The position numbers and the translations under genes are program-made. DNA of 35,167 bases, taken from the NCBI GenBank assembly GCA_024654625.1, contig JANLHB010000017.1:1-35167 (forward strand). The letters are read 5' to 3'. This DNA comes from Patescibacteria group bacterium (GTDB taxonomy: Bacteria > Patescibacteriota > Minisyncoccia > GCA-002772825). Shown here one piece after another: positions 1 to 35,167 of the stretch; the first letter of the stretch is position 1, and each line of letters opens with the position of its first letter. The notes below the pieces were generated by a model. The model had not been told where the DNA came from and made no database searches. It saw nothing but the letters and a program-made list of their open reading frames with translations.

Positions 1-768
1 GCTCCGCCAGGTGGAAATGTGTCAGCACCAATAAACGTAAGCAACACAAGTCAGACAAAGACAGGTTTCTTATGGGTTGACGGGGGCTTGGGTTCTATGA
101 GTGGCGGATATTTTGGGGGTGGAATAATAATAGGCAACACTTCTGTAACAGACCCGGGAACTATACGATTTGATGGTGCAGATTTTTTAGGATATGACGG
201 GACAGAATGGAAATCGTTGACAACGGGAACGGTTGTTACTGGCACTCCTCCAACTGTAAATATTAGTGCCTCACCTACCATTATTGCAACAGGTCAGTCT
301 ACTACATTATCATGGACATCTACTGACGCTATCGCTTGCGCCGCTTCAGGAGGGTGGTCAGGAGGGAAGGCAATATCTGGCAGTGAAGTTATATCACCTG
401 CTTCATCAGTTACTTCCACATTAACATGTAATAATGCGTTTGGCAGTGGAGTTGATTCGGTAGCTGTTGATGTAAGGCAATGGGCTAATACGACAGGAGA
501 AGGTAATCCCGGTGAGTCTTGCAATGCTTGGCTTACAAGGACTGGACAAACAGGTGTGAATGGTAGTGGTACCAGGGCTTATGACTCCTCGTATACGTTC
601 AATAATTATTGTGTTTACCGTATGGTTAGTAATCAGGGTCAATGGGTATATCCGAGTACTTGGTCAAGTAGTAGTTATAGGCCGGTTAATGTTGGGACAG
701 GATGCCTTGAGAGTGATATCGGCTACAGTTGTGGATATGTTGGATACAAAACTCAAACCAGAAGATAG
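1..768 (+). CDS. Secreted Ig-like surface protein, 3' part (5' end outside window)
   Basis: The frame is open from base 1, so the gene begins upstream; the GTG at 19 is just an internal valine codon. About 255 residues remain, rich in Gly, Ser and Thr. The start (APPGGNVSAPINVS) resembles openings common in parcubacterial surface proteins. Next comes a Gly-rich stretch (residues ~35-50), then an Ig-like segment (~85-160) with PPTVNISASP, TLSWTSTDA and a Cys pair. The last ~95 residues carry several cysteines (CNAW, YCVY, GCLES, YSCGY) and may be disulfide-bonded. No membrane anchor or sorting motif is visible at the C terminus. It is probably exported and cell-surface associated; the exact role is unknown. 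Confidence 0.75.
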   Translation, partial: APPGGNVSAPINVSNTSQTKTGFLWVDGGLGSMSGGYFGGGIIIGNTSVTDPGTIRFDGADFLGYDGTEWKSLTTGTVVTGTPPTVNISASPTIIATGQSTTLSWTSTDAIACAASGGWSGGKAISGSEVISPASSVTSTLTCNNAFGSGVDSVAVDVRQWANTTGEGNPGESCNAWLTRTGQTGVNGSGTRAYDSSYTFNNYCVYRMVSNQGQWVYPSTWSSSSYRPVNVGTGCLESDIGYSCGYVGYKTQTRR

Positions 769-777
769 TCATAAAGT

Positions 778-806
778 TTGACAATAATCTCGTATAGAAT
801 TATAGT
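778..806 (+). promoter_or_regulatory. Probable sigma-70-type promoter of nusA
   Basis: TTGACA at 778-783 and TATAGT at 801-806 are separated by 17 bp, close to consensus. Transcription would start near 813, just before the leader hairpin and 56 nt ahead of the nusA ATG. Confidence 0.7.
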
Positions 807-815
807 TAAAATATC

Positions 816-848
816 GTCCGTTCTTCAAAGAAGCGGACTTTATTTTTA
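816..848 (+). terminator. Leader hairpin plus T-rich tract before nusA (attenuator-like)
   Basis: GTCCG (816-820) pairs with CGGAC (834-838), and TTCT (821-824) with AGAA (829-832), leaving one bulged G (833) and a TCAA loop. TTTATTTTT follows at 839-847. This is the shape of an intrinsic terminator, but it lies downstream of the 778-806 promoter and upstream of nusA. It may therefore attenuate nusA, or also end transcription from the upstream gene. Confidence 0.6.
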
Positions 849-868
849 AAATTTAAAAAAAATATAAC

Positions 869-2113
869 ATGTTTGATTTAAAACAATTAAATTCCGCTCT
901 TGAGCAATTAGAAGCTGAACGTGGAATTCCAAAAGAAAAAATTTTAGAGTCTATAGAAGACGCTCTTTCGGCTGCGTATAAGAAAGATTACGGCAAGAAA
1001 GGGCAGATTATTCGCGCTACTTTTGACTTGAATAGCGGGAAGACAGAATTTTCTCAAGTTAAAATAGTGGTTGATGAGTCTATGTTGAAGCCTGAAAACG
1101 AAGTTCACTTGGAGACAGAGTCTCCAATTTCACTTGGAGACTCTGTCTCCAAGTTTTCTAGTAAGACGGAAACGTTAGATGAAGCTACTCCAGAAGGGGG
1201 TGAAGAAACTAAGGTTAATTTTAATCCTGAACATCATATAATGATAGAAGAAGCAAGGAAGATTAAGAAGAATGTTGAGCCGGGCGAGGAACTAATTTTC
1301 TCTCTTGAGAATAAGGATGATTACGGGAGAATCGCCGCGCAAACAGCCAAGCAAGTTATCATCCAGCGCATACGCGAGGCAGAAAGAGAATCAATTCTTA
1401 AAGAATTTGATGATAAGCAAGATGAGATAGTAAGCGGTATTGTACAGCGTATTGAGAATAACAATGTTTTTGTTGATTTTGGACGCACGACCGGTATCAT
1501 CACTCGCGATGAACAGATAAAAGGCGAAAGATACAGGATTGGAGAAAGGATTAAAGCATTGCTCTACTTGGTAGAAAAGGCGCCTAGGGGAATCAATATT
1601 TATCTTTCAAGGTCACATCCTCGTTTTGTTTATAAACTTTTTGAGATAGAGGTTCCGGAAATTGCTTCCGGTTTGGTTGAAGTGAAAAATATTGCCAGAG
1701 AAGCCGGTTCTCGCTCCAAGATTGCCGTTACTGCAAATCAAGAAGGAATTGACCCTGTCGGCTCATGTGTAGGCCAAAGAGGGGTAAGGGTTGAGGCTGT
1801 CATCTCAGAACTAGGCGGTGAGAAGATAGATATAATAGAATGGTCGGCTGAACCTGAAGTCTTCATCGCTAATTCACTTTCCCCCGCTAAAATCATTGAT
1901 GTAGAAATAAAAGAAGGGAAGAAAGAGGCTAAGGTCATAGTTGATGAGGACCAACTTTCGCTTGCCATAGGGAAGAGTGGTCAGAATGTTCGCCTTGCGG
2001 CGAAGTTGACCGGATGGAAGCTTGACATTCATTCAAGGAGCGGAGAGTCTGTGGCTAAAGTGGATGAAGACGGAGAAGTTGAGATCGAGGAAGAATTAAA
2101 AGAAGAAAAATAA
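869..2113 (+). CDS. nusA: Transcription elongation/termination factor NusA
   Basis: NusA binds RNA polymerase and nascent RNA and modulates pausing, termination and antitermination. The 414 residues show the N-terminal polymerase-binding domain (~1-160), an S1 domain (~185-250, EIVSGIVQRIENNNVFVDFG) and two KH domains (~255-390) with GxxG loops GQRG and GKSG. The tail is acidic; there are no C-terminal acidic repeats as in E. coli. An insertion at residues ~76-124 separates two parts of the N-terminal domain, and residues 80-95 are encoded by a palindrome pair at 1108-1153. rimP and infB, the usual neighbours, are not adjacent, so the gene stands alone behind its own promoter and leader hairpin. 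Confidence 0.96.
   Translation: MFDLKQLNSALEQLEAERGIPKEKILESIEDALSAAYKKDYGKKGQIIRATFDLNSGKTEFSQVKIVVDESMLKPENEVHLETESPISLGDSVSKFSSKTETLDEATPEGGEETKVNFNPEHHIMIEEARKIKKNVEPGEELIFSLENKDDYGRIAAQTAKQVIIQRIREAERESILKEFDDKQDEIVSGIVQRIENNNVFVDFGRTTGIITRDEQIKGERYRIGERIKALLYLVEKAPRGINIYLSRSHPRFVYKLFEIEVPEIASGLVEVKNIAREAGSRSKIAVTANQEGIDPVGSCVGQRGVRVEAVISELGGEKIDIIEWSAEPEVFIANSLSPAKIIDVEIKEGKKEAKVIVDEDQLSLAIGKSGQNVRLAAKLTGWKLDIHSRSGESVAKVDEDGEVEIEEELKEEK
1107..1154. repeat. Double palindrome inserted in frame in nusA
   Basis: Two adjacent hairpins share arms: TTGGAGAC/GTCTCCAA with loop AGA (1109-1127), and CTTGGAGAC/GTCTCCAAG with loop TCT (1133-1153). The loops are reverse complements, so the whole 1107-1154 segment also forms one perfect 21-bp inverted repeat with a 6-nt centre. 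It adds residues 80-95 to NusA without shifting frame. The outer CTTGG/CCAAG arms and 3-nt loops match palindromes around the transposase gene at 20127. Confidence 0.85.
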
Positions 2114-2118
2114 GAGTA

Positions 2119-2212
2119 ATAAATTACCAATTATCAATAATCAATTTACAATAAATTCTCAATGATCCAATTTCCAAATATTGAAAACTGGAGATTGGAG
2201 ATTGAAAATTAA
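2119..2212. repeat. AT-rich intergenic repeat between nusA and ppa
   Basis: This spacer is a run of short degenerate repeats (CAATTATCAATAATCAATT, then GGAGATTGGAGATTGAAAATT-like units). It resembles intergenic repeats common in candidate-phyla genomes. No ORF or clear promoter is visible in it. It may be a degraded MITE-like element. Confidence 0.45.
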
Positions 2213-2221
2213 GCAAAGCGT

Positions 2222-2746
2222 ATGAATCTTTGGCATGATCTAAAACCAGGCGAAAAGGAAAAACTTAATGTAGTCATTGAGATACCTAAACTTTCGCGTA
2301 TAAAATACGAACTTGATAAAGATTCAGGGCTTATTAAAGTTGACAGGGTGCTATATTCTCCTATGCATTATCCGGCAAATTACGGCTTCGTGCCGAAAAC
2401 TTTGTGGGATGACGGCGATCCTCTGGATGTACTTGTGATATCTCACGAGCCTTTTGTGCCAGGGTGCTTGGTGGATGCGCGTCCTATCGGAATTCTTGAT
2501 ATGAAAGATGATGGAGAAGGCGACGCAAAAATTCTTTCTGTGCCGGCGAGAGACCCGAGATTTAATAATATTAAAGATATTTCTGACCTTGAGCCTCATA
2601 TTTTGGAAGAAATAAAGCATTTCTTTAAAGTTTATAAAGATCTTCAGAAGAAAGAAGTCTTAGTGGAAAAATGGGAAGGAAGAGAAAAGGCTCTTGAAGC
2701 CATAGAGCATTCGTTTAATCTCTATAAAGAAAAATATCCTTCTTAA
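2222..2746 (+). CDS. ppa: Family I inorganic pyrophosphatase
   Basis: The cytoplasmic enzyme hydrolyses diphosphate to two phosphates, pulling nucleic-acid and tRNA-charging reactions forward. The 174-residue length equals the E. coli enzyme. The signature DGDPLDVLV places the metal ligands at D64, D66 and D69. D101 and K103 (GDAK) and the YKDLQ segment near 138-142 match further active-site positions of the family. ATG 2222 follows the repeat spacer and lacks a Shine-Dalgarno sequence. The next gene begins 21 nt after its stop but has its own -10 box. Confidence 0.96.
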   Translation: MNLWHDLKPGEKEKLNVVIEIPKLSRIKYELDKDSGLIKVDRVLYSPMHYPANYGFVPKTLWDDGDPLDVLVISHEPFVPGCLVDARPIGILDMKDDGEGDAKILSVPARDPRFNNIKDISDLEPHILEEIKHFFKVYKDLQKKEVLVEKWEGREKALEAIEHSFNLYKEKYPS

Positions 2747-2755
2747 TAAAGTTAT

Positions 2756-2761
2756 TATACT
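2756..2761 (+). promoter_or_regulatory. -10 box (TATACT) of the prepilin gene
   Basis: TATACT ends 6 nt before the ATG at 2768, so the mRNA would begin at or next to the start codon. A second TATAAT (2764-2769) overlaps the ATG and is too close to serve. No convincing -35 is seen. Confidence 0.4.
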
Positions 2762-2767
2762 ATTATA

Positions 2768-3304
2768 ATGCTCGGCATTAATAAAATAGAAAAAAATGAA
2801 GATAAAAATTTACGGATAGGATTTCCTCTGGGGGATAATGGTTTTACATTACTTGAATTATTAGTGGTTATTGCAATAATCGGTCTTTTTGCCACTATAG
2901 CGACAGTCGCTTTAAGTAACGCTAGGATGAGGGCAAGGGATATAAGGAGAGAAACAGATATGAATGAAATCCAAAAGGCATTGGAGCTTTATTTTGATGA
3001 TAACGGAGATTATCCTCTTGGAGGGCACGATACTTGTTCCGGGGCTTGGGGCAGTGGATTTGATGGTCCGGCAAAGTTAGGACCTTATATAAAAGCACCC
3101 ATTGATCCTTTGAATACGAATGGCCCATCTTGCGTAGCGGGTGATCGTTATTATGCTTTTTATAATCCGATTACATGGGACATGGGGGCAAAATGCCCTG
3201 CGGGGACTATTGTTCTTTATGCTTATATCGGTCCAGAATTAGCCAGTTCTGAATATCGGAGCGATTGTGGAACGAATTTTTTCACTAGGATTCTTAATAA
3301 ATAA
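2768..3304 (+). CDS. Type IV prepilin-like protein (N-methylation motif)
   Basis: A pilin or pseudopilin of 178 residues. The 25-residue leader is followed by the prepilin peptidase site G25/F26 and the motif FTLLELLVVIAIIG, with Glu at mature position 5. A hydrophobic helix to about residue 47 would anchor it in the membrane and drive polymerisation. The globular part contains several Cys and ends CGTNFF. The segment AIQ-like MNEIQKALELYFDDNGDYP is typical of PilA/GspG-like pilins. The leader has no second Met, so ATG 2768 is the only reasonable start. It probably works with the pilMNO genes at 32509-34660. Confidence 0.88.
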   Translation: MLGINKIEKNEDKNLRIGFPLGDNGFTLLELLVVIAIIGLFATIATVALSNARMRARDIRRETDMNEIQKALELYFDDNGDYPLGGHDTCSGAWGSGFDGPAKLGPYIKAPIDPLNTNGPSCVAGDRYYAFYNPITWDMGAKCPAGTIVLYAYIGPELASSEYRSDCGTNFFTRILNK

Positions 3305-3460
3305 ATGAATTTTCAAAAATCTAATAATAAAAAGATAATACAATCTTAAGTTATCCACATTCTTAATTTTAATAATTATTAAGACCTCTTATAATGAATA
3401 TGTTAATTATTTTTTTTTAAATAGCAAAATATTATAAGTTATTAATCAATAAAATAGTAT
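3305..3460. other. AT-rich spacer with DnaA-box-like 9-mer
   Basis: No gene is visible. It holds an exact TTATCCACA at 3351-3359, a weak inverted repeat TCTTAAT/ATTAAGA (about 3360-3383) and a TATAAT at about 3391. A single DnaA box is not enough to call an origin. Confidence 0.3.
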
Positions 3461-4501
3461 ATGGATAATAAGATTTTTAGTAAGTTAGCGAAGATATTTT
3501 TAGTTTTATCTTTATTTTCGTTTGCTTTTATAGTAAAGGCCGAGTTGTCTCCGTCATCGGCTACTCTCTCGGCTGAAGTGAATGCTGTGAAGACGATAGA
3601 CGGCAGCCAAAATATCACTTCTGAGAGCATCAGAGAGCTTGAAGAGAAGAGAGCGGAGCTTAAAAAAGAGCTTGAAAAAAGACAAATTGAAACTCAGCAA
3701 AATATATTAGAAAAAAAGAGAGAGATTGAAAAAGCGCGTATTGAAGCTCGTAGTATTAATGGAGAAATTGATGGGAAGGATAATCTACGTATTAATGCCA
3801 ATAATAAGGCCGGAGGTTTGAAGGAGGTGGCCGTACAGATAAGGAAATTAAATAAAGAGGAGATTAGAATGTTTGAAGGGAAGAGAGAAGAGTTGAAGAA
3901 TGAAATTGAAAGAAAGAGAGAAGAGTATAAAAAAGAGATTGAAAACAAAAGGGAAGAAGCTAAAAAAGAGATTGAGCAAAAAAGAGAGGAATTAAAAGCT
4001 CGTCTTCTGAATATAAAAGACGAACGAAAGAAAAATGCGATTGAGAAAATTGATGGACAGATAAAGAAATTAAATGAAAGAATGATAGAACACTTTTCAA
4101 ATGTCTTGGATAAAATGGAAGATGTTCTAAAGGGTATTAGCTCTCGTGCCGATAAGGCAGAGGCTCATGGGCTTGATGTTTCAAGCGTAAGAGTGCTTAT
4201 TGTTAATGCAGAAACGGCGATAGATTCTGCGAGGGTCAGTGTTGCAGAACAGGCGGGAAAGGTTTATTCAATTGATATTACAACGGAAGATAAGCTAAAA
4301 TTTGATGTGTCAGAAACGCGCAAGTTGCTTCATGGCGATCTTGAAATTGTTAAGGAGGCAGTAAAAAATGCGCATACTGCAATAAGGGAAGCCGCTGTAG
4401 GTTTGGCTCATATCCCTAAGGTTGACGAATATGAAGTGGAAGAAGACGACAGTCAAGATGATAATAACGCGACAACTTCTGATAATTCTTCAAATAATTA
4501 A
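3461..4501 (+). CDS. Secreted coiled-coil protein of unknown function
   Basis: Not assigned to a known family. The 346 residues start with a signal peptide (1-27; basic start, hydrophobic core LVLSLFSFAFIV, likely cleavage after VKA). A very long charged helix follows (~55-215), full of KREE and IERKREEYKKEIE-type heptads that should form a coiled coil. A second helical part (~215-320) follows, and the tail is acidic and Asn/Ser-rich (325-346). It is likely exported and may act as a structural spacer in the envelope. The small anchored protein that follows 18 nt later is probably co-transcribed. Confidence 0.7.
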   Translation: MDNKIFSKLAKIFLVLSLFSFAFIVKAELSPSSATLSAEVNAVKTIDGSQNITSESIRELEEKRAELKKELEKRQIETQQNILEKKREIEKARIEARSINGEIDGKDNLRINANNKAGGLKEVAVQIRKLNKEEIRMFEGKREELKNEIERKREEYKKEIENKREEAKKEIEQKREELKARLLNIKDERKKNAIEKIDGQIKKLNERMIEHFSNVLDKMEDVLKGISSRADKAEAHGLDVSSVRVLIVNAETAIDSARVSVAEQAGKVYSIDITTEDKLKFDVSETRKLLHGDLEIVKEAVKNAHTAIREAAVGLAHIPKVDEYEVEEDDSQDDNNATTSDNSSNN

Positions 4502-4519
4502 TAATAATTTAAAAATATT

Positions 4520-4765
4520 ATGATGAAAAAAAATATTATAATACCGATTTTGGTAATAATTATCGCAGGTGGATTGATTTATTGGTACTTAAATTATGTT
4601 AAACCCCAAAAATCGGAACCAGAGCCTATAACAACGGAACAGATTGAAGTTAACTTGAATAAAGATGATACTACCGCTAGCATAAATAAGGCTATTGATA
4701 GTATAGATTTAGGCGACTTAGATAAAGAATTTCAGGCAATTGACACTGAGCTTCAAAGTCTTTAA
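4520..4765 (+). CDS. Small single-pass membrane protein
   Basis: An 81-residue protein with one N-terminal transmembrane helix (about residues 5-25, IIIPILVIIIAGGLIYWYL) and a short acidic exported domain ending DLDKEFQAIDTELQSL. No known family is recognised. The start is one of two adjacent ATGs (4520 or 4523). It follows the coiled-coil protein by 18 nt and ends just before a strong hairpin, so the two probably form one transcript. Their pairing suggests partners at the envelope, but that is inference. Confidence 0.65.
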   Translation: MMKKNIIIPILVIIIAGGLIYWYLNYVKPQKSEPEPITTEQIEVNLNKDDTTASINKAIDSIDLGDLDKEFQAIDTELQSL

Positions 4766-4784
4766 TTTTATTTGATTAGCTATG

Positions 4785-4820
4785 AAACAACCCCGTCGCT
4801 CGTAAGCGACGGGGTTGTTT
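4785..4820. terminator. Perfect 16-bp hairpin between the small membrane protein and tig
   Basis: AAACAACCCCGTCGCT (4785-4800) pairs fully with 4805-4820 across a CGTA loop. No long T tract follows except the TTT within the stem end, so it may be a terminator or a palindromic repeat. Its CCCCGTCGC arm recurs at 35140-35157. Confidence 0.6.
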
Positions 4821-4855
4821 GCAAAATAATAATTTTTTGTTAGACTGTAAAATCT

Positions 4856-5944
4856 ATGGATATAAAAATTGAAATTAAAAAACTGCCAGGCTCAGTTGTA
4901 GAGATAGATGGAGAGATCCCCGCTTTGGATTTTGAGGCGGAAAGGAAGTATACTGTTTCAGAACTTGGCAAGAGTATTAAAATTGACGGTTTCAGACCGG
5001 GAAATATACCAGAGAAAGTTTTGATAGAAAAGATAGGTGAACCCGTCTTTTTGGAACATATGGCAGAAAGAGCTTTGAGTAAAGCTTATCCGGAGATAAT
5101 AAAAAATAATAAGATAGAAGCTATCGGTCGGCCGGAGATTACTATTACAAAAATCGCCAAAGATAATCCCTTAGGATTTAAAATAAAAACGATTGTATTG
5201 CCTGAGATAGAGCTTGCTGGTTGGAGGCCAATTGCGGAGAAAGTGATGTCTGTGAAAGAAGAGATTAAAGTGGGAGACAAAGAAGTTGATGATGTGATAG
5301 AAAACATAAGAAAATCAAGGGCGAAAGTAACGAAAACTGAAGATGCGGGTTCTCATTCGTCAATTGGCGAAGGCGAAGAGGGGAAAGAAAGGCCAAGTGA
5401 ACCTGTATTGCCTGAATTTACAGATGATTTTGTAAAAACACTAGGTGATTTCAAGAACGTAGCTGATTTTAGAGAAAAAATAGCTCAAAATATAAAGATT
5501 GATAAGGAGATGAAGAATAAGGAGAAGAAGAGGATTGAAACGATAGAAAAAATCATAGAGAAATCAAAATTAGAGGTTCCTGATATACTTATTGAGTCAG
5601 AAAAGGGCAAAATGCTCGCTGAGATGAAAGCGAGCGTGGATCAAATGGGTTTGAAATGGGAAGATTACCTTGGTCATCTTAAGAAGACAGAAGAAGAGGT
5701 ATTAAATGGATGGAATGAAGATGCTAGAAAGAGGTCATCTTTCGGGCTTATCTTAAGAGAAATTGCCATAAAAGAGAATGTAAATGTGTCTGACGAAGAG
5801 CTAGAGGCAGAGGTTGATAAAATAGTAGCGCATTACCAAGCACACGGGCAAGAGATAGAGAGAGAGCGTGTCAGGGATTATGCTTTTGGGGTGTTGCGAA
5901 ACGAAAAAGTCTTTGAAATGCTTGAAAAAGCAGGCGAAAAGTAA
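4856..5944 (+). CDS. tig: Trigger factor lacking the PPIase domain
   Basis: A ribosome-associated chaperone that shields nascent chains at the exit tunnel. The N-terminal domain (~1-115) contains the ribosome-docking signature GFRPGNIP at 45-52. The C-terminal chaperone domain (~120-155 and 185-362) is helical and charged, with LPEFTDDFVKTLGDF in the middle. Where an FKBP-type PPIase domain would normally sit there is only a short acidic linker (~160-183), so the protein has 362 rather than ~430 residues. A TAAAAT box lies directly before the ATG. It stands alone between two strong hairpins. Confidence 0.92.
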   Translation: MDIKIEIKKLPGSVVEIDGEIPALDFEAERKYTVSELGKSIKIDGFRPGNIPEKVLIEKIGEPVFLEHMAERALSKAYPEIIKNNKIEAIGRPEITITKIAKDNPLGFKIKTIVLPEIELAGWRPIAEKVMSVKEEIKVGDKEVDDVIENIRKSRAKVTKTEDAGSHSSIGEGEEGKERPSEPVLPEFTDDFVKTLGDFKNVADFREKIAQNIKIDKEMKNKEKKRIETIEKIIEKSKLEVPDILIESEKGKMLAEMKASVDQMGLKWEDYLGHLKKTEEEVLNGWNEDARKRSSFGLILREIAIKENVNVSDEELEAEVDKIVAHYQAHGQEIERERVRDYAFGVLRNEKVFEMLEKAGEK

Positions 5945-5956
5945 ATAACCAAATCA

Positions 5957-5975
5957 TCCAAGGACTCCCCTTGGA
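5957..5975. repeat. Short palindrome after tig
   Basis: TCCAAGG (5957-5963) pairs with CCTTGGA (5969-5975) over a 5-nt loop. The arms carry the same CCAAG/CTTGG core as the transposase-associated palindromes, in inverted order. Confidence 0.5.
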
Positions 5976-5978
5976 CAA

Positions 5979-6018
5979 CTAAACGGCTCAATCCTCCGCG
6001 GAAGATTGAGCCGTTTAG
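5979..6018. terminator. Long hairpin after tig (AAACGGCTCA arm)
   Basis: CTAAACGGCTCAATC (5979-5993) pairs with its complement at 6004-6018. One mismatch separates this stem from an inner TCCGCGGA palindrome. TTTT follows shortly afterwards. It is the probable tig terminator. Its outer arm is the same as in the palindrome after secY (18637-18676). Confidence 0.65.
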
Positions 6019-6078
6019 TTTTAACCAAAGACTTTTTAGTTAACCTTCAAAGGTGACACTGGATAAATAATAATACCT

Positions 6079-6105
6079 AATGTCAGACGTCGGACGTCTG
6101 ACATT
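6079..6105. repeat. 27-bp palindrome (AATGTCAGACGTC arms)
   Basis: A 13-bp perfect inverted repeat with a single-base centre, followed by a partial third unit (GTCCGACATT, 6106-6115). It lies between tig and the tuf promoter with no gene nearby on either strand. Confidence 0.65.
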
Positions 6106-6131
6106 GTCCGACATTGGATATATTGATAAGT

Positions 6132-6154
6132 ACACAAAGGATTGTCCTTTGTGT
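6132..6154. repeat. 23-bp palindrome (ACACAAAGGA arms)
   Basis: ACACAAAGGA (6132-6141) and TCCTTTGTGT (6145-6154) form a perfect 10-bp stem with a TTG loop, 30 bp upstream of the tuf -35 box. Confidence 0.6.
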
Positions 6155-6183
6155 GAAATGAGCTGGTGGACGAGTACAGAAAT

Positions 6184-6211
6184 TTGACATAATTTTCAAT
6201 TTGAGTAGAAT
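6184..6211 (+). promoter_or_regulatory. Strong promoter for tuf and the ribosomal cluster
   Basis: TTGACA (6184-6189) and TAGAAT (6206-6211) with a 16-bp spacer. Transcription would start near 6218, giving a leader of about 130 nt before tuf. This is the best promoter candidate in the tig-tuf gap. Confidence 0.7.
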
Positions 6212-6217
6212 ATATTA

Positions 6218-6351
6218 ATCGCATTCTTGCGTAGTTTTTTATTTTAAGTATTAAAATTATTAATTATAAACGGGTAATTAGAGATGAGCGTTTGTGGTCA
6301 ATTAAGCGCTAATCCCCCGGCCTAACAGGCCTAAAAACTAATTTAGCTAAT
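6218..6351 (+). promoter_or_regulatory. Untranslated leader of tuf
   Basis: About 130 nt without an ORF. It contains a small hairpin GGCCT/AGGCC (6319-6331) after a run of C, about 20 nt before the ATG. No Shine-Dalgarno sequence is seen before the start codon. Its length suggests a regulatory role, but no known riboswitch or protein-binding fold is recognised. Confidence 0.4.
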
Positions 6352-7545
6352 ATGGCAGAGAAATTTGAGAGAACAAAGCCGCATCTAAACGTTGGCACTA
6401 TCGGCCACGTTGATCACGGTAAAACTACTTTAACAGCCGCTATTTTGAACGTGCTTAATTTGGCTGGAAATAAAGTAAAATTGGAGAAGGTTGACGAGAT
6501 TGATAAAGCTCCAGAGGAGAAAGCAAGAGGTATTACCATTGCTTTGCATCACAGTGAATATGAGACACCAAAAAGGCATTATGCGCACATTGATGCTCCA
6601 GGGCACGCTGATTATATTAAAAATATGATTACCGGAGCCGCTCAGATGGATGGCGCAATACTTGTAGTTGCCGCTACGGACGGAGCCATGCCTCAGACAA
6701 GAGAGCATATTTTGCTTGCGCGTCAGGTTGGAGTGCCTTCAATTATCGTTTTCTTGAATAAAGTTGATATGGTTGATGACCCTGAAATGATTGACTTGGT
6801 GGAAGCTGAGATTAGAGAACTTCTAAACAAATACGAGTATCCGGGAGATACTACTCCTATCATCAGAGGGTCAGGTCTTAAAGCCCTTGAAGCGACATCG
6901 GCTGACGATGAATGGGCAAAGCCTGTCTTGGAGCTTGCTAAGCAACTTGATGAATATATACCTGAGCCAGTAAGAGCTATTGATCAGCCTTTCCTTATGC
7001 CTGTTGAAGACATCTTCTCAATTGAAGGAAGAGGAACTGTTGTTACCGGAAGAATTGAGAGAGGAAAAGTTAAGGTTGGAGAAGAAGTTGAGATTGTCGG
7101 TCTTGGCGACACAAGGAAAACAACTGTAACAGGTATTGAAATGTTTAATAAATCTCTTGATGAGGGTATGGCTGGAGACAATGCCGGTATCTTAATAAGA
7201 GGATTGAAGAAAGAAGAGATTGAAAGAGGGCAAGTCTTGGTAAAACCAGGGTCAGTCACTCCTCATACGGATTTTGAAGCTGAAGTGTATATCTTGACTA
7301 AAGATGAAGGCGGACGACATACGCCATTTTTCACAGGTTACAAACCGCAGTTCTACATAAGGACAACGGATGTTACCGGAGATGTGGCCTTGCCTGAGGG
7401 AACTGAGATGGTTATGCCGGGCGATACGATCACATTTAAAGTTAAACTTGTTTCACCTGTAGCCTTGGAAGAAAAGCAAAGATTCGCTATTCGTGAGGGT
7501 GGAAAGACTGTTGGCGCCGGAGTTGTAACTAAGATAATAGCTTAA
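6352..7545 (+). CDS. tuf: Elongation factor Tu
   Basis: This GTPase brings aminoacyl-tRNA to the ribosomal A site. At 397 residues it is full length. G1 is GHVDHGKT (~18-25), the switch segment has ARGITI, G3 is DAPGH, G4 is NKVD and the G5 region GSGLKAL is present. Domains 2 and 3 follow ([37 protein letters not shown]). Two deviations: DAPGH replaces the usual DCPGH (the Cys81 position), and [10 protein letters not shown] replaces the usual INTxHVEYET. It is first in the ribosomal run, followed by a hairpin before rpsJ. fusA and rpsL, common upstream partners, are absent here. Confidence 0.98.
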
Positions 7546-7551
7546 GGCCAA

Positions 7552-7597
7552 TTTTAATTAAACGCCCGGCAGATTTATGACGGGCGTTTAATTAAAA
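7552..7597. terminator. Hairpin between tuf and rpsJ
   Basis: A 17-bp stem (7552-7568 with 7581-7597; core AAACGCCCG/CGGGCGTTT) around a 12-nt loop. A-rich rather than T-rich sequence follows, so on this strand it may only partly terminate, process or stabilise the tuf message. Confidence 0.55.
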
Positions 7598-7605
7598 AAA
7601 TAATT

Positions 7606-7968
7606 ATGACTGCAGTTAAAACAAAAAAAGAAAATAAGAAAAAAGAATCTAAGACAGAAGAGGCTAATAAGCTTCGTATTAGAGTTAGGGCTTATGAAAG
7701 CAAGATTCTTGATTCAAGCGTAAAGCAGATAGTGGATATTGCTTTGCGATATGATGCTAATATATTAGGCCCAATACCTCTTCCTACAGAGATAAAAAAA
7801 TATACTGTAAACAGGGCTTCTTTTGTGTATAAGAATGCAAGAGAGCAATTTGAGATGAGAGTTCATAAAAGATTAATTGATATAGTGTCTCCTTCTCCAA
7901 AAATTATTGAAGCCCTGACAAATCTTAATCTGCCTGCAGGCGTTGATATAGAGGTGAAAATGTTATAG
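7606..7968 (+). CDS. rpsJ: Small-subunit ribosomal protein uS10
   Basis: A head protein of the 30S subunit and, as NusE, a partner of NusB in antitermination. It has 120 residues versus ~103 usually, because of a Lys/Glu-rich N-terminal extension (~1-20). The core runs from KLRIRVRAYESKILD, through GPIPLPTEIKKYTVNRASF, to HKRLIDIVSP and the end PAGVDIEVKML. The ATG follows the tuf hairpin by 8 nt, with no Shine-Dalgarno. It is first of the S10-operon genes here. Confidence 0.97.
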   Translation: MTAVKTKKENKKKESKTEEANKLRIRVRAYESKILDSSVKQIVDIALRYDANILGPIPLPTEIKKYTVNRASFVYKNAREQFEMRVHKRLIDIVSPSPKIIEALTNLNLPAGVDIEVKML

Positions 7969-8001
7969 AAAATAACGAGTGAAAGGAGTATATTTTCTTA
8001 A

Positions 8002-8018
8002 ATCCGCCTTGGGCGGAT
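8002..8018. repeat. Small palindrome between rpsJ and rplC
   Basis: ATCCGCC/GGCGGAT with a TTG loop. The 113-nt spacer holds no ORF. Three-nucleotide loops recur in most of the palindromes of this window. Confidence 0.5.
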
Positions 8019-8081
8019 ACATGAGAAGAGTCAACCCATAGCGCATAAATATTAGTAATATATAAATATAATTTTAACAGG

Positions 8082-8696
8082 ATGAAATTTATTCTTGGTT
8101 TAAAACAGAATATGGCGCAATATCTTGATAAGGACGGAAAGGCTTATCCGGCTACTTTGATTAGCACTGGGCCTATTATTGCTACGCAAGTAAAAACCAA
8201 AGAAAAAGATAAATATAATGCTATTCAGTTTGGTTATGGTAAAAAGAATATTGTTAAAAAACCTCAAGCGAAATTGGCCGAGTTGTCACCTGATAAAGTT
8301 GGTTTTAAATATTTAAAAGAATTAAGGCTTAAAAAAGAGAATTCTGATATAAAAATAGGAGATATTATTGATGTTTCTATGTTTGAAGAAGGAGATAAAA
8401 TACAAGTAAGCGGTATTTCTAAAGGAAAAGGATTTCAGGGTGTTGTTAAAAGGCACGGTTTTCATGGCGGACCGAGGACGCATGGCCAGAAACATTCTGA
8501 GAGAGAGCCGGGGTCAATTGGCGCTGGTGGGGTACAGAGAGTTTTCAAAGGAAAAAGAATGGCTGGAAGAATGGGATCGGACAGGATTACCGTTAAAAAT
8601 CTTAAGGTTTTAAAAATAGATAAAGAGAATAACGAGATGCTTGTATCTGGCGCAATACCGGGAAGAAAGGGGACATTGTTGGAGATTAGGGGATAA
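8082..8696 (+). CDS. rplC: Large-subunit ribosomal protein uL3
   Basis: An early assembly protein whose central loop reaches the peptidyl-transferase region. The 204 residues match the family (~209). The start is MKFILGLKQNM; the central extension GISKGKGFQGVVKRHGFHGG then GGPRTHGQKHSEREPGSIGAG is recognisable, and the C terminus has NEMLVSGAIPGRKGTLLEIRG. It lies 113 nt after rpsJ and 20 nt before rplD. AACAGG before the ATG is only a weak ribosome-binding site. Confidence 0.97.
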   Translation: MKFILGLKQNMAQYLDKDGKAYPATLISTGPIIATQVKTKEKDKYNAIQFGYGKKNIVKKPQAKLAELSPDKVGFKYLKELRLKKENSDIKIGDIIDVSMFEEGDKIQVSGISKGKGFQGVVKRHGFHGGPRTHGQKHSEREPGSIGAGGVQRVFKGKRMAGRMGSDRITVKNLKVLKIDKENNEMLVSGAIPGRKGTLLEIRG

Positions 8697-8716
8697 CCGC
8701 TGACTATTAGAATTTT

Positions 8717-9382
8717 ATGGAGACAAAAATATATAATCAAAAAGGAGAAGAATCTGGAAAGATAAAAATTCCTAAAAATATCTTTGGTTTGGCGTGGAAT
8801 GATGATTTGATTCACCAGGTTGTTGTTTCTATGCAGTCAAACAAAAGAGCTCCTATCGCGCATGCCAAAGGCCGAGGCGAAGTTTCCGGAGGAGGAAAGA
8901 AGCCTTGGAGGCAGAAAGGAACAGGCAGAGCTCGCCATGGTTCTTCCAGGTCTCCTATTTGGAAAGGCGGAGGCGTAACTCATGGTCCTTTGAGCGAGAA
9001 GAATTACACTAAGAAGATAAATAAAAAGATGAAGCAGAAAGCCTTATTCGTGGCTCTCTCTAGAAAACTCAACGATAATGAAATTTTATTTTTGGATAAA
9101 GTAAATTTGGATAAGACTAAGACAAAAGAAGCTGTTGGTATATTGAAATCTTTATCTAAAATCAAAGGTTTTGAAAAATTGATCGTAAAAAAGAAAAACG
9201 CCGCTCTTGTTGCTATGCCTGCTAAAGATATTAATACATCGTTAAGTTTTAGAAATATTTCCGGTATTGGCGTCGGAGAAGTTAAGAATCTAAATATATT
9301 GGATATTTTATCTTCTAAATATTTGATAATGCTTAATACTAAAGATTCTATTGGCGTTTTAGAATCTCGCATAAAAGTTTAG
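8717..9382 (+). CDS. rplD: Large-subunit ribosomal protein uL4
   Basis: It lines the exit tunnel through an extended loop and in some bacteria represses the S10 operon. The 221 residues include the loop motif KPWRQKGTGRARHGSSRSP and THGPLSEKNYTKKINKKMK. The globular domain follows to the end with NILDILSSKYLIMLNTKDSI. Length is slightly above the usual ~205. The gene is 20 nt after rplC; a 195-nt spacer with a new promoter and repeats separates it from rplW. Confidence 0.96.
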   Translation: METKIYNQKGEESGKIKIPKNIFGLAWNDDLIHQVVVSMQSNKRAPIAHAKGRGEVSGGGKKPWRQKGTGRARHGSSRSPIWKGGGVTHGPLSEKNYTKKINKKMKQKALFVALSRKLNDNEILFLDKVNLDKTKTKEAVGILKSLSKIKGFEKLIVKKKNAALVAMPAKDINTSLSFRNISGIGVGEVKNLNILDILSSKYLIMLNTKDSIGVLESRIKV

Positions 9383-9457
9383 TTTATTTTTTGAAATCAT
9401 ATTGGTCGCCATCGGTATTTAATTGTTAAGCAACTTTTGAATTTAAGAGTTTGCTTG

Positions 9458-9485
9458 TTGACAAATAAGCTCAATTTGATAATAT
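9458..9485 (+). promoter_or_regulatory. Possible internal promoter before rplW
   Basis: TTGACA (9458-9463) and TAATAT (9480-9485) with a 16-bp spacer in the rplD-rplW gap. The -35 is perfect and the -10 is only fair. It would let rplW and downstream genes be transcribed separately. Confidence 0.45.
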
Positions 9486-9503
9486 GTTTTCTAGACCTTA
9501 TAG

Positions 9504-9566
9504 TCTGCCCGAAGGTAGATAAGCCTGCCTGCCGGTAGGTAGGTCTGCCTGCCGGTAGGTAGGTCT
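9504..9566. repeat. Tandem CTGCCGGTAGG-type palindromic repeats
   Basis: Two exact tandem 20-bp units (9527-9546 and 9547-9566), each centred on CCTGCCGGTAGG, fold as hairpins when G-U pairs are counted. A degenerate third unit (CTGCCCGAAGGTAG) lies at about 9505-9518. Such units are widespread in candidate-phyla genomes and often produce spurious ORFs on the other strand. Confidence 0.75.
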
Positions 9567-9577
9567 TTGTTTTTATT

Positions 9578-9991
9578 ATGGCAATTTTGGAAATGTTTAA
9601 AAAAGGAGAAGAAAAAAAGCCTAAGAAAGAGGCGGTTGTTAAATCTACCATAAAAAATACTAAAAAGCCGGCAGTAAAGAAAGATGAAGCAGTAAAAAGT
9701 GAAAAGAATGTTAAAATGCCTGTTGACAATAGCAAGATGTTTATAAAATTAGTTACTGAAAAAACAACCGATTTGGCTATAAATGGAGCTTATTCTTTTA
9801 AGATTGACCCTAATTCAAATAAAATAATAGTAAAAAATGAGATAAAGAAACTATACGGAGTAAGCCCTGTAAAGATTAATATTGTTAATTCTCCATATAA
9901 AAAGGTTTCTTATCGCGGAAGGCCAAGCAAAAGACCAGGATTTAAAAAGGCGATTGTTTATTTAAAAGCAGGAGATAAACTTCCTGAGTAA
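9578..9991 (+). CDS. rplW: Large-subunit ribosomal protein uL23
   Basis: It sits at the tunnel exit and is the docking site of trigger factor and SRP. The 137 residues include a Lys-rich extension of ~50 residues (KKGEEKKPKKEAVVK...) before the uL23 core, which starts near MFIKLVTEKTTDLAINGAYSFKID. The signature IKKLYGVSPVKINIVN and the loop GRPSKRPGFKKAIVYLKAGDKLPE follow. The start could lie further in; ATG 9578 is first after the repeats. rplB starts 5 nt after its stop. Confidence 0.94.
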   Translation: MAILEMFKKGEEKKPKKEAVVKSTIKNTKKPAVKKDEAVKSEKNVKMPVDNSKMFIKLVTEKTTDLAINGAYSFKIDPNSNKIIVKNEIKKLYGVSPVKINIVNSPYKKVSYRGRPSKRPGFKKAIVYLKAGDKLPE

Positions 9992-9996
9992 TTACT

Positions 9997-10833
9997 ATGA
10001 AAAAATATAAGCCTACAACTCCATCAAGACGAAATATGTCCACCGTATCATACAGTGGAGTTTTGACTGCAAGGAATCCTAAAAAGAGCCTAACAGGCGG
10101 TTTTAAAAGGAGCGTAGGCAGAAATTCTAGCGGGAGAATTACTTCTGGCCAAAAGGGCGGCGGAGTAAAGCGTCTTTATAGGCAGATTGATTTTAAATAT
10201 AATAAATTTGACATTCCGGCTAAAATTGAGACTATTGAGTATGACCCTAACAGATCAGGGTTTATAGGTCTTGTCTTGTATGATGACGGAGAAAGAAGGT
10301 ATGTTCTTTTGCCGAACGGCATAAAACCTGGCGCTAAAATTATAACTTCAGAGAAGTCGGAACTTTCTATCGGTAATCGTTTGCCTTTAAATAAGATTCC
10401 GGTTGGGACTTTTGTTTATAATGTGGAAATGAAGCCCAATGGTGGAGCAAAGATTGCCAGAAGTGCCGGTAATTATGCTGAGGTGATTGCAAGTGAAGGA
10501 GGGTTTGTTCATTTGAAAATGCCTTCAAGCGAAATTAGGAAAGTTTTAGGCGGTTCTTGGGCTTCTATCGGGGCTGTTTCAAACGAGGAATACAGGCTTG
10601 CAAATAAAGGCAAAGCTGGGCGAAACAGGTGGCTTGGTAAGCGTCCTAAAGTAAGAGGAAGTGCGATGAACCCTGTTGATCATCCGTACGGAGGAGGCGA
10701 AGGAAGACAACCGCAAGGAACCAAAAGGCCTAAAAACAGATGGGGTAAGGGTACTCGTGGAGTAAAGACGAGAAAATCAAAGAAATATTCAAATGTTTTT
10801 ATTGTTAACAGGAGAAAAAGTAAGAAAAAATAA
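9997..10833 (+). CDS. rplB: Large-subunit ribosomal protein uL2
   Basis: A highly conserved protein required for subunit joining and peptidyl-transferase assembly. The 278 residues (usual ~275) run from [19 protein letters not shown]. The signatures are [26 protein letters not shown], the OB and SH3-like middle ([23 protein letters not shown]), and the C-terminal loop [17 protein letters not shown] with the conserved His. It starts 5 nt after rplW and ends 2 nt before rpsS, the tightest packing in the cluster. Confidence 0.98.
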
Positions 10834-10835
10834 GT

Positions 10836-11180
10836 ATGGCAAGATCAATTAAAAAAGGACCATTTATTGAGCCGAGACTCTTAAAGAAGATTCAAGGAAA
10901 GAAACCGGATAATACGGGGATTGTTAAGACGTGGTCAAGAAGGTCTCAGATTTCTCCGGAAATGGTAGGTTTTGTTTTTGGCGTTCATAATGGAAGAGAG
11001 TTTATAGAAGTGAGAGTTACGGAAGAAATGGTGGGACATAGGCTTGGCGAGTTTAGTTTGACCAGGAAATTCATAAGGCACGGAGGAAAGATGCAGAAAG
11101 AGCTGGAGCAAAAGAAGAAAGAAGCTGAGATAGCATCTGCTAAGGCCGCTAAAGCTCCTGCTGATAATGTTAAAAAATAA
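10836..11180 (+). CDS. rpsS: Small-subunit ribosomal protein uS19
   Basis: A 30S head protein contacting uS13 and the A-site tRNA region. The core (~1-90) has [45 protein letters not shown] and [19 protein letters not shown]. The total of 114 residues exceeds the usual ~92 because of a C-terminal Lys/Ala/Glu tail (~91-114). It follows rplB by 2 nt. A 125-nt spacer with a large inverted repeat lies before rplV. Confidence 0.97.
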
Positions 11181-11193
11181 TATGAGATAATAA

Positions 11194-11300
11194 AATTTAA
11201 GAGTTTCTGCGAAAAATCAAAACTGTAATTTCCTGCAAGAGCCAAACGACAAGGGACAGTTTTCGGAAATCAAGTTTTGATTTTTAGCAGAGATTAATTT
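11194..11300. repeat. Large imperfect inverted repeat between rpsS and rplV
   Basis: The left arm (11194-11224, with CTGCGAAAAATCAAAACT) pairs imperfectly with the right arm (11273-11300, with AGTTTTGATTTTTAGCAGAG). The central ~48 nt may pair further (TTTCC/GGAAA). It fills almost the whole spacer and has no ORF. It could be a MITE-like element or an RNA processing structure. Confidence 0.6.
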
Positions 11301-11305
11301 TTAAT

Positions 11306-11704
11306 ATGAAAGATGTAAAAGCACAATTAAATAATTTGAGAATAGCGCCAAGGAAAGTAAGGCTTGTTTCCGAATTGATAAAAGGCCTTCCTGTAATGAA
11401 GGCGGTATCTCAGCTTACTTTTTCAAAGAAGCGTTCAGCTTTGCTTATAATGAAGCTTGTCAATTCTGCTGTCGCTAATGCTTCAAATAATTTTAAGCTT
11501 GATAAAGATTATTTATATGTTAAAGATATAAAGGTAGATGAAGGGCCTGCGCTAAAGAGGTATATGCCAAGGGCGCGAGGGCGAGCCGCTCTTATAAAAA
11601 AGAGAACAAGCCATATCACTCTTGTTCTTCAAGAACAAGAAAAAAAATCCAAAGCACGAAGCGCGAAATCCGAAACAATGTCAAAATCCAAATTAATAAA
11701 ATAA
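11306..11704 (+). CDS. rplV: Large-subunit ribosomal protein uL22 with repeat-derived tail
   Basis: It lines the exit tunnel with a beta-hairpin. Residues 1-110 are the normal core: NLRIAPRKVRLVSELIKGLP, ALLIMKLVNSAVANASNN, then the hairpin DEGPALKRYMPRARGRAALIKKRTSH. The last ~20 residues (QEKKSKARSAKSETMSKSKLIK region, 111-132) are not conserved; they are encoded by the start of a dispersed repeat found also at 26993 and 31170. A 19-nt palindrome (11621-11639) encodes the junction. The true ancestral stop was probably near residue 112. Confidence 0.95.
   Translation: MKDVKAQLNNLRIAPRKVRLVSELIKGLPVMKAVSQLTFSKKRSALLIMKLVNSAVANASNNFKLDKDYLYVKDIKVDEGPALKRYMPRARGRAALIKKRTSHITLVLQEQEKKSKARSAKSETMSKSKLIK
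11621..11639. repeat. Palindrome at the 3' end of the rplV core
   Basis: CTTGTTCTT and AAGAACAAG flank a single C. It lies in frame inside rplV, directly before the dispersed repeat begins. Confidence 0.5.
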
Positions 11705-11775
11705 AAAAATGTTTAGAAAATTAGAATTTAAAAATTATAAGTTGTCTCGAATTTCGAATTTCGAATTTCGAATTT
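11648..11775. repeat. Dispersed MITE-like repeat, diverged copy (rplV-rpsC)
   Basis: The left end (CCAAAGCACGAAGCGCG, AAATCCGAAACAA) and the right end (GTCTCGAATTTCG plus repeated GAATTTC units) match the ends of the copies at 26993-27143 and 31170-31319. Its middle shares TTAGAATTT. It overlaps the rplV 3' end and stops 9 nt before the rpsC ATG. Confidence 0.7.
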
Positions 11776-11784
11776 AAGTATTTT

Positions 11785-12435
11785 ATGAGCCATTCAGTAC
11801 ATCCATATTCATTTAGATTAGGAATCATACGCGGTTGGAAATCGCGCTGGTTCAACACGAAAAAATACACAAAATTCTTGAAAGAAGATGTTCTCATAAG
11901 AGAATGGCTTGAGAAAAAGATGCGCGGTATGTATGTTGAGAGCATAGAAATAGAAAGAGAGCCTAATATTTTTCATATAATAATAAAAACATCAAGACCA
12001 GGGATTGTTATAGGGAGAAAAGGAGAAGGGATAGATAAGCTCAAGAAAGATATTTCCAAAATGCTTCATAAGTTCAAGTCTGATGGGTCAGGAGAGCTTA
12101 AATTAACAGTTGAAGAGGTGTCATCGCCTGAGTCAAAGGCCGCTATTGTGGCGCAGATGATGATAGAAGGACTTGAGAAAAGAATGTCTTTCAGAAGACT
12201 TTTGAAACAGACTATAGAAAAAGTTTCTTCAAATAAAGATGTTGAAGGGGTCAAAATAATGCTTGCGGGAAGACTTGATGGAGCTGAAATGTCCAGGACA
12301 GAATGGCTTAAGAAGGGCAGGATTCCGCTTCAGACACTTAGGGCTGATATTGATTTTGCGAGAGATAAGGCTCATATGTCTTATGGAGATATTGGAATAA
12401 AGGTTTGGATTTATAGAGGTGAGCGCTTTGAATAG
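11785..12435 (+). CDS. rpsC: Small-subunit ribosomal protein uS3
   Basis: A protein of the mRNA entry channel. The 216 residues contain MSHSVHPYSFRLGIIRGWKSRWF, a KH type II domain with its loop in PGIVIGRKGEGIDKLKKDI, and the C-terminal domain GVKIMLAGRLDGAEMSRTEW followed by GRIPLQTLRADIDFA. The canonical start would read MGxKxHPxxFRLG; here it reads MSHSVHPYSFRLG. The TAG stop is the first part of a repeat hairpin. The ATG has no Shine-Dalgarno and follows the repeat tail by 9 nt. Confidence 0.97.
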   Translation: MSHSVHPYSFRLGIIRGWKSRWFNTKKYTKFLKEDVLIREWLEKKMRGMYVESIEIEREPNIFHIIIKTSRPGIVIGRKGEGIDKLKKDISKMLHKFKSDGSGELKLTVEEVSSPESKAAIVAQMMIEGLEKRMSFRRLLKQTIEKVSSNKDVEGVKIMLAGRLDGAEMSRTEWLKKGRIPLQTLRADIDFARDKAHMSYGDIGIKVWIYRGERFE

Positions 12436-12489
12436 CTTTTTAGCTTGCTAGAAAAGCTAAAAAGCTATAAGCTAATGAAGCTATAAGCT
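12434..12489. repeat. AGCTATAAGCT repeat and hairpin between rpsC and rplP
   Basis: AGCTTTTTAGCTT (12434-12446) pairs with AAGCTAAAAAGCT (12454-12466). Two direct AGCTATAAGCT units (to 12489) follow, separated by AATGA. The segment 12451-12489 recurs nearly unchanged at 16331-16368. The left arm includes the last two bases of the rpsC stop codon. Confidence 0.7.
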
Positions 12490-12499
12490 GATAAAAAAT

Positions 12500-12916
12500 A
12501 TGTTATTCCCCAAAAAGGTAAAATTTAGAAAATGGCAGACAAAAAGGAGTAATCCTAAAAAAGCCAGAGTCGCCACAAGAGGCACAACTGTTGCTTTCGG
12601 CTCTTTCGGCTTGAAGGCTGATAAGGTTGGAAGAATAACTTCAAATCAGATTGAAGCGGCAAGAAAAGTCGCCAGTAGGTCAATCGGCAAGACCGGCAGG
12701 ATATGGATTAGGATATTCCCTGACAGGCCTTATACTGCGAAACCTGCTGAAGTCGGCATGGGTAAAGGCAAGGGCGATCCTTCTGGTTATGTGGCAGAGG
12801 TAAAGCCGGGGACAGTCATTTTTGAAATAGACGGAGTGTCAGATGCTGATGCAAAAGAAGCATTGAGAAAAGCAGGCGCTAAAATTTCAGTAAAAACAAA
12901 AGTGATTAACAGGTAA
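12500..12916 (+). CDS. rplP: Large-subunit ribosomal protein uL16
   Basis: It contacts the A-site tRNA elbow and is needed for late 50S assembly. The 138 residues match the family. The recognisable parts are MLFPKKVKFRKWQTKRS, VAFGSFGLKADKVGRITSNQIEAARK, RIWIRIFPDRPYTAKPAEVGMGKGKGDPSGYVAEVKPG and KISVKTKVI. rpmC (uL29), which normally follows, is missing: only 13 nt separate this stop from rpsQ. Confidence 0.97.
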   Translation: MLFPKKVKFRKWQTKRSNPKKARVATRGTTVAFGSFGLKADKVGRITSNQIEAARKVASRSIGKTGRIWIRIFPDRPYTAKPAEVGMGKGKGDPSGYVAEVKPGTVIFEIDGVSDADAKEALRKAGAKISVKTKVINR

Positions 12917-12929
12917 TTTTAAATAAGAG

Positions 12930-13226
12930 ATGACAAATAAAGATAAAAATTTAGCCGATAATCCTGTCCAAAGCCGAAGCAAGATATTAAGCGGCGTGGT
13001 TGTTTCAGATAAGCAGGATAAAACTGTGACTGTTGAAGTTGTAAATTTCATTCAAAATCCAAAATACGGCAAGTTTATAAAAAGAAATAAGAAATATAAG
13101 GCGCATGATGAGAAAAATCAGTATAAAGAAGGCGATAAGGTTGTTATCAGAGAATGCAGGCCTATTTCAAAAGATAAGACTTTTACCGTAGTGGGTAAGG
13201 ATGAGGTGGTTTTAAAAAAAGAATAG
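12930..13226 (+). CDS. rpsQ: Small-subunit ribosomal protein uS17
   Basis: A primary 16S rRNA-binding protein with an OB fold. The 98 residues (usual ~84) start with a polar extension (1-18), then [20 protein letters not shown], the basic loop [21 protein letters not shown], and [22 protein letters not shown]. It directly follows rplP. No uL29-like sequence is fused to its N terminus, which was checked by eye. Confidence 0.95.
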
Positions 13227-13229
13227 CAG

Positions 13230-13302
13230 AAAAATTTGAGAGTTATTTTCTGTAGGATTTTCCTTAAGACTGTCCTTTAAGAAAATAAGCTCTAAAATTT
13301 TT
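13230..13302. repeat. Inverted repeat between rpsQ and rplN
   Basis: The left arm (13230-13250, AAAAATTTGAGAGTTATTTTC) pairs imperfectly with the right arm (13281-13302). About 30 nt lie between, with further short pairing. It occupies the entire 85-nt spacer. It is similar in scale to the element before rplV but not in sequence. Confidence 0.55.
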
Positions 13303-13311
13303 CTTATAATT

Positions 13312-13683
13312 ATGATTCAGATACAGACAATGTTAAATGTTGCAGACAATACTGGCGCTAAAGTCGTTCAGGTTATTAAAGTTTTGGGCGGAAGTAAAAG
13401 ACGCTATGCTTGTATCGGCGATGAGGTTGTTGTATCTGTGAAATCAGCTGAGCCAAGAAAGGTGGTAAAGAAAAAAGATGTGTTAAGAGCTATCATTGTC
13501 CGCCAGAAAAAAGCATTTAGGAGAAAAGACGGTTCTTATATTCGTTTTGACGATAATGCCGTTGTTATTATTGAGAAAGGCAAAAAAGAGCCTAAAGGGG
13601 GCAGAATTTTTGGGCCGATACCTAGAGAGATTGCAGAGAGAGGTTATACGAAAGTCATATCTTTGGCACCGGAGGTTGTTTAA
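13312..13683 (+). CDS. rplN: Large-subunit ribosomal protein uL14
   Basis: It sits at the subunit interface, forming bridges to the 30S and the site of the silencing factor RsfS. The 123 residues are full length: [68 protein letters not shown] and [26 protein letters not shown] at the end. The ATG lies one base after a TATAAT, which is too close to be its own promoter. Confidence 0.98.
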
Positions 13684-13704
13684 TAGCAAAAAATACGTTT
13701 TTCA

Positions 13705-13778
13705 AAAAAAATTAAAAGCTGGCTCCCTTAGCTCGCGGGCAATAGGGGGATTTGCAGGGAGTCAACTTTTAATTTTTT
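13705..13778. repeat. Inverted repeat between rplN and rplX
   Basis: The left arm (13705-13727, with ATTAAAAGCTGGCTCCCT) pairs with the right arm (13756-13778, AGGGAGTCAACTTTTAAT) with two or three mismatches. GCTCGCGGGC lies in the loop. T-rich sequence at the 3' arm (TTTTTT) makes partial termination possible. Confidence 0.6.
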
Positions 13779-13816
13779 AGAAATGAAAGTTAATAAAAAT
13801 TAAGAATTAAATAAAT

Positions 13817-14125
13817 ATGGATTTCAAGAAAAATGACAATGTATCAATAACGAGCGGTAAAGATAAAGGTAAGTCCGGCAAGATTACCAAGATTTTTTTG
13901 GCGGAAGAGAAGATTGTTGTGGAGGGAATCAATATGAAGAAGAAGCATCTTAAGCCAAAGAAATCCGGAGAAAAGGGGCAGATTATACAAATTGCAAGTC
14001 CTATTTCGGCTTCAAATGCTGTGATAGTCTGTTCTGCTTGTTCAAAAAACACAAGAATAGCAAAGAAAATCGAAGCAAAAGGAAAAAAGGTTCGCGTCTG
14101 TAAAAAGTGCGGTGCGGAGCTTTAG
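13817..14125 (+). CDS. rplX: Large-subunit ribosomal protein uL24
   Basis: An assembly initiator located near the tunnel exit. The 102 residues carry a KOW motif (NDNVSITSGKDKGKSGKITKIF), the KKKHLKPKKSGEKGQI loop and a C-terminal four-Cys set (VCSAC and CKKC, about residues 75-99) that could bind zinc. The zinc-ribbon type tail is known from some uL24 proteins but not from E. coli. It is followed by an 87-nt spacer with a hairpin. Confidence 0.96.
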   Translation: MDFKKNDNVSITSGKDKGKSGKITKIFLAEEKIVVEGINMKKKHLKPKKSGEKGQIIQIASPISASNAVIVCSACSKNTRIAKKIEAKGKKVRVCKKCGAEL

Positions 14126-14161
14126 GATTGCAAAATTTTTGAAAATAAGTATTATGTTGTT

Positions 14162-14196
14162 GTGGCCTTTAAACTTGTCTTTTGGGCAAGGGGCCA
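14162..14196. repeat. Hairpin between rplX and rplE
   Basis: TGGCC (14162-14166) pairs with GGCCA (14192-14196), and inside it CTTG (14174-14177) with CAAG (14187-14190). TTTATTTTATT follows, so it could act as a weak terminator or as a processing site. Confidence 0.5.
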
Positions 14197-14212
14197 TTTA
14201 TTTTATTAAAAA

Positions 14213-14749
14213 ATGCAGACAATAAAAGAAAAATATAAAAAAACAGCGATTGCCCGTATGAAAGAGAAATTCGGCTATAAAAATGAAATGGCTATACCGA
14301 AGGTTGTTAAGGTTGTCGTTAATGTTGGAACTGGTTCTATAAACGATAAGAAGAAGATAGAGGAAGTTGAGAAGGGGTTGGCTCAGATAACGGGGCAGAA
14401 ACCGTCCCCGAGAGCGGCAAAGAAATCTATTGCGACTTTCAAATTAAGAGAAGGTTCAGTAATAGGTTACGCAGTAACTTTGCGAGGCGAAAAGATGAAT
14501 AGCTTTCTTGAAAAGCTGATTAATGTGACTATTCCCAGAATGCGTGATTTTAAAGGTTTGAATATCAGCGGAATAGATGATATGGGTAATTTTTCAATGG
14601 GGATTAAAGATCACCTCATCTTCCCTGAAGCCGGACATGAAGATCTTTCAAAAAGCTTCGGGCTTAGTATCACTATTGTGACAAGCGCTAAGACAAAAGA
14701 TGAAGCGGAAGAACTTTTGAGATTATTAGGCTTGCCGTTTAAGAAGTAA
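14213..14749 (+). CDS. rplE: Large-subunit ribosomal protein uL5
   Basis: It binds 5S rRNA and contacts the P-site tRNA. The 178 residues match the usual ~179. Motifs are MAIPKVVKVVVNVGTG, ITGQKPSPRAAKKSIATFKLREG, IGYAVTLRGEKM, PRMRDFKGL and FSMGIKDHLIFPE, with the C terminus AEELLRLLGLPFK. ATG 14213 lies behind AT-rich sequence with no Shine-Dalgarno. Confidence 0.98.
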   Translation: MQTIKEKYKKTAIARMKEKFGYKNEMAIPKVVKVVVNVGTGSINDKKKIEEVEKGLAQITGQKPSPRAAKKSIATFKLREGSVIGYAVTLRGEKMNSFLEKLINVTIPRMRDFKGLNISGIDDMGNFSMGIKDHLIFPEAGHEDLSKSFGLSITIVTSAKTKDEAEELLRLLGLPFKK

Positions 14750-14796
14750 TCAATAAATTTGCAAAATAAGACTTTTTAGTATATTTTCATCATAGT

Positions 14797-14982
14797 ATGG
14801 CAAAGAAATCAGTTATAGCGAGGTCGGAGAAGCCGGCAAAATTCAAATCACGGGTAGTGAGAAGGTGTTTTAGATGCGGAAGAAAAAGAGCTTTTATGAG
14901 AGACTTCGGATTATGTAGAATTTGTTTTAGGGAACTTGCCAATGAAGGCAAAATTCCGGGTATAAGAAAATCATCATGGTAA
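14797..14982 (+). CDS. rpsZ: Small-subunit ribosomal protein uS14, zinc-binding type
   Basis: A short (61-residue) uS14 of the C+ type. [21 protein letters not shown] gives the zinc ligands in two CxxC pairs (about residues 24, 27, 40 and 43). The C terminus [15 protein letters not shown] is typical. The N terminus is slightly basic. Its last 7 nt overlap the start of rpsH, the only overlapping pair inside the ribosomal run. Confidence 0.96.
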
Positions 14983-15371
14983 TAGATCCGCTATCAGATA
15001 TGTTCACAAGGATAAAGAACGCTCAAACTGCCGGTTTGGATGCGGTTGTTATTCCTTATTCTAAATTTAAAATGGAGGTTGCTAAAGTATTGCTGAAGAA
15101 AAATTTTATAAAAGAAATAAATCGCAGAGGAAAGAAAAATAAAAAATTTATAGAAGTTGTATTGTCGTATGGAGAGAAAAATAAGCCCGGCATATCGGAT
15201 ATTGAAAGGATTTCAAAACCTTCCAGACGCGTATATATTCCGGCAAATGAAATTAAACCTGTTCGTCAGGGTTATGGATCAATGATTATTTCAACTCCTA
15301 AGGGTATTTTAACAGACAATGAAGCCAAGAGAGAAAATGTCGGAGGAGAAGTGCTTTGTAAAATTTGGTAA
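14976..15371 (+). CDS. rpsH: Small-subunit ribosomal protein uS8
   Basis: A primary binder of the central 16S domain and the repressor of the spc operon in E. coli. The 131 residues include [38 protein letters not shown] and the C-terminal [26 protein letters not shown], which is standard. The start overlaps rpsZ by 7 nt, suggesting translational coupling. Confidence 0.97.
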
Positions 15372-15383
15372 TATATAATATTT

Positions 15384-15926
15384 ATGAGCCGTTTAGCTAA
15401 AAGACCAATATCAATTCCCAATAAAGTAGAAGTTAAAAAAGAGGGTAAAACCCTTACTGTTAAGGGTCCCCTAGGGGAGATTAAGCGTGATTTCAAAGAT
15501 GAGATTGTCATCTCTATTGAGGGGGATAATATAACCTTGACCCCAAAAGAGATCAATCCTTTTCTATCTGCCCTTTGGGGTACTTACGCATCTCATATTA
15601 AGAATATGATGAATGGGGTTTTGAATAATTATGAGAAGAAGCTTGTTGTTGAAGGAGTGGGTTTTAAAGTTAATTTGCAGGGTAAAGATTTAATTTTTAG
15701 TTTAGGTTTTTCTCATCCTGTTAAAGTGGAAGTGCCTAATGACATAAAAGTCGTTATAGAAAAAAATAATATAACGGTATCAGGCATTGATAAAGAAAAA
15801 GTTGGCGCATTTACGGCAAGGATAAAGAATTTGAAAAAACCGGAGCCTTATAAAGGCAAGGGAATCAGATATGAGGGTGAATATATAAGAAGAAAGACAG
15901 GCAAAAAGGCGGCTGCCGGAGCGTAA
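15384..15926 (+). CDS. rplF: Large-subunit ribosomal protein uL6
   Basis: A 23S rRNA domain VI protein near the factor-binding site. The 180 residues form two related halves: SRLAKRPISIPNKVEVKKEGKTLTVKGPLGE, and VVEGVGFKVNLQGKDLIFSLGFSHPVKVEVP. The signature near the end is KPEPYKGKGIRYEGEYIRRKTGKK. It lies 12 nt after rpsH and 23 nt before rplR. Confidence 0.98.
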   Translation: MSRLAKRPISIPNKVEVKKEGKTLTVKGPLGEIKRDFKDEIVISIEGDNITLTPKEINPFLSALWGTYASHIKNMMNGVLNNYEKKLVVEGVGFKVNLQGKDLIFSLGFSHPVKVEVPNDIKVVIEKNNITVSGIDKEKVGAFTARIKNLKKPEPYKGKGIRYEGEYIRRKTGKKAAAGA

Positions 15927-15949
15927 TTTGCAGTAATAATTAAATAGAA

Positions 15950-16309
15950 ATGAATAAAACAAAAGAAAAAAATATAAAAAGATTGAATCGCCACAAAAGA
16001 GTCAGAGCGAAGGTTATAGGCACCGGAGAAAAACCGCGCCTATGTGTTTTCCGTTCAAATAAGCATCTCTTTTTACAGCTTATTGATGATTCTATTGGCA
16101 AAACTATTATTTCCGTGAGTGATATCAAAGAAGCCAAAAAATCAAAATTAAATAAGACAGATAGAGCAAAAGAGGCCGGTAAGAAATTAGCCGAGGAGGC
16201 AATTAAAAAAAATATTAAGACGGTCGTATTTGATAGAGGCGGTTATCTGTATCATGGGCGAGTTAAGGCTGTCGCTCTTGGCGCTCGCGATGGAGGTTTG
16301 AAGTTTTAA
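15950..16309 (+). CDS. rplR: Large-subunit ribosomal protein uL18
   Basis: It mediates 5S rRNA attachment to the 50S. The 119 residues begin with a basic tail (KTKEKNIKRLNRHKRVRAKVIG) and carry RLCVFRSNKHLFLQLID, LAEEAIKKNIKTVVFDRGGYLYHGRVKAVALGAR and a C-terminal DGGLKF. All are typical. A repeat-filled spacer of 70 nt separates it from rpsE. Confidence 0.97.
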   Translation: MNKTKEKNIKRLNRHKRVRAKVIGTGEKPRLCVFRSNKHLFLQLIDDSIGKTIISVSDIKEAKKSKLNKTDRAKEAGKKLAEEAIKKNIKTVVFDRGGYLYHGRVKAVALGARDGGLKF

Positions 16310-16330
16310 ATATAGATTGTAGCTTACCAG

Positions 16331-16373
16331 GAAAGCTAAAAAGCTATAAGCTAACGAAGCTATAAGCTATAAT
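16331..16373. repeat. AGCTATAAGCT repeat before rpsE, ending in a -10-like box
   Basis: 16331-16368 repeats 12451-12489 with two small differences (one A fewer, C for T). Its right end creates TATAAT at 16368-16373, 6 nt before the rpsE ATG, so the repeat may supply a promoter. Confidence 0.65.
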
Positions 16374-16379
16374 AAAAAT

Positions 16380-16877
16380 ATGATTAAAGGAAATAAAAAA
16401 GAAAAAAGATTTACAGCTCGCGTAAAATCCGAGTATGATCAAAAAATGGTTGATATCGCAAGGACGACCAGAGTTGTTTCCGGTGGAAGAAGATTCAGTT
16501 TTAGAGTGGCGGTTATCATAGGTAATAGAAATGGCAGCGTCGCTATAGGTTTAGGCAAGTCAGTAGATACTGCATCAGCTATAGATAAAGCTGTTAGGGC
16601 TGCTAAAAAGAATATCATAAAAATTCCTTTAACTAAAAATGCTTCAATTCCTCACGAAGTTGAAGCAAAATATGCAAGCTCTCGTATAATGATAAAGCCT
16701 GCTCAACAAGGAAGAGGGCTTGTCGCCGGCAGTTCCGTTAGGACTATTTTAGATTTAGCGGGTGTAAAAAATGCCAATGCTAAAATATTTTCCAGAAGTA
16801 AAAATAAACTTAATAACGCAAAAGCGGCGCTTAAGGCATTAAGTAAATTTGATAATTATAATGATAGAAATAAATAA
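16380..16877 (+). CDS. rpsE: Small-subunit ribosomal protein uS5
   Basis: A decoding-fidelity and mRNA-helicase-site protein. The 165 residues equal the E. coli length. The N-terminal double-stranded-RNA-binding fold has RTTRVVSGGRRFSFRVAVIIG, then GNRNGSVAIGLGKSVDTASAIDKAVRAAKKNI. The C-terminal fold includes IPHEVEAKYASSRIMIKPA and GVKNANAKIFSRSKN. The gene is followed after 5 nt by rplO, with rpmD (uL30) absent from between them, as is usual in the Candidate Phyla Radiation. Confidence 0.98.
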   Translation: MIKGNKKEKRFTARVKSEYDQKMVDIARTTRVVSGGRRFSFRVAVIIGNRNGSVAIGLGKSVDTASAIDKAVRAAKKNIIKIPLTKNASIPHEVEAKYASSRIMIKPAQQGRGLVAGSSVRTILDLAGVKNANAKIFSRSKNKLNNAKAALKALSKFDNYNDRNK

Positions 16878-16882
16878 AGAAT

Positions 16883-17317
16883 ATGCAACTTAATGAAATA
16901 AAAACTAAAACACCAAATAAGAGTAAACGGCGTGTTGGTCGTGGCGGTAAGAGGGGCACTTACTCAGGCAAGGGTATGAAAGGACAGAAATCTCGCGCCG
17001 GTAGAAAGATGAGACCTGAACTCCGTGACATTATTAAGAAGATTCCTAAGAAGAGAGGATACAGCGCCCCGACCATAGAAATAAAACCGCAGATTGTTAA
17101 TTTGGCGGATATTGAAGCAGTTCTTCCTCTAGGCAAGAAAGTTACACCTGCAGAACTTCTTTCTTTAGGGCTTATAAGGAGAATTAATGGTAAAATTCCT
17201 GCTGTAAAGATTTTAGGAAAAGGTGATATAAAGAAAAAGATTGAAGTTTTAAAATGCAGTGTTTCAGCGTCCGCTAAAGAAAAGATAGAAAAAGCAGGCG
17301 GAAGCATCAGTAATTAG
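16883..17317 (+). CDS. rplO: Large-subunit ribosomal protein uL15
   Basis: A late 50S assembly protein. The 144 residues have the extended basic N-terminal half (KRRVGRGGKRGTYSGKGMKGQKSRAG) and the globular half with PQIVNLADIEAVLPLGKKVTPAELLSLGLI and VKILGKGDIKKKIEV. The stop codon TAG opens a short AGCT-type repeat before secY. Confidence 0.97.
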   Translation: MQLNEIKTKTPNKSKRRVGRGGKRGTYSGKGMKGQKSRAGRKMRPELRDIIKKIPKKRGYSAPTIEIKPQIVNLADIEAVLPLGKKVTPAELLSLGLIRRINGKIPAVKILGKGDIKKKIEVLKCSVSASAKEKIEKAGGSISN

Positions 17318-17340
17318 CTAATGAAGCTAACAGCTAATTT

Positions 17341-18618
17341 ATGTTAAGTAATCTAATAAATAAATTTAAAATCGTAATTTCCGACCCGGATCTTAGGAAT
17401 AAGATTCTTTTCACTCTTTTTATTCTTGTATTATTTAGAGTCGGAGCGTCTATCCCCGTGCCAGGAGTTGATAAGTTGCGTTTGGCGGAATTTTTCTCCG
17501 GCAACCAGCTTTTCGGACTTCTAAATGTCTTTTCAGGAGGCGGTCTTTCTAATCTTTCTATAATGATGCTTGGAGTCGGTCCTTATATTACCGCGACAAT
17601 TATAATGCAGCTTCTTACCATGATTTTCCCTAAGCTTAAAGAGCTTTATCATGAAGAAGGTGAAGCCGGAAGAAAGAAATTCAATCAGTACTCAAGGCTT
17701 GCCACTATCCCGCTTGCCATTCTTCAGGGATTTGCTCTTTTGTCTCTTTTGGGAAGACAGGGCGTATTGATGGATATCACACTTTTTGGACAGCTAGTAA
17801 ATGTGGCTATAATTACGGCTGGTTCAGTTCTGCTTATGTGGCTTGGGGAGCTTGTGTCAGAGCATGGCATAGGTAATGGTGTTTCAATCTTGATTTTTGC
17901 CGGTATCGTGGCGGGCATCCCATCTTTGGCAGGACAGCTTTTGTTCACTTTTGATGCGAGTCAATTGCCTGTCTACTTGGCGGTAATCGTCGCTTCTGTT
18001 GTTGTCATAGCCGGTGTTGTTTTAGTGACCGAAGCGGAGCGTCCTATACCGGTTTCTTATGCCAAGCGAGTCAGGGGAAATAAAATATACGGAGGAGTGT
18101 CCACTTATATACCGCTTAGGGTAAATCAGGCAGGAGTTATACCTATTATCTTTGCTCTTTCACTTCTTCTCTTCCCGCAGATGATCGCCGGTGCTTTAAG
18201 TAAAATGGGTAACGAAATAATACAGACCATATCAAGCATAATGCTTTATTTTGTGACCAATCCCTGGGTTTCGTCCATTTTTTATTTTGTCTTGGTGTTT
18301 GCTTTTACTTATTTTTACACGGCTGTTACTTTTGACCCTGATGCAATATCTACAAACTTGCAAAAGAGCGGAGCTTTTGTGCCTGGCATAAGGCCTGGCC
18401 GTCCTACCGCTTTTCATATAAGTAAGATTCTAACCAGAATTACTTTTGTTGGCGCTTTGTTTCTTGGATTTATCGCTGTCCTTCCTATGATAATGAAGAG
18501 CGTCACGGGAATTGCCGCTTTTGCTATAGGCGGAACAGCGCTTTTGATCGTCGTATCTGTAGTGCTTGATTTGGTAAAGAAGGTGGAAGCGCAAATCTCA
18601 ATGAGAGATTACGAATAA
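17341..18618 (+). CDS. secY: Protein translocase channel subunit SecY
   Basis: The channel of the general secretion pathway in the cytoplasmic membrane. The 425 residues hold about 10 membrane helices. The first ([21 protein letters not shown]) leads to the plug region [29 protein letters not shown]. Further signatures are [17 protein letters not shown], the cytosolic loop [17 protein letters not shown] and [14 protein letters not shown]. It is slightly shorter than the E. coli protein (443). It would export the surface protein, pilins and coiled-coil protein seen in this window. Two palindromes follow it. Confidence 0.98.
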
Positions 18619-18621
18619 TTC

Positions 18622-18637
18622 ATTCGCCGTGGCGAAT
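18622..18637. repeat. Small palindrome after secY
   Basis: ATTCGCC/GGCGAAT with a GT centre; it touches the next, longer palindrome. Confidence 0.45.
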
Positions 18638-18676
18638 TAAACGGCTCATCCGCCAGCTGGCGGATGAGCCGTTTAA
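18637..18676. terminator. Perfect 40-bp palindrome after secY
   Basis: The left half (18637-18656, starting TTAAACGGCTCATCC) is the exact complement of the right half (18657-18676), with no spacer. GTTTTC follows. It is the likely terminator of the tuf-secY run. Its outer arm AAACGGCTCA is shared with the hairpin after tig. Confidence 0.7.
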
Positions 18677-18701
18677 GTTTTCAATAATTTAAAATACAAG
18701 G

Positions 18702-18707
18702 TATAAT
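18702..18707 (+). promoter_or_regulatory. -10 box (TATAAT) of adk-map
   Basis: A perfect TATAAT ends 3 nt before ATG 18711 and 6 nt before ATG 18714, implying a leaderless adk message and possibly the second ATG as the real start. Confidence 0.5.
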
Positions 18708-18710
18708 CAA

Positions 18711-19313
18711 ATGATGGAAAAATTAGGATTTATGTTTATAGGTTTGTCTGGGAGCGGTAAGGGGACCCAGTCAACTTTATTAAAAAAATTTTTGGAGGAG
18801 AGGCATGGAGAAAGTTCTGTCATTTTTGCTTATGCCGGAGAGAATTTCCGCAAGCTTATGGAAAATGACGGTTATACCGCGAGTTTATCAAAAAAAGTTA
18901 CAGAAGGAGGAAAGTTAAACCCTGGGTTTCTTGCCGTGTGGGCATGGAGTACCGTATTGGTAAACTCTATGGAAGACAATAAGCATCTTATAATGGACGG
19001 CTCGCCACGCAAATTGATGGAAGCTGAGCTTATTGATGAGGCGATGGAATTTTACGGTATAGAAAAAGTTTATCCTATATTTTTAGATATAGGTTTTGAT
19101 GTCGCAAAGGATCGTCTTATGGCAAGAGGAAGAGCTGATGATAATGAAGAGGGTATAAAAGAGAGGTTTGCTTATTATGAAAGGGATGTTGTGCCGGTGA
19201 TAGAGTATTTTAAGAACGAGAGTAAAAATAAGCTGATAGAAGTAAACGGAGAGCAGTCAGTTGAAGGGATACATAAAGAGATTATAGAAAAGATTTTTAA
19301 TGTCACTGATTAA
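18711..19313 (+). CDS. adk: Adenylate kinase, short form without LID
   Basis: It interconverts ATP + AMP and 2 ADP in the cytoplasm. The 200 residues have the P-loop GLSGSGKGT (~12-20), the AMP-binding segment around GENFRKLMENDG, and DGSPRKLMEAELID for the DGxPR motif. The LID region is reduced to RLMARGRADDNEEGIKERF, so this is a short adenylate kinase lacking the zinc or extended LID. The start is ATG 18711 or, from the promoter spacing, ATG 18714. It overlaps map by 14 nt and is in the canonical secY-adk-map order. Confidence 0.93.
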   Translation: MMEKLGFMFIGLSGSGKGTQSTLLKKFLEERHGESSVIFAYAGENFRKLMENDGYTASLSKKVTEGGKLNPGFLAVWAWSTVLVNSMEDNKHLIMDGSPRKLMEAELIDEAMEFYGIEKVYPIFLDIGFDVAKDRLMARGRADDNEEGIKERFAYYERDVVPVIEYFKNESKNKLIEVNGEQSVEGIHKEIIEKIFNVTD

Positions 19314-20064
19314 AACAAAAGAAGAGATACAGATATTAAGAGAAGGGGGTAAAAGACTCGCTTTTATTTTGCATGAGATCGTCGGTAAGGCAAAAGTTGA
19401 AGTATCGGCTGAGGAATTAAATAAGCTAGCTATCGCTTTAGCGAAAAAATATGACAGTATCCCCTCTTTTCTCAATTATAAGCCCGATGGGACAGGGCGC
19501 GGTTATCCTGCAGCGCTTTGCGTGTCGGTAAATGATGAAGTGGTGCATGGTCTTCCTTTTGGTAAAATTTTTAAAGATGGTGATATTGTCGGCTTTGATT
19601 TTGGTTTGAAATATAAGGGGCTATATACCGATATGGCCATTACTGTTGGTATTGGTGAAATCGATAGTAAGGCGAAGAAGTTAATAAACGCAACAGAAGA
19701 ATCTTTAAATAAGGGTATCGCTGTTATTCGTGACGGCGCAACGGTTGGTGATATTGGCGAAGCTGTGCAGAAGTATATAGAATCGCAAGGATTTTCAATT
19801 GTCCGCAAGTTAGTAGGCCACGGTGTAGGGCACGCCGTTCATGAAGCTCCAGAGATTCCAAATTATGGCAACAAAAATCAGGGCTTTGTCTTGAGAGAGG
19901 GGATGATATTAGCGCTTGAACCTATGGTAAATGAAGGTGATTTTGACGTTACTGTTTCACCAGACGGCTTTACATGGAAGACGCGAGACCATTCCCGCAG
20001 CGCTCATTTTGAGCATACTATCCTAGTAACAAAAACTGGCACAGAAATCCTCACATTAATCTAA
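19300..20064 (+). CDS. map: Type I methionine aminopeptidase
   Basis: A cytoplasmic metalloenzyme that removes the initiator Met from nascent proteins. The 254 residues include CVSVNDEVVHGLP, the metal ligands in GFDFG, YTDMA, GHGVGHAVHEAPEIPNYG, ALEPMV and FEHT, and the substrate-side His in the HEAP segment. The start overlaps adk by 14 nt, so translation is coupled. A CTTGG-type palindrome follows 13 nt after the stop and may serve as terminator. Confidence 0.97.
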   Translation: MSLIKTKEEIQILREGGKRLAFILHEIVGKAKVEVSAEELNKLAIALAKKYDSIPSFLNYKPDGTGRGYPAALCVSVNDEVVHGLPFGKIFKDGDIVGFDFGLKYKGLYTDMAITVGIGEIDSKAKKLINATEESLNKGIAVIRDGATVGDIGEAVQKYIESQGFSIVRKLVGHGVGHAVHEAPEIPNYGNKNQGFVLREGMILALEPMVNEGDFDVTVSPDGFTWKTRDHSRSAHFEHTILVTKTGTEILTLI

Positions 20065-20077
20065 TTTGACGATTATA

Positions 20078-20100
20078 ACTTGGCGGCCTCGCCGCCAAGT
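20078..20100. repeat. REP-like palindrome, copy 1 (upstream of the transposase)
   Basis: ACTTGGCGGC (20078-20087) and GCCGCCAAGT (20091-20100) form a perfect 10-bp stem with a CTC loop, followed by GAG. It may also terminate map transcription. Confidence 0.85.
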
Positions 20101-20108
20101 GAGTTGAA

Positions 20109-20117
20109 TGATATAAT
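20109..20117 (+). promoter_or_regulatory. Extended -10 (TGATATAAT) of the transposase gene
   Basis: TG at 20109-20110, one base, then TATAAT (20112-20117), ending 9 nt before ATG 20127. The -35 region would fall in the palindrome at 20078-20100. Confidence 0.55.
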
Positions 20118-20126
20118 AATAAAATT

Positions 20127-20855
20127 ATGGGTAAAAGAAAAATTGAATTTGCAAATAGTGAATATTACCATATTTTTAATCGTGGAGTAGATAAACGACA
20201 AATTTTTCTTGATCAAGAAGACCTTAGTCGGTTTTTTCAAAGTATGAATGAGTTTAATGTACGTGAACCGATAGGTAGTATCTATGAAAATTCATTTAGA
20301 AAACTATTTGGCGGCGAGGCCGCCAAGTTAAACGAAGGTGAGAAATTAGTTAATTTTATTTGTTATTGTCTCAATCCTAATCATTACCATTTTATTTTAG
20401 AGCAAGTTTCTGATAAGGGGATAGAGAAATTTATGCAAAGATTAGGTGGTTATACATGGTATTTTAATAAAAAATATGAACGTAGTGGATCTTTGTTTCA
20501 AGGACCATTTAAATCTGTGCACATAGACTCAAACGAGCAGTTATTACACACGAGTGTTTATGTGAATTTAAATGATAAAGTTCACCAACTTGGCGGCGAA
20601 GCCGCCAAGTTGGTGAGGTCAAGTTGGGGCGAGTATATGGGGAATATACAAAATACAATGGTGAATATTGATAATAAAATCATTAATAATACCAATGTAG
20701 CAAAAAATGCAAAAAAATCTTTTTGCAAGAAAGATATTATTTTAGATCAATTTAAGAATAGAGATGAGTATAAAGATTTCGCAAAAGAGGCGTTGTCAAT
20801 AATAAGAGAAAATAAAGAAAGAGAAAAAGAGATGGAAAAATTGTTAATAGAATAA
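20127..20855 (+). CDS. HUH single-strand transposase, RAYT/IS200-like (REP-associated)
   Basis: A 242-residue Y1-type transposase of the REP-associated (RayT) group. The N terminus is typical (YYHIFNRGVDKRQIFLDQED). The HUH motif is HYH at 86-88 in CLNPNHYHFIL. The nucleophile Tyr is one of Y109, Y112 or Y117 in GGYTWYFNKKYERSGSLFQG. The C-terminal half has VYVNLND and SSWGEYMG. Two octapeptides, FGGEAAKL (61-68) and LGGEAAKL (155-162), are encoded by palindromes lying in loops just before the HUH strand and after the VNLND segment. No TnpB or insertion-sequence ends are found. The gene seems intact and may mobilise the surrounding palindromes. Confidence 0.88.
   Translation: MGKRKIEFANSEYYHIFNRGVDKRQIFLDQEDLSRFFQSMNEFNVREPIGSIYENSFRKLFGGEAAKLNEGEKLVNFICYCLNPNHYHFILEQVSDKGIEKFMQRLGGYTWYFNKKYERSGSLFQGPFKSVHIDSNEQLLHTSVYVNLNDKVHQLGGEAAKLVRSSWGEYMGNIQNTMVNIDNKIINNTNVAKNAKKSFCKKDIILDQFKNRDEYKDFAKEALSIIRENKEREKEMEKLLIE
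20308..20326. repeat. REP-like palindrome, copy 2 (in frame in the transposase)
   Basis: TTGGCGGC (20308-20315) and GCCGCCAA (20319-20326) with a GAG loop. It is the reverse-complement orientation of copy 1 and encodes part of FGGEAAKL. Confidence 0.85.
20582..20616. repeat. REP-like palindrome, copy 3 (in frame in the transposase)
   Basis: A 16-bp perfect stem (20582-20597 with 20601-20616) around a GAA loop. The core matches copies 1 and 2, and the arms extend by TCACCAA/TTGGTGA. It encodes part of HQLGGEAAKL. Confidence 0.88.
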
Positions 20856-20873
20856 TGGATAATGTTTTTTAAC

Positions 20874-20898
20874 CACTTGGACACGGCGTGTCCAAGTG
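20874..20898. repeat. REP-like palindrome, copy 4 (CACTTGGACAC arms)
   Basis: CACTTGGACAC and GTGTCCAAGTG enclose a GGC loop, followed by AGG. It lies 19 nt after the transposase stop. Confidence 0.85.
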
Positions 20899-20946
20899 AG
20901 GTGCGGGGGTGTGGATAATTGAATAGCACAATAAGTTGATAATGTG

Positions 20947-20955
20947 TGGTATAAT
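20947..20955 (+). promoter_or_regulatory. Extended -10 (TGGTATAAT) of the giant surface-protein gene
   Basis: TG, one base and TATAAT (20950-20955). Transcription would start near 20962, about 70 nt before ATG 21033. The leader would contain palindrome copy 5. Confidence 0.5.
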
Positions 20956-20982
20956 TTAAATATTATAAATCAAAAAATAAAT

Positions 20983-21009
20983 CCACTTGGACACGGCGTG
21001 TCCAAGTGG
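20983..21009. repeat. REP-like palindrome, copy 5 (in the leader of the giant gene)
   Basis: The 25-bp core is identical to copy 4 and the stem is one pair longer (12 bp). It lies 24-50 nt upstream of ATG 21033, within the predicted 5' untranslated region. Confidence 0.85.
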
Positions 21010-21032
21010 GGATAACAAACACATAAACATAT

Positions 21033-24000
21033 ATGTTACTCAACTTATATCAAAAGCTAAAATTAAAAACAGAAGTTTTAAGAGGAGAAATAGTAGAAGA
21101 TAAAGCGCGCGGGAGATTCATCAGACCGCTTTGGAAAAAGCTGAAGCGTGGGCTCTGCTTAATTGCTTTTGATACAGTTGAAGTCGCGCTTATAATTTTT
21201 AAAAAGCCGGGGCATATGAGGCCACAGGAGGCGGGCGACGGCTTCATCCGCTTTGACTCGGAGAGCTTCAAGGGGCGTTATCATTATTATACAGCTCACA
21301 GGAGCGTAAGGGAGAGAGCGAGACTTTTCATATCAACAAGCTTTTCTTCATTTGTCGCTTTTCTTCTTATCTTCGCCATCATACTCTCTATTGCCGGTCG
21401 GCCGACAGCTTACGTGGAAGCGGCGACTTACAACTGGCTTCAGACAGATTGGACATCATTGACTGCAAACACGGCTTCACACACTTCTGATCAGACTGGC
21501 TGGGCAGAATATAGTGCCACTTCTACCAATATTACCGCCAATACAGAACTTTCAATCAGTAATATCGTCTATGCTGTTACTGATGACGGCACATTGAGTT
21601 CAGATGGTGCAGCATCCGGCGGAGGGTTTGGTAATGGGACTTTTTCAAACGCTACAACCACCGGTTCTGGGACAAGCGTGGGGTTGGCTACCAGGCAGGG
21701 AGATTACGATTTGATAATAGGGAATGGTAATTATACTTATACACTTGGTTATGAGAATACCGGCACAGTTTCAAGCCCTACATGGACCGCAAAAACTGTT
21801 TGGAATGCTCCATCCGGATTCGGCGGCAATCCATATTGGGATCCTGCCTTTGTCGATATCGACAATGACGGCGACTATGATGCGGCATATGGTTGCGTAG
21901 CATGTGGCGGTATTATATTTTCAGAGAACGTAGGTGATGCTAAGACCTTTCTTCTTATTGGAAAAAATGCTTGGAATGCTTCTTATTATAATCCTGCCTT
22001 TGCCGACTTGGACAATGACGGAGACTACGATCTATTAAGTGGTGACAGAGTCTACACTGGAGGAGGAATTTCATATGCCTATGAGAATACCGGCACAGTC
22101 TCAAGCCCTACATGGACCGCAAAAACTGCTTGGAATGCTCCGAATCTTGGGGATAACTCGTTGCCTGATCCTGCCTTTGCCGACTTGGACAATGATGGCG
22201 ACTATGATTTATTAATTGGTGAAGAAGCCGGAATTTCATATGCCTATGAGAATACCGGCACAGTCTCAAGCCCTACATGGACCGCAAAAACTGCTTGGAA
22301 TGCTCCGGATGTTGGAAGTAGATCCTCGCCTGCCTTTGCCGACTTGGACAATGATGGCGACTATGATTTATTAATTGGTGAAGCCTCCGGAATTTCATAT
22401 GCCTATGAGAATACCGGCACAGTTTCAAGCCCTACATGGACCGCAAAAACTGCTTGGAATGCTCCGGATGTTGGTGATTACGCAAAACCCACCTTCGTAG
22501 ATTTAGATAATGATGTTTATCTTTCCTCTGGTACATTCACCTCGGAGATAATTGACCTTGGTTTGCCGGCGGATTTTACAACATTGACCCCAGGTGTGAC
22601 TTTGCCGACAGGGTTTGAATCAGTAGTTAATCCCGGGTTTGAGTCAGGGTCAGGCGTTGATGCGGATAATTGGACTGAACAGTCAACAGCTGATAGGGTT
22701 TCTGACAGGGCTCATTCAGGAAGTTATTCCATGAAATTTACTACATATACGGTTGCCAGAACAGCATACGCCAACCCCGCAGCGGTTAAGCAGGATAGTA
22801 GTGCTACGTATACTTTGTCCGGGTGGGTGTATAAAGATTCCAGCGCTTCGGTTTATTTGGATTTAAATGACAAAGCGGGAGAATGTACCGCATCCAGCCC
22901 CGCAACGTTAAATGAGTGGCAATATGTTAGTTGTAATTTTACAGTATCAGGATCTTTCAATACAAGAATAGTAGTTAGTAATGTCACGGGGAATGTTTGG
23001 GTTGATGATATTAGTGTTAAGCTTGCTACACCACCATCTGGCACTGATTCAATTAAATTTCAACTTGCAACAAATAACGACAATGTTACATGGGATTATT
23101 ACGGTCCGGATGGGACTGCAAGCACCTACTATACTACTGCCGTTGGTCAAAATATCTGGTCTGGTCAAGATGGTTCACAGTACCTCCGTTATAAGACGTA
23201 TTTTAACACTGCCTCCGCCTCGTACACGCCGACACTTGACGACATTACTATTAATTATTTTCAATATACGACTTCAGCCGACCTGACATCCTCGGCTTAT
23301 GACACAATTGACCCGTCTAATGCCGTCGGCTCCATCTCTTGGACCGAGGGCGGGGTCTCCGGTTCGCAGGATATTAAATTCCAGATACGGACCGCGCCGG
23401 ATGCTTCAGGCTCGCCAGGCACTTGGACGAGTTGGCTCGGGCCGACCGGCACGGGAGATTATTATACCGATCCTGCCGGAGGAGAAACCATAAATGCTAC
23501 TCACACGGATGGATCGGGTGACCAGTGGGTGCAGTATAAAGTGTTTTTCACTTCAACTTCAGACGGTAGCGCTACGCCTACCTTATCTGACGTGACTTTG
23601 CAATATGTGGTAAATGCGCCACCGGACTTTGACGCGACTTTCGGCAATAGCGGAGTATCGGCAAGCCAGAATGCCGGCGCCGGTCTGGTAACTGTCCAGT
23701 ATAAGGTGAGAGATATTGATACTACCTCGGGTACGGCTAATGCGGGCTTTGTCACTCCCTCTTTTGAATATTCTACAGACAATGGAAATAACTGGACGAG
23801 TATTGCCACTTCTACTTATATGACGGGTGACATCACTAATGTAGCGATGAATGAATCTACTTATACCGCTTATACGGCAGTCTGGAATGCGAAAGCGCAG
23901 ATAAACGGCACTTATACAGAGCAGGCAAAAGTGAGAGTTACTATAAATGATAACGAGGCCTTAAATAACACGGCTACTCAGGCTTCGGCTGTTTTTACAT

Positions 24001-26984
24001 TGGATGTGAAGAATCCGGTCTTGGGGTCTGTACCGGCAAGTATAAAAGCAAGCTCCACACCAGCAACGGTTGCTCTTGATGCCACAGACAATTCCAGCTT
24101 GCAGTATAGGGTGGGACTCGAGCAGAGCGGTTCAGATGCTTCATGGACTTCATTATCATCTACCACCACTATCTCTCTTGCTACTGACCCTGATACCACC
24201 TACACGGTCTTCAGAGACTCTTTTGGTAACACTACGGCCACGACCACATCGGTCACTCCGGAGACACCAATCTCCTTGGCTATTCAAGACACATCCAACA
24301 TTGCCACTAGCGACTATAGGTTGTTTATAGCTTGGAAGCAGGCGACGACACCGTCTCCTGGTTTCGTTAAATATAATATTTTGAGGTCAATAGATAATGT
24401 AACTTATTCTCAAGTAGGGTCCGTCTCCACGATATCTGAGAATTATTTCACGGACCAGACGGTTTCTTATGGAGGAACTTATTACTATAAAGTAACAACA
24501 GAAGACGCGGATGGCAATGTTTCTTATCTCTCATCTTCTGTATATGGTACAGCTGATGGTGTACAAAATGGCAATGAGCCGGGACTGGCGCCGGTGACTA
24601 TCACGTCAGGAAGCGTTGCATCATCCGGCGCCACTAATGACTCGGTAACTATATCTTGGGCAACAAGCGTAGTCGCCACTTCAACAGTTTACTATTCTGC
24701 CGGTAATACGAGTTATAACTTAAGTCAGACTGTAGACACTTATTCTATAAGCCCTTCGGTGGTGTTGGCCGGTCTTTCGGCAAATACCACTTATTATTAT
24801 TATGTTAAATCCCGAGATGCCCAAGGAGAGACGGCAACGGACGATAATTCCGGAAGCGGATATACATTTACGACTTTAAATGGTCCGGCTATCTCAAATG
24901 TATCAATCACGGATGTTTCTAATAATTCAGCGACAATAGCGTTTAGCACGAATATTAGCGCGCAAACTTGTGTCTTCTATGGCACGAGCAAGCCACCGGC
25001 AGATTCCGGTAATTGTACGGCAGGCTATGGCACTACTAATCAGTCTGTAACTCAGACAGGACTTTCATCCGGCACGAGGTATTATATATACCTTAGGGCA
25101 ACCCCAGAAGATACCGGCACATATTCTACTTCTTATGACTACAATGTGTTAAGCGGTGTCAAAGAGTATTATACATTTACCACTTCTTCTGATTCTTCCT
25201 CGCCGGATATAAGCTCTATAACTGTAAGTGTAGGCGACACGACGGCTGATATAAAATGGGTGACAAATGAAAAAGCTACTTCTCAAGTAGAGTATGGCAC
25301 TGCATCAGGCGTTTATGGTGTTATATCCTCTAAGACCACAGACTTGGATATAAATCACACAGTCTCCCTCTCAGATATCGCTGTCTCCACCCCTTACTAC
25401 TTCCGCGTAGCTTCTGTGGACTCTTCAGGCAACAGCGCCTCATCTACGGAAAACACTTTCACTACTCTTGAAGCTCAAATCGGCGAGTCAGAGAGGGTGA
25501 CTGTAGTGTCTATCAGCACAAGCGGTTCACCGAGGGACAGATCAAACCCTGATATAGACTCTGTTCTTTCTCAGGTGACAGAGGACGGGATAATAATAAG
25601 CTGGCAAACGACAGAAGAATCGGACAGTTTCGTAGAGTATGGCAAGAGTACTAACTATGAATCTTTAGGTTTCGGCAGAAGAAGAGATGCTGTTTATTCA
25701 CATAGAGTTGTTCTTCCTCTTATAAATTTTGAACCGGGTGAGACATATCACTTTAAAGTTTCTTCTCGCGATATATCCGGCAATTTGGGAGAGAGTAATG
25801 ATTATACTTTCAGTATCAAGGGAGACAAAAGAGTTGCTTTAGTGGAAGAGGCTTTGGCTAAAGAAGCTGATAAGGGTCCGATCTCGGACTCTATAAAGAC
25901 GTTTAGGACTTTCTTGGAAACATATTCTCAGAAAATAGCAATTAAGAGTGAAAATAATAACAGTAATACTTCAGAAGAAGAGGACATAGAGAGCTTCCTT
26001 AAGGAGGTTCAGGATTTTGTCCCTCCGCCTATCCTTCTTTCAAAAGAGCCGGATGTTGAAACTACCGCAAACTCCGCAATCGTAAAATGGAAGACAGATG
26101 TTGAAGCAAATTCAATTGTAGATTTTGTAGAAGCTGACAGGTTTGACGAGAATGACCCTAAATTTGATTTTCAGGCTGGTAACTTTGATGAATATGTGAC
26201 AGACCATAGGGTAGAGATAGCTAACCTCAAGACTAATACCGAATATTATATGAGGATACGATCCAAGAATCGCCTGGGCGCGGAGACAAAGAGCGATAAA
26301 TTTAAGGTTATAACGACGGAAGAAGCGCTTGAGATCATCGCTCATAATACAGCCGTCTCGGAGACGAGCATTATGGTGGAGTGGACGACGAACAATATGG
26401 CTGATGCCTCCGTATCATATACACCTGTTAAGGGTGGTGAAAAGATAATCTCTGAAAGTAAGACAAAGGGAGATCCAAACCCAGCACTTATTCATAGGAT
26501 TATGTTAGAAGACCTTGATATGAATACACTATATGACCTTGAGATAAAGAGTAGGACGGATGATGGCGAGATAGCTACATTTGACTTGGGAAGGAAGAAG
26601 ACAGGGGCTGATGAAGACCCTCCTGTAATGTCGCAGATTAAAGTTGACCAGGCGGTGTATCCTAAACTAAATAAAGTGCAGACTATTATCTCCTGGACCA
26701 CAAATGAACCAGCAAAGAGTAAGGTGGTATACTGGGAGGGCGTTGATGAACCGGCGGAACCGAATGTGAAAGAGCATGATGAATTCGTTACCAAGCATAT
26801 CGTCACTCTTACAAACTTAAAACCGGGCGGCGTCTACAGACTTAAGGTTGAAAGCGAGGATATCGCCGGGCAGGAGTCCATATCAAAGCCGACAGCGATA
26901 CTGACACCAAAGCAGTCAGAATCCGTCACTCAGCTTATCATCAAGAACGTGGAAGATATATTTAATTTTGGAAAGAGCCGGTAA
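21033..26984 (+). CDS. Giant cell-surface protein with FG-GAP-like, CBM-like and FN3-like modules
   Basis: A 1983-residue exported protein. A ~100-residue basic N-terminal region precedes a hydrophobic segment (~104-125, SFVAFLLIFAIILSIAG) with likely cleavage near AYVEAA. Five FG-GAP-like units (~233-495) each have a calcium-loop DxDNDGDYD; the last is cut short at DLDNDV. A carbohydrate-binding-like domain follows (~532-665, NPGFESGSG...HSGSYSMKF), then discoidin/lectin-like segments (~670-865) and FN3-like domains (starting near 1079, 1182, 1283, 1389, 1504, 1663, 1764 and 1859). A charged helix lies at ~1595-1660. It has no visible C-terminal anchor. It probably mediates attachment to a host or surface. 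Confidence 0.88.
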   Translation: MLLNLYQKLKLKTEVLRGEIVEDKARGRFIRPLWKKLKRGLCLIAFDTVEVALIIFKKPGHMRPQEAGDGFIRFDSESFKGRYHYYTAHRSVRERARLFISTSFSSFVAFLLIFAIILSIAGRPTAYVEAATYNWLQTDWTSLTANTASHTSDQTGWAEYSATSTNITANTELSISNIVYAVTDDGTLSSDGAASGGGFGNGTFSNATTTGSGTSVGLATRQGDYDLIIGNGNYTYTLGYENTGTVSSPTWTAKTVWNAPSGFGGNPYWDPAFVDIDNDGDYDAAYGCVACGGIIFSENVGDAKTFLLIGKNAWNASYYNPAFADLDNDGDYDLLSGDRVYTGGGISYAYENTGTVSSPTWTAKTAWNAPNLGDNSLPDPAFADLDNDGDYDLLIGEEAGISYAYENTGTVSSPTWTAKTAWNAPDVGSRSSPAFADLDNDGDYDLLIGEASGISYAYENTGTVSSPTWTAKTAWNAPDVGDYAKPTFVDLDNDVYLSSGTFTSEIIDLGLPADFTTLTPGVTLPTGFESVVNPGFESGSGVDADNWTEQSTADRVSDRAHSGSYSMKFTTYTVARTAYANPAAVKQDSSATYTLSGWVYKDSSASVYLDLNDKAGECTASSPATLNEWQYVSCNFTVSGSFNTRIVVSNVTGNVWVDDISVKLATPPSGTDSIKFQLATNNDNVTWDYYGPDGTASTYYTTAVGQNIWSGQDGSQYLRYKTYFNTASASYTPTLDDITINYFQYTTSADLTSSAYDTIDPSNAVGSISWTEGGVSGSQDIKFQIRTAPDASGSPGTWTSWLGPTGTGDYYTDPAGGETINATHTDGSGDQWVQYKVFFTSTSDGSATPTLSDVTLQYVVNAPPDFDATFGNSGVSASQNAGAGLVTVQYKVRDIDTTSGTANAGFVTPSFEYSTDNGNNWTSIATSTYMTGDITNVAMNESTYTAYTAVWNAKAQINGTYTEQAKVRVTINDNEALNNTATQASAVFTLDVKNPVLGSVPASIKASSTPATVALDATDNSSLQYRVGLEQSGSDASWTSLSSTTTISLATDPDTTYTVFRDSFGNTTATTTSVTPETPISLAIQDTSNIATSDYRLFIAWKQATTPSPGFVKYNILRSIDNVTYSQVGSVSTISENYFTDQTVSYGGTYYYKVTTEDADGNVSYLSSSVYGTADGVQNGNEPGLAPVTITSGSVASSGATNDSVTISWATSVVATSTVYYSAGNTSYNLSQTVDTYSISPSVVLAGLSANTTYYYYVKSRDAQGETATDDNSGSGYTFTTLNGPAISNVSITDVSNNSATIAFSTNISAQTCVFYGTSKPPADSGNCTAGYGTTNQSVTQTGLSSGTRYYIYLRATPEDTGTYSTSYDYNVLSGVKEYYTFTTSSDSSSPDISSITVSVGDTTADIKWVTNEKATSQVEYGTASGVYGVISSKTTDLDINHTVSLSDIAVSTPYYFRVASVDSSGNSASSTENTFTTLEAQIGESERVTVVSISTSGSPRDRSNPDIDSVLSQVTEDGIIISWQTTEESDSFVEYGKSTNYESLGFGRRRDAVYSHRVVLPLINFEPGETYHFKVSSRDISGNLGESNDYTFSIKGDKRVALVEEALAKEADKGPISDSIKTFRTFLETYSQKIAIKSENNNSNTSEEEDIESFLKEVQDFVPPPILLSKEPDVETTANSAIVKWKTDVEANSIVDFVEADRFDENDPKFDFQAGNFDEYVTDHRVEIANLKTNTEYYMRIRSKNRLGAETKSDKFKVITTEEALEIIAHNTAVSETSIMVEWTTNNMADASVSYTPVKGGEKIISESKTKGDPNPALIHRIMLEDLDMNTLYDLEIKSRTDDGEIATFDLGRKKTGADEDPPVMSQIKVDQAVYPKLNKVQTIISWTTNEPAKSKVVYWEGVDEPAEPNVKEHDEFVTKHIVTLTNLKPGGVYRLKVESEDIAGQESISKPTAILTPKQSESVTQLIIKNVEDIFNFGKSR
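22065..22520 (+). repeat. Near-identical ~160-bp coding repeats in the giant gene
   Basis: Units start at 22065, 22230 and 22389 (165- and 159-bp periods), each with the same GGAATTTCATATGCCTATGA start and long exact matches. More diverged units lie upstream (from ~21735). The high DNA identity indicates recent duplication or gene conversion. Confidence 0.85.
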
Positions 26985-27010
26985 CAAAGCTAGCAAAGCA
27001 TAGCTTTGTT
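26983..27010. repeat. Hairpin at the stop of the giant gene
   Basis: AACAAAGCTA (26983-26992) pairs with TAGCTTTGTT (27001-27010). The 5' arm includes part of the stop codon. The 3' part merges into the dispersed repeat. Confidence 0.55.
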
Positions 27011-27143
27011 AAATACGAAGCACGAAATCCGAAATACGAAACAAATTCAAATGACCAAAATGTAAAATTCAAAACAGTTTAGTAAATTAGAATTTTTTAA
27101 TTTAGATATTGTCTCGGATTTCGATATTCGAATTTCGGATTTA
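26993..27143. repeat. Dispersed MITE-like repeat, copy A
   Basis: A 151-bp element, clearly similar along its length to 31170-31319 (shared CGAAATACGAAACAAATTCA, CAAAACAGTTTAGTAAATTA). Its ends are roughly inverted (AAATCCGAAATACGAAA against TTTCGATATTCG/TTTCGGATTT), so it is palindromic overall. It is non-coding and fills most of the 204-nt gap. Confidence 0.8.
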
Positions 27144-27169
27144 GTAAAGCTAGCAAGCTAACTTCGTTG

Positions 27170-27178
27170 TGTTATAAT
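27170..27178 (+). promoter_or_regulatory. Extended -10 (TGTTATAAT) of the ABC transporter operon
   Basis: A perfect extended -10 ending 10 nt before ATG 27189; a leader of only a few bases is expected. Confidence 0.6.
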
Positions 27179-27188
27179 ATTTAAAGTT

Positions 27189-28502
27189 ATGTTAGAACAG
27201 CAAGAAGCTATAATAAAAGTAGAGCATTTAAACGTTGTCTTTGACGAAGGGACACCGAAAGAGACTCATGTACTTAAGGATATCAGCGTGGAAATCTTTC
27301 CAGGCGAGTATGTGATAATATTCGGACCTTCCGGTTGCGGCAAATCTACTCTTTTGTATCATCTTGCCGGCTTGGACAACAATATCAGAGACGGGAAGAT
27401 AACTATCGCCGGCGTTGATATCGCAAGCGCTTCTGATTACGATGTACTTCAGATAAGGAAGAAGAAGATGGGGATGGTCTTCCAGGCTTATAATCTTATC
27501 CCTACTATAAAAGTCTTGTATAATGTTTGCTTGCCTCTGTTCTTCTGGGGAGAGAATAATAAAGAGACTCTTGAAAAAGCCGAAGCTAAGCTTGAGGTGC
27601 TCGGCGTATTGCCTCAGAAAAATAAATTACCGTCTTCGCTTTCGGGCGGGCAACAGCAGAGAGTGGCGATTGCGCGAGCGCTTATCACTGAACCGGATAT
27701 AATCATCGCCGATGAGCCTGTGGGAAACTTGGATTTTAAATCCGCTTATGATGTGCTTACTATACTCCATGACCTTAACGTCAAACAAAAGAAGACCATC
27801 CTCTTTGTCACTCATGATATGAATTATCTCCCGTTTGCTGATAAGGTCATCTTTTTATGGGGAGGGACGTTGTCAAAAGTAGAGATAAATAAGCATAAGA
27901 TGACTCCAAAAGAAAAATTCGGAGATATTGATAAAAATAAAACGTCTGAGATTACTCAGAAGCTCGCCACTTCTTTGGTAGACTTCATACTTGAAGGAGA
28001 AGAGAAAGATGTGTTAGGAAAAAGAGTTGAGCATAAGCTGGTGCAATTTCTTATGGATATCATTTCGTGGAATGAGCTTATGAATTTCTTCAGTTCGCCT
28101 ATCAGAGTTGGTGGTTTAGGCTTCTCTCCCGTCAGGGTGAAGAAGATAGAGTCGCTTCTAAAGAAGATGAGGATGGAGAACAATCTGATGTTCTTCAAAT
28201 ATTTCCATAAGATAGATCGCAATGATATCGTGGATATTATCTCTCATGAGGTGGACTTCCCTCTTGATTCTATGCAGAGAGAGCGATTGGCAGAGATTAT
28301 AGAGTTTAGGGTTTCAGATATTGTGACTGAAGATAATATGAGTAAGTTCCTTACTGCTCCAGAAGAAGAAAAGGGATTAAATCTTCCAAAGGATGACGCT
28401 ACCATTTTGAATGAGAAAATTAATATTTTCCTTAATTTATTACAAACAATAAAAAGCAGTGAAAAAACAGAACCACAACAACAAAATAAACAACCAGCTT
28501 AA
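27189..28502 (+). CDS. ABC transporter ATPase (LolD/MacB type) with long C-terminal extension
   Basis: The energising subunit of a membrane exporter or complex. The nucleotide-binding domain (1-~235) has Walker [10 protein letters not shown] at 46-54, the Q-loop VFQAYNLIP (~97), signature LSGGQ at 151-155, Walker B IIIADEP at 171-177 and the H-loop His209 in FVTHD. This is the LolD/MacB/FtsE class. Residues ~240-437 are an extra helical domain of unknown function, with several LLKKM/RMEN segments; standard MacB-type ATPases end near 230. It overlaps the next gene by 44 nt. Confidence 0.92.
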
Positions 28503-30153
28503 CTCGCAGGCGGAAACCGGCAAGATATCAAAAAGGGGCGACGTCTTTGAGTTCGCATCAATACCTGATTCACAAGGTTTTCTTTCCAGTTTGCCGATAG
28601 AGCATAGTGATGTTCCACCTGATGAAAGAGGGATGTTTTTCGTTGAGTTTATGGATCTTATATCCGGTCAAAAGGAAGCCGGTTCGGACGGCTTAATCTC
28701 CAGATTCTTTAGAAAGCAAAAAGATTTCAGATATTTTTTCACAGAGCTGTATTGGCACGCCGTATTTTTCATCAATACTTTCTTAGATATAATTTACATT
28801 TATTACAGTAAAAAATTTTCCCGCAATAAAGACAGATTGAATTCTTTTTCCGAACAAGACAAATTAAGAGAAATTAAAATAGGCGAAGTTGGTGAAAATG
28901 AAAGTCTCGTTACAGAAAGATTGTCTTTGGATTCTTCTCGAAAAGAGAAGATTGAATTAAAGACACTCGCGCTTCTTTCAGGTAGAATGTTCACCTCGGG
29001 AAGCATGAGGACTATTCTTACTATTTTGGGTATAAGTATCAGTATCGGCGTGATAATGTTTCTTATAAGTTTCGGATATGGCCTGCAAAAAACTGTCCTG
29101 CAGAGAATCACTACAGAGGATTCTTTGCTCTCCTTGGTTGTTACATTGCCTGAAGAAAGTCTTATATCTAAAGACAGGATAGAGGAGATAAGAAGTTTTA
29201 AAGAGGTTGATAAGATAAGCCCCCTTGTTGAATATAATGGGAATATGGAGATGGCCAGTGTTCAGATAGACGCCTCTATTTTTATGGTGGATTCTGATTA
29301 TTTTTCTCTTGCCGGTCTTATGTCGCAAGACGGGACGCCTCTTAAGATAGAGGAAGGAAATGTGGTTATCTCTTCAGCGATAGCGATACTTATGGGCTTT
29401 GAAGAAGGAGAAGCTATTGGGAAAAAGATTAAGCTGAGTCCTACTACTGTCTCAGGCGTTGAGGTCGGTATAATAAGCGAAGAAGATATTCAAAATATTA
29501 ACAAAGAAAAAAAGAGTTTGGTTATCAGCGGTATAATAAGCGATGATCAGTCCGCTTTTTCTTATGTCTTAGATACGGAATTTAAAGATATTGAAATTGA
29601 CGGATATATTGAAGCGAAAGTAAAAGTTCGCGATGAAAAAAGCATGGATATTATCAAAGAAGATCTTATAAATAAAGGATATATAATATCTTCTATCTCG
29701 GATACTGTTGATGAAACAAGGAAAATATTTCGCGGAATACAGGCTGTTTTAGGCTTTTTTGGATTTATTGCGCTTATTATTTCAGCTATTGGAATGTTAA
29801 ATATTATGACAATTGTGCTTTTGGAGAGAACTCAAGAGATAGGAATTATGAAGGCGATAGGCGCGTCAAATATTGATATATGGAAAATTGTGATATCAGA
29901 CGCGGTTATCATAGGATTTTTAGGAGGTATTGGCGGTTCGGTAATAGGCATAGGAACATCTAAACTTTTTAATTTAGCTTTCAATATTCTTGCGAGTAGG
30001 ATAGGCAGTCAGTCGGTAGAGATTTTCCAAATGCCTCCGGGATTTATGCTTGTGATAATAACTTTTTCTGCTGTTATCGGATTTGCGACAGGGATATGGC
30101 CGGCTATCAGAGCATCTAGGATTGCTCCGCTTGAAGCTATTAAATATAAATAA
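28459..30153 (+). CDS. MacB/FtsX-type ABC permease with N-terminal cytoplasmic extension
   Basis: The membrane partner of the preceding ATPase. The GTG start at 28459 overlaps the ATPase by 44 nt; the first ATG is only at residue 59, so the exact start is uncertain. The first ~175 residues are mainly polar, with a hydrophobic stretch at ~101-116. The classic MacB permease then follows: TM1 (~184-206), a MacB-like periplasmic core domain (~210-425), and three TM helices near the end with ERTQEIGIMKAIGAS and PAIRASRIAPLEAIKY. No third (MacA/TolC) gene is nearby, so substrate and direction are open. Confidence 0.88.
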   Translation: MKKQNHNNKINNQLNSQAETGKISKRGDVFEFASIPDSQGFLSSLPIEHSDVPPDERGMFFVEFMDLISGQKEAGSDGLISRFFRKQKDFRYFFTELYWHAVFFINTFLDIIYIYYSKKFSRNKDRLNSFSEQDKLREIKIGEVGENESLVTERLSLDSSRKEKIELKTLALLSGRMFTSGSMRTILTILGISISIGVIMFLISFGYGLQKTVLQRITTEDSLLSLVVTLPEESLISKDRIEEIRSFKEVDKISPLVEYNGNMEMASVQIDASIFMVDSDYFSLAGLMSQDGTPLKIEEGNVVISSAIAILMGFEEGEAIGKKIKLSPTTVSGVEVGIISEEDIQNINKEKKSLVISGIISDDQSAFSYVLDTEFKDIEIDGYIEAKVKVRDEKSMDIIKEDLINKGYIISSISDTVDETRKIFRGIQAVLGFFGFIALIISAIGMLNIMTIVLLERTQEIGIMKAIGASNIDIWKIVISDAVIIGFLGGIGGSVIGIGTSKLFNLAFNILASRIGSQSVEIFQMPPGFMLVIITFSAVIGFATGIWPAIRASRIAPLEAIKYK

Positions 30154-30195
30154 TTTAATCCACAGAAAAAATGAAGATTTAATTTATTATTAGTG

Positions 30196-30201
30196 TATAA
30201 T
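30196..30201 (+). promoter_or_regulatory. -10 box (TATAAT) that decides the start of the next gene
   Basis: TATAAT overlaps the upstream ATG at 30200, which cannot then be a start. The ATG at 30209 is 7 nt downstream, fitting a leaderless mRNA. Confidence 0.55.
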
Positions 30202-30208
30202 GTTTAAT

Positions 30209-31180
30209 ATGACTGAAGTTAATATAAATATCAAAAAAAATGAAGAAAAAGTTCAAGCGGATATGAACAAAATTGACATAAGGATGGTGGGGTCTAAAGG
30301 GCTATTCTTGCGCGATATGTTTAATGCAAAGGTCTTGGTGCCGCCAGGATTTATTATGGCTTCCATCTTTGAACAGTTTATGGAAGGGACAGGCCTTTAT
30401 GCAAGGATAAATACCATAATGGACGCAAGCGGTGTTTCTCTAAGTGATATGAATTCAATACTCCAAGCATCAAATGAAATAGTAAATTTGATAAATAACA
30501 TAGATTTTCCTAAAGAGCTTGAAACTAGAATATTAAATGAATTTTCAAAATTGAAAGCCGAGTATGTGGCAGTCAGGCCGTCATTTGTAATAGATGGCGT
30601 GTCAAGCCTGTCTCTGGCAAGAGAATTTCCAAGCCAGCTTAATGTAAACAGAGATATTCTGATAAAGAGCATTAAGAGAATTTGGGCAACATCTTTCTCT
30701 CCGGCATCTATAGCTTATCGCTTGGAAAAAAATATAGATATGAAAAGACCGTTAGTCGTTCTTTTGATCCAGAAGATGATAGACGCCGAAGTATCAGGGG
30801 TCTGTTTTACTTCTCATCCTATTACTAAAGATAGGAAGCAGATAGTGGTAGAGGCAAGTTTCGGCTTAAATGAAGAGGTTAATACGAAAGGGATTGCCAG
30901 AGATACTTATATTGTTGATAAGAATAATTGGAAAATATTAGGCAAGACAATTTTCCCTCAAAAGACGATGTTAACAAGGGTGGGTTCTACTACAAATGAA
31001 GTTGAAGTCGGTTCTGTACTTCAGACAAAGCAAAAGCTTTCAAATGCTCAGATTCTTTCTTTAGCAAATCTTGCCAAGAGAGTAGAAGATATTTATGATA
31101 GAATTCCTCAGAAAATAGAGTGGGCTCTTGAGAAGAATAATTTTTATATTATAGAATCTCAACCAATAAGCAAAGCATAG
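30209..31180 (+). CDS. Stand-alone PEP-synthase-type ATP-grasp protein, probably degenerate
   Basis: About 323 residues similar to the N-terminal nucleotide-binding domain of PEP synthase / pyruvate phosphate dikinase, without the phospho-His and PEP-binding domains. Family traces: MVGSKGLFLRDMF (glycine loop), VPPGFIM, SGVCFTSHPIT, VVEASFGLNEEVNTKG and EWALEKNNFYIIESQPIS. Several key positions deviate: VAVRPS for VAVRSS, SLAREF for SFAGQ, and ESQPIS for QxRPIT. It may therefore not catalyse the classical reaction. I choose ATG 30209 because 30200 overlaps a -10 box. The last residues lie inside a dispersed repeat. Confidence 0.75.
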   Translation: MTEVNINIKKNEEKVQADMNKIDIRMVGSKGLFLRDMFNAKVLVPPGFIMASIFEQFMEGTGLYARINTIMDASGVSLSDMNSILQASNEIVNLINNIDFPKELETRILNEFSKLKAEYVAVRPSFVIDGVSSLSLAREFPSQLNVNRDILIKSIKRIWATSFSPASIAYRLEKNIDMKRPLVVLLIQKMIDAEVSGVCFTSHPITKDRKQIVVEASFGLNEEVNTKGIARDTYIVDKNNWKILGKTIFPQKTMLTRVGSTTNEVEVGSVLQTKQKLSNAQILSLANLAKRVEDIYDRIPQKIEWALEKNNFYIIESQPISKA

Positions 31181-31319
31181 CTTCGCCAAATTCGAAGCAC
31201 GAATATCGAAATACGAAACAAATTCAAATGACAGAAATTAAAAATTCAAAACAGTTTAGTAAATTAGAATTTTGAATTTAGATATTGTTTTGGAATTCGA
31301 TATTTGTATTTCGGATTTA
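31170..31319. repeat. Dispersed MITE-like repeat, copy B
   Basis: 150 bp, similar throughout to copy A (26993-27143). Its left end encodes the last residues and TAG stop of the preceding gene; its right end (TTTCGGATTTA) stops 7 nt before ruvX. Confidence 0.8.
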
Positions 31320-31326
31320 AATATAC

Positions 31327-31779
31327 ATGCGTTTATTAGGCATAGACTATGGCAGGAAAAATATAGGATTAGCGTTTTCAGACGAAAGCGCTTCTTTTGC
31401 TTTTCCAGACTCTGTGATTATAAATAAAGGTATTGATAAATCGGCAGAAGTAGTCTTAGGTATATGCAAGAAAAATAATGTTTCAAAGATTATAATAGGA
31501 AGGTCTATTGATGTTAAAGGAAAGCCTAATCCTATTATGGAAGATATTTTGAAGTTCAAAAAGGTCATTGAGGAGAAGTCCGGTATAAAAGTTGAATTTG
31601 AAGATGAATTTTTTACTACAAGAGAAGCGAGGATACTCTTGTCTAAAGATGATAATTTGGGCCGTAGGGCGACAAGGGCGCGCATAGAAAAAAAGAATGT
31701 GAAAAAGACGATTGATGCACAAGCCGCCGCTATAATTTTAAAGAGTTATATTGAACGTAAAAAAATGCTTGGAGACTAA
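31327..31779 (+). CDS. ruvX: RuvX/YqgF-type nuclease (putative Holliday junction resolvase)
   Basis: An RNase H-fold nuclease associated with rRNA maturation or junction resolution. The 150 residues have GIDYGRKNIGLAFSD with catalytic D7, IIIGRSIDVKG, FEDEFFTTREA (the D93/E94 acid pair, usually DERLTT) and TIDAQAAAIIL with D130. Its length fits the family (~140-150). No Shine-Dalgarno is present. It lies 7 nt after repeat copy B and shows no operon link upstream. Confidence 0.92.
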   Translation: MRLLGIDYGRKNIGLAFSDESASFAFPDSVIINKGIDKSAEVVLGICKKNNVSKIIIGRSIDVKGKPNPIMEDILKFKKVIEEKSGIKVEFEDEFFTTREARILLSKDDNLGRRATRARIEKKNVKKTIDAQAAAIILKSYIERKKMLGD

Positions 31780-31818
31780 TCTTTAAAATGATAAGATAAT
31801 TGAGATAAATGACGGCGC

Positions 31819-31824
31819 TATAAT
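31819..31824 (+). promoter_or_regulatory. -10 box (TATAAT) of the VTT-domain gene
   Basis: A perfect TATAAT ending 7 nt before ATG 31832. No good -35 box. Confidence 0.5.
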
Positions 31825-31831
31825 ATATAAA

Positions 31832-32437
31832 ATGATTTTTTCGTTGTTGAATAATTTAAGAGAGTGGCTGAAGGCTTGGATCCTGCGCTATGCTAACAGT
31901 GAGCACGCGACGCGCGCGTTATTTGGAGTTTCTTTCGCAGAAAGTTCATTTTTTCCTATTCCTCCTGATTTTATGCTTATAGCTATTCTTGTTACACGGG
32001 CAAGGCGATGGTGGTATTATGCCCTCGTAACATTGACAGGGTCTCTTTTGGGCGGGTTAGCCGGGTATCTTATAGGTTTTCTCTTCTTTTCAAGCATAGG
32101 AAAGTTTATTATTGATTTCTATGACTTAAATGATGTGATGCAGAGTTTGGCTTTTAAGTATGAGGCTAATGCATTTTGGACTGTTTTTGTCGCGGCTTTT
32201 ACGCCTATCCCTTATAAAATTATAACTATATCTGCCGGATTTTTTAATATTTCCATCTTTTCCTTCATCACCGCTTCTTTAGTCGGCAGAGGCGGAAGAT
32301 TCTTTATAATCGCTTTTATTATGAAAGTGTTTGGCAAAAAAGTCGCAAGCTCCATTTATCGTTACTTTAACATTTTTTCAATTATTTTCGTCTCTATTGT
32401 CATAGTTGTCTTGTTTATTTTAAAATTTTGGTTTTAA
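31832..32437 (+). CDS. VTT-domain (YqaA/DedA-like) membrane protein
   Basis: 201 residues with about five hydrophobic segments. It resembles the YqaA group of SNARE-associated/VTT proteins: FGVSFAESSFFPIPPDFMLIAILV, TGSLLGGLAGYLIG, FTPIPYKIITISAGFFNI and GRGGRFFIIAFIMKVFG are the family motifs (acidic and Pro residues around the re-entrant loop, then GRxxRF). Relatives take part in lipid (undecaprenyl or phospholipid) translocation or membrane homeostasis. The transport role here is inference. Confidence 0.87.
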   Translation: MIFSLLNNLREWLKAWILRYANSEHATRALFGVSFAESSFFPIPPDFMLIAILVTRARRWWYYALVTLTGSLLGGLAGYLIGFLFFSSIGKFIIDFYDLNDVMQSLAFKYEANAFWTVFVAAFTPIPYKIITISAGFFNISIFSFITASLVGRGGRFFIIAFIMKVFGKKVASSIYRYFNIFSIIFVSIVIVVLFILKFWF

Positions 32438-32470
32438 CCTAAGCATTGTTTATAAATTTATAAATGAGCA

Positions 32471-32499
32471 TTGAATTAATCTATATAAAAAAGTAAAAT
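32471..32499 (+). promoter_or_regulatory. Promoter of the pilM operon
   Basis: TTGAAT (32471-32476) and TAAAAT (32494-32499), spacer 17 bp. The -10 ends 9 nt before ATG 32509, again giving a very short leader. Confidence 0.6.
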
Positions 32500-32508
32500 A
32501 TAAGAGAG

Positions 32509-33582
32509 ATGATATCGGAAACATTTTTCAATATATTCCCCACTCCTCGGTTTCTTAAGCCTCCTATTTATGGCTTGGATATCTCTGATAAGTCTATTAA
32601 ATATGTAATGCTTGCTAAACATAAAGGCAATGTTATCTTGAGAGAGTTTGGCCAGAAGATTATCCCTGACGGCCTGATAGAATCAGGCGATATAAAAAAG
32701 AAAGAAGGATTGACCGGTTTTTTGAAAGATTTTCGCAAGGAGCTTAATGATGATTATATCGCTGTCATCTTGCCGGAAGAAAAAGCTTATATTTCAAAAA
32801 TGACTATTCCTATTATGAAAAAGAGCGAAATTAGAAAATCACTTGAAATACAGCTGGAAGAGAATATACCCCTTTCGGCGAGCGAGGCAATTTTTGATTA
32901 TGATATAAATAGAGATAAAGATCACTACGATGTTAATTTAATCGCTTTTTCGGATAAAGTGGTCAGTGATTACCGGGACGTGTTTTTTGATGCCGGATTT
33001 AAGCCTGTTTCTTTTGAGATGGAAGCGCATGCTATCTCAAGAGCGCTGACTTCTAAAACAGATGATGGCGGAATCAAGATGATAATTGATTTTGGAAAAA
33101 CTCATACAAGCTTCATAGTTGCTACCGGTAATAATGTTATGTTCAGTTCCACAATAAAAGTATCGGGCAAAGATATTGATACGGCTATCTCCGCCATTCT
33201 TTCGGTTGATTTGAAAACGGCTGAAGATATAAAGAAAGAGAAAGGTTTTGCTAAGACTAAGGAAAATGAAAAAGTTTATAATGCGATACTGCCGGTAGTC
33301 TCAGCCATAAAAGAAGAGATTGATAGGATATTTGTCTTTTGGCTTAATAGAGCGGAAGAGAATGGAGAAAAAAGAAAAAAGATTGATAAAATTATTTTAT
33401 CAGGAGGCGACTCAAATCTGATAGGATTGCCGGAGTTTCTTTCGTATGAGCTTAAAGTTCCGGTTGAGATAGCAAATCCGTGGATTAATATTCTTTCTTT
33501 TGATGAGGAGATACCAAGTATAACATTTAGAGAGTCATTGATATATTCCACCGCCTTAGGATTAGCGTTGCGCGTTATATAA
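32509..33582 (+). CDS. pilM: Type IV pilus inner-membrane platform protein PilM
   Basis: An actin-like cytoplasmic ATPase-fold protein that recruits PilN. The 357 residues have the PilM opening YGLDISDKSIKYVML (~23-37), the phosphate-2 motif IIDFGKTHTSFIVAT (~188) and the adenosine-motif ILSGGDSNLIGLPEFL (~299). The middle contains the PilM-type helical subdomain (VVSDYRDVFFDAGFKP, EMEAHAISRAL). It leads a tight operon with pilN after 2 nt. Confidence 0.92.
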   Translation: MISETFFNIFPTPRFLKPPIYGLDISDKSIKYVMLAKHKGNVILREFGQKIIPDGLIESGDIKKKEGLTGFLKDFRKELNDDYIAVILPEEKAYISKMTIPIMKKSEIRKSLEIQLEENIPLSASEAIFDYDINRDKDHYDVNLIAFSDKVVSDYRDVFFDAGFKPVSFEMEAHAISRALTSKTDDGGIKMIIDFGKTHTSFIVATGNNVMFSSTIKVSGKDIDTAISAILSVDLKTAEDIKKEKGFAKTKENEKVYNAILPVVSAIKEEIDRIFVFWLNRAEENGEKRKKIDKIILSGGDSNLIGLPEFLSYELKVPVEIANPWINILSFDEEIPSITFRESLIYSTALGLALRVI

Positions 33583-33584
33583 AA

Positions 33585-34115
33585 ATGATAAATTTATTGC
33601 CAACCGGAGATAAGATTATAAATAAAAAGGATTATCTAAGCCGTTTGTTTATTGTTGCGGGGATACTTGTTTTTAGCATTATTGCTATAACTTTTGCGCT
33701 GTCTCTGCCGATATTTTTCTCATTATTTTTTGAAGAGAGAGATCTCTCCAATCAGTTTAATATTATAATGCAGGGAGACAGTTCTGTTGAAGCGGATAAG
33801 ATTTATGCCGAACTTGATATCCTTAACAAAAAATTTTCTTTGTATGAAAAAAATAATGAAGAGATTAAACATATAAGTATTTTAATTGAAAAGATTATCG
33901 CGCTTAAAACAAGCGGCATCAGGATAAATTATTTTAAATATGAAAAAGATAAAAATGATAAAATAATAATTACCGGGGAGAGTAAAAATCGTTCTGATTT
34001 TGTGGATTTTAGAAAAAAGCTGGAAGACGATGAATCGTTCGGCGTTGTCAGTTCACCTTTATCTAATTTGCTGAAAGAAAATGATATAAAATTTACCATG
34101 ACTATTGAATTATGA
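33585..34115 (+). CDS. pilN: Type IV pilus platform protein PilN
   Basis: 176 residues starting with MINLLP, the PilN N-terminal peptide that binds PilM. A transmembrane helix follows (~22-47), then a coiled coil (~60-100) and a small ferredoxin-like domain. It ends at TGA, which overlaps the ATG of the next gene. This is the only TGA stop among the 41 genes of the window. The assignment rests on the N terminus, topology and context. Confidence 0.85.
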   Translation: MINLLPTGDKIINKKDYLSRLFIVAGILVFSIIAITFALSLPIFFSLFFEERDLSNQFNIIMQGDSSVEADKIYAELDILNKKFSLYEKNNEEIKHISILIEKIIALKTSGIRINYFKYEKDKNDKIIITGESKNRSDFVDFRKKLEDDESFGVVSSPLSNLLKENDIKFTMTIEL

Positions 34116-34660
34116 AATTAAGCAATATAAATAAAAAAATAATTCTATCCATTGTTTTAGTTATTGCGGTGAATACTTTTGCTTTTGCATGTTTGTGGCT
34201 TATCAATATGAAAGTAAAACAGATGAACGGGAAAATTTCAGTCGCTAGAAGCGAGATTAGCTTAAAAGAGAAAGAAAGCAATGAAGCTAAGATTTTAAAG
34301 GCCAGTCTTCTGAATTTTTCTCCACTAGAAGAGAAGCTTAACACCGTTTTTATAGAGCAAAAAGATGTGCTGAGTTTTATAGAAGAGATAGAGGTTCTGG
34401 CGAAAGAATCAGGTGTTGATATGGAGTTTCGGTCCGTTGATATTTCAAAAAATGATACCGGAGAGAAACCTGTTTTTCAATTTAAAGCTCTAGGTTCATT
34501 TTCTGATATATTTTATTATTTGACCTTGCTTGAGAATATAAAGTATCAGATCATTTTTGATAATATCTCACTGCAAGAGAAAGGAGTCGTCGGGATTGGC
34601 GATAATTCCCGAGTGATCTGGGAGGCGAATTTTTCATTAAGATTGTTGAGTTATAATTAA
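34112..34660 (+). CDS. pilO: Type IV pilus platform protein PilO-like
   Basis: 182 residues with an N-terminal transmembrane helix (~10-32), a coiled coil (~34-65) and a C-terminal ferredoxin-like domain (VLSFIEEIEVLAKESGVDMEFRSVDI; FSDIFYYLTLLENIKYQIIF). These traits and the overlap with pilN (4 nt, ATGA) make PilO the best name; sequence identity to well-studied PilO proteins is likely low. PilP and PilQ, the periplasmic and outer-membrane partners, do not follow, as expected for a cell with a single membrane. Confidence 0.82.
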   Translation: MKLSNINKKIILSIVLVIAVNTFAFACLWLINMKVKQMNGKISVARSEISLKEKESNEAKILKASLLNFSPLEEKLNTVFIEQKDVLSFIEEIEVLAKESGVDMEFRSVDISKNDTGEKPVFQFKALGSFSDIFYYLTLLENIKYQIIFDNISLQEKGVVGIGDNSRVIWEANFSLRLLSYN

Positions 34661-34669
34661 TCATAATAT

Positions 34670-34984
34670 ATGAAAGATATTGATTTTAAAGAGAAATTAA
34701 GTTACTTTTATCCTAGGGATAATTATGGCGCAGATATTAATGCGGACAGAGATTGGCGTATTATTATAGTGTCTTTCTGGATTATATTGCTTATTGTAAT
34801 AACGATAAGTCTTTATGGTATTTGGCAATTGAAAAATGGTTCAAATACTGAAATCGCTTCTGTTAAGTCGCTTGCTTTAAAAAAGGAATTGTTTGATAAG
34901 ATAATCAAAAATATAGATGAAAAAAAGGCGCGTTTTAACGAGCTCTTAATAAAGAAGCCGGAGATAGAAGATCCATCTTTATAG
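34670..34984 (+). CDS. Small single-pass membrane protein in the pil operon
   Basis: 104 residues: a polar N terminus (1-30) with the segment YFYPRDNYGADINADRDWR, one transmembrane helix (~32-50, IIVSFWIILLIVITISLYG), a short charged helix and the tail KKPEIEDPSL. No family is recognised with confidence. It sits 9 nt after pilO at the end of the operon, and may be an accessory subunit of the pilus platform. Confidence 0.75.
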   Translation: MKDIDFKEKLSYFYPRDNYGADINADRDWRIIIVSFWIILLIVITISLYGIWQLKNGSNTEIASVKSLALKKELFDKIIKNIDEKKARFNELLIKKPEIEDPSL

Positions 34985-34998
34985 TATCTTAGTATTAT

Positions 34999-35073
34999 GT
35001 CCTCGTAGTTCAATGGATAGAACGAGAGCCTTCTAAGCTCTAGATCTAGGTTCGATTCCTAGCGAGGACACCA
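34999..35073 (+). tRNA. tRNA-Arg (anticodon UCU)
   Basis: A full cloverleaf is visible: acceptor GTCCTCG/CGAGGAC, D stem GTTC/GAAC, anticodon stem AGAGC/GCTCT with loop CTTCTAA (TCT at 35032-35034), T stem CTAGG/CCTAG with TTCGATT loop. Discriminator A is followed by an encoded CCA. The UCU anticodon reads AGA/AGG, the major Arg codons in this AT-rich window. Confidence 0.96.
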
Positions 35074-35106
35074 AACGATACTTCGCGTTTTGAAAGCGCA
35101 GATGAG

Positions 35107-35157
35107 CCGCGCGCCGCAGGCGCGCGGGAAGACAAAAAACCCCGTCGCGTAGCGACG
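35107..35157. repeat. Two palindromes after tRNA-Arg
   Basis: CCGCGCGCC/GGCGCGCGG with a GCA loop (35107-35127), then CGTCGC/GCGACG with a GTA loop (35143-35157). Both have 3-nt loops. The second shares the CCCCGTCGC arm with the hairpin at 4785. One may terminate the tRNA transcript. Confidence 0.65.
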
Positions 35158-35167
35158 AAATGGCTGG

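Follow-up and report, generated by a model that had tools for sequence, protein, structure and literature searches.

Orthologous RAYTs can change the class of REP that flanks them, a change termed ‘orthoswitch’ (PMC3686654). Intragenic REPs have been described, as have TIRYT genes (PMC3733652). In the TnpA-REP of E. coli, helix alpha-3 contacts the REP, and the recognition of REPs that are perfect palindromes has also been described (PMC8266576). The spread of REP-type palindromes and the change of partner by their enzymes are open questions in the field. In the literature on these systems, of which our coverage is incomplete, we found no report of cognate palindromes in the reading frame of the transposase itself.

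The locus described here has palindromes in that place. It lies in a window (the whole stretch of DNA that was analysed, 35,167 nucleotides) corresponding to one contig of a Patescibacteria genome of 831 kb in 47 contigs. For comparison, the relatives of the gene were taken with their flanks from genomes of the same Patescibacteria class, giving 141 distinct proteins; those relatives that bear a name are Parcubacteria and other Patescibacteria.

The transposase gene and its palindromes

The features of the locus, by position in the window, are the following.

20078..20100, strand “.”: upstream palindrome ACTTGGCGGC-CTC-GCCGCCAAGT, putatively cognate to the window protein, its stem being the one predicted by E54 and W111
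20109..20117, strand +: extended -10 box TGATATAAT, separated from the ATG by 9 nt; the -35 region is overlapped by the upstream palindrome
20127..20855, strand +: Y1/HUH transposase gene, 242 aa (open reading frame; Pfam Y1_Tnp, E=2.3e-4; fold 4er8)
20286..20288, strand +: codon of residue 54 (Glu), which predicts stem base 4
20307..20328, strand +: internal palindrome (site 1) at codons 61-68, read as FGGEAAKL; loop preceding the HUH strands
20382..20390, strand +: HUH motif His86-Tyr87-His88, both His invariant in the alignment of the relatives
20457..20459, strand +: codon of residue 111 (Trp), which predicts stem base 6
20559..20561, strand +: probable catalytic Tyr145; Y145, N147 and N149 are invariant in the alignment
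20582..20616, strand +: internal palindrome, site 2, 16-nt arms, codons 152-164 (VHQLGGEAAKLVR), ten residues past Tyr145
20874..20898, strand “.”: downstream palindrome, stem TTGGACAC, not a predicted cognate of the window protein
20983..21009, strand “.”: second downstream palindrome, stem TTGGACAC

An earlier note on this DNA had placed one palindrome upstream of the gene, two inside it and two downstream, and all five are present. As it also said, the inside copies are in frame, reading F/L-GGEAAKL at residues 61-68 and 155-162, and they leave the HUH stretch (N85-H86-Y87-H88) and the probable catalytic tyrosine undisturbed. The five had been taken as a single family, which needs correction: the stem TTGGCGGC is common to the upstream and both internal copies, and the downstream pair has another stem and 63% identity to the upstream copy. 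The absence of stop codons from every frame is true of the stem TTGGCGGC. Further copies with the downstream stem are found in gatA (G000:C21:35543) and at G000:C25:10242. The pattern TTGG-N11-CCAA occurs at 34 places genome-wide, compared with 7 for the reversed control pattern; this excess and the same arrangement in dozens of related genes indicate that the palindromes are not due to chance.

The Pfam match of the window protein to Y1_Tnp narrowly fails the family cut-off, and the same family is matched at E<=0.001 in 53 of 53 aligned relatives. We found no sequence match in the PDB for this protein; the best PDB fold match of its predicted model (mean pLDDT 86.8, with site 1 in a low-confidence loop region) is 4er8, the TnpA-REP bound to its REP hairpin, with E=8e-6. 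In a low-probability profile alignment, Tyr145 falls on the segment Tyr-Ile-x-x-Asn of RayT from E. coli, so that the residue-by-residue correspondence of the two proteins is tentative.

The -10 box directly follows the upstream palindrome, which therefore covers the spacer and the -35 region. Relatives have TGnTAnnAT after the upstream palindrome, and a match to TATAAT with at most one mismatch accompanies 31 of 71 upstream versus 6 of 70 downstream palindromes (p=2e-6). Judging from this position, a protein bound at the upstream palindrome would block transcription, and it is position alone that suggests autoregulation. In the one congener compared with the window (G001), the gene sits among the same neighbours and has additional DNA to either side; it thus appears to have been inherited in place.

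Palindromes and predicted recognition residues among the relatives

A flanking palindrome is present in 119 of the 141 genes; most have one some 26-38 nt ahead of the ATG and another some 14-30 nt past the stop. Internal palindromes that match the flanks have their centre in one common codon phase in 88 of 99 cases. In 73 of 86 genes the internal stem and a flank of the gene agree in at least 19 of 21 bases, against a mean of 3.5 and a maximum of 10 when the pairings are shuffled; of 78 internal stems in the nearest subfamily, 74 exactly equal a flank stem of their own gene. Where the flanks differ between closest relatives (27 disjoint pairs), internal copies match their own gene 72 times, the partner gene twice and neither twice. 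Among 77 genes there are 36 distinct stems. Parsimony on a tree from which the palindrome columns had been left out puts the whole-stem changes at about 50 and those of base 6 at about 25, both being estimates because support for the tree is weak.

The internal sites are present in 49 (site 1) and 47 (site 2) of 91 genes. They are not essential, since about half the genes lack them or have them in eroded form. The orientation that would put a stop codon in frame is found in 1 of 81 internal copies and in 21 of 122 flanking copies of the transposase genes. In L070, L081 and L103 the internal stem is unlike the flanks, and these genes were apparently caught in the middle of a specificity change. 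In L127, L139, L157 and L167 both internal and flanking elements are doubled, with 11-17 residues encoded within the protein. Cognate palindromes are rarer inside genes outside this class: in other classes of the phylum, flanking palindromes occur in 33 of 70 genes and matching internal ones in 7 of 70. No internal cognate copies were found among loci L180-L198, which include all fetched loci above the NF047646 cut-off.

With the columns encoded by the palindromes left out of the alignment, the stem is predicted by two protein residues. At residue 54, all 63 cases of E go with G at base 4, and all 12 of Q, A or I go with A. Residue 111 pairs with base 6 as K-A (25/25), M-A (7/7), W-C (10/10), R-T (8/9) and N-G (10/13); L086 (K111) and L026 (R111) are examples of the contrast, and the stems of the relatives include TTGGAAGC and TTGGTGAC beside the two at this locus. 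Tests on well-supported branches had few pairs, and disjoint nearest pairs were used for this reason. Among 38 such pairs, base 6 changes in 0 of 15 where residue 111 is the same and in 15 of 23 where it differs (p=3e-5, the best among all columns); residue 54 has p=0.0024. Residues 101 and 104 had at first seemed to go with stem bases 7 and 9, a link that failed in the disjoint nearest pairs. For the window protein, with E54 and W111, the predicted stem is CTTGGCG, which fits the upstream and the two internal palindromes; the two downstream palindromes fall outside the predicted code. In the predicted model, residue 111 lies in the helix 107-116, and it is likewise a helix, alpha-3, that contacts the REP in the E. 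coli TnpA-REP (PMC8266576). In our view the residue covariation argues strongly that the palindrome is read by the enzyme.

Replacement of loops and copies in coding DNA

In the transposase, the median length of the loops with and without a palindrome is 22 versus 21 at site 1 and 16 versus 13 at site 2. As these differ by only 1-3 residues, the palindromes replace loop sequence. The two refuting conditions named in the earlier note have a mixed outcome. The relatives have peptides other than GGEAAKL at both positions, and some of these peptides are themselves eroded palindromes, several genes lacking a perfect palindrome having such a version at site 2. Other stems at the same sites that match their own flanks, together with the small gain in length, indicate that the sites are old and are rewritten in place. 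The same holds for host proteins: in TpiA and GatB the palindrome peptide aligns to solved homologues nearly free of gaps, and in GatA it occupies a variable loop of ordinary length. Neither in the transposase nor in the TpiA and GatB alignments is the element inserted as added sequence, as in the Rickettsia type.

The patterns of the stems TTGGCGGC and TTGGAAGC were searched in 384 genomes of the class and found in 12 and 26 of them, respectively; the reversed control form never occurred. Outside the transposase reading frames, 28 of the 48 copies of these two stems lie in open reading frames of at least 100 aa, called mechanically, so that some short ones are possibly spurious. The other 20 are intergenic, of which 12 adjoin a transposase gene. 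This class-wide count bears out the suggestion of the earlier note that the element lands in coding DNA; as for that note's second refuting condition, a distribution without regard to reading frame, the copies in host genes use all three frames (12 LG, 11 LEA, 5 TW) and not a fixed one. The host genes named from sequence include GatA, GatB, UvrC, KsgA, TrmD, TsaD, ArgS, MnmA, MiaA, TpiA, CysS and IleS.

In the window genome, in-frame palindromes occur in the conserved genes gatA, folD and nusA, the last as a doublet:

1107..1154, strand +: related in-frame palindrome doublet in nusA, REPIN-like, stem TTGGAGAC, in a hypervariable linker

This doublet is absent from the relatives whose linker was aligned. 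The palindrome in gatA (L059, 2042-2064) gives SLGHAVSKS and the one in folD (L062, 3574-3596) gives LFGGSTAKL. The same GatA loop has palindromes in genomes G000, G028 and G153, and inverted repeats are also found in G015 and G026.

Other repeats were seen alongside these. A separate palindrome family, ATCCAAGGGG.., belongs to a second, distant Y1 transposase of the same genome (L054, G000:C16:47300-51800, about 1207-2751); this transposase encodes one copy in frame, as IIQGVPLDR, and the adjoining open reading frame encodes two, likewise in frame. In pilin-like genes, the palindromic repeat CCTGCCTGCCGGCAGGCAGG (L058, 386-405) gives SLPAGRQG right ahead of an FTI/FTLIE motif, and copies related to it lie at 9525-9562 of the window. 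Long hairpins built around a core that resembles ATCCGCC..GGCGGAT occur in L059, L060, L061 and L063-L066, mostly beside or between genes of this genome, and none of this type was found within the window.

Explanations and comparison with known systems

We consider it likely that the gene and its palindromes form a REP/RAYT-like pair with old cognate sites inside the gene and a probable self-limitation of expression. The protein would be a Y1/HUH nuclease with a recognised hairpin whose stem is read by residues 54 (base 4) and 111 (base 6), as the covariation suggests. Its cognate palindromes would stand at up to four places, namely the promoter, codons 61-68, codons 155-162 and after the stop, and a change of the recognition residues would be followed by the rewriting of all four to the new stem. 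If all four sites follow the new stem, the internal copies would be old cognate sites in two tolerant loops and not recent insertions. The protein most likely binds these sites, and the site over the -35 region would limit its own expression. Like the TnpA-REP enzymes, it would also nick and move hairpins on single-stranded DNA, an activity that would account for the copies in housekeeping genes. The anatomy, the agreement of the stems, the covariation and the in-frame copies in host genes are computational results, from which we infer binding, cleavage, copying and autoregulation. Against this reading count the many genes whose internal sites are absent or eroded, and the two downstream palindromes of the window gene with their stem outside the code.

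The same anatomy could arise from copying with no function, in which the enzyme overwrites older hairpins with its current one, by conversion or hairpin exchange, and neither benefit nor regulation follows. The palindromes of the transposase and of TpiA and GatB replace loop sequence with small changes of length, as such overwriting would produce. Also in its favour are the loss or erosion of the sites in many genes, the transitional genes L070 and L081, which retain an older stem at site 2 and so lag behind, and the doubled inside elements of L139, L157 and L167, which follow doubled outside elements. Against this, the flank-matching copies keep to two positions (aa 56-73 and aa 150-171) across distant genes and are not spread over all loops, and perfect arms are far commoner there (33 and 40 of 89 genes at sites 1 and 2) than at a control position elsewhere in the gene (1). 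We give this account appreciable weight while thinking it probably wrong. Another possibility, the one raised by the earlier note, is that a mobile palindrome recently inserted itself twice as an added octapeptide. Perfect in-frame palindromes in flexible loops fit this idea, as does L025, a relative of the same genus without the palindrome at site 1; the same gene has it at site 2, which already contradicts a recent insertion there, site 1 or 2 is present with other stems in most relatives, and loops free of palindromes are shorter by merely 1-3 residues. Two recent insertions are thus quite improbable.

Hairpins may also act in RNA. Control of transposase mRNAs by hairpins is known in IS200-type elements, and the internal hairpins would fall within the mRNA, where they could serve as attenuators or stabilisers that the transposase does not recognise. 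Such a role would depend on pairing and not on certain stem bases that go with protein residues; the upstream copy precedes the -10 box and hence lies outside the transcript; and in the Rfam search no family reaches its threshold, the matches all being below it. We see very little chance that this is the explanation. Chance, or similarity at the level of the protein, as the source of the palindromes is practically nil in probability: it is refuted by the permutation test of internal against flank stems, the reversed-pattern controls and the differing peptides at the same sites, and nothing was found in its support.

Returning to the REP/RAYT-like pair, we propose, tentatively and with more doubt than conviction, that a transposase with a simple residue-to-base code rewrites all of its cognate sites, its own frame included, by hairpin exchange in place. 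If this were true, housekeeping proteins genome-wide would have their variable loops reshaped by the same activity. The relatives provide dozens of natural enzyme-palindrome pairs, from which a recognition code can nearly be read, and apparent intermediates in L070 and L081, which makes a change of specificity directly testable in vitro. A palindrome family can live mostly within coding DNA when it occupies the variable loops of proteins, and loop peptides that are otherwise unexplained in proteins of Patescibacteria may therefore be footprints of mobile elements.

Among the known systems, IS200/IS605 TnpA shares the HUH/Y1 fold (2vjv and 2xo6 are among the fold matches) and hairpins near both ends. 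Unlike those elements, whose end hairpins are imperfect, this locus has perfect palindromes and internal cognate copies. As to movement of the whole gene, the one congener compared has it in the same chromosomal neighbourhood. Rickettsia palindromic elements and intragenic REPs (PMC3733652) resemble the present case in being translated in frame within housekeeping genes; unlike the Rickettsia elements, the palindromes have a linked transposase whose own gene is a host, and they replace sequence with little gain in length. As in the TIRtrons with their TIRYT genes (PMC3733652), there is a Y1 gene without GTAG REPs that is flanked by inverted repeats unrelated to these, some of which are self-complementary in that system; the differences are the internal copies, none of which are described there, and perfect palindromes that follow the recognition residues.

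With REP/RAYT pairs (REPtrons; TnpA-REP, NCBIfam NF047646), the locus shares a Y1/HUH protein with the HUH motif and a single Tyr in the Y1 fold, at a place that is putative here, flanking cognate palindromes with further genomic copies, elements in both single and doubled (REPIN-like) form, and orthologues with a changed flanking stem, comparable to the ‘orthoswitch’ (PMC3686654). It differs from them in that no GTAG or CGTC tag is conserved beside the palindromes (GTAG lies no more than 10 nt away on the 5’ side of 2 of 239), in that the dispersed copies are mainly intragenic and not extragenic, and in having cognate palindromes within the frame of its own transposase. The E. coli rayT control had no perfect inverted repeat with arms of at least 8 in or near the gene, which carries little weight as its REPs are imperfect. 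The window protein scores 19.5 bits and three relatives 29-36 bits, below the NF047646 cut-off of 80 bits. The earlier note had called this a REP-like transposase with its palindrome, which stands as far as a RAYT-like gene with cognate in-frame copies is concerned; given the missing GTAG and the score below the cut-off, it would work like a REP/RAYT pair without being filed as one.
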